Positions 1 to 64,000 of a DNA stretch of 64,000 nt are shown here, piece by piece (position 1 is the first letter of the stretch; every line of letters starts with the position of its first letter). The translations under genes and the position numbers were made by a program. The stretch is from Desulfoscipio sp. XC116 (GTDB lineage: Bacteria > Bacillota > Desulfotomaculia > Desulfotomaculales > Desulfallaceae): contig NZ_CP156660.1 in NCBI RefSeq assembly GCF_039851975.1, forward strand, positions 3,911,035 through 3,975,034, given 5' to 3'. The notes beneath the pieces are model-generated. The model saw only the letters and a list, made by a program, of their open reading frames with translations, made no database searches and was not told the DNA's origin.

Positions 1-2748
1 ATTACAGATGTTTATAGTTGTTATCATATGATTTCTTTGATCAGTAATTTATATAATTCTGATTTATCATATAATGCCATTAAGTCCAAATTACAAAAGG
101 AAATAGGTTCCTTCTTTTCTTTAAGAGAGCAGCTAGATCAGCTTCGTTATAATGACAGAGCTATTAATTTTTTCAATAGCGAATTACAAGATGTTGAAAA
201 ATATGAAGTTGAAGCAATACGGCAAGCCCGAAACTATCGTGGCGTCCTCGAAGGTAGCAGTTGTAATTTTGCTTTGGATCGAATTCTAAATCATAGGATC
301 AAAAACTTTATTCAAGAGCATCATGTCACGGAGTTTTCGTTTTTTTTATCAGTCTATATCCTTATGCTAGCAAAACTAACAGCTACAAAAGATTTAATCG
401 TAGGAATTCCCTTGGCGAACCGGCTTGATAAGTCCATTCGAAATATATTTGGTTATTTTGTAAATACTTTGCCCATGAGAGTCTACTTAAATGAAAATGA
501 AACATTCAACAGTTTTTGTAATAATATCTTAAGTAAAGCTTTTAAACTCGTAAGGTATCAAGATTTTTCCATCGAACATCTGAGTAGAAAAACCATGGGC
601 TATATCAATAATATTTTTACTTTTTATAATCAAGAATTAGTCCTTAAATTAAATAACTGTAAAGTAAGAAAAATAGCACTAAACACAGAAACAGTTATGT
701 TCGAGCTTACGAATCAGGTAGAGTCTGGTAGCAATTATTATATTAATTTTGAACACGGGAAATTCTTTACAGAAATCGCGATGGAGGAAGTATATCATAG
801 TATTTTAGAACAGGTGTTGGAGAATAAAATTATCAAGGAGATACAGCTTGTCCCCAATCTGGGAAAAAGCTATATGAACATCAATGCGTATGAAGAAAAT
901 ATGTCTACAAAACATGAACATATTATGGATCTTTTTTATCAGATTGTTGAGGACTATCCCGTTCACATTGCTGTGCAGTGTCATGGTGTTTGCTGGACTT
1001 ATCGTGAACTTGACAGAAAATCAAATCAGGTCGCACGGTTGCTATTAAATCATTATCCAGAAGAAAAGTATATTGCCTTTTCTAGTTATCGTAAAAATGA
1101 ACTCATTGCTTTGATTTTAGGCATTATCAAAGCGGAAAAAACATATGTTCCCATTGATATAAATACTCCTACCAAACGTTTAGAATATATTCTAGAAAAT
1201 TTGGGGCAGGTACCTTATATTGCTGAAACAGAAGTGATTCAACGATTCAACTGCGATTATACAAAAATTATGGATATCGCGGAAATGTTTCATTGTCTTG
1301 AGTTATATTCGACCGACAAAATCACTATTAACCTTTCTTTTGATCATGAGTTATATACGATTTATACTTCAGGCTCTACAGGAGAACCTAAAGGGGTATC
1401 TGTCAGCAATAAAAATTTGCTTAGTCTGATTGAGGCAACAAGGGAACAGTTTGATTTTAACAGTCGTGATGTTTGGACATTATTTCATTCTTATAGTTTC
1501 GACTTTTCTGTTTGGGAGATCTTTGGTTGCCTGCTGACGGCAGGAAAACTAATCATTGTCGATCCGTTGGTATGTAAATCTCCAGAGCAATTTTATAATT
1601 TGGTATCACGAGAGAAAGTAACAATTTTAAATCAAACCCCGACAGCTTTCAAAGGTTTTATCAAAGCCGACAATTTGATTCGTTACACCTTAAATCTCAG
1701 ATATGTTATTTTTGGTGGTGAAGCGCTGTATTTCAATATGCTGAGAAATTGGGAAATTAACCATCCACTGACAACAACAAAGCTGATTAACATGTACGGT
1801 ATCACTGAAACAACGATTCATGTAACATATTATGAAATTACTCATAAAGATATTTACAAAAATGATAAAAGCATAATTGGTGTTCCACTTAGAAACCTTG
1901 TTGTTTATGTCACAGATCAAGAGCTGAATATTCTGCCGAAAGGTGTAAAAGGAGAACTCTTGGTATGTGGGAATGGCGTTGTGAAAGGATATTTTCGTAA
2001 TGATGAATTAACAACCAAAAAATTTGTGTATGTACCACGAGCAAAACAAATTGCCTTTCGTAGCGGCGATTTGGTGAAAATTAACCAACAAAACCAGATC
2101 GAATATTTGGGCAGAATCGACCGACAAATTCAGTTGCGGGGATATCGAATCGAATTGGGCGAAATCGAAAATGTATTAATGAGGGAATTTAAGTTGGATG
2201 CATGCTCTGTGCAATTGATTTACTATGGAGAAGATGACGAAAGGATTGTTGCGTTTCTTGTTGTAAACCAGGAACTGTTCAATATTCAAGGTATTAACCA
2301 TAGTTTAAAGGAAATTCTACCTAATTATATGATACCATCTCATTATGTACGTGTTGATCAGATTCCGATGAATGTAAACGGAAAAGTAGACCGCGACAAA
2401 TTAATTCAAAATTTACAAGTTAACAAGGCTTTTTTTACTAAGGACATTCAAATAACAGATGAAATAGAAAATAAAATTTATACTATTATAAGTAATCTGG
2501 CGAAAACAAGAGATTTTTCTCTTGATGAAAACTTTTTTGAAGTTGGTATTAATTCTATTCATATCGTAGAAATCTATCATCATCTCATGAATGCTTTTCA
2601 GATTGATAACTTTGAGGTTGTCGATTTGTTTGAATATACGACAGTCCGTAAAATTGCTGCTTTAATTAAAAAACAAAAAAAACAACCCTCTACGCAGGTC
2701 AATCGAGCCGAGTTAAGACTTGATAAAAAAGGGAAAAAAGTTAGATAA
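1..2748 (+). CDS. Non-ribosomal peptide synthetase, C-A-PCP module (5' end outside window)
   Basis: This multidomain enzyme activates an amino acid as its adenylate, loads it on a carrier protein and condenses it with an upstream donor. The frame is open from base 1, so the true start lies upstream; the first internal ATG is at 28. Counting from that ATG: the C-terminal half of a condensation domain (IVGIPLANR and FGYFVNTLP motifs, residues ~130-160), an adenylation domain (YTSGSTGEPKG ~446, FDFSVWEIFG ~491, NMYGITETT ~590, FRSGDL ~677, NVNGKVDR ~782) and a carrier domain (FFEVGINSIHI, phosphopantetheine Ser ~843). The binding-pocket residues I read are D-F-W-N-I-G-M-I, one change from the threonine code DFWNIGMV, so threonine is the likely substrate. 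The condensation HHxxxDG motif at the very edge reads YHMISLI, so the Asp is lost. No thioesterase is present. Base composition is AT-rich compared with core genes. Identity is certain; substrate is inference. Confidence 0.93.
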   Translation: MTDVYSCYHMISLISNLYNSDLSYNAIKSKLQKEIGSFFSLREQLDQLRYNDRAINFFNSELQDVEKYEVEAIRQARNYRGVLEGSSCNFALDRILNHRIKNFIQEHHVTEFSFFLSVYILMLAKLTATKDLIVGIPLANRLDKSIRNIFGYFVNTLPMRVYLNENETFNSFCNNILSKAFKLVRYQDFSIEHLSRKTMGYINNIFTFYNQELVLKLNNCKVRKIALNTETVMFELTNQVESGSNYYINFEHGKFFTEIAMEEVYHSILEQVLENKIIKEIQLVPNLGKSYMNINAYEENMSTKHEHIMDLFYQIVEDYPVHIAVQCHGVCWTYRELDRKSNQVARLLLNHYPEEKYIAFSSYRKNELIALILGIIKAEKTYVPIDINTPTKRLEYILENLGQVPYIAETEVIQRFNCDYTKIMDIAEMFHCLELYSTDKITINLSFDHELYTIYTSGSTGEPKGVSVSNKNLLSLIEATREQFDFNSRDVWTLFHSYSFDFSVWEIFGCLLTAGKLIIVDPLVCKSPEQFYNLVSREKVTILNQTPTAFKGFIKADNLIRYTLNLRYVIFGGEALYFNMLRNWEINHPLTTTKLINMYGITETTIHVTYYEITHKDIYKNDKSIIGVPLRNLVVYVTDQELNILPKGVKGELLVCGNGVVKGYFRNDELTTKKFVYVPRAKQIAFRSGDLVKINQQNQIEYLGRIDRQIQLRGYRIELGEIENVLMREFKLDACSVQLIYYGEDDERIVAFLVVNQELFNIQGINHSLKEILPNYMIPSHYVRVDQIPMNVNGKVDRDKLIQNLQVNKAFFTKDIQITDEIENKIYTIISNLAKTRDFSLDENFFEVGINSIHIVEIYHHLMNAFQIDNFEVVDLFEYTTVRKIAALIKKQKKQPSTQVNRAELRLDKKGKKVR

Positions 2749-2986
2749 TAGTACCTGGAAAAGTGGATAAATACATTGGATAGCACTAATAAAAGATCCC
2801 AAATTATTGCTCCTTGACAACTTCACATAGCAAAAATAGGCGATTAAAAGCAAAAATCATCCCAAAAAGGCAATAACAAGCTAGGCCAGTGTTCATTTAA
2901 GATGATCCGGCTTTATATAAGGGCATATCCAATATATTTAAATTTGTCGAATACTACGCTGCAGTTTCTAAAGACTTCAAGCTAAT

Positions 2987-3601
2987 TTAAATGAGTATGT
3001 TGGGTTTGATAACCTTAACCTGGGCATCCAAATATTGATTGACAGCGGCAAGAATGGCTTGCCAGAACTAGCGCTTTTTAGTTCGTGCTCTGGCAGATTC
3101 AATTTGGTTATCAACAAGGATTCTCTTAAAAGTGCGCTCAACAGTGGTTCTGTGAGCATAAGCAATTTTTTAGGCTTTCGAGCCATGTGGCGCAGGAGTA
3201 AAAAGACGTAAATCCCAATCAGGTTTTGTATAAACAACACGTCCGAAGTTACTGGGAGAGCATTCCTTGTGCCGAGGACATTTACTCTTATTTTGTAATT
3301 AGGGCAACGCCATTTAATGAGATATCTGTTTTTATTAAATCCCCAATTGAGCATGGGTAAACCTGCGAGACAGATAGGTGCACCATTATCTATCATCAAC
3401 AGAAATGGGACCGGGTAAAGTTGGATTATCGCTGGCACGCTTACAGAGTGTGTCCATAAAACCTCGTTCATGATAACTGTCCCATCCCCAGTTAGCATTG
3501 GGATCGATAAAAGAGCGTTTACAGTTGCAGCGATAAATGCCTTGGGTGTGGCAATCGCAGAGCTTTTTGACGTAGGGGCTGGCGCCGGTTTGGGTGGTCA
3601 A
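2987..3601 (-). pseudogene. Decayed DDE transposase (IS fragment)
   Basis: This is the remains of a DDE-type transposase, readable only by joining frames. A zinc-finger-like stretch (CDCHTQGIYRCNCK) and DPNANWGWDSYH are in one frame near 3430-3580. Then GAPICLAGLPM and KWRCP follow in another frame. The C-terminal RTTVERTFKRILVDNQ region and its end (KPNILI, stop at 2987-2989) lie in a third frame that also holds an in-frame TAG after RTKKR. The N-terminus is missing on the side where the IS200-type element begins. A second fragment of what looks like the same family lies at 57089-57322. Confidence 0.8.
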
Positions 3602-3659
3602 TATTACGCAATTCTACGAAAAACACAGAAATTCGGAAAATATTTTCATTTATTTAGTT

Positions 3660-4325
3660 TCAATTCGCGGGGTCTAAACCCATTGCCTTTAGGCGGTATA
3701 CGCTTTAAGCCTTAAAAAGCAGGGCATGCAGGGCATACTAAACTCAAAAAGGAGAAGAAATATGCCGGCAGAATATAATAAATCCAGCCATGCTGTTTAT
3801 GACATCAAATATCACATCATATGGGTAACAAAGTATCTATATAAATTATTGGGTGAAGAAATAGCAAAACGGCTAAGGGAGTTGATTCGTCAGGGCTGTG
3901 AAGCAAGAAACATGACGATAGTCCAAGGAAGTATAGGGAAAGATCATGTGCATATGCTGTTATCCTGTCCGCCAAGTCTGTCACCGAGTAAAATCGTCCA
4001 ATATTTAAAAGGAAGGTCATCAAGGTTATTGCAGGATGAGTATCCGGAACTCAAGAAAAAGTACTGGGGACAACATTTATGGGGTAGAGGATATTTCTGT
4101 GCAACAGTAGGAAGTGTGACGGAGGAAACAATCAGACGCTATATAGAGAATCAAGAAATATCCGGCAATAACGAGATATTTAAGATAAGAGAATGAGTTT
4201 CAGTCATGATTTAGGTTGCTTTCAGCGACAGAGCTTTAAGAAGGATTAATCCTTAGGTGGTCGACTTTCAGTCGAAAAGCATTTATGCTTTAACCTGCCT
4301 ACTTTTAGTAGGCGGTAGTTTAGAT
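3660..4325 (+). mobile_element. IS200/IS605-type insertion sequence (approximate limits)
   Basis: A single Y1 transposase gene (3762-4196) is flanked by short imperfect hairpins, as in IS200-type elements. Upstream at ~3668-3725 there are folded sequences around GCCTTTAGGC. Downstream are CGACTTTCAGTCG at ~4262 and CCTACTTTTAGTAGG at ~4299. IS200 elements have no terminal inverted repeats, so the exact ends cannot be read from sequence alone. The element sits between two decayed transposase genes. No tnpB is present. Confidence 0.7.
3762..4196 (+). CDS. tnpA: IS200/IS605 family transposase TnpA
   Basis: This is a single-strand Y1 transposase that cuts and rejoins single-stranded DNA at the hairpin ends of IS200-type elements. 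The 144-residue protein has the usual length. It shows the HUH motif (DHVHML, ~residue 64) and the catalytic tyrosine region ETIRRYIENQ near residue 125. The ATG at 3762 is chosen because AGGAG lies just before it and the protein then begins MPAEYNKSSHAVYDIKYHI, the normal family start; the upstream ATG at 3726 has no ribosome site. It is the only apparently intact transposase in the window, and could act on related ends elsewhere. Confidence 0.92.
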   Translation: MPAEYNKSSHAVYDIKYHIIWVTKYLYKLLGEEIAKRLRELIRQGCEARNMTIVQGSIGKDHVHMLLSCPPSLSPSKIVQYLKGRSSRLLQDEYPELKKKYWGQHLWGRGYFCATVGSVTEETIRRYIENQEISGNNEIFKIRE

Positions 4326-4425
4326 ATAAGGATTTTTCATAATTGCTGTAGCATAAAATTCAATGCCATAATTTAGAACTGCAATCACAAGTTTTAAAAT
4401 ACCTGTATTACCTAAGCTGCCTGCT

Positions 4426-5571
4426 TTACAATTTTAGGATCAATACTGAAATCATCGCTGTGAATAACATCGCAATACATGATAATAAAACACGCGCTTT
4501 TACTTTTTTAAACCCTCGCACATTTAGGTTTTTAAGGTTCAGGCATTCTTTAAAGCGGCCAAAACAGCGCTCGACGGATGTGCGTTTATTGGTAATATTT
4601 GGGTCCAGCTCTTACTACAATGATGAGAGTGTTAAACCGTCTGGGATCATCTTTAACCCGTGTTTTTACTGCTAACCCGTAATTTGAACGAGAGCACTAG
4701 GCTGAACCATGTGGGCAGTCTACTTTACACAAAACATGCGGGCACCTGAATTTATTGCAACCATTCTTATTACTACCCCGGTAGATCATAGGGTAACCAC
4801 CGGGGAGCAAATAGGGGTGTAAAATCAAGGCCTTCATGCGGCATTTTAGCTCCACGTAAGTTTAGCGGTATAATGCCTTGTGAATTATATTAATGGTAAA
4901 AGGTTGCGTAGATTTCCTTGATATCGCAACCGGAATCCATTGTCCAATATTTGGGGGCTATCTGATCTACTGGCAGGAGTTAAATTTACGGCCAGCAGCA
5001 TTTTGCTTTTACAATCAACCGCCAGGTGTGCTTTCAAACCAAACCAGGTTATCTGATTGCCGTGACTGTCATTTTTAGAGCCCCAATCCGGTTGGCTGCC
5101 ATCTTGTTCTATGGTTTTCTTAGGTTTTGCTCTTTTTCGAGATTCTAATTTGGTTGCATTTAGAGCAGCACAATCACTGTCTATAGTCCCTTGTTTCCGG
5201 AGTTCACTCACAAGTTGCTTAAAATACTGTTCTAATAAATTCATTTTCGGATATTGCTTTAAAAAGTCGGCTAAATGTGGAAACGCTCGGTGTTTGACTT
5301 GCTATTGGAAAACCGCATGCAAAACTAAAAACAGGATCTTGTCTTAATCGTTCGGTTAAAACAGTAAATCCGGTATTCTTTTAATAACCACTGCAAACAG
5401 AGCTCGTAACTTTGCGGCCAACGAGTACCCATTAGGCCTTAGAGAGCTTTTTTCAAAGTTATCAATAATGGGGCTAAGATCGAAGGTGTGAAAAATCTTT
5501 TCCAACCGGGTTTCAGGTTGCAGTTTCAAAATTTCGTCAAAGGAAAACAGGCACTGGTTTTGAATATACAA
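4426..5571 (-). pseudogene. Decayed IS1182-like transposase
   Basis: A DDE transposase is broken by several frameshifts. The N-terminal piece (5356-5571) begins MYIQNQCLFSFDEILKLQPE and contains LRALFAVVIKRIP, typical of IS1182-type proteins. The middle piece (4885-5244) has DPSQPDW-like text (DGSQPDWGSKND) and the conserved GLKAHLAVDCKS. The C-terminal piece, which I read on the minus strand from ~4600 to the stop at 4426-4428, contains TSVERCFGRFKECLNLKN followed by VLLSCIAM. Together they cover nearly a whole transposase, so this is an old insertion between the two biosynthetic genes. Confidence 0.82.
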
Positions 5572-5723
5572 GTAACTTCACCTCTCGTTTTTGTCGTTTG
5601 TTATTAGGTGGTTACTTGCAATATTCGGCAAAACAAGGGGTGAAGTCCTTTTTTGTGTACTTGAAGCCCTCGATTATATTGGCGTATGGATTATGCAGAA
5701 TGCTTAGATAGGAGAATAATCAT

Positions 5724-8700
5724 ATGGATGATACAAAAATTGCCGTCATTGGTTTGGCAGGACGTTACAGTAATGCTGAAGATATCGGGATAATGTGGCA
5801 AAAGCTACTAGATGGAACAGATTTTCATGTTTGGGGAGAATATAGGAGAGACAATCTAGCAGCACTATATATAAACCGGTATGCAAAAATAGATTATTTG
5901 GAATACTTCGATAACGAGTTTTTTCATTTTACACCATACGAAGCACAGATTACAGACCCGCAACAAAGAATACTGTTGGAGTGTTGTTTTGAAACATTGG
6001 AAAATGCCGGCTATGCCGATATAAGCAAAAAACAATGTATCGGTGTCTTCGCCTCTGCCAGCTTGAGCACATATTTATTGCACAATATTCTTTCTCAAAA
6101 AAAGTACAATAGTAACGAGATCAATTATAATGTTTTGATTAGCAATGATAAAGATTTTACAGCAACCAGGATTGCTTATAAGTTAAACTTGTGTGGACCA
6201 GCATACACTGTACAATCTGCTTGCTCAAGCTCACTCGTTGCACTACACTGTGCATACCAAAGTATTCTTAATTATGAATGCGATGCGGCGCTTGTAGGTG
6301 CTGTCTCTATATTAATTCCCCAAGAGCAAGGGTATTATTATAAAGAAGGCGGTATTCTTTCAAAAGACGGCATATGTAGGCCCTTTGATGATGAAGCAAA
6401 CGGTACGATCAAGGGGAATGGATGTTCAGTAGTAATGCTTAAAAGATTGGCGGAAGCCGAAAAAGATCAGGATCGTATTTATGCAGTTATCAGTAGCACG
6501 GCCGTTAATAATGATGGTTCTGCTAAAATCGGTTTTACAGCCCCGAGTGTTGAAGGACAAGCAGCCGTGATCGATGAATGCATTGCCTATAGCAAAATCG
6601 ATAAAAGCAAAATCGATTATATCGAAGCGCACGGTACCGGTACAAAATTGGGAGATCCGATCGAAATCAAAGCCTTATACAAAGTATATAGCAATGTCGA
6701 TAAGAAGATACCTATAGGCAGTATTAAAGCAAACATTGGTCATTTAGATGTCGCTTCAGGATTGACTTCCACCATTAAAGCAATATGTATGTTGCAGGCT
6801 GGTATCATTCCTGCAAACATTAACTTTAAAAGTTTGAACAAAGAAATCACATCAAAAGTCCCTTTTTATTTTCCCGTAACAAATAAAAAAAAATTACTTA
6901 CCCATATCGGCGTCAGTTCCTTTGGGTTGGGTGGTACCAATGCACATGTAATCGTATCTAAATATGAAAAAAAACAACGCCCCAAAAGCCAGCATGACAT
7001 GTATATGATCCCGATCTCTTATTTCAGAGAAAGTGACTTAGAACCCATCACCAAACAACTTATTGCTAATCTTAATCATCACTTAGGAGATATTGTTTAT
7101 TCTATGTCGATTGGTAAAAGAAAGTTTAAAAATAATGTTTACCTATTGTTCAGAAATAAAGAAGAATTGAGCGCCAAATTGATGGGCAAAGATTATATTC
7201 GGTCAAGCAGATACCGTCCCAGTCTTCCTGTTTTTGGTTTAGAAGATTACCGGTCGTTTCAGTATTTGTTTCCTAAATATGAAGAGCTTTGCAAAACTGC
7301 TGGAATTGACAATGTGTCTATCGATAAACAACAGGAGTATTTTAGTAGGCACTTGGCGTGGATCCGTTTTTTAAAATCAATTTGTATGCTTGATGCAGAG
7401 GATTTAACTTTTGTCAAAAGACTTGATCAGCAACTATGGGATTTAGCTGACAATGATGAATCTTTTCTAGCAATGAGTTGTTATGATGAATTTTTTTCCT
7501 CTATACCAGTAGGTATAGAAACGGCTTTGACCGAATTTCTAAATTTTATAGGACAAGTTCAATGTATAAGCCAAATTGATTTTAAGGTGCTTTATAAAGA
7601 TCTAGGTTGGGAACACCTTGCTATTACAAAATACCCATATAAGAAAAAAAGGTTTTGGATTGATGTTTATGAGAAAGCAAAGAATGTTGCTCAGATAGAG
7701 CATTTAACCAGTCGCGATGAAGACGCTTATGTGGAAATGATTTTAGAAATCTGGAAAGGTGTTATTGGGCTTGAGGAAGTTGAAGTCGATGATGATTTTT
7801 ACGAGTTAGGCGGAGATTCCCTCTTATTAATTGCTGTTTTAGATAAGATAAATAACAGAATTTCGACAAAGTTAAGTATTGAAAATGTTATCAATTTCAA
7901 TACTCCTAGAAAATTGGCCGGCTATTTATCTAATAGAATTGCTATTTCTAATAATTACACGTTTATCTCTAAAATCAGAGATAATGGTCCTTCAGCCCAA
8001 AATATTTTTTTGATCCATCCTGCTGGTGGCACAACGCATTGTTACAAACTTTTGCATAAATATCTTGATACACAGGTGGAATTTAATTTATATTGTATTG
8101 ACTTGCCGCAAAATCATAGCAATTATCCAACGATGGAATCGTTAGCAAAGCTTTATGCAGCTGGTATTTTAAATATCCAAAGTGTAGGACGCGTAATTAT
8201 CGGTGGTTATTCTTTCGGTGGAAATATGGCTTGTGAAGTAGCATTACAAATCCAAAACCAAAATAAAGGAATCGTTATTGATCATGTCCTGCTTTTTGAT
8301 TCTCATCCTCCGATTGCTTACAACTCCTATCAAAATCAAATAATCAATTATAATAAAGTTTTTTTTGTTATGCTGGCAAACTATCTTCAACTTGATGCTA
8401 ATTATATTGCAGAAGGATACCAAAAAGGAACGTTACAGGATGAATTAATGCTTAGTTTAAAAAACAATAAAAAGTTGGGTTTATCCTTAAGTGATGAAGA
8501 AATGATAGGTTTTTTTGATCGCTGGGTTTATAGTCATAAATTATTAAAACAGCATCAATTTAATGTAAAACTTCCTATGGATTGTGTCATTTTTCGTAGC
8601 ATCGAAAATGAAGATGAGTTTATTCTCAATACTTTACAGATTAAATTATACCAAAAGCAGGAGTGGGAAAAATATTTTGACGGTAACGTAAAAATTTTTG

Positions 8701-8795
8701 ATACACCAGGCAATCATTATACAATGTTTAGCGATAGCGAAAATGTTAAAGAATTAGCAAACGTAGTAAAAGAATGTTATATGCAATTGTTTTAA
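5724..8795 (+). CDS. Ketosynthase - (no active AT) - carrier - thioesterase megasynthase
   Basis: This 1023-residue polyketide synthase-type protein would extend an acyl chain and release it. A ketosynthase fills residues ~4-415, with active Cys167 (SACSSS), His303 (EAHGTGT) and His340 (NIGH). A KS-AT linker (~435-490) leads into a region of ~150 residues in which no acyltransferase GHSxG motif can be found. The post-AT linker remains (YPYKKKRFW, ~637). A carrier domain follows with Ser699 (ELGGDSLLL). A type I thioesterase occupies ~755-1023, with Ser830 in GGYSFGG and a late GNHYT histidine. Extender units must therefore come from a separate acyltransferase, or the module is inactive or non-elongating. 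The start has an AGGAG site at ~5710. It reads in the same direction as the NRPS at 1-2748 and shares its AT-rich composition, so the two probably belonged to one pathway before insertion elements separated them. Confidence 0.9.
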   Translation: MDDTKIAVIGLAGRYSNAEDIGIMWQKLLDGTDFHVWGEYRRDNLAALYINRYAKIDYLEYFDNEFFHFTPYEAQITDPQQRILLECCFETLENAGYADISKKQCIGVFASASLSTYLLHNILSQKKYNSNEINYNVLISNDKDFTATRIAYKLNLCGPAYTVQSACSSSLVALHCAYQSILNYECDAALVGAVSILIPQEQGYYYKEGGILSKDGICRPFDDEANGTIKGNGCSVVMLKRLAEAEKDQDRIYAVISSTAVNNDGSAKIGFTAPSVEGQAAVIDECIAYSKIDKSKIDYIEAHGTGTKLGDPIEIKALYKVYSNVDKKIPIGSIKANIGHLDVASGLTSTIKAICMLQAGIIPANINFKSLNKEITSKVPFYFPVTNKKKLLTHIGVSSFGLGGTNAHVIVSKYEKKQRPKSQHDMYMIPISYFRESDLEPITKQLIANLNHHLGDIVYSMSIGKRKFKNNVYLLFRNKEELSAKLMGKDYIRSSRYRPSLPVFGLEDYRSFQYLFPKYEELCKTAGIDNVSIDKQQEYFSRHLAWIRFLKSICMLDAEDLTFVKRLDQQLWDLADNDESFLAMSCYDEFFSSIPVGIETALTEFLNFIGQVQCISQIDFKVLYKDLGWEHLAITKYPYKKKRFWIDVYEKAKNVAQIEHLTSRDEDAYVEMILEIWKGVIGLEEVEVDDDFYELGGDSLLLIAVLDKINNRISTKLSIENVINFNTPRKLAGYLSNRIAISNNYTFISKIRDNGPSAQNIFLIHPAGGTTHCYKLLHKYLDTQVEFNLYCIDLPQNHSNYPTMESLAKLYAAGILNIQSVGRVIIGGYSFGGNMACEVALQIQNQNKGIVIDHVLLFDSHPPIAYNSYQNQIINYNKVFFVMLANYLQLDANYIAEGYQKGTLQDELMLSLKNNKKLGLSLSDEEMIGFFDRWVYSHKLLKQHQFNVKLPMDCVIFRSIENEDEFILNTLQIKLYQKQEWEKYFDGNVKIFDTPGNHYTMFSDSENVKELANVVKECYMQLF

Positions 8796-8925
8796 CCCCC
8801 CTGTGTCAGAATAATTATCATAGACACCTAAATAGTTTCCCCTGAAAAACGGGGATTTTCAAAGAACCGTATTAATTTTAGACCTCGACCAATACAGATA
8901 GTTTTACCCTACTGATATTTTAGGT

Positions 8926-9578
8926 CTACACCATGCTCAACCTGGCTAATTTGGTCAGGTTATATGCAAATATTGAGTTCCCAACCCAGCATTTTGTGCC
9001 AGACGTACCCCTAAACAGACTTCGGCCTAGTCCGTACTTGCGTTTAAGGACACTTATAGTAGTCTCACCGCCCGCACGCCAGCGCTGAAGTCGTTTAAAC
9101 CAAGGTTGCTTTTCGTGAGCTTTTCTGACAGCACTTTTCTTGCTCTTGTAAGGTAAGCTAATTCTTTTAACGCCTTTATCCTTTAGCATCTGTTCATTGG
9201 CTTTGCTACCGAAGCCACGGTCTGTAGCCACTTCTTTGGGTGTTTGCCCCAAAGTCTGCTCGTGTTTGTCAACATCATCTTCAAGGAGTGTATCGTCGCT
9301 GGGATTGCCTTGGTATACAGCATAATTACTGATAATTTTGTTTTCTACTTCTTGAATTAGAACTTTGTGGCCAAACTCTGTGGTTACCTTAGCCTTGCCC
9401 CGACGAATCGGGCGAGCATCTGTATCGAAAACACCCACACAATGCGGTCCTTGATTTTTTCTTTAGCAGTTGCCTTTCTGCTTTGGTCTATAATTGTTTG
9501 GGTCACGTGTAGCTGATCCGTAAGTTTTTCTATTATATTACCGCAAATCATAGCCGGCGCTTGTCTTTTACCCGCCAT
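8926..9578 (-). pseudogene. Frameshifted, 5'-truncated DDE transposase
   Basis: Two overlapping frames encode one protein. The upstream frame (9384-9578) ends IKDRIVWVFSIQMLARF and the downstream frame resumes VGVFDTDARPIRRGKAK, so a frameshift lies near 9440. The downstream part has the conserved EVATDRGFGSKANE and the final AGGETTISVLKRKYGL region of an IS5/IS4-like DDE transposase. About 215 residues are left, roughly half of a normal protein, with the N-terminus missing. It lies directly after the thioesterase gene. Confidence 0.8.
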
Positions 9579-9676
9579 GCCCGGATTGTTTCCGGCCCCC
9601 GGAACATAGACGATAAAAATTGTTGGATAATACTAGTTTAACCTATATAATTTATTCAAGCGACATTTTTGCGCAT

Positions 9677-9806
9677 TAAAGCAAGTTCTGAAACTCAGTG
9701 GGAGGTTCAACTCCCCCTGAATTTTAGAACTGCAAATGTATGACTTAATTGGCGTAAGTCTCCCACTTATATAGAAGTGGGAGACTTACGCCAGGCTAGT
9801 CAGGTT
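9677..9806. repeat. Dispersed repeat A, copy 1, with perfect hairpin
   Basis: About 130 bases match 52262-52398 closely: AAGCAAGTTC, TTCAACTCCCCCT, TTTTAGAACTGCAAA, then a hairpin, then CCAGGYTAGTCAGGYTA. The hairpin here is an 18-bp perfect inverted repeat (9751-9768 with 9775-9792) with a six-base loop and no following T run. It resembles the folded end of an IS200/IS605-type element without any gene. Confidence 0.72.
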
Positions 9807-9832
9807 AGAATAACGACAAGAGGTGGATAATA

Positions 9833-10354
9833 ATGTCAAGATTACCTGTGCTTTCTTTGGAAAAAATGCCGGAAAAAACGCGCGACATGGTAACGGGGGG
9901 AAAATCAGAGCTCAGCGGCTTAAATATTAATCGGATGGTGGCGCATGCCGAAAAAAGCGCCCGGCACTTTATGAGACTGGGCAATTCCTTACTTACCCAG
10001 GCCAAGCTGGACGCCAGGCTCAGGGAATTAACCATCCTACGGGTGGCCGCTCTTTGCCGCTCACATTACGAGTGGTACCAGCATGAAATTATAGCCAGAC
10101 AGGCAGGGGTGCCTGATGAACAAATCACTGCGGTAAGAAATAAATTGGACAACCCGGTTTTTAACGATCTGGAAAAAGCAGTTCTTCAATACACGGATGA
10201 AGTGACTCTGAACGTCAAGTCCACCGACCAAACCTTTAATGAGCTTGCTAAAACCCTCAGCCGCCGGGAACTGGTCGAGCTGACCATGACCATCGGTTTT
10301 TATAATCTGGTGGCCAGAATTTTAGAAAATACCGAGGTGGAAATAGAAAAATAA
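9833..10354 (+). CDS. Carboxymuconolactone decarboxylase / AhpD-like family protein
   Basis: This is a 173-residue all-helical protein of the CMD/AhpD family. The conserved core RELTILRVAALCRSHYEWYQHE lies at residues ~64-86, in the position where AhpD proteins carry CxxC-H. Here only one Cys and the His residues remain, so a thioredoxin-like peroxidase activity is doubtful and a decarboxylase or hydrolase-type role is equally possible. The start is preceded by AGAGGTGG. It stands alone, with repeat A just upstream and an opposing gene downstream. Substrate is unknown. Confidence 0.8.
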   Translation: MSRLPVLSLEKMPEKTRDMVTGGKSELSGLNINRMVAHAEKSARHFMRLGNSLLTQAKLDARLRELTILRVAALCRSHYEWYQHEIIARQAGVPDEQITAVRNKLDNPVFNDLEKAVLQYTDEVTLNVKSTDQTFNELAKTLSRRELVELTMTIGFYNLVARILENTEVEIEK

Positions 10355-10439
10355 CGGTGCCCGGACAAACTCCGGCCCGGGCAGTTCAAACACGTCCTCC
10401 CCAAGGTATAACATATCTTTTCGTCAGCGAGAGAGGCAG

Positions 10440-11036
10440 TCAAGTCTTTTTTAGTTCAATCTTTTTAGGTCTGATTGGTTTTTTAGGTATTAATTTATAA
10501 GAAGGTCCGAGGGATAAAAACAACTTAATTCTCCGAGAGATCTTTAGCTTTTTAACTTCCGGCTGAGTTTTTATCTTATCGCCGTATCTTTGATCCAGTG
10601 TTTGCAAAACCGAAGCCCCGGCAATTCCCCAAATCGAAGAAGTGATCATATAGGATAAAGCGGAACCAAAAGCCATGGGCAATACTTTGTGAAGCCCGAT
10701 AATATAAGCCAATGACATAATTGCAAACCAACTTCCAAAGCCTATGAATAATCCTCTTATTATGTAATTTTTATTATTTTTTTTAAGTAAAAAGTAGCTG
10801 AAGATTAAAAATATACCTGTTGCAAAGCCAATTTGAGCAACGGAACTAAGTATAGTTTCAGCCAAGTTGCTTTCCTTTCTTCCCAAAATCATTAAAGATG
10901 CATAATTTATAAAACGACGCTCAGAAAAATTAAGCGCATAATAAGAGAACAAATTAAGACCTAATAAGATTAAGGAGGCCAATGCTCCGGCAAGCAATAT
11001 TCTTGTAAATCTATCTTTAAGGTCAATGATTCTCAT
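10440..11036 (-). CDS. Hypothetical four-helix membrane protein
   Basis: I do not recognise this 198-residue protein. It has four likely membrane helices (residues ~14-35, ~64-84, ~92-113, ~117-140) and a lysine-rich cytoplasmic tail of about 50 residues ending IRPKKIELKKT. A strong GGAGG lies before the ATG at 11036. Its function cannot be inferred from its neighbours; the genes upstream on the same strand are hdrCBA, but a strong hairpin lies between. Confidence 0.7.
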   Translation of the reverse strand: MRIIDLKDRFTRILLAGALASLILLGLNLFSYYALNFSERRFINYASLMILGRKESNLAETILSSVAQIGFATGIFLIFSYFLLKKNNKNYIIRGLFIGFGSWFAIMSLAYIIGLHKVLPMAFGSALSYMITSSIWGIAGASVLQTLDQRYGDKIKTQPEVKKLKISRRIKLFLSLGPSYKLIPKKPIRPKKIELKKT

Positions 11037-11111
11037 TTTGGCATTCCTCCACGATAACTGAAATTATGCAAATATTATAGCCATTAAAGTCTATCGTAAT
11101 TCGCCCCAAAG

Positions 11112-11163
11112 AAAGGCTGTTGCGCAATGAACTGCCGGTTCGTTGCGCAACAGCCTTTTTTCG
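11112..11163. terminator. Strong intrinsic terminator, usable on both strands
   Basis: The inverted repeat GGCTGTTGCGCAA / TTGCGCAACAGCC has a loop of about 15 bases, with TTTTTT on the plus side and TTTCTTT on the minus side. It lies about 150 bases after the end of hdrA and would end the hdrCBA transcript. Confidence 0.75.
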
Positions 11164-11314
11164 CCTTTGCTGCCGGAAATGCCGGTAACTTTCAACAATA
11201 TTCATTATCTCACCGTCGGAAGACAGCAGCCCGCTTCGCTGGGATGAACAGCGAAGCCAATAAACACATCGGGCAAATTGACGGGAAAGAATCGACCCTA
11301 CCCGACCCGACCGG

Positions 11315-13294
11315 TTAATTGTGAGCCAGAAATGTTTTTATGGCCGACTGTACTTGTTCATTGGAGAAACCTTTTAAATCAATTGCTCCCGAGCGGCATG
11401 AAGCGGTGCAGCTGCCGCAGCCCTGGCATAAACCGCTGTTTACCCGGGCGACTTGTTTTGTCCGACCGCCGGCTCTATCAGTAACTTCCTTTATCTCAAT
11501 GGCGTTAAACGGACAAACATCCCGGCACAAAAGGCAGCCCTGGCATAAGGATTCATTTACCTGCGCAATCATGGGATTGGTGGCAATTTGCTGTTTATTA
11601 AGCAAAGTGCAGACCTTCATCGCGGCCGCGCCGGCCTGGGATACGGTGTCGGGAATATCTTTGGGTCCCTGGCAGACTCCGGCTAAAAAGATCCCCCCCG
11701 TGTTGGTCTCCACCGGGCGAAGTTTGGGGTGTGCTTCCTGGTAAAACCCGTCCTGGTCCGTGGTAAAACCGACAGTTCTGGCAAGCTCCCGGGAATACCG
11801 GGACGGCACCATCGCCGTGGCTAAAACAACCAGGTCCGCCTCAATCTCCACCTGGGCGCCCAACAAAGTATCCGCACCCTTGACCAGCAGCTTGTCGCCC
11901 TTCCGGGATATCTTGGATACCCGCCCCCGGATATAGCGGGCCCCTTCATTAACAGTACGCTGGTAAAATTCCTCGTAAGCCTTGCCCGGCGCCCGCACAT
12001 CCATATAAAAAACAAACACCCGGGACCCCGGTATTTTCTCCATCACTTGATGAGCATGCTTGGCGGTATACATGCAGCAGGCCCTGGAACAATAAGCCTT
12101 GCCCTTGGCCTCATCCCGGGAACCCACACATTTGATAAACACTACGTTTTGGGGCTCTTTACCGTCGGAAGGCCGCACTATTTTACCGTCGGTCGGCCCG
12201 GAAGCGTTGACCAGGCGTTCGAACTGCAGGCTGGTAATTACATTGTCTAATTTTCCGTAACCGTATTCACCGTACGCTTTGGCCCAGTCAAAGAGGTCAT
12301 AGCCGGTAGCCATGACAATGGCGCCTACTTCCACCTGCCGGTACTCATCCCGGTCCTCGTAATTAATTGCCTGGGCCGCGCATACCTTGGCGCAAACACC
12401 ACATTTTTGTCCGTTTAAGAGACGACAGTTATCGGCGTCTATGCAGGGCTTATTGGGAACAGCCTGGGGAAACGGAATATATATGGCTTTGCGCTCGCTC
12501 ATATATTGGTTGAATTCGCTGGGCACTTTTTTAGGGCATTTTTCCCAGCAAGTGCCGCAGCCGGTACACTTGGTATGATCAACATAGCGGGCCTTTTGTT
12601 TCACAGTCACGGTGAAGTTGCCGATATAACCACTCACTTCAGTAACTTCGGAATAAGTTAAAAGTTCGATATTGGGATGCTGCGCCACCGCCACCATCTT
12701 GGGCGTGCTAATACATGCCGAGCAGTCTAAAGTGGGAAAAGTTTTGTCCAACATGACCATTTTACCGCCTATAGTCGGCTCCCTTTCTACAAGCACAACT
12801 TTATGCCCGGCATCCGCTATGTCCAGGGCCGCCTGAATGCCGGCAATACCACCGCCTATCACCAACGCTTTTTTGGTTACAGGAATAGCGTCCTCAAAAA
12901 GCGGCTCCAGGCGGGCCGCTTTGGCAACGGCCATTCTGACCAGGTCAATGGCCTTGGCGGTAGCCTTCTCAGGCTCCTTGGCATGTACCCAGGAGCACTG
13001 CTCGCGAATATTGACCATCTCAAGCAAATAGGGGTTTAACCCCGCCCGAGCGATGGTATTGCGGAAAGTAAGCTCATGCAAGCGAGGTGAGCAAGATGCC
13101 ACTACCACCCGGTCCAAATTATGTTCTTTAATAGCATTTACAATCATATTCTGTCCCGGTTCGGAACAGGTATATTTATAATCCACACTGTGCGCAACAT
13201 AGGGAAAATGGGCGGCCTGGGCAGCCACCCGAGGCACATCCACAACTCCGCCTATGTTTGAACCGCACCAGCAAATAAATACTCCAATCCGCAT
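11315..13294 (-). CDS. hdrA: Heterodisulfide reductase-like subunit A (HdrA)
   Basis: HdrA is the FAD-containing iron-sulfur subunit of soluble Hdr complexes that split electrons between a disulfide and ferredoxin. Numbered from the chosen start, it shows a Rossmann FAD motif (VIGGGIAGIQAALD, ~146-159), the conserved DCSACIS (~191), a 4Fe-4S motif CTGCGTCWEKC (~243-253), CGVCAKVC, and a C-terminal double ferredoxin (CQGCLLCRDVC and CQGCGSCTASC). The ATG at 13294 is preferred over a TTG at 13327 because GGAG sits eight bases before it and the protein then begins MRIGVFICWCG, as in relatives. It is the last gene of hdrC-hdrB-hdrA. No mvhD, qmo or flox gene is adjacent, so the electron donor is not visible here. 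Confidence 0.93.
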   Translation of the reverse strand: MRIGVFICWCGSNIGGVVDVPRVAAQAAHFPYVAHSVDYKYTCSEPGQNMIVNAIKEHNLDRVVVASCSPRLHELTFRNTIARAGLNPYLLEMVNIREQCSWVHAKEPEKATAKAIDLVRMAVAKAARLEPLFEDAIPVTKKALVIGGGIAGIQAALDIADAGHKVVLVEREPTIGGKMVMLDKTFPTLDCSACISTPKMVAVAQHPNIELLTYSEVTEVSGYIGNFTVTVKQKARYVDHTKCTGCGTCWEKCPKKVPSEFNQYMSERKAIYIPFPQAVPNKPCIDADNCRLLNGQKCGVCAKVCAAQAINYEDRDEYRQVEVGAIVMATGYDLFDWAKAYGEYGYGKLDNVITSLQFERLVNASGPTDGKIVRPSDGKEPQNVVFIKCVGSRDEAKGKAYCSRACCMYTAKHAHQVMEKIPGSRVFVFYMDVRAPGKAYEEFYQRTVNEGARYIRGRVSKISRKGDKLLVKGADTLLGAQVEIEADLVVLATAMVPSRYSRELARTVGFTTDQDGFYQEAHPKLRPVETNTGGIFLAGVCQGPKDIPDTVSQAGAAAMKVCTLLNKQQIATNPMIAQVNESLCQGCLLCRDVCPFNAIEIKEVTDRAGGRTKQVARVNSGLCQGCGSCTASCRSGAIDLKGFSNEQVQSAIKTFLAHN

Positions 13295-13343
13295 ATGCAT
13301 CGCTCCAATATGAAAATATTTACGCAAGTTATTTAAAAATCAA

Positions 13344-14201
13344 CTATCCAACCAGTTTTAACACCTGTTTAGTATCCACAAAATGAGTATTAAAGCCTAA
13401 AGCAGAAGGTTTAAGCCCCACGGCCAATCCGACTAGCTGGGTAAAATAAAGTACCGGCAGCCGGTAATCGGTACCGAAAACCTGGTTGACTTTTTTCTGG
13501 CGCATATCCAAATTAAAATGGCAAAGGGGGCAGGCTGCGGCAATACAATCAGCCCCGGCCTGGGCGGCATCGGCAAATATTTTTTGAGTTAGTTTTAGAA
13601 CTACGTCCTCATTGGATATAGCCAGGGAGGCCCCGCAACATTCGGTTTTACTGTTCCAATTCACAGTCCGGGCGCCAACGACCTGCAGCAGGTCGTCCAT
13701 AAGCATGGGGTTTTCGGGGTCATCGACTTGTATTTCTTTGGGTCTAACCATCAAGCAGCCATAGTAGACGGCTACTTTTAAATTCCGCAGCGACCTGACC
13801 GTCTTGGCAGCGATCAGCGCCGGGTCCAATTCGCAAATAACTTCCAGCATCGACTTGACCCGAATACCGCCGTGGTAGGGTTTGCCCGTGGCCCAGTTAA
13901 CCTTTTCACAAAGTTCCGGATTAGTTTGCATTTCCACGTTGGCCATAGCCAGCCGCTGATAGCAGGCTGCGCAGGGAGTGGTGCAATCCAGCCCCATTCC
14001 CTCGATGATGGCTAAATTGCGGGCCGCCAGGGCCACCCCCAACAAATGGCTGGTACTGTGTCCGGGTGTTGAGCCGCAACAGCTCCAGTCGGGTATTTCC
14101 ACCAATTCCACGTCCAGCGCACGGCAAAGCGCCCTGCTTGATAGGTCGTATTCTTTACCGCTGGAATGTTCGCTGCACCCCGGGAAATAAGCGTATTTCA
14201 T
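13344..14201 (-). CDS. hdrB: Heterodisulfide reductase-like subunit B (HdrB)
   Basis: HdrB carries the catalytic non-cubane 4Fe-4S clusters bound by two CCG domains. Both are visible: CCGSTPGHS with CAACYQRL in the first half, and ECCGASLAIS with CPLCHFNLD in the second. At 285 residues the length is normal. It starts MKYAYFPGCSEH, typical of the family, with GGAGGAG just upstream. It overlaps the end of hdrC by four bases, so translation is coupled. In non-methanogens the disulfide substrate is not CoM-S-S-CoB and remains undefined. Confidence 0.93.
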   Translation of the reverse strand: MKYAYFPGCSEHSSGKEYDLSSRALCRALDVELVEIPDWSCCGSTPGHSTSHLLGVALAARNLAIIEGMGLDCTTPCAACYQRLAMANVEMQTNPELCEKVNWATGKPYHGGIRVKSMLEVICELDPALIAAKTVRSLRNLKVAVYYGCLMVRPKEIQVDDPENPMLMDDLLQVVGARTVNWNSKTECCGASLAISNEDVVLKLTQKIFADAAQAGADCIAAACPLCHFNLDMRQKKVNQVFGTDYRLPVLYFTQLVGLAVGLKPSALGFNTHFVDTKQVLKLVG

Positions 14202-14782
14202 TTGTCATTCTCCTCCAATTCCCGTACCCGCCGGAAAATCAATTCTATATCGCGGTGACTCTTATTTCTAGCCGGTAATAACTTGATTTTATTGCGGCTG
14301 AACATAGCCAAACCGGTAGAAGAATTCTGAAAAATATGTCGGGTTTTTAAATTATATTTAAGCATCATGCCCAGCTCATAAAGTTTACCGTTACCCTTAA
14401 CAGTATTTAAAAAACAATCGTAAAATGTGGACACATCCTTTGCCCGTCCCTGTGTTTTGACACCATTGCGCTTGGCCAAGCCGCGCAGGCAATCCATAAC
14501 CCGGGCCAGGTCAACATTGCGGGGACACCTTGAGGTGCAGGTGGAGCAACCGGCACAAATCCAGATAGCCTGGCTGCTTAGCACCTGCTCCTGCAGCCCT
14601 AATTGAACCAAACGAATCACGCGGTGGGGCGGAAAATCCATAGCAAAAGCAACCGGGCACCCGGCTGTGCATTTGCCGCATTGGTAGCATTGTTCGACCG
14701 GCTGTCCGCTTTCTTTACTTACATAATCAATAAAACCGGAGTTGTCGTGTAGGCTGGCCGATAAATCAATTGCTAAACTCAT
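14198..14782 (-). CDS. hdrC: Heterodisulfide reductase-like subunit C (HdrC)
   Basis: HdrC is the small ferredoxin-type subunit passing electrons from HdrA to HdrB. Two 4Fe-4S motifs are clear: CYQCGKCTAGC (~32-42) and CAGCSTCTSRC (~76-86). The 194-residue length fits. AAGGAG precedes the ATG at 14782. It is the first gene of the hdrCBA operon; the promoter should lie in the AT-rich 14783-14950 stretch. Confidence 0.92.
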   Translation of the reverse strand: MSLAIDLSASLHDNSGFIDYVSKESGQPVEQCYQCGKCTAGCPVAFAMDFPPHRVIRLVQLGLQEQVLSSQAIWICAGCSTCTSRCPRNVDLARVMDCLRGLAKRNGVKTQGRAKDVSTFYDCFLNTVKGNGKLYELGMMLKYNLKTRHIFQNSSTGLAMFSRNKIKLLPARNKSHRDIELIFRRVRELEENDK

Positions 14783-15107
14783 TTTACAAGACTCCTTATA
14801 CGAAATTACGCTGAGATTTGTATGTAATTTCGCTATAGTTAATTAATTAATCCGCTTAAAATAAGTAATTTTTGTTTCTTTATAGCCGGCATCATAGTAT
14901 AATTTAATACAACAATAAATATAATTACATTTCATCTGATTGTCAAGACTCCTAAATAAAGACATGTGCTTTACATTTTAATAATTTAACGTTATTATCG
15001 CGCCGGCGGGGATAAGCAATGGGGAATATTAGATGCAAATTATTATAGATGCCCTACTCCCGGTTAAGGAAAAACCCGTCGTTGAAATGGGGATGCAGGA
15101 GGAAACA
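14783..15107. other. Intergenic region between divergent hdr and van operons
   Basis: This stretch of about 325 bases must hold the promoters for hdrCBA (leftward) and vanRS (rightward). The left part is AT-rich (TTAATTAATTAATC near 14840). No -35/-10 pair is convincing enough to call, and no operator palindrome stands out. A VanR box would be expected here from other van clusters. Confidence 0.5.
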
Positions 15108-15812
15108 ATGGCTGAGAATGATAAAATATTAATTGTTGACGACGAACGGGAAATCGCCGATCTTGTTGAGGTTTATCTTAAAAACGAAAACTATACGGTA
15201 TTTAAGTTTTATAACGCCGGGGACGCGCTGGCCTGCGTTAAACACGAGCCTCCGAGCCTTGCCGTTCTGGACGTCATGCTGCCGGATATGAACGGCTTTA
15301 CGCTCTGTCAGAAAATCCGCGAAGAGCATTTGTTCCCCATCATCATGTTGACCGCGAAGGTGGAAGACATAGACAAAATCACAGGCTTGACACTAGGCGC
15401 CGACGATTATATCACCAAGCCGTTTAATCCGCTGGAGCTGGTCGCACGTGTCAAAACGCAGTTGCGGCGCTATACCCGTTATAATATCTCCGACACAATG
15501 CCCGCGATAAAAAATGAATATGATATCAAGGGACTTCACATCTGCCGTGACAGTCATGAGTGTACGCTGAATGGCACAGCGCTTACCCTGACGCCTATAG
15601 AATTCAGCATTCTCTGGCACCTGTGCGAGCATTGCGGAAACGTGGTTTCATCCGAGGAATTGTTTGAGGCCGTGTGGGGAGAAAAATATCTGGATAATAA
15701 CAACACGGTCATGACCCATATCGCGCGGCTCCGTGAAAAAATGCATGAACCGGGCCGGAAACCGAAGTTTATAAAAACAGTGTGGGGAGTTGGGTATAAA
15801 ATTGAGCAATGA
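15108..15812 (+). CDS. vanR: VanR-type response regulator
   Basis: This is an OmpR/VanR-class transcription factor activated by phosphorylation from VanS. The receiver domain (residues ~4-117) has the acidic pair DD in LIVDDE, phospho-acceptor Asp in VLDVMLPD, and Lys in ITKPFNP. A winged-helix DNA-binding domain follows (~135-233; VVSSEELFEAVWG, TVMTHIARLREKM). The ATG at 15108 is chosen because AGGAGG lies just before it and MAENDKILIVDDE is the normal start; an upstream ATG at 15033 would add 25 non-conserved residues. It overlaps vanS. Confidence 0.92.
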   Translation: MAENDKILIVDDEREIADLVEVYLKNENYTVFKFYNAGDALACVKHEPPSLAVLDVMLPDMNGFTLCQKIREEHLFPIIMLTAKVEDIDKITGLTLGADDYITKPFNPLELVARVKTQLRRYTRYNISDTMPAIKNEYDIKGLHICRDSHECTLNGTALTLTPIEFSILWHLCEHCGNVVSSEELFEAVWGEKYLDNNNTVMTHIARLREKMHEPGRKPKFIKTVWGVGYKIEQ

Positions 15813-16935
15813 TTCATTGAAGCGAGCGAGGCGCAGCAAGCTTTCGAGACGAATCTTGATTCAATATACCGCCGCACTGGCAGGATTTGCAGCGGCCCTG
15901 GCCCTTCTCTTTATAATAGCGTATAACATATATTCCAGCTTCGTGTTTCAGACAACCGATTGGGTTTATATCCTCGCACAATTCTATGCGGAATATATAA
16001 TCGTGTTCGACGGTATTATCGTATTTGCGGGCTGGACCATCATTACCTACCGCTTTTTTCAGAAACCTCTTCGCTATCTGGATGAAGTCGTCGAAGCTTC
16101 CGCACAACTGGCACAGCCTGACAATACGCCGATTGTTCTGTCGGAGGCCATGAAGAACGTGCAGGACGAACTGAATCTGGTACGGGAACAAGCGCTGCAC
16201 AATGCCATGGCCGCGAAAGAGGCTGAACAAAGAAAAAACGATCTGGTCGTCTACCTTGCGCACGACTTGAAAACACCGCTGACCAGCGTAATCGGATATC
16301 TGACTTTGCTTCGGGATGAGCCGCAGATTTCACAGGAGCTGCGGGCCAAGTACACCGGTATTGCACTTGATAAGGCGGAACGCCTTGAAACGCTCATCAA
16401 CGAATTTTTTGACATCACCCGTTTCAATCTTACCCATCTGACATTGGAGCCGGAGTCGGTTAATTTTACCCGGATGTTGGAACAAATCACGTTTGAATTT
16501 AACCCCGTACTGGCGGAGAAAAACCTGCGCTGGAATGTGCATTTAGCTCCGAATATCCGGATAGTATGCGATCCGGATAAACTGGAGCGTGTATTTGACA
16601 ACCTTCTGCGCAACGCCATAAACTACAGCTATCCGGAAACAGAGATTTTTGTCGCCATGGAACCGTCCGGCGGAGATCATGTAAAGCTGCGCGTTGAGAA
16701 CCACGGCAAAACTATTTCTCCTGAAAAACTGGATCGAATCTTTGAGCAGTTTTTCAGGCTTGACACCTCCCGCTCCAGCTCCACCGGCGGAGCCGGGCTT
16801 GGCCTTGCCATAGCCAAGGAACTTGTCGAGCTGCACGGAGGTACCATTACCGCCGCAAGCGCCAATGAACAGATTACCTTTATCGCAGTGCTTCCTATGG
16901 ATTGCAGGAAAACGGATCGTCAGAAAATCGTATGA
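15802..16935 (+). CDS. vanS: VanS-type sensor histidine kinase
   Basis: This membrane kinase senses glycopeptide or its cell-wall effect and phosphorylates VanR. It has two membrane helices (~20-45 and ~60-80), then a coiled linker. The H box VYLAHDLKTPLTSVIGYL is near residue 150, followed by the N box (NLLRNAINYS) and the G boxes (FFRLDTS, GGAGLGLAIAKELVELHGG). The TTG at 15802 overlaps the vanR stop and is preceded by GGGGAG; another TTG at 15790 is possible. A terminator-like hairpin follows the gene. Confidence 0.9.
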   Translation: MSNDSLKRARRSKLSRRILIQYTAALAGFAAALALLFIIAYNIYSSFVFQTTDWVYILAQFYAEYIIVFDGIIVFAGWTIITYRFFQKPLRYLDEVVEASAQLAQPDNTPIVLSEAMKNVQDELNLVREQALHNAMAAKEAEQRKNDLVVYLAHDLKTPLTSVIGYLTLLRDEPQISQELRAKYTGIALDKAERLETLINEFFDITRFNLTHLTLEPESVNFTRMLEQITFEFNPVLAEKNLRWNVHLAPNIRIVCDPDKLERVFDNLLRNAINYSYPETEIFVAMEPSGGDHVKLRVENHGKTISPEKLDRIFEQFFRLDTSRSSSTGGAGLGLAIAKELVELHGGTITAASANEQITFIAVLPMDCRKTDRQKIV

Positions 16936-16987
16936 TTTTCGCAATTTAAACTTAAGCTTATCTTCATCATAATTAAAAACACGGTTG

Positions 16988-17036
16988 TCCCCGCTTTGGT
17001 ACGCTAAAGGTACCGAGCGGGGATTTTCTTTTGTAA
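16988..17036 (+). terminator. Terminator-like hairpin between vanS and vanG
   Basis: CCCCGCTTTGGTAC pairs with GTACCGAGCGGGG around a short loop and is followed by TTTTCTTTT. By structure this is an intrinsic terminator or attenuator, placed about 55 bases after vanS and 57 bases before vanG. No clear promoter can be seen between it and vanG. Confidence 0.75.
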
Positions 17037-17092
17037 AACCGGCTATCCGCTCCCCGCCGGGACGGAAGTTATCGAGAAAGGGTGAACATAAG

Positions 17093-18142
17093 ATGAAAAG
17101 ATTAAATATCGCCATCCTGTTTGGCGGCTGCTCTCCGGAGTACGGCGTATCGCTTCAGTCCGCCTATTCTGTCATCAAGCATGTTGACACAAGTAAATAT
17201 ACGCCCGTGCTGATCGGGATTTCATCTAAAGGAGACTGGTACCGGTTTGACGGGGACATTGAGAAAATTGCGGCGGATACCTGGTGCAATCCCTCCGACT
17301 GCCTGCCCGCGGCACTGTCTCCAAACCGGAGTGCCCATACCCTACAGGTGTTTCACTCCGACAGGATTGAATCCATCCCCGTTGACGCCGCTTTTCCTAT
17401 CCTGCATGGGAAAAACGGGGAGGACGGCACGGTGCAGGGCTTGTTTGAGCTGGCCGGAATCCCGCTGGTCGGCTGCGGCACACTGGCCTCGGCGCTCTGC
17501 ATGGACAAAGACCGGGCGCATAAGCTGGCCCGCGCCGCCGGTGTGCGGGTTCCCAATGCTTTCGTACTGCAAAAGAGCATGGATGCCCCCATCGCTCCGG
17601 GACAGGCTGCAAGCCTCGGTTATCCGCTGTTCGTAAAGCCGGTCAGGGCCGGTTCTTCGTATGGCATTACCAAAGTGTTTGACCGGCATGAACTTCCCGC
17701 CGCTATCAAATCGGCATTTGAATACGATGATGAGGTGATCATTGAGGAAAGCATTACGGGATTTGAAGTTGGCTGCGCCGTGCTGGGCAACAAGGTGCTG
17801 ACGGTTGGAGAAATTGATGAAATTGAACTTGCGGACGGGTTCTTCAATTTCACGGAAAAGTATACGCTGAAAACTGCGGCCATTCATGTTCCGGCGCGCA
17901 TCCCCAAGGAAAAAGCGGAGGAAATCAAACTGACTGCCAAAACTATCTATCAGGCGCTGGGATGCCGCGGTTTTGCGCGTGTGGATATGTTTCTGAACGC
18001 CGCCGGGAAGATCATTTTCAATGAAGTCAACACCATTCCCGGTTTCACATCCCACAGCCGGTATCCCAACATGTTAAAATCAGCCGGAATTTCCTTTGAA
18101 CAGCTCATTTCCAGCGTGATCGAATTGGCGGCAGGCGCATGA
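17093..18142 (+). CDS. vanG: D-alanine--D-serine ligase, VanG type
   Basis: An ATP-grasp ligase that joins D-Ala to D-Ser, giving cell-wall precursors with reduced vancomycin affinity. At 349 residues it has the normal length. The N-terminus IAILFGGCSPEYGVSLQSA, the FPILHGKNGEDGTVQG segment, KPVRAGSSYG and the terminal FNEVNTIPGFTSHSRYP are family hallmarks. The omega-loop text FTEKYTLKTA matches D-Ala-D-Ser ligases of the VanG/VanE/VanC group rather than D-Ala-D-Lac ligases, which have a different loop. The ATG at 17093 has AAAGGGTG upstream. It overlaps vanXY by four bases. That vanXY and vanT follow fixes the D-Ser type. Confidence 0.92.
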   Translation: MKRLNIAILFGGCSPEYGVSLQSAYSVIKHVDTSKYTPVLIGISSKGDWYRFDGDIEKIAADTWCNPSDCLPAALSPNRSAHTLQVFHSDRIESIPVDAAFPILHGKNGEDGTVQGLFELAGIPLVGCGTLASALCMDKDRAHKLARAAGVRVPNAFVLQKSMDAPIAPGQAASLGYPLFVKPVRAGSSYGITKVFDRHELPAAIKSAFEYDDEVIIEESITGFEVGCAVLGNKVLTVGEIDEIELADGFFNFTEKYTLKTAAIHVPARIPKEKAEEIKLTAKTIYQALGCRGFARVDMFLNAAGKIIFNEVNTIPGFTSHSRYPNMLKSAGISFEQLISSVIELAAGA

Positions 18143-18912
18143 AAACACTTGTCATCCCACAAAAGGCCGTTTACGCGGGCAGCTTGATTTTAGTCAATGG
18201 AAAGTACCCCTATCAGGAGGGAATTGCCGGATGCTCCCTTATCCCGGTCAATGCAGACAGCAACAAGGTGCTGCTGGAACGCAGGACCGCCGTTTTACTT
18301 TCCAGACTCATGAATGACTTGGACGGCTGGACACAGATCAGCGCGGTGAGCGGCTGGCGTTCCAAGCGGGAACAGCAGGAGATTTATAGCCGGTCTCTGC
18401 GGGAGAACGGGGCGGCCTTCACAGAGCAGTTTGTGGCGAGACCGGGCCACAGCGAGCATCAGACCGGCCTGGCCATCGACCTGGGGCTGAAGAAACCGGA
18501 TATTGACTTCATCCGTCCGGACTTTCCCTATTGCGGCATCTGCCAGACCTTCCGGGAAAAAGCTCTGCCTTATGGCTTCATCGAACGCTATCCGCAAGGG
18601 AAGGAAACTGTCACGGGAATTGCGCAGGAACCCTGGCATTTCCGATACGTCGGGGCGCCTCACGCCGCAATCATGGCGGAGCTGGGCCTTACGCTGGAGG
18701 AATACCATATTTTCCTGAAGCAATATCCCTGCGGGAAGGAATGCTTTAACTATCGCAACGGACATCGGAATATTGCGGTTTCCTACGTAAAGGCCACGGT
18801 GGGAGCGGATACTGAACTCGAGATAGACGCCGACGTTCCATACTCGCTATCCGGCAACAACATAGACGGTTTTGTCCTGACCGAGTGGAGAAATGACGAT
18901 GACAAAAGATAA
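18139..18912 (+). CDS. vanXY: VanXY D,D-dipeptidase/D,D-carboxypeptidase
   Basis: A zinc enzyme removing normal D-Ala-D-Ala ends, both from the free dipeptide and from pentapeptide. The 257-residue protein has the zinc motif SEHQTGLAIDLG (near residue 108) and the catalytic/zinc EPWHFRYVG (near residue 170) of the VanY/VanXY family. No signal peptide is seen, which fits the cytoplasmic bifunctional VanXY rather than membrane VanY. It is translationally coupled to vanG and overlaps the start of vanT by 14 bases. Confidence 0.92.
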   Translation: MKTLVIPQKAVYAGSLILVNGKYPYQEGIAGCSLIPVNADSNKVLLERRTAVLLSRLMNDLDGWTQISAVSGWRSKREQQEIYSRSLRENGAAFTEQFVARPGHSEHQTGLAIDLGLKKPDIDFIRPDFPYCGICQTFREKALPYGFIERYPQGKETVTGIAQEPWHFRYVGAPHAAIMAELGLTLEEYHIFLKQYPCGKECFNYRNGHRNIAVSYVKATVGADTELEIDADVPYSLSGNNIDGFVLTEWRNDDDKR

Positions 18913-21031
18913 GCAGTACGGTGGGCTGGATGCGTTTAAGATCATCGCCGCCCTGCTGGTGATCTGCATCCATACCTCGCCCCTGACTATGTTCAGCGCA
19001 AATGCGGACTTTTTCCTGACCCGGGTCGCCGCCCGGATCGCCGTGCCGTTTTTCCTGATGGTGTCGGGATTTTTTATCCTGCCGCCATATCTGTTTGCCA
19101 AGAGCGGCGATACCCGCCCGTTGCTGCGCTTCCTCAAAAAAGCCGCGCTTTTATATGCTGTGGCAATGGCGATCTATCTGCCGGTCAATCTTTACGCGGG
19201 CCAGTTCAAGGGCCTTGACGCGGCGGGCGTTCTCCGCATGGTCGTATTTGACGGTACGTTCTATCATCTGTGGTACCTGCCGGCCGCTATCCTGGGCGTT
19301 TTGATTGTGTACCTGCTTGGCCGGAAGCTGCCGTTCAAAGCCGTTTTGGGTGTTACCCTGCTGCTGTACGGCATCGGCCTGCTGGGAGATAGCTATTTCG
19401 GCGCGGTTTCCGGCGTGCCGGTACTGTCCACGATCTATGACGCCGTATTCCATGTGTTTTCCTATACCCGCAACGGACTGTTTTACGCTCCTGTTTTTCT
19501 GGCCATGGGAGCATGGTTTGGAAGTCCGGCGCGGCTTTACGGGTTGAAGATAAGCGCGGTTGGCTTTGTCCTCTCTATGGCGTTGGTGTCCGCCGAGGGC
19601 TTCGTCCTGCGCGATCTTGGCTGGCAGCGCCATGACAGCATGTACCTTGCCCTGCTGCCGTGCATGTATTTCCTGTATCAGCTCGTCCTGTCGTGGAACC
19701 GGAAGCCGAGGCCATCTTTGCGGGTTATTGCAACCTGGATTTATCTCATCCATCCCTTTTTTATCGTGGCCGTGCGGGGAGCGGCAAAAGCAGCCGGCCT
19801 TGCGGATGTGCTGGTGCGGAACAGCCTGATTCATTATCTTGCGGTATCCGTGCTGTCCGTCCTGTTTGCCATACTGGCAGCCAAACTGCCCATATCCAGA
19901 AAGCAAAAAGCGTTTCGCAAAGGGCGGGCCTGGATTGAGCTTGACCGCGCCGCGCTGCTTCATAACCTGGAGGCCCTCCGCGCCCTGCTTCCGGACGGAT
20001 GTGAGTTGATGCCCGCCGTTAAAACGAATGCCTATGGACATGGGGCGGTTTTGATCTCGCGAGAGCTGAACAGGCTGGGCGTGAAAGCCTTTTGCGTCGC
20101 CACGGTCCGAGAAGGGGCTGAGCTTCGCCAGAACGGCGTCACAGGGGTTATTTTGATCCTGGGCTATACCCATCCGGGGGGTTTTCCTCTTTTGCGCCGC
20201 TATCACCTGACGCAGAGCGTGCTTGATTTTTCCTACGCAAAAGTCCTCGACAGATATGGAAAAAGCATTCCGGTTCATGTCAAAATTGACACGGGAATGC
20301 GCCGACTGGGAGAGCGCAGCGAAAAGATAGATGAAATCAGCGGGATCTTTCAGTGTCGGAACCTGAAAATTGAGGGCATTTTTACTCACCTGTGCGCAGC
20401 CGATGAATCCTCTCCCGCAAGCACAGCGTTTACAAATGCCCAGGCCAAAGCTTTCTACGACGTGATTGCCGGGCTTCGTCAGCGCGGATTGCCATGCCCG
20501 AAAAAGCATATCGTCAGCAGCTATGGCCTTTTGAACTATCCGGAACTGGCGGAAAATTATGCGCGGATCGGGATCGCGCTTTACGGAACGCTCAGTACCC
20601 GTGCCGACACGGAGCGCAGCGGCGTTTCGCTGGAACCGGTCTTATCCGTAAAAGCGCGCATCGCCTTAGTAAAAGATTTGTTTCAGGGAGAAGCCGCCGG
20701 TTACGGGCTGCAGTTCGTCGCCCCGCGGGACACAAGAGTAGCGGTTGTGACTATCGGATATGGCGACGGCATCCCGCGTTCATTGTCCCACGGCATGGGG
20801 AATGTTTTGATTCACGGCTGCAAAGCGCCGATTGTCGGCCGCATCTGTATGGACCAAATGCTGGCGGATATATCCGACATTCCGGATGTGCAAGCCGGAG
20901 ATGCCGCTGTCATCATCGGACAGTCCGGAGAGGCGAAAATAACCGCCTGTGATCTTGCGGAACAGACAGGGACAATCTCGAATGAAATACTCAGCCGTTT
21001 GGGACAGCGGCTGGAAAGACAGATGGTTTAG
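18899..21031 (+). CDS. vanT: VanT membrane-bound serine racemase
   Basis: This enzyme makes D-serine for the VanG ligase. The N-terminal ~330 residues form an acyltransferase-3-like domain with about ten membrane helices (LDAFKIIAALLVICIHTSPL, VPFFLMVSGFFILP). The C-terminal ~370 residues form an alanine-racemase-type PLP domain with the cofactor lysine in PAVKTNAYGHG and a conserved VGRICMDQMLADI. This two-domain layout is diagnostic of VanT. Two ATGs are possible (18893 and 18899); the second is better spaced (8 bases) from GGAG. It is the last gene of vanG-vanXY-vanT; no vanU, vanW or vanY is present. Confidence 0.93.
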   Translation: MTKDKQYGGLDAFKIIAALLVICIHTSPLTMFSANADFFLTRVAARIAVPFFLMVSGFFILPPYLFAKSGDTRPLLRFLKKAALLYAVAMAIYLPVNLYAGQFKGLDAAGVLRMVVFDGTFYHLWYLPAAILGVLIVYLLGRKLPFKAVLGVTLLLYGIGLLGDSYFGAVSGVPVLSTIYDAVFHVFSYTRNGLFYAPVFLAMGAWFGSPARLYGLKISAVGFVLSMALVSAEGFVLRDLGWQRHDSMYLALLPCMYFLYQLVLSWNRKPRPSLRVIATWIYLIHPFFIVAVRGAAKAAGLADVLVRNSLIHYLAVSVLSVLFAILAAKLPISRKQKAFRKGRAWIELDRAALLHNLEALRALLPDGCELMPAVKTNAYGHGAVLISRELNRLGVKAFCVATVREGAELRQNGVTGVILILGYTHPGGFPLLRRYHLTQSVLDFSYAKVLDRYGKSIPVHVKIDTGMRRLGERSEKIDEISGIFQCRNLKIEGIFTHLCAADESSPASTAFTNAQAKAFYDVIAGLRQRGLPCPKKHIVSSYGLLNYPELAENYARIGIALYGTLSTRADTERSGVSLEPVLSVKARIALVKDLFQGEAAGYGLQFVAPRDTRVAVVTIGYGDGIPRSLSHGMGNVLIHGCKAPIVGRICMDQMLADISDIPDVQAGDAAVIIGQSGEAKITACDLAEQTGTISNEILSRLGQRLERQMV

Positions 21032-21049
21032 ATGGCATATGTATTCATT

Positions 21050-21078
21050 TTGACAACGTATCAATATCTTGATAAAAT
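21050..21078 (+). promoter_or_regulatory. Sigma-A-type promoter for the toxin-antitoxin pair
   Basis: TTGACA (21050-21055), 17 bases, then TAAAAT (21073-21078), one mismatch from the ideal. Transcription would start near 21085. This excludes the TTG at 21069 as the antitoxin start. Confidence 0.7.
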
Positions 21079-21107
21079 ATGAGTATAATCCGGATGGAGG
21101 TGGGGTT

Positions 21108-21380
21108 ATAGCGACTATCAGGCCAAGTTCAGACTTACGCAATAAATACAATGAAATCTCAGAGTTCTGCAACAAATACAATGAGCCGGTGTTTATCACC
21201 AAGAATGGTACAGGTGATCTGGTGATCTTGTCAAATGCGGAGTATGAGCGTTTAAGTGGAAAGTATGAACTGTACCGCCTGCTTGAAGAAGGTCTGGCAT
21301 CCATGAAGAAGGGAACAGGCCGTCCGGCAGAGGAAGTATTTGCTGAAATTGAGAGGGAATTCGGCTTTGACAGAGTATAA
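21108..21380 (+). CDS. Phd/YefM-type antitoxin, apparent AUA start
   Basis: An antitoxin that binds the downstream RelE/ParE-type toxin and its own promoter. The N-terminal fold (MATIRPSSDLRNKYNEISEF, then EPVFITKNGTGDLVILS) is the Phd/YefM DNA-binding part and the C-terminal third is the toxin-binding helix. There is no ATG, GTG or TTG at the expected start. A strong GGAGG ends at 21100 and the codon seven bases later, exactly where relatives have ATG, is ATA (21108). The only other in-frame start, TTG at 21069, lies upstream of the predicted transcript start. It overlaps the toxin gene. Confidence 0.82.
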   Translation: MATIRPSSDLRNKYNEISEFCNKYNEPVFITKNGTGDLVILSNAEYERLSGKYELYRLLEEGLASMKKGTGRPAEEVFAEIEREFGFDRV

Positions 21381-21681
21381 GGTTATTATCGAATCCTCCG
21401 CTCAGAGGGATGCGCAAGGTATTCTCCGTTATATAACGGACACGCTGAAAGAACCTGTGGCTGCCAGGCAAATTTATACATCAATCAAGGAGCAGATTCT
21501 GGCGCTGAGTCAAATGCCGTTGCGGCACAGCGTTGTTCAGGATCAACCGTATGCCGCAATGGGAGTCCGCAAGCTATTGGTTGAAAACTATATCGCATTC
21601 TATATTGGTAATGAAGCAAAGTGCGAAGTACACGTTCTGCGTATCCTCCATAACCGCAGAGAGTGGCAAAATATCTTATAG
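21367..21681 (+). CDS. RelE/ParE-family toxin
   Basis: A toxin of the RelE/ParE superfamily, which either cleaves mRNA on ribosomes or blocks DNA gyrase; the sequence does not decide which. Conserved features are YKVIIESSAQRDAQGILRYI at the N-terminus, VRKLLVENYIAFY in the middle and VHVLRILHNRREW at the end. The TTG at 21367 overlaps the antitoxin end and is preceded by GAGAGG; an ATG at 21340 would add nine residues. The pair may stabilise the van region. Confidence 0.88.
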   Translation: MTEYKVIIESSAQRDAQGILRYITDTLKEPVAARQIYTSIKEQILALSQMPLRHSVVQDQPYAAMGVRKLLVENYIAFYIGNEAKCEVHVLRILHNRREWQNIL

Positions 21682-22060
21682 CTTCTTTAGGCTTGTTGCT
21701 CAATAACACTTTCACATATAAATTCAACACAATTTTGCGGCATATGCCCCGCCGCTTCGCTCTGTCCGCTATTCCACAGTCCCATTGACAACGCCTTTCG
21801 CCTGTCCTTTGGAAGAGGTCGGGGGGTGCGGGGGCAGAGCCACCGCAAAAGCCAATGATTACCGCCCATACAGCGGAGCCGGTTTTGCCGTAGAATGGAG
21901 CCGCCGACAACGGGGCAGGGTCTTATCCTGTTCCCCGTTGTCGGCGGCGCAATGGCACGGCAACATCCACCGCAGCAACCGAATTGCTTGCCTTTTATCT
22001 CCCGTCTGCTTCAGCAAAAAATGGACGTTTGCAAGCACAGCCCGGGATTAGCCCTCGCCC
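21682..22060. other. GC-rich gene-free region with long hairpin and ICE-like text
   Basis: No gene is supported here. It contains a 16-bp perfect inverted repeat (21900-21915 with 21933-21948) extended by four more pairs, without a T run. It also holds GGGGGTGCGGGGGCAGAG near 21825, resembling GC-rich intergenic text in clostridial conjugative elements. I read it as a scar of the element that brought in the van genes; this is inference. Confidence 0.5.
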
Positions 22061-23146
22061 TTAATCCAGTCGGTATTCCGTTCCGTCCACCCTGATTGCC
22101 CGGACCTCGTTGAGATTTAATATCCTGGAAAAATAGCCGGTTGTCACTACTTTGCCGTCCGGATTGCGCTCGCCCATGGTTTGAATGACCAGCGGCGGTT
22201 CCTGTCCCTCGTCGACGATAACCGCGCCACCGCCGCCGGTCACGGTTTCCTCTCCATCGTCAAACGACATCTCAGACAGTAGTTCCTCGCTAGAACCGTC
22301 CTTCATCAGCAAATCTACCGGGACCGTGGGCAACCCGCCTGTCGCCTGTTTTTCCCTGCCGGTTACCAGAACGCCGAGCGGAGAAAGCTGTACCGTTTCC
22401 GGACAATAGTTTTGCTCCTGCTCAGGCTTGGCGTCAATCTTGATTTCCTTGGCCGCCAGGGAGCCGTTGATTTTTACTTTCACTTTCAGCGGGGCGACTG
22501 TTTCCGCCAGGGAAATCGTCAAGGGTGCGTCCGTACAGTCTCTCAGGCTGCTTACCGTGAGGTAATAGTATTTTTTCGCTTTCCCGGCGAATTCAGGCAA
22601 TTCCTCGCAGGAATAGGCGTCAAAACTTCCGGCATCATCCTCGGCTTCCGGTATAAAAAGCCTCGAAACTTCAATGGCTTGCAAATTTAGCGCTTGGCCC
22701 GTTAAATTTTCCAGCGATACCACGATATTGGTTTTGTAGCCGTCCGAAAGCATGCTTTCCACTGTCATTTTATAGGTTTGATCGGCGTCCGCAAGCAGAG
22801 GCGACCAGACATCGTCTTGAACGTTTTGCACACTGGAACCAAATATAGGTTTAAAGAATTCCCAACCGCCTGAAGCGGCCAGCGCCGTTGCGCTGAACAA
22901 GCATAAGACAACGGCAATCAGAATAACCCTGCTGTTTTTTTTCATACCCATCCTCTTTTCTTGATCTTTTTCGCCGGGACCGCCTGCCGGGCCCGACTCC
23001 TGTTCAACCTGCTCCCGCAATTTGGCGCGGGCGATCTGCGCAATTCTTTGCTGGGAAGGACATAAGCCGGTAGTATTTTCAATCTCCATGTTTTCATAGA
23101 AACTGCCGTCCAGGCGGGAACACAACTCGCTTATTCTAACTCTCAC
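22061..23146 (-). CDS. Probable membrane anti-sigma factor with extracytoplasmic domain
   Basis: A 361-residue protein with a cytoplasmic N-terminus of about 70 residues, a single membrane helix (VILIAVVLCLFSATALAA, ~74-92) and a large extracytoplasmic C-terminal domain rich in beta-strand text. This layout, and its position directly after an ECF sigma gene with an 11-base overlap, points to a regulator holding the sigma factor at the membrane, similar to DUF4179-type proteins. The N-terminus lacks a clear zinc-binding HxxxCxxC motif, so the binding mode is not the classical ZAS type. Signal unknown. Confidence 0.75.
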   Translation of the reverse strand: MRVRISELCSRLDGSFYENMEIENTTGLCPSQQRIAQIARAKLREQVEQESGPAGGPGEKDQEKRMGMKKNSRVILIAVVLCLFSATALAASGGWEFFKPIFGSSVQNVQDDVWSPLLADADQTYKMTVESMLSDGYKTNIVVSLENLTGQALNLQAIEVSRLFIPEAEDDAGSFDAYSCEELPEFAGKAKKYYYLTVSSLRDCTDAPLTISLAETVAPLKVKVKINGSLAAKEIKIDAKPEQEQNYCPETVQLSPLGVLVTGREKQATGGLPTVPVDLLMKDGSSEELLSEMSFDDGEETVTGGGGAVIVDEGQEPPLVIQTMGERNPDGKVVTTGYFSRILNLNEVRAIRVDGTEYRLD

Positions 23147-23693
23147 AGCCGTAGCCCCTTCCTTCCAACATTAATTTTATTTTCTTTCGACACCTGTGGA
23201 GCTTGGTTTTAACAGTGGACGGATTTACAGCAAGTTTCCGCGCAATCGCCTGTACCGGTTGGCCGAAAAAGTAAAACCGGATAAAAATTTCGCGATCAGG
23301 TTCGCTGAACTGCCCAACAGCCTCGTTGATTATTTCCGCCTTTTCACGCTTCACCGTCAACTCATCCGGGCCACCCGTTCCGCTAAGCATCAGCGCATCT
23401 TCTTCCAGCGGAATAAGTGCCGGCTTGTTTTGGCGCAGGCGGCTCAAGGTAGTGTTGCGCGCAATCTGGGCCAGGTAGGGTCTCAGCGTACAATTTTCCC
23501 GGAGCTTCGCACCGCTGTTCCATACCGCCAGGAAGACATCCGCCGCGATTTCCTCAACATCCTCCACCCTGAGCGCCTCATGGGAAAGGTTGCAAACGAT
23601 AGCCGCAACATAACTGCCATAGCGTTCCATCAGCATGGTCAACCCTTGTTCTTCCCCGGCTTTTATTTTCTGAATGATAACGTTATCAGCCAT
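23136..23693 (-). CDS. ECF-type RNA polymerase sigma factor
   Basis: A 185-residue alternative sigma factor. Region 2 is at ~10-75 (LTMLMERYGSYVAAIV, DVEEIAADVFLAVW) and region 4 is at ~115-175 (EPDREIFIRFYFFGQPVQAIARKL, NPSTVKTKLHRCRKKIK). GGAAG lies before the ATG at 23693. It is co-transcribed with the anti-sigma gene and probably autoregulated, but no -35/-10 ECF pair could be assigned upstream. Confidence 0.92.
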   Translation of the reverse strand: MADNVIIQKIKAGEEQGLTMLMERYGSYVAAIVCNLSHEALRVEDVEEIAADVFLAVWNSGAKLRENCTLRPYLAQIARNTTLSRLRQNKPALIPLEEDALMLSGTGGPDELTVKREKAEIINEAVGQFSEPDREIFIRFYFFGQPVQAIARKLAVNPSTVKTKLHRCRKKIKLMLEGRGYGCES

Positions 23694-23991
23694 TTTTTCT
23701 TCCTTTCACATCGGACGCGTCATCTATCAATACGCAATAAGGGGAGAAAGGTTTCACTTGTTTTGGGAAATTTTTATTTTTGATCGTATAAGCCAGGTAT
23801 CCAAAGAAGTACGAGTATTGGCGGCCTCATGTACCGGACGTCGTATACAAATATCCGGACTGCGTTATCCCAATGTATCTTTATAATGATTTTAATTAAA
23901 ATCCATATTTTTTTGATATAATAAACTGATTAATTTTAATCCGCCAAATAAGAAATTATCTAATTGGACATTCTAAAGTAGGAGGACAAAT

Positions 23992-26900
23992 ATGCCGAGA
24001 AGAACCGACATCAATAAAATTTTAATCATCGGCTCGGGACCGATAGTAATCGGACAAGCTTGTGAATTTGACTATTCCGGAACTCAGGCTTGCAAAGCCC
24101 TGAGAAAATTGGGTTACCAAATTGTTTTAGTCAACTCAAATCCCGCTACCATTATGACCGACCCGGAAATCGCGGATGTAATTTATATTGAACCGCTGAA
24201 TTTAAAGAGCCTGACCAACATAATAGCCAAGGAGCGCCCTGACGGGCTGCTGCCCAATTTAGGCGGCCAATCGGCTTTAAACTTATGCTCCGAGCTGGAC
24301 AAGGCCGGTGTTTTAAAACAATACGCGGTCAAAGTGATCGGCGTGCAAATTGACGCTATTGAGCGTGGCGAAGACCGCATCGCCTTCAAAGAAACGATGA
24401 ACCGGCTGGGTATCGAAATGCCCCGCAGCAAACCGGCCTACAGTGTTGAGGAAGCGGAAAAAATCGCTCAGGAACTTGGCTATCCGGTAGTTATCCGGCC
24501 GGCTTACACCATGGGAGGCACCGGCGGCGGTTTGGTTTACAATGTTGAGGAGCTAAGAACCGTGGCCAACCGGGGCATCACAGTCAGCCTGGTGGGACAA
24601 ATACTGGTAGAAGAATCAGTGCTTGGCTGGGAGGAACTGGAGCTGGAAGTTGTTCGGGACGCTAAAAATCAGATGCTGACCGTTTGTTTTATCGAAAACA
24701 TTGACGCCATGGGCGTACACACCGGTGATTCCTTCTGTGCGGCCCCCATGCTGACCATTAGCCCGGAACTGCAGCAGCGATTGCAAAAATACGCCTATGA
24801 CATAGTGGAAGCCATAGAAGTAATCGGCGGGACCAATGTCCAATTTGCTCATGACCCTGAAACCGGACGGATTGTGATTATTGAGATAAACCCGCGCACT
24901 TCCCGTTCGTCCGCCTTAGCTTCCAAAGCGACCGGCTTTCCCATCGCCTTAATCTCGGCCATGCTGGCAGCCGGCTTAACTCTTGACGAAATCCCATACT
25001 GGAAGGAAGGCACCCTGGATAAATACACCCCTTCCGGTGATTATGTGGTCATCAAGTTTGCCCGCTGGGCCTTTGAAAAGTTTCCCGGCTCCCAGGATAA
25101 GCTGGGGACTCAAATGCGGGCGGTCGGTGAAGTAATGAGCATCGGCAAAAACTATAAGGAAGCCTTCCAAAAAGCTATCCGCTCCCTGGAAACAGGCCGT
25201 TACGGGTTGGGCTTTGCCAAAGATTTCAACCACCGTTCCCTGGAAGAACTGCTGCATCTGCTGGCTGAGCCGTCCAGCGAACGCCAGTTTATGATGTATG
25301 AGGCATTGCGCAAAGGCGCGGATATCGATCAGCTTTACCGGTTGACCTATATCAAGCCGTGGTTTATCCGGCAAATGCAAGAGCTCGTTGCGCTGGAAGA
25401 ACAAATTCTAAAGCATAAACACGGGCGCCTGCCGGACGAATTGCTGGTCCGGGCTAAAAAAGACGGTTTTGCCGACCGCTATTTGGCAATGCTGCTGGAT
25501 GTGCCGGAAAAAGAAATTCGTGAGCGCAGAACCGCTTTGGGGGTTATCGAAGGGTGGGAAGCCGTACCGGTAAGCGGTGTTGAGAATGCGGCCTACTATT
25601 TCTCCACCTACAACGCCCCTGATCAAACCACGGCCACCGACCGGCCAAAGGTAATGATTCTGGGCGGCGGTCCGAACCGGATCGGCCAGGGCATTGAGTT
25701 TGACTACTGCTGCGTTCATGCAGCCTTTGCCCTGCGCGATATGGGCTTTGAGACGGTTATCGTCAACTGCAACCCGGAAACAGTCTCCACCGATTACGAC
25801 ACCTCCGACAAGCTGTACTTTGAACCATTAACAGTGGAAGATGTGTTAAGCATATACGAAAAGGAAAAACCCCTGGGGGTAATCATCCAGTTCGGCGGGC
25901 AAACCCCCTTAAATATTGCCGGCGAGCTGGCTAAAGCAGGGGTAAACATATTCGGTACTTCTCCTGATACCATAGATTTAGCCGAAGACCGCGACCGGTT
26001 CCGCCGGATTATGGAAAAACTCGATATTCCCATGCCGGAATCCGGTATGGCGGTAAACCTTACGGAAGCCCTGGCCATCGCCAACCGGATTGGCTATCCT
26101 TTAATGGTTCGCCCGTCATATGTTTTAGGCGGCCGCGGCATGGAAGTTGTTTACGACGAGGCTATGCTCCGCCGGTACCTGGCTGCCGCGGTTGAAGTTA
26201 CTCCGGAAAGACCGATTTTAATCGATAAATTCCTCAGTAACGCTATTGAAGCGGAAGCCGACGCCATAGCCGACGGAACCGAGGCCTTTGTACCGACAGT
26301 GATGCAGCATATTGAACTGGCGGGCATCCACTCCGGGGACTCGGCCTGTGTGATACCGCCGGTAAATATCCCGGCCAAGCATATTGATAACATTGTCAGC
26401 TATACGCAAAAGATAGCCGGGGAGCTCGGGGTAGTCGGCCTGATGAACATGCAGTACGCCATCGCCGACGATAAGGTTTATGTTCTGGAAGCCAATCCAA
26501 GAGCCTCACGGACAGTTCCCCTGGTATCGAAAGTCTGCAATATCCAAATGGCCCGGATGGCCACGGAAATAATGTTGGCGGACAAAACCGGCGCCAAGTC
26601 TCCCGTTAAAAAGCTTGCCTCCAAAACAATTCCTCATTTCGGGGTAAAAGAGGCGGTCTTCCCTTTTAATATGTTCCAGGAGGTCGACCCGCTGCTGGGA
26701 CCGGAAATGCGCTCCACCGGAGAAGTACTGGGCATTGCCGATTCATTTGAGCTGGCCTATTACAAAGCCCAGGAAGCGACTCAGTCCCCCCTGCCCATAT
26801 CCGGAACGGTTCTGATCAGTGTGACCGACCAAGATAAACCGGCCGCACTGGAAACAGCCGGTTTATTCAGCAAATTAGGCTTTCGTATTAAAGCAACGGA

Positions 26901-27219
26901 AGGAACCCATAAATTTCTTAAAGAGAACGGGATCATATCCGAAGAGATTAAAAAATTGTTCCAAGGTCGTCCCAATATAATCGACGGCATTAAAAATAAA
27001 GAGATCAACCTGGTTATCAACACCCCGTCAGGAAAACGCAGCCAGCATGACGACTCTTATATACGCAAGGCGGCCATTAAATATAAAGTACCTTATATCA
27101 CCACCACGGCGGCAGCCCTGGCCAGTGCAAGGGGCATCGCGGCGTATAAAGAAAATAATACACAAGTCAATTTGAAATCTTTACAAGAGTATCATGCGGA
27201 CATTATCGATACCCTGTAA
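23992..27219 (+). CDS. carB: Carbamoyl-phosphate synthase large subunit
   Basis: CarB makes carbamoyl phosphate from ammonia, bicarbonate and two ATP for pyrimidine and arginine synthesis. The 1075-residue protein has two homologous halves, each with an ATP-grasp domain (GSGPIVIGQACEFDYSG in the first, GGGPNRIGQGIEFDYCC in the second) and a C-terminal methylglyoxal synthase-like allosteric domain (~940-1075). GGAGG precedes the ATG. The small glutaminase subunit carA is not adjacent, although the two are usually together. The 300 bases upstream are AT-rich with no recognised leader. Confidence 0.96.
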   Translation: MPRRTDINKILIIGSGPIVIGQACEFDYSGTQACKALRKLGYQIVLVNSNPATIMTDPEIADVIYIEPLNLKSLTNIIAKERPDGLLPNLGGQSALNLCSELDKAGVLKQYAVKVIGVQIDAIERGEDRIAFKETMNRLGIEMPRSKPAYSVEEAEKIAQELGYPVVIRPAYTMGGTGGGLVYNVEELRTVANRGITVSLVGQILVEESVLGWEELELEVVRDAKNQMLTVCFIENIDAMGVHTGDSFCAAPMLTISPELQQRLQKYAYDIVEAIEVIGGTNVQFAHDPETGRIVIIEINPRTSRSSALASKATGFPIALISAMLAAGLTLDEIPYWKEGTLDKYTPSGDYVVIKFARWAFEKFPGSQDKLGTQMRAVGEVMSIGKNYKEAFQKAIRSLETGRYGLGFAKDFNHRSLEELLHLLAEPSSERQFMMYEALRKGADIDQLYRLTYIKPWFIRQMQELVALEEQILKHKHGRLPDELLVRAKKDGFADRYLAMLLDVPEKEIRERRTALGVIEGWEAVPVSGVENAAYYFSTYNAPDQTTATDRPKVMILGGGPNRIGQGIEFDYCCVHAAFALRDMGFETVIVNCNPETVSTDYDTSDKLYFEPLTVEDVLSIYEKEKPLGVIIQFGGQTPLNIAGELAKAGVNIFGTSPDTIDLAEDRDRFRRIMEKLDIPMPESGMAVNLTEALAIANRIGYPLMVRPSYVLGGRGMEVVYDEAMLRRYLAAAVEVTPERPILIDKFLSNAIEAEADAIADGTEAFVPTVMQHIELAGIHSGDSACVIPPVNIPAKHIDNIVSYTQKIAGELGVVGLMNMQYAIADDKVYVLEANPRASRTVPLVSKVCNIQMARMATEIMLADKTGAKSPVKKLASKTIPHFGVKEAVFPFNMFQEVDPLLGPEMRSTGEVLGIADSFELAYYKAQEATQSPLPISGTVLISVTDQDKPAALETAGLFSKLGFRIKATEGTHKFLKENGIISEEIKKLFQGRPNIIDGIKNKEINLVINTPSGKRSQHDDSYIRKAAIKYKVPYITTTAAALASARGIAAYKENNTQVNLKSLQEYHADIIDTL

Positions 27220-27225
27220 AATGAC

Positions 27226-27390
27226 GAACTTCAGACGTCGCAGGTTGTATGCATGGCAATGACAAACCAACTATATCTTCATCTTTTTACGGGCCGCATT
27301 TAGCGGCGTATCTACACAGCGCAACACCGAAGGGAGTGTCGCAAAACTACTTTTTTGGAGTAGTAAGCGACGCTCCCTTCCTTTTACAAA
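27226..27390. repeat. Dispersed repeats E (single unit) and D (palindromic half)
   Basis: 27226-27262 is the reverse complement of the unit found twice at 62031-62107 (CATACAACCTGYGACG core). 27330-27385 is an imperfect palindrome, GGGAGTGTCGC ... GCGACGCTCCC, around CTACTTTTTTGGAGTAG; it matches the end of the repeat at 43496-43618. Bases 27390-27597 hold only the promoter region of the next gene. Confidence 0.65.
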
Positions 27391-27597
27391 ATTAAAGCCG
27401 GTCTAAAAACTCATTTCAACCTGTCTTTTATCATCCGGATAATATTACAGCGCAAATTACTTCTTAAGCAAAGTTTTCGTCGTCTTGATAAATGCCGGCA
27501 ATACCAGGCAATCAATATATATTTATATTTTATTGGAAATATGTAACTCATCTGCCTTGTTGTGCATATTGTAGAATAAATGTCAGGGGGGATTTAT

Positions 27598-27984
27598 ATG
27601 GATAATCAATGGTTGAAATGTGTAGAAATGGCTATGTGCATGGAACTCAAAAAGATATGTCTTATTTCTGAACTGGTCCAACAAATTCCATCACCAGCAA
27701 GACGGGATGCTGTTTTAAGAGAACTTAGGGAAGAGGCCGGCGAAGCAAGTTTCTGGAATACCATATATTGTTGCTCTTATGATAATTGCGCTCACCCCCC
27801 CGGTTACGCTCCCGGCTGCAATCCCGGTTGTGATCCGAATTATGGACCGGGTTATGGACCGGGCCCTGGATGCGGACCGGGTTATTGCCCGGGATACGCG
27901 CCGGGATGCGGACCGGGCTATGTACCGGCAGAGTCGTACAAAACCAAGCAAGAAGAGGAAAAAAAAGATAAGAAAGATGAATAA
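27598..27984 (+). CDS. Small protein with Gly-Pro-Tyr-Cys repeat tail
   Basis: I do not recognise this 128-residue protein. The first ~60 residues are helical (VEMAMCMELKKICLISELVQ). The middle ~55 residues are a low-complexity tract built on GYxPGCxPG and GYGPG, with nine or more GPG/PG units and seven cysteines. The tail is highly charged (KQEEEKKDKKDE). GGGGGGA precedes the ATG at 27598. The composition resembles spore-coat or surface structural proteins, or metal-binding tails, but no function can be assigned. A small helical protein follows 17 bases later in the same operon. Confidence 0.75.
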   Translation: MDNQWLKCVEMAMCMELKKICLISELVQQIPSPARRDAVLRELREEAGEASFWNTIYCCSYDNCAHPPGYAPGCNPGCDPNYGPGYGPGPGCGPGYCPGYAPGCGPGYVPAESYKTKQEEEKKDKKDE

Positions 27985-28001
27985 AAGGAGGTCTCAGGGT
28001 A

Positions 28002-28229
28002 ATGTCTTGGCATAACCTGGTCAACCAGATAATAAGAATCGAAGAACAGGAAATAGAGCTTTATCAGAGAATCGCCGCGGGTGCCCCATCTCAATGTTTA
28101 AGAGAAATGGTATGTAACAGGATCGAGTGGGAAAAAGAATCATTGAACTTCTGGCGAAATTTCTTAGGTTATAAAGATTGCAGTGTTAGTAAGGTCCAAG
28201 AAGCCGAAGCTAAAGGCGATAAGAAATAA
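28002..28229 (+). CDS. Small helical protein, partner of the repeat protein
   Basis: A 75-residue protein of unknown function. It starts MSWHNLVNQIIRIEEQEIELYQRI and is predicted all-helical; the ExxELYxxI / WEKESLNFW pattern loosely resembles half of a ferritin-like helix pair. AAAGGAGG precedes the ATG. Its spacing of 17 bases from the Gly-Pro-Tyr gene and the shared terminator mean the two are co-expressed. Its first half resembles the helical N-terminus of its neighbour in length and pattern. Confidence 0.72.
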   Translation: MSWHNLVNQIIRIEEQEIELYQRIAAGAPSQCLREMVCNRIEWEKESLNFWRNFLGYKDCSVSKVQEAEAKGDKK

Positions 28230-28230
28230 G

Positions 28231-28268
28231 ACAACGCACCGGGGTGAGATAGCCCCGGTGCATTGTCT
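28231..28268. terminator. Intrinsic terminator after the repeat-protein operon
   Basis: GACAACGCACCGGGG pairs with CCCCGGTGCATTGTC around TGAGATAG, followed by TTATTA. It directly follows the stop of the 75-residue gene. Confidence 0.85.
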
Positions 28269-28271
28269 TAT

Positions 28272-28318
28272 TATAGACATCCACGCCGCTTGCACGGCGC
28301 CATCAAAGGATGAAAATC
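28272..28318. repeat. Dispersed repeat C, copy 1
   Basis: About 47 bases match 58611-58657: TATAGAC, then GCCGC..ACGGC as a small hairpin, then CCATCARAGGATGAAA. Both copies lie downstream of hairpins or genes in non-coding DNA. Confidence 0.55.
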
Positions 28319-28383
28319 AGCTTAGCCTGTCATTGCTATGAAACCCTCCGAGAAGAAGCCTCCAGACTCGTCCCGGACGAGGT

Positions 28384-29412
28384 TCACAATTGTTTGTTAT
28401 TACGGTAAACCCTTATTATATTTTCGGCCATTTTACACATATCTTCCCTAAGCCAGCCCGGCTCAAGCACTTCCACGGCATCCCCCCACTGCGCCATCCA
28501 AGTTTTCATTTCAGCAATACCACAGACATTAAAGGAAACAATAATCGATCCATCATCCATTTCCTCCTCTATTACCTGGGAAGGATGATAGATAATGTTT
28601 TGGACCCGAAATGCTACGTTTGGGCCAAATTTAATCTTCACCCGGCAGACCTCTCCATCGCTAATTACCCCCCAGCTTTGCGCCATATATTCTTTAAGAT
28701 TAAAGTCCTCAGGATAATGAAACTTTTCCGCCGTATAAGGAATAGCGTCAATAACTTGATCAACTTTAAAAACCCGGATATCCTGGCGCTTCAGGCAGAA
28801 AGCTACCAAATACCAGTTTTGCCGCTTGCAAATAAGACCGTAAGGTTCCACAACCTGCTCGGTGATCTGCCTGCTGCATGCCGCAAAATACCTTATCTTG
28901 ATACGATAACCGTCTTTAAGCGCACCAACCAGTCCGGTAAATATATTGCCCACCCATTCCGGCTCGGCCAGGTTCTCTTCCACCAGGTAAATACGACTCT
29001 GCAGCTTCTCCACAGCCAGTTCCACGGGGTTGCAGTGATATTTAAACAAAGTGGAAACCAGAACATCCTTTAGATCGTTTAGGTGACCGGCCAAAGCCGA
29101 CCCCTTTTTCTGCAGCAGGCTTAAAATAAGAACCGTAGCCTTTTCGGGACTTATACCGGGCAAATACCCCACTTCCAGACAATAATAAGTACTTTTGCGC
29201 CCGTTTAGAGACCGTTCATTCTTGATTAATGAAACCATCAAATCATTTTGAATAGTTTTGAGATCGCGGTGGATCTGCCGCTCAGATACCTCATATTTTT
29301 GTGCAAGCTCTTTAACAGTTACTCCGCCATACAGTGTTCTTTTACTAATGTAGTCAACAATCATATTTAGCCTTAGGACTCTTGTAGCATCCTTTCTAGG
29401 CTTTGTACCCAT
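28384..29412 (-). CDS. HTH-WYL domain transcriptional regulator (YafY-like)
   Basis: A 342-residue regulator. An N-terminal winged helix (TVKELAQKYEVSERQIHRDL, ~25-50) is followed by a WYL domain (~150-230; IRYFAACSRQ, EPYGLICKRQNWYLVAFC) and a WCX-type C-terminal domain. WYL domains sense ligands such as nucleotides or nucleic acid and control diverse systems including DNA repair and defence. No partner operon is adjacent on its strand, so the target is not known. Confidence 0.9.
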   Translation of the reverse strand: MGTKPRKDATRVLRLNMIVDYISKRTLYGGVTVKELAQKYEVSERQIHRDLKTIQNDLMVSLIKNERSLNGRKSTYYCLEVGYLPGISPEKATVLILSLLQKKGSALAGHLNDLKDVLVSTLFKYHCNPVELAVEKLQSRIYLVEENLAEPEWVGNIFTGLVGALKDGYRIKIRYFAACSRQITEQVVEPYGLICKRQNWYLVAFCLKRQDIRVFKVDQVIDAIPYTAEKFHYPEDFNLKEYMAQSWGVISDGEVCRVKIKFGPNVAFRVQNIIYHPSQVIEEEMDDGSIIVSFNVCGIAEMKTWMAQWGDAVEVLEPGWLREDMCKMAENIIRVYRNNKQL

Positions 29413-29637
29413 AATTAAAACCTCCCAGAAAACTCCTCATTATATGAACATATGCACATTATGAAAAATTCGCCAGTATTTTCCCAAATACCTGCTAAAT
29501 GCATCATTAATTACCTCATTTTTTGCATAAAATCCAAAAAACATGGGTTTCTATCACAATGAGTATATGGAAAACATTTTCTCTAAGTGCTATAGTATAT
29601 AGACATTATGACCGCATAGCTTATTCTTAGAGGTGTT

Positions 29638-29843
29638 ATGATTGACACCAAATTTGGCCAAGTGCTAGAATGAAAAAGGGCGTAAGCCAAGAGAAATTTG
29701 CCCTGCATATCAAGCTACACCCCACTTATATCAGTCAGCTTGAGCGAAGACTCAAAGGCCCGTCACTGCGCACCTTGGGAAAAATCTGCGCGGAACTTGA
29801 CGTGACCCCGGTTGAACTCATGCGGTACCCGGAACAGGAATAA
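29638..29843 (+). pseudogene. Small XRE-family regulator, N-terminally frameshifted
   Basis: An AGAGGTG site precedes ATG at 29638, which reads MIDTKFGQVLE and then a stop. The next frame continues from ATG 29670 with MKKGVSQEKFALHIKLHPTY, ISQLERRLKGPSLRTLGKIC and ends VELMRYPEQE. Together they make an XRE helix-turn-helix protein of about 67 residues. One base appears missing near 29666. Either this is a recent frameshift or the shorter product from 29670 is made; the latter has no ribosome site. Confidence 0.72.
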
Positions 29844-29907
29844 TACCCTAATTTCCGAAATAAACCTTTGGTCTCCAATTTTGAGCTAATATTGCTGAGG
29901 TAACAAA

Positions 29908-30699
29908 ATGATAAACTTACTAATAGGACTGGCGGCAGGATTCTTCGGAGGACTTGTGGGCCTCGGCGGCGGAGTGATCATGATCCCCCTGATGGTGGGC
30001 GTTCTTAAAATGGGTCAGCACAAAGCCCACGGCACAAGTCTTGTGGCACTGGTGTTCACCGGGATATCGGGAGCATTCACCTACGCATCAAATGGTTCGG
30101 TGGATTTACTTGCCTCCTTGCTTTTGGCTTCCACCGCCATATTCACCGCCAGGGCGGGCGCGCGCTTTGCCAACGCCCTTCCGGAATGGAAGCTCAAGAG
30201 ATCCTTTGGCGGGTTTTTAATCCTCATTTCCCTGCTCTTGCTTCTAAAACCTTATCTGTACCATGTGGCCGATCCCGCCACGGGATGGCTAAAAATTTCG
30301 GTTCTCTTATCGACAGGGGTCTTTACCGGCTTCCTTTCCGGAATGATGGGAGTCGGAGGAGGTACGATCATGGTGCCTTCAATGGTACTGCTTATCGGCT
30401 TCACCCAGTACGCCGCCCAGGGCTGTTCCCTTCTGGCCATGGTCCCGGTGGGCATAGTCGGGGCTTATACCCACTGGCGTTTAGGAAACGTCAGCACGAG
30501 CATATTGCCGGGATTAATTCCGGGCATCCTTCTAGGCACATATTTGGGCGGCTCCCTGGCCCACATCCTGACTGAAGAAGCTCTGCGCATTATCTTCGCC
30601 GCAGTGCTGATCTGGACGGGAGCAAAATATTTAATAACACCCAGACCTTCGCCCGACAAGGAACCGACAGCAGTTGAAAAAACGGAAAAGAGCAGCTAA
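29908..30699 (+). CDS. TauE/SafE family sulfite/anion exporter
   Basis: A 263-residue membrane protein with about eight helices in two halves. The glycine-rich repeats of the family are clear: GLAAGFFGGLVGLGGGVIM near the start and FLSGMMGVGGGTIMVPSMV at the centre. Family members export sulfite, sulfoacetate or related organosulfur anions, fitting a sulfur-metabolising anaerobe, but the substrate is inferred. GAGGTAAC precedes the ATG. The gene ends in its own terminator. Confidence 0.9.
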   Translation: MINLLIGLAAGFFGGLVGLGGGVIMIPLMVGVLKMGQHKAHGTSLVALVFTGISGAFTYASNGSVDLLASLLLASTAIFTARAGARFANALPEWKLKRSFGGFLILISLLLLLKPYLYHVADPATGWLKISVLLSTGVFTGFLSGMMGVGGGTIMVPSMVLLIGFTQYAAQGCSLLAMVPVGIVGAYTHWRLGNVSTSILPGLIPGILLGTYLGGSLAHILTEEALRIIFAAVLIWTGAKYLITPRPSPDKEPTAVEKTEKSS

Positions 30700-30716
30700 G
30701 GCTGCTCTTTTCCGTT
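30682..30716. terminator. Intrinsic terminator overlapping the TauE stop codon
   Basis: CGGAAAAGAGCAGC and GCTGCTCTTTTCCG form a perfect 14-bp stem whose loop contains the TAA stop. A and T runs lie inside the stem, so it can act in both directions. Confidence 0.8.
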
Positions 30717-30787
30717 CATATGGCATTTAAAGATATCCTCAATATATTTCCCCGGTCGTCCTCGTAACGATGTGCCAACGGAAGACC

Positions 30788-32653
30788 TCAATCCACCAAT
30801 GACCTGGCCAACCCGACAATCTCCTGCTCCCGTTCCGCCAGCTTTTCCGTATTCTGTACCATATTAATCATTTCTCCGTTAACCAAACGGATTTTTGAAT
30901 CTAAATCATCGGCCAAGCCGAGGATTTTTTCGACATTTAAAATAGCCTCTTTTTCGTTAAAACGCACTGAATCCACAGTTTGTTTAGTGCCATTGGACAA
31001 CTTGCGCACTTCCTCGGCTACCACGGCAAACCCGCGTCCATGTTCACCGGCCCGGGCCGCTTCAATAGAGGCATTTAAGGCAAGCAGATTAGTTTGATCA
31101 GCTATACCGACTATTTCCCGAGAAACGTTAGCAATCCCCATTAGCTTGTCCTTCACTTCATGAATTGTTTCTTTCAACATGTCAGCCATTTGCAAAACCG
31201 AATCATTTTGCCGCTCCACATTATTAGCACTGCGAACGTTGTCCTGATTGGCAGCCGCCAGCTGGCTCATAGAGCTTATGATCTCCGCGACCTTCTCTTT
31301 CAGACTTTCCCTCAGCGACTTTTCATTAGTCATTATTTCCAGGCCCGTCCTGTTGTAATGAATGCAATTATTGAGATGATTTACACCGTTATATATGGCC
31401 TTGGCAAATTCTTTACAGCTCCCATAACCACAGGCAAAACAGTTTATATTCTGAGATTTCTCAGTAGCCTTATATAATTTAATAAATATTTGCTCAAGCT
31501 CGGAACGGATGGGTTCTTTCTTTATAATCCCGCCGGATTTGTTCTCGTATTGACGGATAAAATCATCCAGGCTCAATTCTTTAGCAAACTTTTCAAATAA
31601 AACGTAAGCGTTACCGCCCAATAGTTTCTTTTTGGACTTTTCCTTTATTTTTTGCTGTTTAAGAACATTAGTTAACTTATCAATATCATCAACCTCAATA
31701 TTTTTCATTGTCCCGGTGCCCAGGTTACAGCCATTAATACAATTCAGCACGTCAACGATTAAAGGGAGGCTTTTATTCTCCTTTAACCTTTCAGCATACC
31801 GGTTCAAATAATGATAGGCATGATTAACACCCTCCACTTGTTTTATCCATGCCGCACCGCCCGTATGAAATTCAACGTTCTCCCGCAAACCTCCCGGTCT
31901 GCTGTAAGTTAGACCGAGACCGCACCCTATGTCATCAAAATCCGCTTCATCATGCACATCCAGGTTAACATTATTTTTTCCCAGGTACTCCGATAACTTT
32001 TTATAAGTAACATTAAATTCAATCAGCTTGCCCGTATGCTTATCGTTGATTTCATTAATTTTAGCTATGCAGGGCGATAAAAAAGCCAGCTTATCTCTTA
32101 CTTGCATGTATTTATTCAGGTAAACGGCCGTACACATCATGGGACTATGTACAGGAGCCAGTTTAGCCAACAAATCAGCATTGTATTTCTGTGCATAATT
32201 TACAATTGGCGGGCAGGGCTGCGCCACAACGGAATCCAGGCCCAGCTTTTGGATAGCCTTTAAATAAGCCCAGGTGGTAATATCAGCGCCCAGAGATACA
32301 TCGTAAATTATATTGACGCCTTTCTTTTTTAAGTAACTAAATAGTTTTTTATAATTAGTAAAATTATACCTTATAGCCGGGGCAGCCAACACGGAAATCC
32401 TTTCACCCCGCTGCAGGGCATTAAAAAATTCTTCCGTATCATCATAATATGCACGGGCATCGTGATCACACACCTCAATGCAATGACCACAATTGATGCA
32501 CCTTTCCGGGTCCACTTTGATCTTATTTACCCCATCCGCCAGATAAGCGACATTGGCATATTCCACAGGACATTCCAAAATACACTTATTACAGCCGACA
32601 CAGTTATCTTCCAGGGTAAAGATTACGCCCTTTGTTTTATCTATACTTTCCAC
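30788..32653 (-). CDS. [FeFe]-hydrogenase-like domain fused to a chemoreceptor signalling domain
   Basis: A soluble protein of 621 residues joining three parts. (1) An N-terminal double ferredoxin ([22 protein letters not shown]; ~18-62). (2) A hydrogenase large-subunit-like domain (~80-340): the H-cluster ligands are kept, Cys147 in AQPCPP, Cys195 in SPCIAK, and Cys305/Cys309 in NCINGC, but the TSCCP proton-transfer Cys is Pro. It is followed by an extra Fe-S motif (CFACGYGSC). (3) A methyl-accepting chemotaxis signalling domain (~460-621; [20 protein letters not shown]). No membrane helix is present. The likely role is a cytoplasmic redox or H2 sensor feeding a chemotaxis-like pathway. GTG at 32653 is chosen because GGGGGA lies six bases before it; the ATG at 32704 has no site. 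Confidence 0.88.
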
Positions 32654-32831
32654 AATATTCCCCCATCTTAAAACTATATACATTATCGAATTTATTATCG
32701 ACATTTATTAAATTTTTTTTATTGAAAAATACAAAAAATAATAAAATTTTTTTATGAAATTGAAACCACCATCCGTAAAGTTAACTATTTTACCGATGTA
32801 TTGCAATTGCCAAATTAATTATTTATTGGTA

Positions 32832-32860
32832 TTTACAATAAGCACATTTTTTTATATAAT
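32832..32860 (+). promoter_or_regulatory. Promoter of the GntR/ABC operon
   Basis: TTTACA (32832-32837), 17 bases, TATAAT (32855-32860). The operator palindrome begins at the next base, so the transcription start lies inside it. Confidence 0.82.
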
Positions 32861-32887
32861 AACCGTACTAACACTGGTAGTACGGTT
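32861..32887 (+). promoter_or_regulatory. GntR (YtrA-type) operator, perfect palindrome
   Basis: AACCGTACTA, seven bases, TAGTACGGTT: a perfect 10-bp inverted repeat directly behind the -10 box and about 20 bases before the gntR start. Its position predicts repression of its own operon by the encoded GntR protein. Confidence 0.85.
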
Positions 32888-32908
32888 GAAACAGAAAGGA
32901 GGGGTTTA

Positions 32909-33304
32909 ATGTTTGAACTGGATTTAAGAAGCAGGCAACCTATCTACGAACAGCTGGCAGAGAGATTTAAAGAGATGATCATCAGCGAAATTTTAAAGAC
33001 CGATGAGCAATTGCCATCGGTGCGCATACTTTCAGGCCAGCTGACCATAAATCCCAATACCATTCAAAAAGCATACAGGGAACTGGAAAGAGAGGGCTAT
33101 ATCTATTCAATACCGGGAAAAGGCAACTTTGTCGCCCGGATAATGCGCGGCGAAAATGACGAGAAGTTGTCCAAGCTGAGAAGGGAGCTGGTTAAAATAC
33201 TATCTGAAGCTATTTACCTGGGCATGAAGAAGGAGGAAATTACCAAAATAATCTCCGAGGTAGACGCTATGGTCAAGGGGGGAGAAAAAAGTGATAGAAG
33301 CTAA
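32909..33304 (+). CDS. GntR-family regulator, YtrA subfamily
   Basis: A 131-residue repressor with an N-terminal winged helix (IYEQLAERFKEMIISE, LPSVRILSGQLTINPNTIQ, EREGYIYSIPGKGNFVA) and only a short C-terminal dimer helix, the hallmark of the YtrA subfamily that controls ABC transporters. AAAGGAGG precedes the ATG. It is first in a three-gene operon with ATPase and permease and overlaps the ATPase gene by 14 bases. The palindrome at 32861-32887 is its expected target. In relatives the system responds to cell-wall antibiotics. Confidence 0.92.
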   Translation: MFELDLRSRQPIYEQLAERFKEMIISEILKTDEQLPSVRILSGQLTINPNTIQKAYRELEREGYIYSIPGKGNFVARIMRGENDEKLSKLRRELVKILSEAIYLGMKKEEITKIISEVDAMVKGGEKSDRS

Positions 33305-34193
33305 AAACATCAGCAAGATGTTTGACGGTTCGGCAGCGCTGGCCGATGTCAGTATTAATGTAAAAAAAGGATCAATTTACGGGTTGGTGGGCTCAAACGG
33401 GGCCGGTAAAACAACCTTGTTAAAAATATTGTCCGGAATTTATCGCCAGGACCAGGGAGAAGTTTTGATAGATAACCAAAAGGTTTTTGAGAATATAGAA
33501 ATCAAATCTAAAACAGTCTTTATTCCCGATTCGTTATACTTTTTCTCCCAATATTCCGTCAAAGATATGGCTGGATTTTACCGAATAATTTATGCCGACT
33601 GGAACGAGGAGCGTTACCAGAAACTAAAACATGCTTTCCAGCTTGATGAAAATAAAAAAATACAGCGCATGTCCAAAGGAATGCAGAGGCAGGCTGCTTT
33701 TTGGCTCGCTTTATCGATAACACCTGATTTTTTGATTTTAGATGAGCCTTTAGATGGCTTGGACCCTGTGATGAGGCGGAAGGTCAGAAATTTAATCATT
33801 CAAGATACAGCCGACAGAGAGATGACCGTGTTAATATCATCCCATAACTTAAGGGAACTGGAAGATCTATGTGACTGTGTAGGCGTGCTGCATCAAGGCA
33901 GATTGATTGTGGAGAAGGAATTGGACGACTTAAAATCGGACATACATAAAATTCAGGCTGCTTTTCAAGGTGATCTGCCGGAGAACATATTTAAAGATAA
34001 TGAAATCTTATATCAAGAAAAAAAAGGCAGTGTCAATCTGTTTATTGTCAGAGGCAAGAAAGAGGAAATAGTCCGGGATATTTCTCAATACCAGCCTCTG
34101 CTGTTGGATATTTTGCCTCTGACATTGGAGGAAATATTTATTTACGAGATGGGGGAAATTGGTTATGAAATCAAGAACATCGTTTTTGAATAA
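33291..34193 (+). CDS. ABC transporter ATP-binding protein (YtrB-like)
   Basis: A 300-residue ABC ATPase: Walker A GSNGAGKTT (~37), signature region MSKGMQRQ instead of the usual LSGGQ, Walker B FLILDEPLDGLD, and the H-loop His in ISSHNLRELED. The altered signature is common in ABC-2-type ATPases. GTG at 33291 has GGGGGGAG upstream. It pairs with the permease that overlaps its 3' end. Confidence 0.92.
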   Translation: MIEAKNISKMFDGSAALADVSINVKKGSIYGLVGSNGAGKTTLLKILSGIYRQDQGEVLIDNQKVFENIEIKSKTVFIPDSLYFFSQYSVKDMAGFYRIIYADWNEERYQKLKHAFQLDENKKIQRMSKGMQRQAAFWLALSITPDFLILDEPLDGLDPVMRRKVRNLIIQDTADREMTVLISSHNLRELEDLCDCVGVLHQGRLIVEKELDDLKSDIHKIQAAFQGDLPENIFKDNEILYQEKKGSVNLFIVRGKKEEIVRDISQYQPLLLDILPLTLEEIFIYEMGEIGYEIKNIVFE

Positions 34194-36264
34194 AGGATTT
34201 GTCCTGAATGATTTCAGAAAATACAGCTGGGTGGCGGTTGTTTACACTTTAGCTTTACTTTTTATAATTCCTTTAAATATAATAATGATGTGCAGCAATG
34301 ATGATATTTACAAAGATGCTGTCAAAAACCTGCTTTTAATTAATAACCCGGAAACGCAGGCTACTTTAATGCTGGCAGTGCCGGTTGTGCTGGCTGTTCT
34401 CTTGTTCCGCTATTTGCAGGTCAAAATATCAGCCGATGCGCTTCACAGTCTACCCGTCAAAAGAAGCAATATTTACAGAAGCCATATTTTCACCGGGATT
34501 ATATTGTTAATCTTGCCGGTATTAATCACAGGCGCTATCTCCATTCTATTAAACTTATTTCTGGACCTGGGCAGCTATTACAGCGTTAACGATGTTTTTA
34601 GATGGATGGGTATAACCGTTCTGATGAACCTGGTGGTTTTCCTGGCCTGTGTCCTGGTTGGCATGTTGGTTGGCATTTCGACAGTGCAGGGTATTTTAAC
34701 TTATGTTCTTTTATTTTTCCCGGTAGGTATAACTGTTCTGCTTACTTGCAATCTTGAGTTTTTTATTTATGGTTTTATGTTTAATTCGGATTATCAATTA
34801 GACAAACTTTCTCCCATAACAAGAATATTTGCAGGGTTTAATCCTCTATCCGAGCGGTCCATGAGCAGCGGTGAAATACTGATTTATATGGCAATCTGCC
34901 TTGTTTTATTTTTCTTGGCCGATTATCTTTACAAAATAAGAAACCTGGAAAATGCAACCCAGACAATTGCCTTTAGCAAGACGCGTAATGTATTTAAATA
35001 CGGCGTTACTTTTTGCACCATGCTGCTGGGAGGACTTTATTTTCAGCAAACTCAACAGACTATTGGCTGGGTTGTCTTTGGTTATTTGGCAGGTTCCTTA
35101 ACCGGCTATGTGATTGCCGAAATAATGCTGCAGAAATCTTTAGGGTTTTTTAAAGAAGTGAAGAATTTTAAAGGTTATGCGGTTTTTAGCGCTATAGTCA
35201 TAATCTTGATGCTGGGCATTAGGTTCGACATGATAGGATATGAAAAAAAGCTGCCTCCGTTGGACGAGATCCAACAGGTTTATTTCAGCAATAGTTTTTA
35301 TAATTACAACCTGGACAAAAAATACCAAACAGATTTTTTCTCCGATCAAGGCAATTTGGAACACATTCAGCAGCTTCACCGGAGAATTATTGAAGATAAA
35401 GATATTAATTATTTAAATAAGAACAAAGAGCAAAAAAGAAGCGTTATATTCATTTACCAATTGAGTAACGGAAGTACAATGACCAGGGGCTATCAAATTG
35501 CTTATGATGCCTATGCCGACTATTTAAAACCTATTTGCGAATCCGAGGAATATAAGAAAATGCATTATGATATTCTGCATGTCAACCCCGATGATGTGGA
35601 AAAAATCACCCTGCGTCCAAATATGAACACGGGCAGCTACAAAGAAGCAGCGATACTGGATCCGGCCGAAATAGAAGAAGCAATAGCAATGATGCAACTT
35701 GATGCTATGAATAAAACTTACGAACTGATGACCGAGCAAAAAGAACCGTGGGCCGATGTAAGCATATTGATTGCCAACAATAAGCTGCATAATTACCCCA
35801 AGTTGTTTAAGGACATTGAAAAACGTGGTGGTGATGGTGATAAGGATAAGTATATCCACACTGCTTGGAACAAATCCGATCATTTGCTGGAAAACTGGCT
35901 GCAAGAAAAAGGTTACGACCGAAAAGCGAGAATACTACCCGAAGAAATATCTTATCTCTTAGTTGAAAAAATAGAAAACCGGGACCAGTGGGAAGAATTT
36001 AGAAGGACGGGTCACTTTAAAGATGAACAAACGGCAGATGATAAAAAAGTTAAGAGATTGGAAATCAGAGATAAGAGCCAAATTGAAACTTGCTTGAGAG
36101 AATATGGCGATCGCTGGCTTTTAGATTATTCTTTTACTCAAGACAATGAAGGAATTGGTGGATATATTATTGGTTTTTACGGAATAGATAATCATAATTT
36201 AGATTACGGCAGCTTTGCAGGAGATAATGTTCCCGATTTTGTCAAAGAATTTTTTGAAGAGTAA
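34165..36264 (+). CDS. ABC-2-type permease with large extra domain
   Basis: A ~699-residue membrane protein. About ten membrane helices lie in the first ~350 residues, with the ABC-2 pattern (LHSLPVKRSNIYRSHIFTG near 95). After a last helix at ~345-360, some 330 residues form a soluble domain, presumably extracytoplasmic, rich in Asp, Glu, Lys and Tyr. ATG at 34165 is preferred because GGGGGA is eight bases upstream; 34159 is a TTG. Exported substrate unknown; the YtrA-type regulator suggests envelope-stress or peptide export. Confidence 0.87.
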   Translation: MKSRTSFLNKGFVLNDFRKYSWVAVVYTLALLFIIPLNIIMMCSNDDIYKDAVKNLLLINNPETQATLMLAVPVVLAVLLFRYLQVKISADALHSLPVKRSNIYRSHIFTGIILLILPVLITGAISILLNLFLDLGSYYSVNDVFRWMGITVLMNLVVFLACVLVGMLVGISTVQGILTYVLLFFPVGITVLLTCNLEFFIYGFMFNSDYQLDKLSPITRIFAGFNPLSERSMSSGEILIYMAICLVLFFLADYLYKIRNLENATQTIAFSKTRNVFKYGVTFCTMLLGGLYFQQTQQTIGWVVFGYLAGSLTGYVIAEIMLQKSLGFFKEVKNFKGYAVFSAIVIILMLGIRFDMIGYEKKLPPLDEIQQVYFSNSFYNYNLDKKYQTDFFSDQGNLEHIQQLHRRIIEDKDINYLNKNKEQKRSVIFIYQLSNGSTMTRGYQIAYDAYADYLKPICESEEYKKMHYDILHVNPDDVEKITLRPNMNTGSYKEAAILDPAEIEEAIAMMQLDAMNKTYELMTEQKEPWADVSILIANNKLHNYPKLFKDIEKRGGDGDKDKYIHTAWNKSDHLLENWLQEKGYDRKARILPEEISYLLVEKIENRDQWEEFRRTGHFKDEQTADDKKVKRLEIRDKSQIETCLREYGDRWLLDYSFTQDNEGIGGYIIGFYGIDNHNLDYGSFAGDNVPDFVKEFFEE

Positions 36265-36403
36265 AAAGGGAATTGACCCGGCGCTGAGAGACGAGTTGAA
36301 TTAAGGTTCCGATACTGCAAATAGACCAAATCAACATTACCGTTAGCGCCTGCCAACAATTTCGGTACGGCAATCCCGATACGGCAGCTTATCATAACAT
36401 AAA

Positions 36404-36453
36404 AAAAGACTATCCCCCGGAGTTTAAACAGCTCCGGGGGATAGTCTTTTTAT
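36404..36453. terminator. Strong bidirectional terminator
   Basis: AAAAAGACTATCCCCCGGAG pairs with CTCCGGGGGATAGTCTTTTT around TTTAAACAG. It ends the GntR/ABC operon. The rest of 36265-36658 (about 390 bases) holds no gene I can support. Confidence 0.9.
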
Positions 36454-36658
36454 GAATTTTAGGGATAACATTTCAGAACACCGTAAAAATTCTATCCCTT
36501 AGTACTTATACATCGTTAAATGGTGCAAAGAGATCAATGATGCGGCGGAGGAATACTTTGGCCCCGATGGGTTTTATGCCCGTTAATTCTGGATACCGGC
36601 AATAAAAACGTATTGACATTGTAAATACAGGGAAATATATTTTTAATAGGTGATGTAA

Positions 36659-36931
36659 TTGAAAATTAATAAATTCAATTGGGATGACAAAAATATCAAT
36701 CATATAGCCAGGCACAATATAACACCTGATGAAGCTGAAGAAGCATTTCTGGATGCTTTGTTCCGTAAGGGCCGGGAAGGACGTTTACTGGTTTATGGAG
36801 TGACTGACCCAGGACGGTTTATCTTAGTGGTGGCTGGCCTTAAATCCGATGGTGTTGTCCGGGTAATAACAGCCAGGGACATGACTCAATCTGAAAGGCG
36901 GTACTACTTACGTGAAAGGGGGAGGTGGTAA
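36659..36931 (+). CDS. brnT: BrnT-type ribonuclease toxin
   Basis: A 90-residue RelE-like toxin that cleaves RNA. It shows the BrnT pattern FNWDDKNINHIARHNITPDEAEEAF at the start, then GRLLVYGVTDPGR, and the terminal VRVITARDMTQSERRYYL. It starts with TTG at 36659 with AGGTGATG just before. The antitoxin begins one base after its stop. Confidence 0.88.
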   Translation: MKINKFNWDDKNINHIARHNITPDEAEEAFLDALFRKGREGRLLVYGVTDPGRFILVVAGLKSDGVVRVITARDMTQSERRYYLRERGRW

Positions 36932-36932
36932 T

Positions 36933-37217
36933 ATGGCCAAGAAAATACCCGAGTTTAAATCTGAAGAAGAAGAAGCCCGATTTTGGGACGAGCATGACAG
37001 CACTGAGTTTCTTGAAGATTTTGAACCCGTAGATATTTCGGTTTCACCGGAATTAGAAGAAGAAATATTAAACAAGCGGGAACTTAAAAAGCCTGTTACT
37101 TTGCGTTTAGCGCCATATCAGATTGATGCCGTTAAAAAAATTGCTTATAAGAAAGGGCTGCCTTATCAAACTTTAATCCGCATGTGGATTAAAGAGAGGA
37201 TTAAAGCTGAAATGTAA
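36933..37217 (+). CDS. brnA: BrnA-type (CopG/RHH) antitoxin
   Basis: A 94-residue antitoxin with a C-terminal ribbon-helix-helix segment (KPVTLRLAPYQIDAVKKIA then YQTLIRMWIKERI). The acidic N-terminal half (EEEEARFWDEHDSTEF) is typical of proteins paired with BrnT. GGAGGTGG lies before the ATG at 36933, inside the end of the toxin gene, so the two are translated together. Autoregulation is expected, but no clear palindrome was seen upstream of brnT. Confidence 0.88.
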   Translation: MAKKIPEFKSEEEEARFWDEHDSTEFLEDFEPVDISVSPELEEEILNKRELKKPVTLRLAPYQIDAVKKIAYKKGLPYQTLIRMWIKERIKAEM

Positions 37218-37224
37218 ATAAGCA

Positions 37225-37260
37225 AAAACTCCGGTATTATTTGCCGGGGTTTTTGTTTAA
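37225..37260. terminator. Terminator after the BrnT/BrnA pair
   Basis: AAAAACTCCGGTA pairs with TGCCGGGGTTTTT around a short loop, with T residues following. Confidence 0.75.
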
Positions 37261-37326
37261 ATTTTATTTTACCGGTAATCTTTTCTCAACAATGAAAATA
37301 TAGTTTATGGAAAGGAGATGAGTGAA

Positions 37327-38049
37327 ATGAAGAATATTAGGAAAAATATCATCATAGCATTAACACTTCTTATTTTGTGTTCGTCATCAAGTTATGCATA
37401 TTTACATTATATGCAAGCTAACAAGAAACAAGGCGATATAAATGCAGATATAAACAAACAAGTAAATAACAACGAAAACTTATCAGCTAACAAAATTATA
37501 AAGCAAACAGCCCGGATTTCATCTGATATAGTTATCTATAATACTCATTTTGATGAAGATTATCCTTCCGGGCTCAAAGTTTCCGATGTAGGTTCATTAA
37601 TTAACGACCAACTTGTTAAAGGTGGGGTAAATAGCAGTTTTGTTGAAAGCAACTCCAAAATGGATTATAAAAATGCATACAAAGTCTCACGTAACACAAT
37701 AACTTCAAATGTTGAAGGATATAGCAATGCAGTTCTTTTGGATGTTCATAGAGATATTTCCGGCAGCCCTGAATCAAATCCCAGCAAGATAATGTTAGTA
37801 ATTTCTAAAAACAATCCCGACTATGAAAGAAACAGGGAATTTGCCGACCTATTATTAAGAGAGATTGAAAAAACCAAACTTGTTGAGGTTGATGCTTATT
37901 TGCACGATCGCAGCCCAACATTCCATTTAAATCAGGACCTTTCCGGCAAATCTGTATTAATAAATGTGGGGAATGATAAATCCAGTGACGATGATATTAA
38001 AGAGTGCATCAACGCCATTGCGGCGGCATTAAAAAATATAACTGCGTAA
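37327..38049 (+). CDS. SpoIIP-like stage II sporulation protein homologue
   Basis: A 240-residue secreted or anchored protein: an N-terminal signal or membrane helix (IIIALTLLILCSSSSYAYL, ~8-26), then a domain with the SpoIIP pattern. Matches include VIYNTHFDEDY (normally with HTHxxESY), VSRNTI, LLDVHRDI, NPDYERNREFADLLL and FHLNQDLSGKSVLINVG. SpoIIP is the amidase/endopeptidase that thins peptidoglycan during engulfment. It is shorter than SpoIIP, lacks the upstream gpr gene and has Phe-Asp in place of part of the metal/catalytic motif. It may be a divergent paralogue with a different or reduced activity. ATG at 37327 is favoured, nine bases after GGAG. Confidence 0.78.
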   Translation: MKNIRKNIIIALTLLILCSSSSYAYLHYMQANKKQGDINADINKQVNNNENLSANKIIKQTARISSDIVIYNTHFDEDYPSGLKVSDVGSLINDQLVKGGVNSSFVESNSKMDYKNAYKVSRNTITSNVEGYSNAVLLDVHRDISGSPESNPSKIMLVISKNNPDYERNREFADLLLREIEKTKLVEVDAYLHDRSPTFHLNQDLSGKSVLINVGNDKSSDDDIKECINAIAAALKNITA

Positions 38050-38113
38050 CGGCGTCAATACCGATTACCGGTCTGGATATGAAAACCTTAGAGAAACTTG
38101 GGAAAGAGCTGAA

Positions 38114-39289
38114 CTAGCCGGAGATTGGCTTTCCGGGAGTCCGCTTGGATTTCCCTCTTTTTTTCTCTTTATTGTAACCGCGCTCTCCATATGGCTGCAG
38201 CTTTTCAAGCCATTTTTCCTCCAATTTTTCCAACTCATCCTTTTTATTAAAGTAACCTTCTTTTTTCTCTTCCAGAACCTCAAGCACCTCAAATACAAAG
38301 GCATCTTCGCCAAATTGATTCCATTCCTCTTGAAGCTCTTTGTTTTTATGCCCTCTATTTTTTAAAGAAAATTTTCTTCCGTTAATGGTTCTTAAATTTG
38401 GAGTCGCAGTTACAAACATCTTTTGATTTTTTATATTTTTGATTTGATAAACCCCGCCCTCGGTTTTCATTTCCTTATACTGCAGCTTCAATTCCTTTTT
38501 CCGATCCACATCTCTTTCCTCCATCCCATCGGCCTCCCCTTTCAGCCAATACCGGCTCCCATCAGGTTTTCTGTCAAGAAATCCATAATCAATTAAATAT
38601 CTTCGCAAGGCGACAAAATCATCATAAGCTGTTTTCAGTATTTCATTAACTTCCTTTTCGCTGTAGACCCTCTCCGCCTCAAATCGTTTGGCGATTTCCC
38701 TTAGCACAACCAGCTTGCTTTTTTCCTTAATATCCAAAGTTTTTAATCGGCCGTCAGTTCCTTGGGGGAAGCATTTAACAAGTATTTTCCCATTCTCTTC
38801 CTGGGTTATATTATAACGGTCATCTACCGTCCCGACCGTTTTATGTGGCGGCAAATAGCCCGGTGAACGCTTATTTTTATCTTTAAGGAGTTCCATTAGC
38901 ACCAGAAACATTTTAGCCTGGCGTTCTTTCTCTTTTAATATAAAACGGTGATTCCGAATGGTGGAAGCACTGCCGATACCCATTTCTTTTTGTACTTCCC
39001 CATCACTTTTTCCCCGGTAGAAAAGCTGCAACAGGTTTTTCTGATGCTCCGTCAGACCGGTGAGCCTTCTATCCTGTTGCATCAGACAATCAAACACCGA
39101 CCGGTGCTCCTCTGCAATATGAATACGCATATACTTTTCGGCTTCATATAGAATACTTTCCCGGGGATATACAATCCCTTTCTCAATTTTTTTACCGCAT
39201 AGCAGGCATATATAGTATTCTTCAGCTTCGACATATCCTCTTTTAAGTTCATCAATGGTCGCGCTCCAACACAGATCAGAAATATTCAT
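38114..39289 (-). CDS. HTH (LuxR-type) - DUF2087 - GIY-YIG-like protein
   Basis: A protein of about 391 residues with an unusual domain set. N-terminal: a Cys pair (CLLCGKKI) and His residues that could bind zinc. Then a LuxR/sigma-4-type helix-turn-helix (LTEHQKNLLQLFYRGKSDGE, ~78-125). Then a DUF2087-like winged region (YSEKEVNEILKTAYDDFVAL, ~210-250). Last, a GIY-YIG-like fold (GVYQIKNIKNQKMFVTATPN, ~280-300) and a basic tail. In the last domain GVY and FVT replace GIY and YIG, so nuclease activity is uncertain. It may be a regulator with a DNA-nicking or tethering tail. A second ATG at 39301 is possible. Confidence 0.78.
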   Translation of the reverse strand: MNISDLCWSATIDELKRGYVEAEEYYICLLCGKKIEKGIVYPRESILYEAEKYMRIHIAEEHRSVFDCLMQQDRRLTGLTEHQKNLLQLFYRGKSDGEVQKEMGIGSASTIRNHRFILKEKERQAKMFLVLMELLKDKNKRSPGYLPPHKTVGTVDDRYNITQEENGKILVKCFPQGTDGRLKTLDIKEKSKLVVLREIAKRFEAERVYSEKEVNEILKTAYDDFVALRRYLIDYGFLDRKPDGSRYWLKGEADGMEERDVDRKKELKLQYKEMKTEGGVYQIKNIKNQKMFVTATPNLRTINGRKFSLKNRGHKNKELQEEWNQFGEDAFVFEVLEVLEEKKEGYFNKKDELEKLEEKWLEKLQPYGERGYNKEKKRGKSKRTPGKPISG

Positions 39290-39377
39290 CAATAAACACA
39301 TCCTTGATTTGATTGCTCCCCCATAAACATATTACACACTTGTCTATGAATTGTCAAGCATGGAGCAAGTATTTTAA

Positions 39378-39492
39378 AAGTGAACCCGTTCAACTGAAGC
39401 TGAACATCGAAGCTTCAGGTGGGGATTCCATCCCACCTGAAGTAAAAAGCGAAACTCCTGCTTATAAAAGTGGGAGTCTCAGGACTCCAGGC
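39378..39492. repeat. Dispersed repeat B, copy 1 (folded, omega-RNA-like)
   Basis: It shares AAGTGAACYCGTTCARCTRA, GCTGAACATCG and GTGGGAGT with 48001-48105. Three small hairpins follow one another: GTTCA..TGAAC; CTTCAGGTGGG with CCCACCTGAAG (perfect 11-bp stem); and an imperfect ACTCC..GTGGGAGT stem. No gene is attached. The rest of 39302-39685 shows nothing else. Confidence 0.7.
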
Positions 39493-39685
39493 ATCAAATA
39501 AACTCCGGCTCTTGATTGAGATTAAGATAATTTTTCCTTTTGGGGAGGAAGTTTGAACGCATGCAAAGAATATGTCAGAATTAATAACTTTATAACAGAC
39601 GGAAAGCAGCATGCCGCATTTATTATTAGCAAATTAAGCAATCATAGCATATGGAAAACAACTTAGCTTAAAAGGCAGGCCGAAC

Positions 39686-40402
39686 ATGGAAAATATTATT
39701 GAACTGAAAAATGTGCGGAAAATATACCGAATGGGCAGTGAAAAGGTGATAGCCCTCGACAATGTAAGCCTCACCATTGGCAAGGGGGAATTCTGCTGTC
39801 TTTTAGGCACTTCAGGTTCGGGAAAATCCACGCTGTTAAACCTAATGGCCGGTCTGGAAAGACCAACGAAGGGTGAAATAAAAATCAAAAAATATGCCCT
39901 GGGGAAAATGGATGAAACCCGGCTAACCCGATTGCGGCAGAAATATATCGGCTTCGTGTTTCAGTCTTATAACCTCCTGGAAACCCTCACCGCTCTGGAG
40001 AATGTAAACCTGCCCCTGGTTTTTAAAGGCATACCCAAACATATCAGAGAGAAAAAAGCTCGAAAGATGCTGGAGGCCGTGGGACTTGGGAAACGTTTGC
40101 AGCACAAGCCATCACAGATGAGCGGAGGCCAGCAGCAAAGGGTGAGCATCGCCAGGGCTTTCGTCGCCAACCCGGAGATTGTCTTTGCCGATGAACCCAC
40201 GGGAAACCTGGATTCCAAGACTACCCTGGAGGTTATAGGACTGATCACCTCCCTGGCCAGGCAACACAACCAAACCCTGATTATTGTGACTCATGACCAC
40301 GAGATTTCCGAGTATGCGGACAAAATCGTCCACATTAAAGACGGGAATATCGATTACATAAAAAATAATGAAAGAAAGAGGGAAAGAGGTTCGCTATTAT
40401 GA
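39686..40402 (+). CDS. MacB/LolD-type ABC transporter ATP-binding protein
   Basis: A 238-residue ABC ATPase: Walker A GTSGSGKST (~38), Q-loop VFQSYNLLETLT, signature MSGGQQQR, Walker B IVFADEPTGNLD and H-loop VTHDHE. These are type VII (MacB/LolD/FtsE-like) features, matching the FtsX-like permease two genes on. It overlaps the next gene by four bases. The ribosome site (AAAAGGCAGG) is only moderate. Confidence 0.94.
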   Translation: MENIIELKNVRKIYRMGSEKVIALDNVSLTIGKGEFCCLLGTSGSGKSTLLNLMAGLERPTKGEIKIKKYALGKMDETRLTRLRQKYIGFVFQSYNLLETLTALENVNLPLVFKGIPKHIREKKARKMLEAVGLGKRLQHKPSQMSGGQQQRVSIARAFVANPEIVFADEPTGNLDSKTTLEVIGLITSLARQHNQTLIIVTHDHEISEYADKIVHIKDGNIDYIKNNERKRERGSLL

Positions 40403-42153
40403 GTAAAAGATTGCTGATTACTTTAACGGTTTTGCTAATGACCTTTTATAATATATTAATCCTGCCCGCCGGGGAAGATCGGTCCCAGATCCGCTTTAAC
40501 GATTCGGTGGCCGAGGCGGCTTACGGAAGCAGTGACAATTTGGATAGCAACAACAGACCCATCTTGATAATTAAGAACATCAGTTACGCCCCCGAAACCG
40601 TTGAGGCGGGCAACGAGACAACCGTCACCGTCACCCTCACCAACGACAGCAACAAAGCGGCCAAAGACATTAAGATCACTCTTACCGGGCTGAAAAGCGA
40701 TGAGTTTACCCTTGCAGAAAAATCGGATACCAAGTATTTAAAAAGCCTCGGCGCAAACCGGGATACCAAACTTGAATTTTCCCTTCTCGCCTCGGCAAAG
40801 ATGACCAGCGGAAATTACAGCCTGGGTGTCAGCGCCAGCTATCAGGATGAACAGCAACAAAGTTATACAGACGACTATAATGTATTCATTAAAGTGCAGG
40901 GCAAGGAAAAAAACGCCGATGTAGCCATCAATAACATCATTGTAACGCCCAAGGAGGTCAAATCCAACGAAAGCTTTTCCCTCACCTTCACGGTGAAGAA
41001 CAATGGAAAAACACGGGCGGATAACATCAAGGTGTCGGTCAAAGGCGACGAGGGCATCCTTTCCAAGTCTCCCGACATCCAAATGATCGAAAGCCTGGAA
41101 CCGGGCAAGTCCCACGCGGCGGATTTCACGCTGTTTGCCGGTGGCGACGAACTTAAGTCCAAGCATTACAACATCCAGATTAGCTTGGAATACGAGGATG
41201 CGGCCAAGGGCGACGCCAAGGTGACGGTGAACCAGTACACGGGGGTTAACGTCAATACCTCCAATGGCAAGCTGATCCCTAAAATCATCATCAACAGCTA
41301 CCGCTTTAAACCTGTGGTCGTACGGGCCGGAGAGCGGTTTAGCCTGGAGATGTCCTTCCTTAATACCAGCAGCGCCAGAACCGTCAATAATATCAAGGTA
41401 TATCTGACCGGCATCGACTCGGACAAGGAAGGAAAGATCGTCTTTACACCGGTAGGCAGCAGCAACACCTTTTTTATCGATTCCATCAAGCCGAAGGGCA
41501 TAGCCGGAAGAAACCTGATTATGTATACTATCCCCAATGCGGAGCCCCAAACTTATACGGTAACCGCCAACATTGAGTATCAAGATGAGGATGGAACGGA
41601 GCACAAGGCCACCGAACTAATCGGCATCCCCGTTATCCAGCAGTCCCAGCTTACTGCCGGGGAGATCAGCCTGCCGCCGGAAGCCTTTATCGGAGAACCC
41701 ACGCCGATCAGCTTAGAGTTTTATAACACGGGCAAGACCAAGCTCAATAATGTAATGGTTCGGGTTAATGGGGACTTCGACGTACAGGAAAAACAGTTAT
41801 TTGTCGGTAATTTCGATTCGGGATCCTACGATTATTTCGAGACCAATATCATCCCGACCAAAGCAGGGCAATTGAACGGGGAGATTATCTTTACCTTTGA
41901 CGACCCATCAGGGGAACCCCAGGAGTACGTAAGGGAGTTTACCGTTAACGCCGTCGAAGCGCCTCCATTCGATCCCTCCGAGCAAATGCCCGAGGAGAAA
42001 ACGAACGAGGGCCGGAACCTCCTCACAAAAGCACTTAAAAATAAGTCCTTCTGGGCAGGCCTGGGGGTCGGACTTGCTGTCACGATAATAGCAGGTATTG
42101 TGCTCTCCAAAAAGAAAAGAAAGCAGAGTATAGAGTTTAATGAAGATGAATAA
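40399..42153 (+). CDS. Secreted CARDB/COG1361-type repeat protein of an ABC exporter
   Basis: A 584-residue protein anchored in the membrane. It has an N-terminal signal (LLITLTVLLMTFYNILILPA), then four Ig-like beta domains of ~110-130 residues. Each contains a version of the pattern in which a P-E/K-x-V lead is followed by FxLxxxxxNxGxxxAxN (for example NESFSLTFTVKNNGKTRADN). A C-terminal helix (FWAGLGVGLAVTIIAGIVL) ends in basic KKKRK. Such proteins often accompany MacB-type transporters and may act as the periplasm-side adaptor or surface partner. Its position between ATPase and permease with overlaps at both ends supports a shared complex. Substrate unknown. Confidence 0.85.
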   Translation: MSKRLLITLTVLLMTFYNILILPAGEDRSQIRFNDSVAEAAYGSSDNLDSNNRPILIIKNISYAPETVEAGNETTVTVTLTNDSNKAAKDIKITLTGLKSDEFTLAEKSDTKYLKSLGANRDTKLEFSLLASAKMTSGNYSLGVSASYQDEQQQSYTDDYNVFIKVQGKEKNADVAINNIIVTPKEVKSNESFSLTFTVKNNGKTRADNIKVSVKGDEGILSKSPDIQMIESLEPGKSHAADFTLFAGGDELKSKHYNIQISLEYEDAAKGDAKVTVNQYTGVNVNTSNGKLIPKIIINSYRFKPVVVRAGERFSLEMSFLNTSSARTVNNIKVYLTGIDSDKEGKIVFTPVGSSNTFFIDSIKPKGIAGRNLIMYTIPNAEPQTYTVTANIEYQDEDGTEHKATELIGIPVIQQSQLTAGEISLPPEAFIGEPTPISLEFYNTGKTKLNNVMVRVNGDFDVQEKQLFVGNFDSGSYDYFETNIIPTKAGQLNGEIIFTFDDPSGEPQEYVREFTVNAVEAPPFDPSEQMPEEKTNEGRNLLTKALKNKSFWAGLGVGLAVTIIAGIVLSKKKRKQSIEFNEDE

Positions 42154-43498
42154 TATTGATTTATTGGCCATGACCTTGAAAAACCTCCTGCGGCGGAGAG
42201 TCCGAACGATGCTCACCGTAACGGGTGTATTAATCGGCACCGCCTCCATTATCATTATGGTTTCTATCGGCATCGGCATGAATGAGGGTTTTAAAGAAGA
42301 GCTCGGCCGCATGGGCAGCCTAAACACTATTAACGTCCGCTCTTCCTCGGACGGCATGTATATGGCTGTGGCGCCGGAGCAAAACGAAGGTATGGGAAGG
42401 GATCAAAAAGAGCAACAGAAGCTGGATGATAAGGCGATGGTCCTGTTTGCCAAAATCCCGGAGGTTGAAGCGGTGATTCCCTTTATGGAGGTCTCCGGCA
42501 AGCTGCTTGCGGGAAAACACCTCGCCCATGTGCAGCTCCAGGGAGTCGACCCCGGCCAGATGGACAAACTTCAACTTACCGCCGGCGAGGGCCGGCTGCT
42601 GGAGAGCAGCGACAACCTCAACTTGCTGTTTGGCGCCGAAATCAAGAATTTCTTTCACAATCCACGGGCACACCAATATGCGCCGGCTGAGATTGATCTG
42701 ATGAAAGATAGGCTCACCTTGTCTCTGGATATGTCCTACGGGGAATCCCACCAAGACAGCGACAGCGACAGTGACAGCGGCGGCAAGTCCTCCAAAGGCT
42801 ATGCAGTAAAAGGGATCGGAATTCTGGAGGAAGGCAATTTTGAAAACGATTACAATGTATTTATGCCTATGGAACAACTAAAAAAGATGGTACGGGATCA
42901 TAACCGGGGCAAGAAACAAAATGAGGTCATAAAGTTCGACGAATACTCCAAAGTACTGGTTAAAGTAAAAGATATCAATGATGTCCAAAAGGTCCAGCAG
43001 CAAATCAAGGATGAGGGATTTAATGCGGACAGTCTGACCGATATTCTGGAATCTATGCAAAAAACCGCGGCCGGAATCCAAAAGGTGCTTGGAGTTATCG
43101 GCGCCGTCTCCCTTTTAATCGCCGCGATAGGCATAACCAACACCATGGTTATGTCCATCTACGAAAGAACAAGGGAAATCGGCGTCATGAAGGTGATTGG
43201 CGCCTCCCTGGGGGATATCAGAAAACTGTTCCTGCTCGAATCCGGGATGATCGGCTTCTTTGGGGGAATAATCGGCGTCGCCTTCAGCTACGGGGTTTCC
43301 TATCTCTTGAACACGACCGGTTTCGTATTATTCGACACGTGGGGCATGCAGGAGGGGCCGGGAAACACATCAATCATTCCCCTATGGCTGGCGGCGAGCG
43401 CTCTGGCCTTTACCAGCCTGATCGGCTTGATTTCAGGCTATTACCCGGCCCGAAGGGCAATGAATCTCAGCGCCCTGGAAGCTATCAAAAAAGAGTAA
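42140..43498 (+). CDS. MacB/FtsX-type ABC transporter permease
   Basis: A 452-residue permease with one N-terminal helix (~25-48), a large extracytoplasmic MacB-PCD domain (~50-320), then three helices (~325-350, ~375-400, ~415-440) and a conserved end YYPARRAMNLSALEAIKKE. This four-helix FtsX layout belongs to mechanotransmission transporters that move substrates across the envelope rather than the bilayer. A Ser-Asp run (DSDSDSDSGGKSSK, ~206-219) is inserted in the outer domain. It overlaps the preceding gene by 14 bases. Confidence 0.92.
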   Translation: MKMNNIDLLAMTLKNLLRRRVRTMLTVTGVLIGTASIIIMVSIGIGMNEGFKEELGRMGSLNTINVRSSSDGMYMAVAPEQNEGMGRDQKEQQKLDDKAMVLFAKIPEVEAVIPFMEVSGKLLAGKHLAHVQLQGVDPGQMDKLQLTAGEGRLLESSDNLNLLFGAEIKNFFHNPRAHQYAPAEIDLMKDRLTLSLDMSYGESHQDSDSDSDSGGKSSKGYAVKGIGILEEGNFENDYNVFMPMEQLKKMVRDHNRGKKQNEVIKFDEYSKVLVKVKDINDVQKVQQQIKDEGFNADSLTDILESMQKTAAGIQKVLGVIGAVSLLIAAIGITNTMVMSIYERTREIGVMKVIGASLGDIRKLFLLESGMIGFFGGIIGVAFSYGVSYLLNTTGFVLFDTWGMQEGPGNTSIIPLWLAASALAFTSLIGLISGYYPARRAMNLSALEAIKKE

Positions 43499-43618
43499 AG
43501 GAGCTGTTGCACAACGAGCTAAAAAGATATCGGATTATTATCGGAATAATTGGCAGAATCTAAAAAAAGGAAGCGTCGCTCACTACCCCAAGAAAGTAGT
43601 TTTGCGACACTCCCTCCT
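43496..43618. repeat. Dispersed repeat D, copy 1 (longest copy)
   Basis: It starts GGAGCTGTTGCACAACG, passes through ATTATCGGAATAATTGGC, and ends in the palindrome GGAAGCGTCGC ... GCGACACTCCC. The first part matches the reverse strand at 60484-60606 and the palindrome matches 27330-27385. It begins at the stop codon of the permease gene. Confidence 0.7.
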
Positions 43619-43726
43619 GGAATTGATAATCTATTGTCATCTTAGGTACCACGGGGAGTAGGGGCTTGTGGAGCTTTATATTTTACTGCTATTAGTAAAC
43701 CTCCTCCGGGACGAGCCCGTAGGTTT

Positions 43727-44011
43727 TCAGAGACAGGTTTCTATAAATTTTTCTCTACAATCCCAGCTGCAGAAATAATGTCTCTGATCATCCTTGATTA
43801 ATACATATGCTTCCGACTTCGGCAAAGTACAGCCACAAATATTATCAGTTACCATTTCAATTTCTTCTTCAACTTCGGGTTTTAATTTAGCCTTTTCTTC
43901 CTGTACCCTGGCGGCTTCTTTCTTCGCTCGTAAAAAAGCCCAATAATTAAATAAGCCGTTTACTACCAATAAAATTAATAGGAAATCTAGTATACTTTCA
44001 ACAACTCCCAT
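43727..44011 (-). CDS. Small membrane protein with TRASH/YHS-like Cys domain
   Basis: A 94-residue protein: one N-terminal membrane helix (ILDFLLILLVVNGLFNYW), a charged coiled stretch (KKEAARVQEEKAKLKPEVEEE), then a metal-binding-like domain. The latter has CGCTLPKSEAYV, HYFCSWDCREKFI and a final Cys, as in TRASH/YHS domains that bind heavy metals or copper. ATG at 44011 is chosen six bases after AGAGGTG. It lies 26 bases behind marR and is probably co-transcribed with it. Confidence 0.72.
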   Translation of the reverse strand: MGVVESILDFLLILLVVNGLFNYWAFLRAKKEAARVQEEKAKLKPEVEEEIEMVTDNICGCTLPKSEAYVLIKDDQRHYFCSWDCREKFIETCL

Positions 44012-44037
44012 TTGCCACACCTCTTAAATATATTTCA

Positions 44038-44460
44038 TTAAGACATATTCAACAGTATCTTAAAGACCTCACATATCTTATCTATTTCCCCTTCAGTTAT
44101 ATTATCGAACTGTTTCACCAATAGTTGAAACCTTGCAGCTTCAGTATCAGATAGTAGTTTTGTTCCCGTCTCAGTCAATTTAAGCCACACGATACGCCTG
44201 TCTTTATCGGATCTATCCCTCTCAATCCAACCGTTTTTATAAAGTCTTTCAAGTATTGTAGTAGCGGCAGCCGGAGAAATATCTAAAATATGAGCAATAT
44301 CCGCCGCCTTGCAACTCTCGTTGGTTGCAATAAGTTTAAGTAAAAAAAATTGAGTTGGCGTCACAAGATCATTCAAGAGACCTTTTAATTGGCAGCTGGT
44401 GTATCTAACCAGTTCATGCAATAACACATCAAACTCAATTATTTTTTCCTGTTTGCTCAA
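44038..44460 (-). CDS. MarR-family transcriptional regulator
   Basis: A 140-residue dimeric winged-helix repressor. The helix-turn-helix and wing read AADIAHILDISPAAATTILERLYKNGWIER with the classic wing DRSDKDRRIVWLKLTETG. The first gene of a two-gene unit with the Cys-rich membrane protein. Its promoter and a palindrome lie just upstream (44492-44550), consistent with autorepression. Ligand unknown. Confidence 0.92.
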   Translation of the reverse strand: MSKQEKIIEFDVLLHELVRYTSCQLKGLLNDLVTPTQFFLLKLIATNESCKAADIAHILDISPAAATTILERLYKNGWIERDRSDKDRRIVWLKLTETGTKLLSDTEAARFQLLVKQFDNITEGEIDKICEVFKILLNMS

Positions 44461-44491
44461 ATTATTAATACCCCCCTCCGTTGCTAGACCA

Positions 44492-44550
44492 ATTATAAAC
44501 TAGGCTAATTATTATGTCAATTAACTGTTAATAGCGTTAATGGTTAATTG
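44492..44550 (-). promoter_or_regulatory. marR promoter and palindromic operator
   Basis: On the minus strand, TTGACA (44515-44520), 17 bases, TATAAT (44492-44497): a perfect consensus promoter. CAATTAAC (44518-44525) and GTTAATTG (44543-44550) form an inverted repeat overlapping the -35 box, and further TTAA-rich half-sites lie between. Confidence 0.82.
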
Positions 44551-44623
44551 ATTCCGTACCATTGCTCTTTTTCATATTTACCGTGAAGGCATATATAATC
44601 TCCGGCGCCTTACCCATTTAAAA

Positions 44624-44657
44624 TACAAAAGCCTCCGTTGTATTGACAACAGAGGCA
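44624..44657 (-). terminator. Terminator facing the transketolase operon
   Basis: On the minus strand GCCTCTGTTGT and ACAACGGAGGC form a stem with a four-base loop followed by TTTTGTATTTT. It lies 130 bases beyond the end of the transketolase genes. Confidence 0.72.
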
Positions 44658-44788
44658 ATCACAGCAGATGATAAGAAAGTAATATCATGTGACATTACGT
44701 TTATAAAAAGCCCCGAGTCACACATTACAAGGGCAACGAAAGCTTAACAATGCGAAAGCCTTATTGTAAATAAAAGAAGCGGAGCATA

Positions 44789-45736
44789 CTACTTACCTTT
44801 ACGTTTTAGCACCTCTTGCACCGCCCGAACCAAATCGGCGGAAGTAAGACCGTACTTATCCAACAATTCCTGAGGCTTGCCGGATTCACCGAAGGTATCC
44901 CGCACACCTACACGGCGCATGGGCACAGGGTAATTTTCCGCCAGCACCTCGGCCACGGCGCCGCCCAGCCCCCCGTTGATACTATGTTCTTCCGCAGTGA
45001 CCACCGCGCCCGTTACCCGGGCCGCTTCTACCACCGCCTCCATGTCCAGGGGCTTTATTGTGTGCATATCCAATACTTGCACGGAAATACCCCGGTCAGC
45101 CAGCTGTTCCGCCGCTTCCAGGGCAGCGCTCACCATAATACCACAGGCAATGATAACAGCGTCCTTTCCCTCCCGCAAAGTTATCGCCCGTCCCGGCACA
45201 AAATTAAATTTACTTTTATCATGCAGCACAGGCACCCCGGAACGTCCCAATCTTATGTAAACAGGCCCGTCCATTTCCGCCGCGGCCAGCACCGCCGCCC
45301 TGGTTTCCTCGGCATCGGCGGGTACAAAAACGGTCATATTAGGCAAACAGCGCATTAGTGCAATATCCTCCACCGATTGGTGAGACGCTCCGTCCTCGCC
45401 CACGGTAATACCGGCGTGAGTGGCCCCTATTTTAACATTCAGACGCGGGTAAGCGATACTGTTCCTGATCTGGTCGTACACCCGCCCGGTGGCAAACACG
45501 GCAAATGTACTGGCAAAAGCTACTTTGCCCGCCGCGGCCAAGCCGGCTGCAGTGCCCATCATATTTTGTTCGGCAATACCGGTATTAAAAAAACGCTCCG
45601 GAAAGTTCTTGCTAAAATCGTAGGTTTTAGTGGACTTGGATAAGTCGGCATCAAGCACCACAACGGCCGGGTTTTTTTGCCCCAATTCCACCAGTGCCGC
45701 GCCATACGCTTCCCGGGTGGCAATCTTCTTAGTCAT
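44789..45736 (-). CDS. Transketolase, C-terminal subunit
   Basis: The pyrimidine-binding and C-terminal half of transketolase (315 residues) as a separate protein, as found in many anaerobes. It starts KIATREAYGAALVELG and has the conserved FFNTGIAEQNMMGTAAGLA with the catalytic Glu, DGASHQSVEDIALM, and the C-terminal domain VVTAEEHSINGGLGGAVAE. With the N-terminal subunit upstream it moves two-carbon units in the non-oxidative pentose pathway, giving pentoses and erythrose-4-phosphate. Confidence 0.95.
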   Translation of the reverse strand: MTKKIATREAYGAALVELGQKNPAVVVLDADLSKSTKTYDFSKNFPERFFNTGIAEQNMMGTAAGLAAAGKVAFASTFAVFATGRVYDQIRNSIAYPRLNVKIGATHAGITVGEDGASHQSVEDIALMRCLPNMTVFVPADAEETRAAVLAAAEMDGPVYIRLGRSGVPVLHDKSKFNFVPGRAITLREGKDAVIIACGIMVSAALEAAEQLADRGISVQVLDMHTIKPLDMEAVVEAARVTGAVVTAEEHSINGGLGGAVAEVLAENYPVPMRRVGVRDTFGESGKPQELLDKYGLTSADLVRAVQEVLKRKGK

Positions 45737-45907
45737 ATATAAGCAACCTCCTATTGAAATTGAAGCCGGTCAGAGAGAGTCTTATTCAGCCCAGTTAAGT
45801 CCGATTATCCGGCTAAGTCTTCAGAATTTACGCACCGGTTCTGCCGAGCCGCCACAGTGTCCAAATACGACACCTTCGGACAATAGACGATAGCGTTTGA
45901 CTATCCC

Positions 45908-46729
45908 CTATAGCTCAGCCAGCGCTTTTTCTACCTGCTCGGGCTTGGGCGCGGCACCGTGCCAACCCACCTCGTTTTCCATAAAAGAAACGCCCTTGCC
46001 CTTTACTGTCCGGGCAATAATTATACCGGGCTTTTCGCCGGTGTCCCGGGCCCGGGCAACAGCAGCCAGTATTTGCTCCATATCATGACCATCAATCTCT
46101 TGCACATCCCAACCAAAAGCGCGCCATTTATCGGCCAGCGGTTCGGGAGACATTACCTCGCCGGTGGGACCGTCGATTTGCAATCCGTTACAATCCAAAA
46201 AGGCGGTAATGTTATCCAATTTATAGTGGGCGGCAGCCATAGCGGCCTCCCATATCTGCCCCTCCTCTATTTCACCGTCCCCCAACAGCACAAACACGCG
46301 GTAATCTTTACCGTCCAATTTGCCGGCCAGGGCCATGCCGTTGGCCGCGGATAGTCCCTGACCCAATGAGCCGGTGGACATTTCCACTCCGGGCACCTTG
46401 CGCATATCAGGGTGTCCTTGAAGCGGGCTGCCTAATTTACGCAATGTCCGCAAATCCTCCACCGGGAAATAACCCCGCTCGGCCAGGGCTGCGTACAGTA
46501 CCGGCGCAGCGTGTCCCTTGGATAAAACAAAACGGTCACGCTCCGGCCAACCCGGATTGCGGGGGTCCAGGCGCATAACGTCAAAATACAGTGCGGCCAC
46601 TATATCGGCCGCCGATAATGAACCGCCCGGGTGGCCGGAACCGGCCTCACCCACCATCGAAACAATATGGCGTCTGATCTGCCGGGCCCGATCACGCAGC
46701 TGCGCCAGTCTTTCCGCTTGTCCACTCAT
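45908..46729 (-). CDS. Transketolase, N-terminal subunit
   Basis: The thiamine-diphosphate pyrophosphate-binding half (273 residues). The TPP motif [20 protein letters not shown] ends with [17 protein letters not shown], and [18 protein letters not shown] with [13 protein letters not shown] are visible. ATG at 46729 is chosen eight bases after GGGAGG; a TTG at 46747 overlaps that site. About 170 bases with no recognisable signal separate it from the C-terminal subunit gene. Confidence 0.95.
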
Positions 46730-46826
46730 TTTATTAAGACCTCCCAATTCATTCTAGCTAATATCAAATATCTATTCCGACATATACATCAGCGGCATCA
46801 CCGCGCCGGCGGCGCTGCGCGTCAGC

Positions 46827-47678
46827 CTATTTTTCACCGCCGTACTCTTTAAAGCCCTCCCCAAGCACCTCCCGCACATCCGCCAATATGATAAAGGCCC
46901 GGGGATCGACTTCGTAGACCATTTCCTTAAGCCGGCTGACCTCCGAACGGTTGACCACGGTTAATATAACTTCCCGGTCACTGCCCGTGAACAGCCCCCG
47001 GCCCTTAAGCGCGGTGGCGCCCCGGTCCAGGTCCTTTAACACCCTGCCGGAAATAATATCGGTATGATTGGAAATAATAAAAAACGCCTTGGCATAGCTA
47101 ATACCTTCCTGGACCATATCAATTACCCGGGCGGCAATAAATATGGTAATCAAGGCGTACAAAGCCAGCTCCCAGGACCGGAAAACCAGACCTGCGGCCA
47201 GCACCACAATACCGTCCACCAAGAAAAGCAGCTGGCCGATATTAATACCCGTATAGGTGCGCATGATAGCCGCAGCCAGATCGGTTCCCCCAGTAGTACC
47301 GCGAAAACGGAAAACCAATCCCAACCCCAGTCCTATCAGCACGCCCCCGAACAAACTGGCCAGAAGCGGATCTCTGGTGGGAACGGGTACAAATAAACTG
47401 AATACGTCTACCAATATCGCAAGACTTACGGATCCATACAGTGACCTGAGCCCAAAGCCCAGCCCCAGTCTGTATATACCCAAGGCATACAGCGGTATGT
47501 CCAGCGCCAACATGGTCATACCCACCGGAGTGCCGATCAAATAATGCAATATAGTGGCAATACCGCTCGTTCCACCGGCGGCAATCTTATTGGGCACCAG
47601 AAACAAATCCAGGCCCAGGGCGGTAATGACCACCCCTATAGTCACCCAAAAAGCTCCGGTCAGCATTTTCCAAGACAT
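46827..47678 (-). CDS. YitT family membrane protein (DUF161/DUF2179)
   Basis: A 283-residue protein with five or six membrane helices and a repeated glycine-rich motif (NKIAAGGTSGIATILHYL; FRFRGTTGGTDLAAAIM), then a C-terminal cytoplasmic DUF2179 domain (~195-283; GATALKGRGLFTGSDREVIL). Family members occur widely in Firmicutes; their transported substrate is not established. ATG at 47678 follows GGGGAG by six bases. Confidence 0.9.
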   Translation of the reverse strand: MSWKMLTGAFWVTIGVVITALGLDLFLVPNKIAAGGTSGIATILHYLIGTPVGMTMLALDIPLYALGIYRLGLGFGLRSLYGSVSLAILVDVFSLFVPVPTRDPLLASLFGGVLIGLGLGLVFRFRGTTGGTDLAAAIMRTYTGINIGQLLFLVDGIVVLAAGLVFRSWELALYALITIFIAARVIDMVQEGISYAKAFFIISNHTDIISGRVLKDLDRGATALKGRGLFTGSDREVILTVVNRSEVSRLKEMVYEVDPRAFIILADVREVLGEGFKEYGGEK

Positions 47679-48269
47679 TTTTATCTCCCCGCTGAGTAGG
47701 CGCAATATTATGCTTAGCTTTTCCCGGGTTTTTTATCATATTCCACCCGGCCCGGTGATATCCCCGATCCGCCTTAATTATAAAGTCAACAGTCCATAAT
47801 ATTCTTGTTTAATTAGAAGAATCCTTCTATGTTGTCGAAAAAAGGAACGTAAATTGCCCGGTACAGGCCGCCCCGGACACCGGTAACCTTGAGCTGCCGG
47901 AACATAATACCGAAATATAATAAAACCCGTGCAGTATCAGGTATGTAAAGAAGATAGCCTGCAGAATCAGGCACAACAAGAATAATAACTCCCGTACCCA
48001 AGTGAACTCGTTCAGCTAAAGCTGAACATCGGGGTTTCAGATGGAGATTCTACCTCACCTAAAGTAAAAATAAAGACTCCCATTTAGAAGTGGGAGTTCT
48101 GATATTTGCTAAATATACGGGAGTTACTCACAATTCACAACAGCTCCGAAACGTTTTCTCAGCGAAGCATCTCCGGTAAATTGGATACAACAGCGTTTTT
48201 TTCGATTGTTCTCCAATAAAACCATCAGCAAGTCCGGCGGAAAACCGGAAGAAATATGTTTCAACCTTT
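47679..48269. other. 590-base gap between yitT-like gene and prfB
   Basis: It holds repeat B copy 2 (48001-48105). Otherwise only a 62-codon minus-strand ORF (47813-48001) with a hydrophobic N-terminus, no ribosome site and no recognisable family; I do not call it a gene. Nothing else could be identified. Confidence 0.5.
48001..48105. repeat. Dispersed repeat B, copy 2 (partly decayed)
   Basis: It aligns with 39378-39492 over its length. The GTTCA..TGAAC hairpin and the terminal ACTCCCATTTAGAAGTGGGAGT hairpin region are kept, while the central TTTCAGATGGAG / CTCACCTAAAG stem has several mismatches. Confidence 0.68.
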
Positions 48270-49374
48270 TTACCCGCTGCGAGCCTGCTCCCGCAGGTAG
48301 GCAGTGATAAACTCGTCCAGCTCACCGTCCATCACGGCATCCACGTTGCCCACCTCCACCCCGGTACGATGATCCTTGACCAGCGAATAGGGGTGAAACA
48401 CGTAAGAGCGGATTTGACTGCCCCAGGCTATTTCTTTATTTTCACCGCGCATTTGGGCCATCTCGGCTTCCTTTTTCTGCATTTCCAGGTCAACCATCTT
48501 GGCCTTGAGCAGCTTCATGGCGGTATTGCGGTTGGAGAGCTGGGACCGTTCATTCTGACACTGCACCACTATGCCGGTGGGCAGGTGAGTGATACGCACC
48601 GCCGAATCCGTCTTGTTTACATGCTGCCCGCCGGCTCCCCCGGAGCGATAGGTATCAATTTTAAGGTCTTCGGGGTCAATTTGTATATCAATATCGTCCT
48701 GCACCTCGGGCAGCACATCCACCGAAGCAAAGGAAGTATGCCGCCGGCCCGCGGCATCAAACGGGGAAATACGCACCAACCGGTGCACCCCCTTTTCAGA
48801 TCTCAAATAGCCAAAAGCATTTTGACCCGCTACTGAAAAAGTAACGCTTTTAACGCCTGCTTCGTCGCCAGGCAGCATATCCAGAAGGTTAACTTTAAAA
48901 CGGCGGTTTTCCGCCCAGCGGGTGAACATGCGCAGCAGCATAGCCACCCAATCCTGCGCCTCAGTACCCCCGGCCCCGGCATGCATGGACACAATAGCAT
49001 TGCCGGTGTCATACGGACCACTGAGCATCACCTGCAGTTCCAGGTCGGCCACCTGCCGGCGCAAATCGGCCAAAACGTCAGCGCCCTCCTCCGCCAAACT
49101 GCCGTCATCTTCCTCTTCACCCAGGTCAATGAGCACTTCCAAATCTTCCATGGTTCCGTAAAGCCCGCCGAAAGCAGTTATACGTTCCTTCAAATTAGTA
49201 ACGGTTTGCGTAACTTCCTGGACCCGGGACTGTTCATCCCAGAATCCCTCCCGGGTCATTTCATTCTCCAGCTCGGCTATCTTTTGCTCTTTGCCGGCTA
49301 TGTCAAAGAGAAGCCCTCAAATCTGCAATGCGTTTCTTCAAAGGCTCAACTTCTCTGCGCAATTCACTGAACAA
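48270..49374 (-). CDS. prfB: Peptide chain release factor 2 with programmed +1 frameshift
   Basis: RF2 releases peptides at UGA and UAA. The gene is in two frames joined by the classic autoregulatory site. A TTG at 49374, seven bases after GGAGGA, starts FSELRREVEPLKKRIADLR. The frame meets CTTTGAC (TGA at 49303-49305), where ribosomes shift +1 to continue DIAGKEQKIAELENEM. The main part carries SPF in place of the RF2 tripeptide region (VRISPFDAAGRRHTSF contains it) and the catalytic GGQ in SGGAGGQHVNKTDSA. Total length is about 367 residues, normal for RF2. secA lies just upstream on the same strand. Confidence 0.95.
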
Positions 49375-49445
49375 AGCATATCCTCCTTTATTACAAACAA
49401 CCTTTCAACTTTCAACATCCGGTGCCAGGCACCAAAGAGGCGCCG

Positions 49446-52070
49446 CTATTTGCCGCAGCATTTTTTGTATTTTTTGCCGCTGCCGCAAGGGCATGGATCG
49501 TTGCGACCGACTTTGGCTTCGCGGCGTACGGGCTGCGGCGCAGTTTCATTCTGGTATTTGTTTTCCACGGTTTGGCGCTGCTGTTGGGGAGCCTGCACCA
49601 CATTAACCCGAAACACGTAGCGCACCACATCGTCCTGAATGGTATCCACCATGTTTTGGAACATCTGATAACTTTCAAACTTGTATTCGACAAGGGGATC
49701 TTTCTGACCGTAAGCCCTGAGGCCAATACCCTCCCGCAGTTGGTCCATAGCATCCAAATGGTCCATCCACTTTTCGTCCACCATGCGCAGCAGCACCATC
49801 CGCTCCAGCTCGCGCATCACTTCGGCGCCCAGCTCGGCTTCCCGTGCCTCGTAAGCCGACAGTGATTTTTCCAGCAGCAGCTCTCTCAAAGCCTCGCGCC
49901 CCATATCTTCCAGATCAGCGGGCGTCAGCTCATGACCGGGCAGGAAAAGCTGCTCGGCATGGGTAAGCAAGCCATCCAGATCCCACTCCTCGGGAATCAC
50001 CCCATCCGGCGCGTATACCTCCACCGCACGCCCTACCGAGTCGGTAATCATCTGCAGCACCGCATCCTTGAGGTTCTCATCCAGCAGCACTTGCATACGC
50101 TGCCGGTAAATCACCTCCCGCTGCTGATTCATTACATCGTCATACTCCAGCACATGCTTGCGGATGCTGAAGTTGCGATTTTCCACCCGCTTCTGGGCGC
50201 TTTCAATGGACCGGGTGACCAGGCCGTGCTCGATGGGCACATCCTCCTCCAACCCCAGTTTATCCATTATACCGGCAATATTATCAGACCCGAACAAGCG
50301 CATTAAATCGTCTTCCAGAGAGCTGAAAAACTGACTGGAGCCCGGATCGCCCTGGCGTCCCGACCGGCCCCGCAGCTGGTTGTCAATCCGACGGCTCTCA
50401 TGCCGCTCGGTACCCATAATATGCAGCCCGCCCGCATCTACCACCCGGCGGTGCTCGTCGGCGCACTGCCGCTTATATTTCTCCAGCAGCTGCTGATACA
50501 GTTTACCGGCCGCCGCGGGATCTTCGGGATCGTAATCATTACGACCGCGCAATTCAGCCTGGGCCAGGAACTCGGGGTTGCCCCCCAGCACAATATCAGT
50601 ACCGCGTCCGGCCATGTTGGTGGCAATGGTCACGGCCCCCAGCCGGCCCGCCTGGGCTACAATCTCAGCTTCCTTATCGTGATACTTGGCATTAAGCACC
50701 TGGTGGGGCACCCCCCGCCGGCGCAGCATTTCGCTTAATACCTCGGACTTTTCAATAGAGATGGTACCCACCAGCACAGGCTGGCCGGTGGCGTGCTTTT
50801 GAGCAATTTCCTCCACCGCCGCCCGGAACTTGGCCTGCTCGGTTTTGTATACCACATCGGACATGTCCAGGCGTTCCATAGGCTTGTTGGTGGGAATAAC
50901 CACCACGTCAAGATTATAAATCTTGCGGAATTCCTCCTGCTCGGTCTCGGCGGTACCCGTCATGCCGGCCAGTTTATCGTACATGCGAAAATAGTTTTGG
51001 AAAGTAATAGTGGCCAGGGTTTGGGACTCCCGTTCAACACGCACGCCCTCCTTGGCCTCAATGGCCTGGTGCAGCCCATCACTGTAGCGACGCCCGAACA
51101 TCATGCGACCGGTGAACTCGTCGACAATGATCACCTCACCGTCTTTGACCACGTAATCCCGGTCCCGCTTCATCAACGCATGAGCTTTCAGAGCCTGGTT
51201 CAGGTGGTGGGTAAGCTGCATATTGGCATCATCGTAAAGATTCTCCACCCCCAACATCTGCTCCACCCGGGCCACCCCCTCTTCGGTGAGCACCACGGTG
51301 TGCGCTTTTTCATCGACGGTAAAGTCCGCGTCCCGCTGCAGCCGCGGTACCAGCCGGGCAAAGGTAAAATAATGGTCCGTAGCCTTATCGGCTTGCCCGG
51401 ATATGATCAGCGGGGTGCGGGCCTCATCAATAAGAATGCTGTCCACTTCGTCAACAATGGCATAATGCAGCGGCCGCTGCACCAATTGCTCGGCCCGCAA
51501 TGCCATGTTATCCCGCAGATAGTCAAAGCCAAACTCATTATTGGTTCCGTAAGCAACGTCGCAATTATAGGAAGCCTTTCGTTCATCCCAGCTGAGCCCG
51601 TGCACTATTAATCCCACGGACAGCCCCAGGAACTTGTAAATACGGCCCATCCACTCGCTGTCCCGGCGGGCCAGGTAATCGTTCACCGTTACCACATGCA
51701 CGCCCTTACCCGCCAGCGCATTTAAGTACACCGGCAGCGTGGCCACCAGCGTTTTGCCTTCACCGGTGCGCATCTCGGCAATTTTGCCATTATGCAGCAC
51801 CATACCGCCCAGCAGCTGCACATCAAAATGACGCATGCCCAGCACCCGCTTGGAAACCTCCCGCACCACGGCAAAGGCTTCGGGCAGCAAGTCATCCAGC
51901 GCAACACCCTGCTCGAGCCGCGCCTTAAACTGCGGGGTTTGGGCCTGCAGCTGTTCATCGGAAAGGGCGCTTATCTCCGGCTCCAGCTCGTTTACCTGGT
52001 TTACGCTTTTTTGCAATCGCTTGATTTCCTTTGAATTATCATCTAACAAATTGCGTATGAATTTTAACAT
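49446..52070 (-). CDS. secA: Preprotein translocase ATPase SecA
   Basis: SecA drives proteins through SecYEG. The 874-residue protein has Walker [31 protein letters not shown] (DEAD-type Walker B), the preprotein-binding domain, [16 protein letters not shown], and [11 protein letters not shown] of the second motor domain. It ends with the zinc SEC-C motif [16 protein letters not shown] at 52070 ([12 protein letters not shown]) has AAGGTGAT upstream. It lies directly before prfB, a common order in Firmicutes. Confidence 0.97.
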
Positions 52071-52244
52071 AGTTATCACCTTTCCAAATAAGCAAGGGAA
52101 CCCTGCGGTTCCCACGAATATGCGCTATAACATTACTATTCTAACAAATTGACCATAACCCTGCAACAGGAGAGGCTATAAAAGATAAAAAAGCAGGCTG
52201 AACAGGCGCCTGCTTTTTCGAACACTCACGCAAGAGAGAGCCGC

Positions 52245-52398
52245 TTTTAAAGCAAGTTCCAAAATTCAGGGAGAGATTCAACTCCCCCTAAATTTTAGAA
52301 CTGCAAAACGCATGACTTAGCCGGCGTTGTAACTCCCACTTGTTGTAACTCCCACTTTATAGAAGTGAAAGACTTACGCCAGGTTAGTCAGGCTAAAA
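52245..52398. repeat. Dispersed repeat A, copy 2, abutting hpf
   Basis: It matches 9677-9806: AAGCAAGTTC, TTCAACTCCCCCT, TTTTAGAACTGCAAA, GACTTACGCCAGG and GTCAGGCTAAAAT. The hairpin part is disturbed and contains TTGTAACTCCCACTT twice in tandem. The matching end runs into the last codons of hpf, so the hpf stop codon (CTA, read TAG on the minus strand, at 52393) lies within the matching text. The remainder of 52071-52244 holds only the secA leader. Confidence 0.7.
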
Positions 52399-52917
52399 TT
52401 CGGGCTCAATGAGTCCGTACTTTCCGTCTTTGCGCTTGTAGACCACATTAACCTGCTCGGTATCGGCATTGGAAAAAACAAAGAAACTGTGGCCCAACAA
52501 GTTCATTTGCATCACCGCTTCATCCACAGGCATAGGCTTAATCGCAAAACGTTTGGTTTTAACCACCTGCAGTCCGTCATCTTCATCATGAACCCGGGGC
52601 TCGGCACATACCTTTTGTTCACCGGCAACCCGGCGTCTGGTCAGTTTTCCCTTATATTTTTCAATTTGTTTTTCCAGCTTATCTACAATCAAGTCAATGG
52701 AAGAGTACATATCGCCGGTAGCTTCCTCACCGCGCAGAATCATTCCGTTAAACGGCACTGTAACCTCAACCTTATGCGAATCGCCTTCCACCACTAGAAT
52801 TACCGTCGCCTCGTTGGCCCCGTCCAAAAACTTATCCAGCTTGCCCACCCGTTTTTCGACATAATCCTTCAAGGCATCTGTGACGTCAACATTTCTGCCC
52901 CTTACCAAAACTCTCAT
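52393..52917 (-). CDS. hpf: Long-form ribosome hibernation promoting factor
   Basis: HPF binds the 30S subunit and, in this long form, its C-terminal domain pairs two ribosomes into inactive 100S dimers. The N-terminal domain (~1-100; VTDALKDYVEKRVGKLDKFL, GDMYSSIDLIVDKLEKQIEKYK) and C-terminal domain (~120-174; KTKRFAIKPMPVDEAVMQMN, LLGHSFFVFSNADTEQVNVVY, YGLIEPEF) are both complete. ATG at 52917 is nine bases after AAGGAG. It lies upstream of secA in the same orientation, with repeat A between them. Confidence 0.95.
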   Translation of the reverse strand: MRVLVRGRNVDVTDALKDYVEKRVGKLDKFLDGANEATVILVVEGDSHKVEVTVPFNGMILRGEEATGDMYSSIDLIVDKLEKQIEKYKGKLTRRRVAGEQKVCAEPRVHDEDDGLQVVKTKRFAIKPMPVDEAVMQMNLLGHSFFVFSNADTEQVNVVYKRKDGKYGLIEPEF

Positions 52918-53007
52918 AACTCCCAACTCCTTTCGAGCGAGTAGTGTTATTATTATTCCCGAAAATCATGATAAATCCTGCCAGATTTACTTATAAAATA
53001 AATAAAA

Positions 53008-53038
53008 AAACCCCGGCCAGAGCATGGCCAGGGTCTTG
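53008..53038 (-). terminator. Terminator after the cold-shock gene
   Basis: On the minus strand CCCTGGCCA and TGGCCGGGG form a stem followed by TTTTTTT, starting five bases after the csp stop. Confidence 0.85.
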
Positions 53039-53042
53039 TGTA

Positions 53043-53240
53043 CTATAATTTAACCACGTTAGCAGCCTGCGGACCACGGGCACCTTCAACTATATCGAAT
53101 TCCACTTCCTGGCCTTCCAATAAAGTTTTAAAACCTTCTTCTTGAATGGCAGAAAAGTGTACGAAAACGTCACCGCCGTCTTCCCTTTCAATAAAGCCGT
53201 AACCCTTATCCTTATTGAACCACTTGACCTTACCTAACAC
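53043..53240 (-). CDS. csp: Cold-shock domain protein
   Basis: A 65-residue single-stranded nucleic-acid chaperone. RNP1 (KGYGFIERE) and RNP2 (VFVHFSAI) motifs and the end [10 protein letters not shown] are typical. GTG at 53240 (reading [12 protein letters not shown]) is chosen, eight bases after AGGAGG. Own promoter and terminator flank it. Confidence 0.96.
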
Positions 53241-53293
53241 TAAAACATTCCTCCTAAAAAATAATCCCGTGGTCATAAAACTCACGTATAATT

Positions 53294-53322
53294 ATCGTAT
53301 CATATCGTCCCATAGCTGTCAA
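53294..53322 (-). promoter_or_regulatory. Promoter of the cold-shock gene
   Basis: Minus strand: TTGACA (53317-53322), 17 bases, TACGAT (53294-53299). The -35 is perfect and the -10 matches at four positions. A leader of about 45 bases follows. Confidence 0.6.
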
Positions 53323-53354
53323 GACTTGCCATGCGGGACCGCAGGTCCGGGGCA

Positions 53355-53415
53355 AGGTAGGGGACATACCTCCCCCAGAGAAATGCCCCGGCTTCAGCAG
53401 GTGTGTCCCCTTTCC
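53355..53415. repeat. Inverted repeat between csp and comF
   Basis: AGGGGACATACCT and AGGTGTGTCCCCT form the arms, with a GC-rich middle (CCCCAGAGAAATGCCCCGG). No T run follows. It has the look of a REP-like palindromic unit; only one copy was noticed in this window. The rest of 53241-53581 has no gene. Confidence 0.5.
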
Positions 53416-53581
53416 TTATTGTCGAATTATAGCCTTGTTGAAAGTTGTTTTTATCCCCAAACCTGTGGATAATGTGAATAAGTCTGTTAATAACCCGTGT
53501 TTCAAGACTTATAAGTTGTGATTAGCATAAAATAAAAGTGGATACATGTCATATTTCCCAATAAAAGGACATCCCACCATG

Positions 53582-54334
53582 TCATTTTCTGCCGTCTTGT
53601 CTCGTTCCGGCAAATGTCAGCGCCAGCACACTGTGAGCTCCGGCTTGTCGCAGCAAGTGGGATAATATAGAAACAGTGCTGCCCGTGGTAAAAACATCGT
53701 CAACAATAATGACTATTTTACCTTTTATGTAGTCAGACGCAACGACGGCAAAAGCCCGCAGCAAATTTTGCCGCCTTTGCTGACCCGTTAGAGAGGTTTG
53801 GGAAGGTGTCTCCTTTATTTTAACAAGCACCTGCTCCAGCACAGGCATCCGCAGCGATTCCCCCAAAGCACGGGCCAGCAGCACGGACTGGTTATAACCC
53901 CGCTCACGTTCCCGGACCGGGTGCAGGGGCACAGGCACCAGAACATCGGCAAGGGCAAAAGCCCTCTCGCGCAGGACTGCCTCAGCCATCATTTTGCCCA
54001 GAGGAGCGGCCAGAGACTTCATACCCCGATACTTGAGCCTATGCACCGCCTCCCGCACCGGCCCCTCATAAGGTGCCACCGCACGGGCCAACTCAAACGG
54101 GCGAGTTTCAACCCGGCATGCGGGACAGACCAAACCGGAGCTATCGCACCGGGGGTATTCCCCCACCCCCATAAAACTACCGCAAACAGAACAAAACCGT
54201 TCCCCGGCATAGCCCGCCAGCAGCTGCCGGCAGTCCGGGCACAGCGATTCATCCTGACTGTATGCACCGCATAAAGGGCACTGCAGGCGCGACGGGTAAA
54301 TCAATTCTATAACGGCTTGCAGTAAGCGCAGCAA
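53582..54334 (-). CDS. comF: ComF family phosphoribosyltransferase-like protein
   Basis: A 250-residue protein with an N-terminal double zinc ribbon (CPLCGAYSQDESLCPDC; CSVCGSF..CPAC) and a PRTase-like domain with the PRPP loop VIIVDDVFTTGST near residue 212. In competent bacteria ComFC helps import single-stranded DNA; in non-competent anaerobes its role is less clear. TTG start at 54334 with AGGTG upstream. No comFA helicase gene is adjacent. Confidence 0.92.
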   Translation of the reverse strand: MLRLLQAVIELIYPSRLQCPLCGAYSQDESLCPDCRQLLAGYAGERFCSVCGSFMGVGEYPRCDSSGLVCPACRVETRPFELARAVAPYEGPVREAVHRLKYRGMKSLAAPLGKMMAEAVLRERAFALADVLVPVPLHPVRERERGYNQSVLLARALGESLRMPVLEQVLVKIKETPSQTSLTGQQRRQNLLRAFAVVASDYIKGKIVIIVDDVFTTGSTVSILSHLLRQAGAHSVLALTFAGTRQDGRK

Positions 54335-54367
54335 ATCTTTTCACCTGCCCCGGGACAATCGATATTG

Positions 54368-56071
54368 TCACTCGCCCTCCAACCCCTTAATGGCCGTGTT
54401 TAAAAGAGCATCAAGGTCAGCCGCGTCTTCCGGAAAAGTAGCTATGCCCGCGGCAACACGCACTTGAATGCGATAGTCGTCAGTCCCAAACAGACATTCC
54501 CGCACCGCCCAGCGCAATCTGTCCGCCACATGCTTAGCTTCGTTGGGACCTGTTTGAGGCATCAACACGGCAAATTCATCGCCCCCGTAACGGGCCGCAA
54601 GATCACAGCCGCGTATCTGCTCACGCATCACTCCGGCCACCCCGGCCAGCACCGTATCGCCGGCCATATGGCCATACCGCTTGTTCACCTGCTTAAAGTC
54701 ATCGATATCAAGCATCACCAATGATATATGCTCATCAAAACGACGGGCCCGTTCCAGCTCGCCCAAAGCCCGGTGATAAAAGTAACGGTAATTGTAAAGC
54801 CCGGTCAGCCCGTCGGTAATAACCGCTCGATCCAGTTGCCGGCCCAGCTGTACATTGGCGATTGCCACCGAAGCCTGCCCGCCGATGATAGTCAGCACCC
54901 GCACATGTTTTTCCTCGAAAAAACCGGTATGCTTGTCTCCCAACACCAGTAAGCCCAACACTTCGGTCTCCGCCATTAAAGGCACTGCCACCAGGGAGCG
55001 ATGCAGCTGAGTCAATCCTATATCCCCCGCAGTTCGCTCATCTTCCCTCGTATCGTCCACCAGGTGAGATTCTCCGCTCCCGGCCACTTGCCCCAGGAAC
55101 CCCTCGCCACGCTGCACCACCGAGCCCCGGAGCAGCTCGGCGTGCGTTCCCAAAGCGGCTTCTACAAGATAACACTGTTTTTCCTCCGACCACAGGTAAA
55201 TAACCCCATTGCAGAAGTTTATCACCCGCCTGGTTTCCCGTAACAGCAAGTCGAATATTTCCTTTAAATTCAAGCTTCCCCCCAGCCGTCCAGCTACCTC
55301 GTACAGCACCCGCAATTCCCGGTTGGCCAGCACCAGGTGCACATAAAACCGCAGTACAAACTGCACCGCCAGCATGGGAATGAACAGCAGCAGCGTACCA
55401 TATATACCGATGTAACGGTATAACAAGGCCATTAACAGCCCCATAGGCACAGCCAAAAGGTAGGTTATGCCGTCCCAGTGCAGGGCGTCGGGCCACCGCA
55501 ATAAAGGATAACCGTCCCGTACCGGCAGGGTATGTATGTAAACAAATAATTGGTTCAATAAATAATACAGAATTACGAACATCACCAGGGGCCAGCCGTT
55601 ACCCCAATTGAGACTTCTGTCCGATGCGCCGCCCGCCAGCACATATGTAAAATTAGCCCCCAGCACTACAAGCACATACTGGGCCGCATTAAACAGCGTG
55701 GTACGCAGTGGATTGCCGCGGTTAGCCACGCCCTGCCCGAGAAGCGTGGCCAAAGCGTTTACCCATGCCGCAGGCACAGGCCCGTAAATCAGATAAGTGG
55801 ACAAAATAACCGCAAAGCCCCCGGTCAGCTGCCCCTGAGGAAATACAACAGCCAGCCATTCAGCCAGCACACCAAAACCTACCATAATTAAAAACTCCCG
55901 CCCCAAATCCAGATCCAGCAGCGGAAAAGTATAACAAAGCAGCCACACGCCCAGCCCGATAACCAGCCAGGTATATATAATAAAGGGTAACCTTCTGACT
56001 TTGCGCAAAACCGTTTTCACCTGCTTTTTGTCTTTCATCCTGTCGATACGCGCCGCACACATCATTGACAT
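54368..56071 (-). CDS. Membrane GAF-GGDEF diguanylate cyclase
   Basis: A c-di-GMP-making enzyme of about 567 residues. Seven or so membrane helices occupy residues ~30-230, a GAF sensor domain ~250-400 and a GGDEF domain ~405-565. The catalytic signature is intact (RYGGDEFAVLM) and the flanking TDGLTGLYNYRYFYHR is normal. The inhibitory RxxD site five residues before GGDEF reads RGCD, which fits product inhibition. No EAL or HD-GYP domain is attached. The start is uncertain: ATGs at 56071 and 56038 both lack a good ribosome site. Confidence 0.9.
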   Translation of the reverse strand: MSMMCAARIDRMKDKKQVKTVLRKVRRLPFIIYTWLVIGLGVWLLCYTFPLLDLDLGREFLIMVGFGVLAEWLAVVFPQGQLTGGFAVILSTYLIYGPVPAAWVNALATLLGQGVANRGNPLRTTLFNAAQYVLVVLGANFTYVLAGGASDRSLNWGNGWPLVMFVILYYLLNQLFVYIHTLPVRDGYPLLRWPDALHWDGITYLLAVPMGLLMALLYRYIGIYGTLLLFIPMLAVQFVLRFYVHLVLANRELRVLYEVAGRLGGSLNLKEIFDLLLRETRRVINFCNGVIYLWSEEKQCYLVEAALGTHAELLRGSVVQRGEGFLGQVAGSGESHLVDDTREDERTAGDIGLTQLHRSLVAVPLMAETEVLGLLVLGDKHTGFFEEKHVRVLTIIGGQASVAIANVQLGRQLDRAVITDGLTGLYNYRYFYHRALGELERARRFDEHISLVMLDIDDFKQVNKRYGHMAGDTVLAGVAGVMREQIRGCDLAARYGGDEFAVLMPQTGPNEAKHVADRLRWAVRECLFGTDDYRIQVRVAAGIATFPEDAADLDALLNTAIKGLEGE

Positions 56072-56234
56072 CTAAGGGACCATTTCATTAACATACGGCA
56101 CTGCTGAACTTTTAATTAACGCTGCCTATAGAATAAATTCGACAAAAGAAACTCGTTTACCTCCGATTAAACAGGTATATTATGCCGTAAAAAACAAATT
56201 AAGTTATACAACGCACAACGCATTCGATGCCGGG

Positions 56235-56325
56235 GGAACGGTCCTATCGGCCGGGGCGACCAGCCGCAGACCGCTATGAGCAAAATGGGGTGCTTAAGAC
56301 CCTCCGGCTCACCTCAATTCCAGGC
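56235..56325 (-). other. GC-rich structured segment upstream of the cyclase gene
   Basis: Minus-strand text can fold as GCGGTC..GACCGT enclosing GGCTGG..CCGGCC, followed by CCCCCGG. It stands out in otherwise AT-rich DNA (56085-56225). I compared it by eye with the GEMM-I and cobalamin riboswitch cores and saw no match. It may be an unknown RNA leader, a terminator of the preceding gene, or chance. Confidence 0.35.
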
Positions 56326-56973
56326 GGATAAATCATACTTTAACAAATCCCTACCGGAAAGGCCGCGTAAATCCAGGCAGCGCACCGGACCACAGTCAGC
56401 CTCCGATCCGCTTGTTCCAACCGAAGCGGCCCCCCTTTCGGCAAGCCCCAGAAAACCCAGATTGTAGCACCGGGCCAGGCGCTCCAAAATTAAGCCGGTT
56501 TCATCGGAGGAACCTCCGTCTACCAGTACTACCCGCAGCCCCGGATAACGGCGCAAAATCGCCGCCAATCGATGTACTAATCCCTCCACGCTATCGGCTT
56601 GATCCTGCATCAGCACCTCCAGCCGGTGCGGCATCGCGTCGCCATTGCCGCTGTTATTCTCACACCCGTCGCTGCCACAGCCGCCGCCGGCATTATTACA
56701 AACCGCATCAAAGCTCGCCGCTTCCATTATCAAAGTGTCGCTGCTGTTTTCCATATTTTTAACATTAAACTCCCCGGCAGCACAACCACCGGCTAAAGCA
56801 GAAACCCTGTCTAAATAAACCGCATCTAAGAGCACTACCGGTCCCATTACAGTCCCGCTTCCACCTCCTTCGCCGGCGCCAGTTTCCCTGCAGGCCAGCA
56901 CCATCTGCCGCACCTGGTAAAGCATCACCACCAGCCAGCCCAAAAACAGCACAGCCAACATATATACCGCCAT
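56314..56973 (-). CDS. Hypothetical membrane-anchored protein with glycosyltransferase-2-like segment
   Basis: A 219-residue protein: an N-terminal helix (MLAVLFLGWLVVMLYQV), a low-complexity Gly/Asn-rich middle (~95-125), and a segment (~130-175) that resembles the start of family 2 glycosyltransferases (MQDQADSVEGLVHRL, LRVVLVDGGSSDETGLIL). The rest of the transferase fold (second DxD, C-terminal helices) is absent, so catalysis is doubtful. No better family was recognised. Confidence 0.6.
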   Translation of the reverse strand: MAVYMLAVLFLGWLVVMLYQVRQMVLACRETGAGEGGGSGTVMGPVVLLDAVYLDRVSALAGGCAAGEFNVKNMENSSDTLIMEAASFDAVCNNAGGGCGSDGCENNSGNGDAMPHRLEVLMQDQADSVEGLVHRLAAILRRYPGLRVVLVDGGSSDETGLILERLARCYNLGFLGLAERGAASVGTSGSEADCGPVRCLDLRGLSGRDLLKYDLSAWN

Positions 56974-57088
56974 TATACACCAAGCCCCCCAACAATCCCT
57001 TTATAACCACCATATGCGAGTTACTCAACAGCGGTTAATGGATAATACCTGCCAAACCACAGCACTAAAGAGACTAAATATCATATTT

Positions 57089-57322
57089 TCATATGAGGAG
57101 CCTTATTTTTAAACAGTTATGCATTAGGCATAAAGGAGTGCCATAATCAGTGTATTCCTTATATGTGCCCTTTTTACCGCGGTGGTTTAATTTAACGATT
57201 GCCTGACCACGTAGTTTTAGAGCCCGTGAATATATGTATTCAGCGTCATAACCGGTATCCATAAGATAATAACTAGGCGCAAAACCAAACGCTTTATTGT
57301 GGAAATAATAGCCTTCATTCAT
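57089..57322 (-). pseudogene. Transposase fragment, same family as 2987-3601
   Basis: Only an internal piece of about 77 codons is left: SYYLMDTGYDAEYIYSRAL, GQAIVKLNHRGKKG, then DYGTPLCLMHN, which corresponds to DNGAPICLAGL in the fragment near 3.4 kb. Both flanks are lost. It lies between a hypothetical gene and the broken gerKB. Confidence 0.7.
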
Positions 57323-57411
57323 TAAAGTTAAACTTCACTTGGCAGCTGTTAATACTAATCACGGCCCGATACCTGTAGCTGCCAGGATTGCTCCAGCTAA
57401 CTACTCTGATT

Positions 57412-58509
57412 TTACTTTATAATTTTCTCCTTTACGTAAACGACTCCTAAGAGTAACAGTGGAATCCCAAACTCCATTGTTATAGCTATCGTTCCAAAAC
57501 GCTCCAGACCAAAGAATTGCCTCAATTCTCCGTAAGAAGAAAAAAACAAAATGGAGAAACTAAAAATAATAACGCCTATTGGCAAAATGAGTGGGCGATG
57601 TGTATTTAAGCCCAGCCATTGTTTGATGGAAATTACCGTAGCGTAGTAAAAAAGGGTAACTGCCAAAAAACTGGTACATGTCCAAGCTACTAAGAACAGC
57701 GGTTCAATTCGACTAATAAAATTAGCTATATTGATTAAGCGAAATATGGTATAAAACTGGTAATTAGAGTGAACCGGAATGTCTGGTCCTATAACCATTA
57801 CGACTGTAATAGATACAAGAAACATAACCAAACCGACAATGGAAATGGATAACAGGAGGGTCTTCTTGGCTTCTGTTTTTATGTTCAATGAAGGCAAAAG
57901 GAACAGCCAGGAAACGGCTAGGCCTAAATACGGCACTTCTACAATGGCATCGACTATTACCGGCCGCCAGCCGCCTTCCAGTGCCGGCAACAGCATCAAA
58001 AAATTCATGTTTGGTATGTTAAACAAAATACCTAAGACAGTAACAAAGAGAATGATGGGAACGAAAATTTCCGCGATGCGAGCAATAACCTCTAAGCCGT
58101 TTACTGAGGCGTAAGCGGCCATAAGTAATATAACACCTGTAAAGATATAGATAGGGGTTTCGGGCATGATATAAGTTAAATACAATTCTGCAAAGTCGCG
58201 AGTAGCATATATGGCTATTAGTAAAAAAAAGGTTATGTATAATAGACTGATAAATCCGCCTAACCATCTACCGATAATCTGCTGGCTATATTGAATGACG
58301 GTTTGCGAAGGGTATCTCAAACCCAGAGTAATTATCAAATAAACGCCAGCTAAACCCAAAGTAGTCGCTAAAATCGCTGACAACCAGACATCGTGTTTGG
58401 CACCGCCAAACGAAATCATCGGCATGGTTCAGATTATAGGCATCAATAAAGTGCCGAGAGTAAGCATGGCGGCCTGATAGTTGCTTATTTTAGTATCATT
58501 AACGTTCAT
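57412..58509 (-). pseudogene. GerKB-type spore germination permease with internal TGA
   Basis: GerKB proteins are APC-superfamily permeases of germinant receptors in the spore inner membrane. From ATG 58509 (with AGAAGGAAC upstream) the frame reads MNVNDTKISNYQAAMLTLG, TLLMPII and then TGA (58429-58431). It continues without a shift as TMPMISFGGAKHDVWLSAIL through ten membrane helices to KEKIIK. The family normally reads through at this position in the first helix. A restart at ATG 58425 would lose most of that helix and has no ribosome site. No gerKA or gerKC partner is nearby. A true nonsense mutation is most likely; a sequencing error cannot be excluded. Confidence 0.82.
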
Positions 58510-58610
58510 AAGTTGTTCCTTCTGAGGAAAAATATATATTATAATGCCACATAAAACTATAAATATCCAATCCTGCTGAAGGGTGGCAATAGTTTTATGG
58601 GTTTATTTTT

Positions 58611-58657
58611 ATATAGACCACCTGCCGCCAACACGGCACCATCAGAGGATGAAATTA
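58611..58657. repeat. Dispersed repeat C, copy 2
   Basis: It matches 28272-28318 (TATAGAC, TGCCGCCAACACGGCACC, ATCAGAGGATGAAA). The rest of 58510-58882 has no recognisable gene. Confidence 0.55.
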
Positions 58658-58882
58658 CCTAACGCTATTTGGTACATTTGATGTAACCATGGAATCACCG
58701 GGATGTGTAGGGTTGGTAAAAATTAAACTCAAAACTATTACCGATACGGAAGTCAGCCCAGTAAGATGGGCCTCAGCGGTGGTACATGTTAATTAAAATA
58801 TTTGTAACTACTCAGACTATCCCATTTGAGACATAAAAATAAAGCGACCTGCACCCAAGACCGGCAGGCCGCATGTCCAATT

Positions 58883-59358
58883 TTAGACATCATCGTAATT
58901 TGGTACAAAAGGGTTCCTCAAAAAGACATCCCGGATTGCCCCTAATACGGAACAGAATTTTTCTTGGCAGTAGAAATATAGCCCCTGATTCGACAAAAGA
59001 TCTTGGCTCCTTGCAGTGACCGGAAACCACCAGAAATCTTCTGCTGGACTTTAGCCATTCTGATATCCCGCTCTGCCTGGTTGTTGCCGAAGAGGATGCG
59101 GAAATCAAACATAAAGTTTAGTGCCTCTGTTCGATGCTTATCAAGTCTTTCTACCAGATTTCTTGCTTTTGGTTTTTTCGGTTTACCTCGTTTACCCCGT
59201 TTACCCTTGGGTCCGGGCCAGACTACAAAAAAAGGATTCTCCCGATACCCGAGGGTGATGATGCTGCTATAACGTTGTTCAAAATCAATAAGCTGTTCCA
59301 GTTCCAGGCACGTCTTGGAGTTTTCCTTTGCTTCATCCACCACTGCCTTGATAATCAC
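58883..59358 (-). pseudogene. IS66-type transposase, C-terminal remnant
   Basis: The last ~155 residues of an IS66 transposase: RNLVERLDKHRTEALNFM, the conserved NNQAERDIRMAKVQQKISGG, FRSLQGAKIFCRIRGYIST. A frameshift follows, after which the normal end resumes in another frame (VLGAIRDVFLRNPFVPNYDD, stop at 58883-58885). The N-terminal two thirds are missing. Confidence 0.85.
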
Positions 59359-59653
59359 TTACAAAAATGCATAGAATTACATAAAATAATTATAGGATCT
59401 AATTCCAAGGAATCTAATTTAATAGAGTAAGATATCTTCTTCTATAACTACCTACATTTTCCTTTAGAGTAACTACAGGCCAGTCACCAGAGTCCAATTT
59501 TGCGACGAGGCGGAAGTAACTCATATCGGTTCGGTATCCAACATGCTGGATATAATAGGCAAAAGGTTATAGTGATACAAATAGGGATAGGTTATAATTT
59601 AATTAAATATCTTGACCCAAAAATACTCCATGCTATTGGAGGTGTATAAATAA
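59359..59653. other. Gene-poor gap with possible minus-strand remnant
   Basis: On the minus strand 59414-59560 encodes a short open stretch (VGYRTDMSYFRLVAKLDSGD, then WPVVTLKENVGSYRRRY). It looks protein-like but I cannot place it. The end near 59580-59653 must contain the promoter of the MNT gene. Confidence 0.4.
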
Positions 59654-60004
59654 ATGAGTCAAAAATTAAAAAATATAACTGTCACGGCAAATATACAAAA
59701 CGCAATAGTAGAATTTTGCTCAGACATCAGAGCAAAGTTGAAAAACAATGTATTGGAGCTTAGACTTTTCGGTTCTGTTGCCAGGGGAGATAACACTCCT
59801 GAATCAGATATTGATATTTTGGTATTGATAAAAAATAAAAACAAAGCAACAGAGGATATTATATACGATGCGGCTTTTGAAGCTAGTTTAAAGCATGATG
59901 TTGTAATCTCCCCAATCATCAGAACACACAAAGAATATACTTACCCCCTATTCCAAGAGACCCTATACTATAAAAAACTACAGGAAGAGGGTTTTTCTCT
60001 ATGA
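59654..60004 (+). CDS. MNT-domain nucleotidyltransferase (HEPN/MNT antitoxin type)
   Basis: A 116-residue minimal nucleotidyltransferase. The catalytic pattern is intact: RLFGSVARGDNTPESDIDILVL, i.e. GS...ARG...SDID. In HEPN/MNT systems this protein neutralises the HEPN RNase toxin by AMPylation or binding. GGAGGTG lies before the ATG. The next gene overlaps by four bases, as in a normal pair, but only the first ~25 codons of a HEPN-like toxin remain. Confidence 0.9.
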   Translation: MSQKLKNITVTANIQNAIVEFCSDIRAKLKNNVLELRLFGSVARGDNTPESDIDILVLIKNKNKATEDIIYDAAFEASLKHDVVISPIIRTHKEYTYPLFQETLYYKKLQEEGFSL

Positions 60005-60153
60005 GAAAGGAGTTAATCTTGTGGCGGTTGGATAAGGCCGCTCAAACTTTTAAAGAAGCGGAAATACCTAAAAAGGGAGTTGGGGATTATATGAGAAAAT
60101 CTTTTACACTTTTTTATCGGCTTAATACTGACTCCGGCTATGCTGGCCATTAA
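60001..60153 (+). pseudogene. Truncated HEPN-type toxin fragment
   Basis: The frame begins RKELILWRLDKAAQTFKEAE, which matches the N-terminal helix of HEPN proteins paired with MNT. From codon ~25 it runs into unrelated sequence and stops at 60151. The HEPN Rx4-6H active site is therefore missing. Confidence 0.65.
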
Positions 60154-60313
60154 TCTGCCGTTCATAACAGGTGCCCATGCAGACGAGCAGGTGGATATTT
60201 ACGATCAGCAAAAAGATCTGGTCAAGTCCGTGGTATTCCTGGTGGGAAATGACAAATACTTTATAAATGGACAAACCCCGGGCGTTAAAATGGATAGCCA
60301 AGCCGTACGATGA
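60091..60313 (+). pseudogene. 5' fragment of a copper amine oxidase N-terminal (stalk) domain protein
   Basis: An ATG at 60091 begins RKSFTLFYR; after a one-base shift the text continues ILTPAMLAINLPFITGAHA (signal peptide) and then VVFLVGNDKYFINGQTPGVK, the typical opening of secreted stalk-domain proteins. The frame ends at 60311-60313, before the bulk of the domain. The ribosome site GGAGTTGGGG belongs to this lost gene rather than to the HEPN fragment that overlaps it. Confidence 0.65.
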
Positions 60314-60483
60314 AATATTGGAAAAGATTATTACAGAACTGATTGAACGATACCTTAAACAGCTTCGCAGAGAAAATTCTGAAGTTGAAGAATTGACTTG
60401 CAGAAGGATTGAACTCAACCGGAAGGTGCAGGAGTATACCTCTTACCTCAGTAAAGAAGATCGGGATACCTTGGAGGAATACC
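60312..60483 (+). pseudogene. 3' fragment of an unrecognised helical protein
   Basis: YDEILEKIITELIERYLKQL, RRENSEVEELTCRRIELNRK and EDRDTLEEYHGTMDSE form an acidic helical stretch with no start of its own, running directly on from the stalk-domain fragment and ending where repeat D begins. I cannot name the family. Confidence 0.45.
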
Positions 60484-60606
60484 ACGGCACAATGGATAGT
60501 GAGCGACCCTTCCTTTCCCGGATGCAGCCAATTATTCCGATAATGATCCGTATCTTTACAAAAGGCTGCCGCACTATGAGCTATTTAGCCCGTTGTGCAA
60601 CAGCCC
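60484..60606. repeat. Dispersed repeat D, copy 2 (reverse orientation)
   Basis: Reverse complement of the first ~100 bases of 43496-43618: GAGCGACCCTTCC, GCCAATTATTCCGATAAT, CCCGTTGTGCAACAGCCCC. An insertion of ~28 bases separates the matching blocks. It ends ten bases from the metK stop codon. Confidence 0.68.
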
Positions 60607-60616
60607 CTTTCAGCTT

Positions 60617-61807
60617 CTACAGGTTAAACGCTCTGCGCAGTATTTCCGCCTTGTCGGTGCTCTCCCAGGGGAGCACGATATCCCGGCGGCCAAAATGACC
60701 GTAGGCCGCGGTATTTTTGTAAATAGGCCGGCGCAGATCCAGATCCCTGATAATGGCGGCAGGCCGCAGATCAAACACTTCCTGCACCACCTGCACCAGT
60801 TTTTCCTCATCCACCTTGCCGGTGCCGAAGGTCTCCACCATCACCGACACCGGGCGGGCCACCCCGATAGCGTAGGCCACCTGCACTTCGCACTTGTCCG
60901 CCAAACCGGCGGCTACAATATTTTTAGCTACATAACGCATGGCATAGCTGGCCGAGCGGTCCACCTTGGTGGGATCCTTGCCTGAAAAAGCGCCGCCTCC
61001 ATGCCGGGCCATACCCCCGTATGTGTCCACAATAATCTTGCGTCCCGTAAGCCCGGTGTCCCCCTGGGGACCGCCCACCACAAACCGCCCAGTGGGGTTG
61101 ATCAGGTACCGGGTAGCCGCATTAATCATTTCTTTGGACACCATGGGTTTGATCACCTTTTCAATAAGATCCTCCCGTATGACATCCAATCCCACCCGAG
61201 GGGCATGCTGAGTGGAAACAATAATGGTATCCAAGCGTACGGGCTTGCCATCTTCATATTCCACAGTCACCTGCACCTTGCCGTCGGGCCGCAGGTAGGG
61301 CAGCTCCCTGGTCTTGCGCACCGAGGCCAGGCGGCGGGCCATACGGTGAGCCAGGGAAATGGGCAAAGGCATCATTTCCTGTGTTTCATTGGTAGCGTAG
61401 CCAAACATCATCCCCTGATCGCCCGCGCCGGTGGCTTCCAGCTTTTCTTCCACATCCGCACCGGAACGCACCTCCAAGGCCTTGTCCACACCCATGGCAA
61501 TATCCGGGGACTGCTCATCTATAGAAGTAAGCACCGCGCAGGTATCGCAGTCAAACCCGTACTTAGCGCGGGTATAGCCAATCTCCCGCACCGTCTCACG
61601 GACCACCCGGGGGATGTCCACGTAGCATTTGGTGGTTATCTCCCCCCCCACCAGCACCAGGCCGGTAGTGATAAAGGTCTCACAAGCCACCCGGGCGTAA
61701 GGGTCCTGACCTATAATTTCGTCCAAAATAGCATCTGAAATCTGATCGGCTATTTTATCGGGATGTCCCTCGGTAACCGACTCAGAAGTAAAAAGGCGCT
61801 TTGCCAA
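60617..61807 (-). CDS. metK: S-adenosylmethionine synthase
   Basis: MetK makes SAM from methionine and ATP. The 396-residue protein has the full set of signatures: [36 protein letters not shown], and the second P-loop [17 protein letters not shown]. The start is TTG at 61807 with AAGGAGG seven bases before. I looked for a SAM riboswitch in the ~200 bases upstream and found none. Confidence 0.97.
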
Positions 61808-62030
61808 AAAACAAACCTCCTTCTACGGCCGCACAAAAAGCATGCAGTCCGGTAACAATCGTCTATCGCCACAGCCCTAAACCAGAGTACGTACCATCTG
61901 CATTATCTTTTCCCATAGCGATAAAAACCATGTTTATTCTAGCAGGGGTAGAAATTATTGTCAATGAAGATGCCGACAAAAACCGAGGATTTTCCGGCCC
62001 CCAATGTACCATGAACTTTCTGCTTGCTAT

Positions 62031-62107
62031 GCATACAACCTGTGACGCTTAAAATCCGTCATTGCTATGAGCACAACCTGCAACGCTTGAAGCCCGTCAT
62101 TGCGGGG
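62031..62107. repeat. Two tandem units of repeat E
   Basis: Two ~38-base units: CATACAACCTGTGACGCTTA..CCGTCATTGCTAT and GCACAACCTGCAACGCTTGA..CCGTCATTGCGGG. A single unit lies in reverse at 27226-27262. Confidence 0.6.
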
Positions 62108-62200
62108 AGCGAAGCGACGCGGCAATCTCTGTTTTACAGCCCGCATTTCTTCGGAGATCTGCTTCGGTGTCTGAGATTGCTTTGCCGCGCTCGCAAGGAC
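62102..62200. repeat. Palindromic GCGAAGC-type repeat unit next to ylmC
   Basis: The arms GAGCGAAGCGACGCGGCAAT and ATTGCTTTGCCGCGCTCGC face each other across ~45 bases. Units of this kind (TCATTGCGAGGAGCGAAGCG) are widespread in many bacterial genomes. It lies four bases from the ylmC stop and could serve as its terminator. Confidence 0.65.
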
Positions 62201-62204
62201 ACAG

Positions 62205-62438
62205 CTAATCCACCTCAACCAATACCGCATCAACACCGATTTTCTTTATCTTTTCCCATGGTATCACAATGTCCCCGCCCGCGCTCAGCAAACGAAAATA
62301 TTTCCGCGGGCCCTCCAAAACAATGGCCCGCACCTTACCCTCAACCATATCCACATGCACATCCTTCACCGGACCCAACTTGGCGCCGTCTCGCAAATTA
62401 ATAATATCCTTACGGTTCAGCTCGGTAATTTTAAACAC
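62205..62438 (-). CDS. YlmC/YmxH family sporulation protein (PRC-barrel)
   Basis: A 77-residue PRC-barrel protein. KDIINLRDGAKLGPVKDVHV, then KVRAIVLEGPRKYF and VIPWEKIKKIGVDAVLVEV match the YlmC/YmxH family of endospore formers, whose exact role is not established. It lies upstream of metK in the same orientation but ~400 bases away, with repeats between, so is probably a separate unit. Confidence 0.92.
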   Translation of the reverse strand: MFKITELNRKDIINLRDGAKLGPVKDVHVDMVEGKVRAIVLEGPRKYFRLLSAGGDIVIPWEKIKKIGVDAVLVEVD

Positions 62439-62698
62439 AGCGGGCCACCTCCCGGATTATACTATGCCGGGCGCCGTCCAAGTGTTACTTCGCGAAATAA
62501 CATTTATATTGTCAGGGCCGAGTTAATTTTAAATAAGTTCATAAACAGAGAATAACAGAGTTACTTGCAGTATAATGCCAAAAAGTTGTTATAGTTTAAC
62601 TCATTTTGTTTCCTATGTTAATTTGCTTCAGGGTACCCCTATGGTAAAATATCCTATAAATAATAATTCATGAGATACCATGAAAAAGGGAGAGAACC

Positions 62699-63580
62699 AT
62701 GAAGATATCTGATATTCTAAAAAACGAAAAGCCTACTTTGTCTTTTGAGTATTTTCCGGCACGCTCGGAAAAAGGCGCTGAGACCCTGGACAAGGCTATT
62801 GACACCCTTGCTGAATTAAAACCCGATTTTGTATCGGTGACATTCGGGGCAGGCGGTTCAACAAAGGAAGGTTCCTATGATTTAGTAAAAAAATTAAAAA
62901 AAGAAAAAGAACTTGAAGTGGTGGCGTACTTGACCTGCTATGGCTTAAGTCAAGATGAAATTACCGCCGTCCTGGACAGCTATAAGGAGCTGGGCATTGA
63001 GAACATTTTAGCGCTGCGCGGAGATGCTTCCAAAGAGGGAGTAAATGTGCAGATGCCTGCGGATAGTTTCAAGTATGCATATGAACTTGTTAACTTTATT
63101 CGTCAAAAATACAGCTTTTGTCTGGGAGTTGCCGGTTATCCCGAGGGGCATATTGATTCACCCAGCCTGGAGAAGGATATCGAATATCTAAAGAATAAGG
63201 TTGACCAAGGCGCCGACTTTATCATTGCCAACTTTTTCAATGACAACGTCTATTTTTTAAATTTTTTGGAACGCTGTCAGAAATGCGGTATTGCCATACC
63301 GATTTTACCCGGCATAATGCCTGTCTTCAGTATAAAAATGATGGAAATACTCAACGGCAACTGTGGCACTAAAATACCTGAAAAGATGAGCAAAGGCATC
63401 TCCGCATTGCCTAAAGGTGATACAAAAGCACTTATTGAGTTCGGCATTGCATATGCAGCCCAACAGTGCGAAGAGCTTCTGAAAGAAGGAGTATGCGGAT
63501 TGCACTTATACACTATGGATAAAAGCGAATCGGCAGCGGGAATAGTAAACAAATTGAGGGAAAAAGGATTTTCAATCTAA
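62699..63580 (+). CDS. metF: Methylenetetrahydrofolate reductase
   Basis: MetF reduces methylene-H4folate to methyl-H4folate for methionine synthesis and, in acetogens and many anaerobes, for the Wood-Ljungdahl methyl branch. The 293-residue TIM-barrel protein has FEYFPARSEKGAETLDKAID, VSVTFGAGGSTKEGSYDL, LALRGD, and GVCGLHLYTMDKSE at the FAD-binding end. GGGAGAG precedes the ATG. No metV (zinc partner) or hdr/mvhD gene is next to it; hdrCBA is 48 kb away. Confidence 0.95.
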   Translation: MKISDILKNEKPTLSFEYFPARSEKGAETLDKAIDTLAELKPDFVSVTFGAGGSTKEGSYDLVKKLKKEKELEVVAYLTCYGLSQDEITAVLDSYKELGIENILALRGDASKEGVNVQMPADSFKYAYELVNFIRQKYSFCLGVAGYPEGHIDSPSLEKDIEYLKNKVDQGADFIIANFFNDNVYFLNFLERCQKCGIAIPILPGIMPVFSIKMMEILNGNCGTKIPEKMSKGISALPKGDTKALIEFGIAYAAQQCEELLKEGVCGLHLYTMDKSESAAGIVNKLREKGFSI

Positions 63581-63664
63581 TTAAACAAAAAAATAACAAG
63601 CAGTACTTTCTCTGATGCATTTAAATACCAAGCGATATTTATCTTTAATATTTATCTTTAGTAG

Positions 63665-63707
63665 AATGTTTTGGGTCCGACGCCAAAGTCGGACCCAAAG
63701 TTTTCTT
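63665..63707. terminator. Terminator after metF
   Basis: TTTGGGTCCGAC and GTCGGACCCAAA form a perfect 12-bp stem with a short loop, followed by GTTTTCTT. Confidence 0.85.
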
Positions 63708-64000
63708 AATCAATAGATGATCAATATAGTTATGAGATAAATTCCTTGAGCAGCTTGAGGTTCTGTCGAGACATACGCAATCACTCATCCCCACGTGCGT
63801 CCCCTTCACGCAACCGGCGAATAAGCGGTGTAGGGTCCGGCTGTTTTTTCATTTCACTTCTTAGCCGAGCCAAGCGTTGAAGCGAGTCTTTGGCGGTTAT
63901 TACCTGCTCACAATGTTCGGTTTTCTCAAGCTTCTGTAAACAATTTTTAAGCAGTTACCTCTTTATCAATCACCATCTCCGTGTTGTGCTTAAATTCGCC
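63708..64000 (-). other. Window end with a possible frameshifted minus-strand remnant
   Basis: On the minus strand, text from the window edge reads NTEMVIDKEVTA then a stop; a neighbouring frame continues LLKNCLQKLEKTEHCEQVIT, SLQRLARLRSEMKKQPDPTP, LIRRLREGDARGDE and stops near 63793. It looks like a small helical protein broken by one frameshift, but I cannot name it. The rest shows nothing. Confidence 0.35.

Follow-up and report, generated by a model that had tools for sequence, protein, structure and literature searches.

Does the gene at positions 30788..32653 encode a working hydrogenase, or a sensor in which a hydrogenase-derived module drives a chemotaxis receptor? The question is raised by its product, a 621-aa protein that carries an [FeFe]-hydrogenase H-domain and a chemoreceptor in a single chain, and it is answered below from the protein's anatomy, active-site residues, relatives and candidate partners.

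Gene and domain organization

The minus strand of the window (the whole 64-kb stretch of DNA analysed) carries the gene, whose frame is uninterrupted. The GTG start at 32653 is backed by a GGGGG ribosome-binding site located 6 bases upstream (32660..32664, minus). The preliminary description gave the same coordinates, which are correct; the strand is added here. The G+C content of the gene (41.7%) is slightly lower than that of the window (45.8%). Downstream lies a TauE-type permease gene on the opposite strand, while a GntR-type regulator and an ABC unit are found upstream, also in opposite orientation. Inspection of the window by eye revealed no hydrogenase or maturase gene adjoining the receptor gene, and conserved neighbourhood was set aside as a guide to function, no gene neighbours common to the window, genome G017 and Desulfocucumis palustris being seen by eye. 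A sigma-28-like promoter was also considered. The match TAAA-N15-GTCGATA at 32696..32721 (minus) is weak, with one departure from the consensus GCCGATA, and it is the sole such match in the 64-kb window. Among 8 other chemoreceptor frames of the genome, inspected over limited upstream DNA, the match was missing in 7 and looser in 1, and the promoter reading was not retained. Elsewhere in the window, frames identified by eye resemble a peptide/polyketide synthase pair (28-2748 and 5724-8795), with transposase-like frames between and behind the pair (3726-4196 and 8926-9438), and HdrABC heterodisulfide-reductase parts (11315-14782).

Pfam matches of the Fer4 type and to Fe_hyd_lg_C, PF04060 and MCPsignal are all above cut-off and far beyond chance. 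The N-terminal two-cluster ferredoxin domain comprises residues 15-66 (32456..32611, minus) and is followed by the hydrogenase H-domain at residues 86-312 (31718..32398, minus), defined by an Fe_hyd_lg_C match of 86 bits and by structure comparison. A third Fe-S element, the C-terminal motif Cx2Cx4Cx16C, occupies residues 405-430 (31364..31441, minus) within a PF04060 match of 31.7 bits (residues 402-431). The remaining chain forms the chemoreceptor helical hairpin (30794..31363, minus), assigned by model and structure match to helices 431-534 and 536-620. The MCPsignal match spans residues 488-564 (87.5 bits), and the conserved CheA/CheW-binding tip residues 513-552 (30998..31117, minus), in agreement with the chemotaxis signalling tip first claimed for the protein. 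The preliminary description lacked the C-terminal cluster domain; it was right that the H-domain and the chemoreceptor are found in one polypeptide, but the two are not fused directly. Its statement that a membrane helix is missing holds, the top mean hydropathy of any 19-residue window being 1.17. The anatomy seen in sequence and models runs from an F-domain with two [4Fe-4S] sites through the H-domain and a C-terminal [4Fe-4S]-type site to a hairpin with its tip.

A PAS domain is not detected by Pfam, even at E values as high as 1. No NCBIfam hydrogenase model reached its cut-off, the best being TIGR04105 (125 bits vs 450 needed), and the group A model TIGR02512 scored 81.9 bits vs 405.95 needed. 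The tail displays no match to two methylation-site patterns, both written from recall. An anti-phage role was rejected, its sole support being a 17-bit BrxP match in the ferredoxin stretch.

The AlphaFold2 model of the whole protein (42 rows) displays a mean pLDDT of 88.3 and a pTM of 0.72. Row set A3 held 42 of the 47 tip-bearing rows (L051, L118, L120, L124 and L126 were excluded for their longer tails), and A4 held 24 rows. The modelled H-domain fold superposes on CbA5H (8zqd_A) with Z 34.8 over 350 residues at 2.7 A, and on CpI with Z about 31. In the AlphaFold model the last Fe-S ligand, C430, is positioned at the foot of the single 104-residue helix 431-534, which reaches the CheA/CheW-binding tip. 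Since the tail was barely tested in the whole-model comparison, residues 385-621 were modelled separately (pLDDT 91.0, pTM 0.54). This second model fits YfmS of B. subtilis (9a72_A, an integrative model) with Z 15.8 and 168 residues superposed at 1.1 A, and 3g67, a soluble receptor of T. maritima, with Z 14.3. In the E. coli core signalling unit (6s1k_E), the receptor tip also superposes on the tail, at 0.9 A over 102 residues. Because Z is as high as 14.0 for 5xg2, an unrelated coiled coil, against the same model, the case for a receptor tail rests on the closeness of the fit together with the tip sequence and not on Z alone. Over 36 tip residues (IADQ...VRKL) a single position differs from L022, a receptor of the same genome.

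Active-site loops, proton paths and maturases

The three H-cluster loops were read from an alignment that included relatives and the other hydrogenases of the genome, using CpI as the numbering reference. Loop 1 (AQPCP; 32210..32224, minus) provides the cubane ligand C147 and places Pro146 at the proton-relay position, C299. Loop 2 (SPCIAK within LSPCIAK; 32060..32077, minus) provides C195, with Ser193 replacing M353 and Lys198 in the place of K358. Loop 3 (31724..31753, minus) contributes C305 and C309 and carries Leu303 for M497. Thus, the four cubane cysteines are kept, the proton-transfer cysteine is replaced by Pro and the TSCCP and MPC loops are altered, as initially described. These features are largely invariant among 79 aligned relatives, taken from the best 80 of at least 459 found in a contig scan of genomes (L113, a short frame, was left out): the four cysteines are found in 79/79, Leu303 in 78/79, Lys198 in 76/79, Pro146 in 75/79 and Ser193 in 73/79. 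Pro also stands at the C299 position in all seven members of a side family (L039-L045) of H-domain receptors. The loop 3 of this side family is shorter by one residue and reads CxxC instead of CxxxC. Pro at this position is uncommon rather than new, because it is carried by about 10% of HydDB sensory sequences, according to the available passages of PMC10055695.

Placed by eye, the residues of the group A proton path (CpI C299, E279, S319, E282 and R286) correspond to P146, Y130, A166, A133 and L137, so none is left. The path of group D is likewise altered: the passages at hand of PMC10407848 describe E252 and E289 as the proton-path glutamates of TamHydS, and the 621-aa protein displays Leu256 and Asp301 in their stead. 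Among the host's own hydrogenases, HydA (L001; L186:13356-14948) displays a twin-arginine-like leader, seen by eye, and its loop 1 reads TSCSP, with Ser at the aligned cubane-ligand position; TSCSP or SSCSP is also found in HydA of several relatives.

Of the maturase genes HydEFG, proposed earlier as something to look for, HydG is present in the host genome, with a HydE-like gene, named by eye, adjoining it. The host's HydG (L010:1489-3021) contains a low-complexity insert rich in Ser, Gly, Asp and Asn, which divides the family match into two parts. Within the class, HydG is found in 12 of the 13 genomes that host a relative and in 10/10 of the good ones, including the present host. The co-occurrence was rejected as proof of an H-cluster and says little, because the background is also high (68/80 good class genomes; 10/10 hosts vs 58/70 others, p 0.34), HydG being not clearly commoner in hosts. 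For the wider relatives with a receptor tail, tested on 46 of the best-80 scan genomes, HydG is present in 29/46 and none was found at E 1e-60 in 17/46. HydF is also missing over cut-off from 15 of these 17 genomes, and in 15 a hydrogenase is still matched at more than 290 bits, 13 of these matches having all three loops near-canonical by a motif script; no weight is placed on this pattern. Because such hydrogenases are kept in 15/17, the lack of HydG may reflect a data gap or another maturation, and it was not accepted as proof that the H-cluster is absent. Fourteen genomes combine a hydrogenase above 290 bits with no HydG (E 1e-60) and no HydF (cut-off), perhaps through missing contigs or another maturation route: G113, G122, G124, G130, G133, G134, G137-G139, G142-G144, G146 and G149 (hosts of L047, L059, L061, L070 and others). 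A published survey located hydG by motif in only 3/8 acetogens, according to the passages at hand of PMC9431212.

Relatives, tree placement and chemotaxis partners

At E <= 1e-60, a threshold that leaves weaker relatives uncounted, a class-wide search of 113 genomes located relatives in 13, the host included, and none in six congeners. Two homologues, in G017 and G028, are about 70% identical and have the same short tail; in the tree, no difference separates the G028 protein from D. palustris L047. The best-80 relatives, mostly from MAGs, belong to Bacillota, Spirochaetota, Fibrobacterota, Planctomycetota, Calditrichota, Ignavibacteriota, Thermodesulfobacteriota, Pseudomonadota, Bacteroidota and Melainabacteria. 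A receptor profile built here, seeded with 8/17 loci, detects the chemoreceptor tail in 46/80 of them and in 59/98 over every protein examined, D. palustris L047 and L034 being one protein counted twice in both the 98 and the 59. Pfam MCPsignal is found in 59 of the 91 tails scanned (of 98 proteins), and other outputs include histidine kinase, PAS and GGDEF domains.

A tree of 109 rows, built by a quick method, with the short frame L113 excluded and no true TmHydS or TamHydS rows, places the 621-aa protein in an 86-row sensor clade of several phyla (SH-aLRT 100). Fourteen HydA/HydB rows and the host's own paralogue L004 are positioned across a branch from this clade (SH-aLRT 95). The preliminary description had named a position inside catalytic group A as evidence against a sensory role; the H-domain is found outside the HydA/HydB rows tested. 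Its call for placement in the hydrogenase phylogeny is answered for these rows, while the position relative to groups C and D is provisional: group D is represented by L004 alone, which falls apart from the 621-aa protein but on a very long branch. A 17-row Ruminococcus-type subclade contains no row that matches the receptor profile. The tails of its members L079, L086, L090 and L081 read as coiled coil with no receptor tip, and CheW domains are absent from 11/17 of the subclade's genomes.

The CheA and CheW partners that were to be looked for are present in the host genome, which displays four CheW-domain matches, one of them in a 744-aa CheA-like frame. This frame adjoins CheB-like and flagellar genes (names mostly by eye), and MotA/B-like genes were also seen by eye. 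Eighteen receptors are found above cut-off, including the 621-aa protein. Across genomes, CheW domains accompany 44/46 tailed relatives vs 19/31 tail-less ones (Fisher p 1.9e-4; 31 of 34 tail-less cases used, L048, L096 and L113 being excluded as truncated or short). Pairing by tree position reduced the comparison to 6 independent pairs, with a median p of 1 and no significance. The link between tail and CheW is suggestive only, because its significance is gone once relatedness is allowed for, and despite strong raw counts it was rejected as proof of CheA output.

Proposed signalling model, alternatives and known systems

The tree position, the partner genes and the wholly replaced group A proton path favour a sensor over an enzyme, as first suggested. 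On the evidence of sequence, it is fairly probable that the 621-aa protein is a cytoplasmic H2/redox chemoreceptor that signals through CheA and with a ligand-binding half made of a sensory [FeFe]-hydrogenase module, and the host probably steers by H2 or by the redox state of the cell. H2, or electrons from ferredoxin, would reduce the H-cluster and the chain of clusters, and this reduction would alter the state or packing at the C-terminal cluster capping the receptor helix. The shift would then run along the helix pair to the tip and alter CheA activity, so that swimming would follow the H2 or redox level. Two points of analogy may weigh against this reading. According to the passages at hand of PMC13104023, H2 reduces an N-terminal cluster of TamHydS but leaves its C-terminal cluster unreduced within the physiological range of pH; the Leu at the M497 position is the other. 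Also counted against it are the unreached NCBIfam cut-offs, the unmatched methylation patterns, the lack of a hydrogenase or maturase neighbour, the ordinary frequency of HydG in hosts, its absence from 17/46 relatives' genomes and the tail/CheW link that is null after relatedness.

A real if doubtful possibility is a redox receptor that keeps the [4Fe-4S] cubane of the H-domain, lacks [2Fe] and reads ferredoxin or redox state. It would also signal through CheA, so it shares the output half of the favoured reading and its probability overlaps with it. This alternative accommodates the conserved Pro at the amine-facing position (75/79 relatives and 7/7 side-family rows), the lack of both the group A and the group D proton path, the 17/46 relatives' genomes with no HydG, 15 of them also with no HydF over cut-off, alongside cubane cysteines that are invariant among the aligned relatives, and the poor integration of [2Fe] by CpI M497L described in the available passages of PMC10055695. 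In contrast, the loop-2 Lys198 (K358) is kept in 76/79, the host genome encodes HydG and a HydE-like protein, and the 15/17 HydG-less genomes with a hydrogenase above 290 bits suggest that a data gap may explain the lack of HydG. TamHydS, which displays the same Ser for M353 and Leu for M497 as the 621-aa protein, does take [2Fe], as described in the passages at hand of PMC8163306. Extended to the whole clade, the idea seems rather unlikely: these hydrogenase-shaped chemoreceptors may act with no [2Fe], the cubane and three accessory clusters serving as a redox-reading electron wire that bends the helix via the cluster ligand at its foot. Such a clade would represent redox taxis by a retired hydrogenase.

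That the receptor-like tail serves a process other than swimming, with c-di-GMP or two-component partners for instance, is distinctly unlikely. The D. palustris gene, 70% identical, does follow genes for a response regulator, a hybrid histidine kinase with an H-domain and a GAF/HD-GYP protein (8-base overlap with the last), but these neighbours are absent from the host locus and from G017, and the sole long CheW-domain frame of the host genome adjoins flagellar genes. In D. palustris the four genes follow in this order at L191:6122-12687, the receptor homologue being last. Very unlikely is an oxidant or O2 alarm in which O2 damage to the clusters would switch the receptor and send the cell away from oxidised zones. 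Such an alarm would suit the four Fe-S sites of this cytoplasmic receptor and the fast reaction of TamHydS with O2 (in the passages at hand of PMC8163306), but an H-domain with a conserved loop-2 Lys and loop geometry would then presumably be needless. A working H2 enzyme whose tail serves solely for polar placement is barely credible: every cubane ligand is kept, but no residue of the group A proton path is left and the protein falls outside the HydA/B rows of the tree.

The architecture has a counterpart in HydDB, where Table 1 names [FeFe]-hydrogenase group C2 'Chemotactic (putative)', a proposed H2 sensor (passages at hand of PMC5037454). As in the 621-aa protein, the H-domain of group C2 is tied to methyl-accepting chemotaxis signalling, and the group's traits are found here as four cubane cysteines and a chemotaxis link within the same polypeptide; those passages describe no residue-level mechanism for group C2. 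According to the available passages of PMC9431212, matches to group C2 were discarded at the validation step of a survey. Among the literature matches listed, no test of a chemoreceptor-fused hydrogenase was found in titles, the first parts of abstracts or passages; the kind is known in print, apparently with no published test. The passages at hand of PMC4704652 (citing Warnecke 2007) suggest that putative sensory hydrogenases orient termite-gut bacteria in steep H2 gradients.

TamHydS, of group D from Thermoanaerobacter mathranii, shares with the 621-aa protein two N-terminal clusters and a C-terminal Cx2Cx4Cx16C (PMC8163306, passages at hand). In contrast, it displays Ala where Pro is found at the C299 position, the E252/E289 proton path in place of Leu/Asp and, in the passages at hand, no PAS or other output domain, whereas the 621-aa protein has the receptor hairpin. 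TmHydS, of group C from Thermotoga maritima, is similarly built of an F-domain, an H-domain, a C-terminal cluster and an output domain, this being PAS instead of a chemoreceptor hairpin, and has Ala at the C299 position, Gly at M353 and Ser at M497. Both proteins take up the H-cluster and turn over H2 slowly (available passages of PMC10055695 and PMC8163306), and H2 is reported to alter the secondary structure of TamHydS (passages at hand of PMC13104023). The soluble receptors YfmS and 3g67 display a similar hairpin length and the same tip fold; unlike these, the sensor half of the 621-aa protein is hydrogenase-derived.

H2 is a main currency between anaerobes. Because the protein is compact and soluble and its genome has one CheA-like frame, H2 taxis and a route from metal cluster to helix are testable with purified parts, and the 621-aa protein offers a native test of how far a hydrogenase pocket can vary before its cofactor is lost. 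Since HydDB already lists a putative 'chemotactic' group C2, the protein adds to a known kind. What is added here is the residue-level anatomy, its invariance across several phyla, the helix-foot geometry and the observation that one genome encodes three H-domain sensors with different wiring: the 621-aa receptor, L003 and L004. L003 (L188:2780-4978, near 3107 kb) joins its H-domain to a sigma-54 activator that ends in a DNA-binding region of the Fis type. L004 (L186:4143-5952, near 3494 kb) is of the TamHydS type, with the group D proton-path residues E252/E289 in register, and lies directly behind a small kinase-like ATPase gene.
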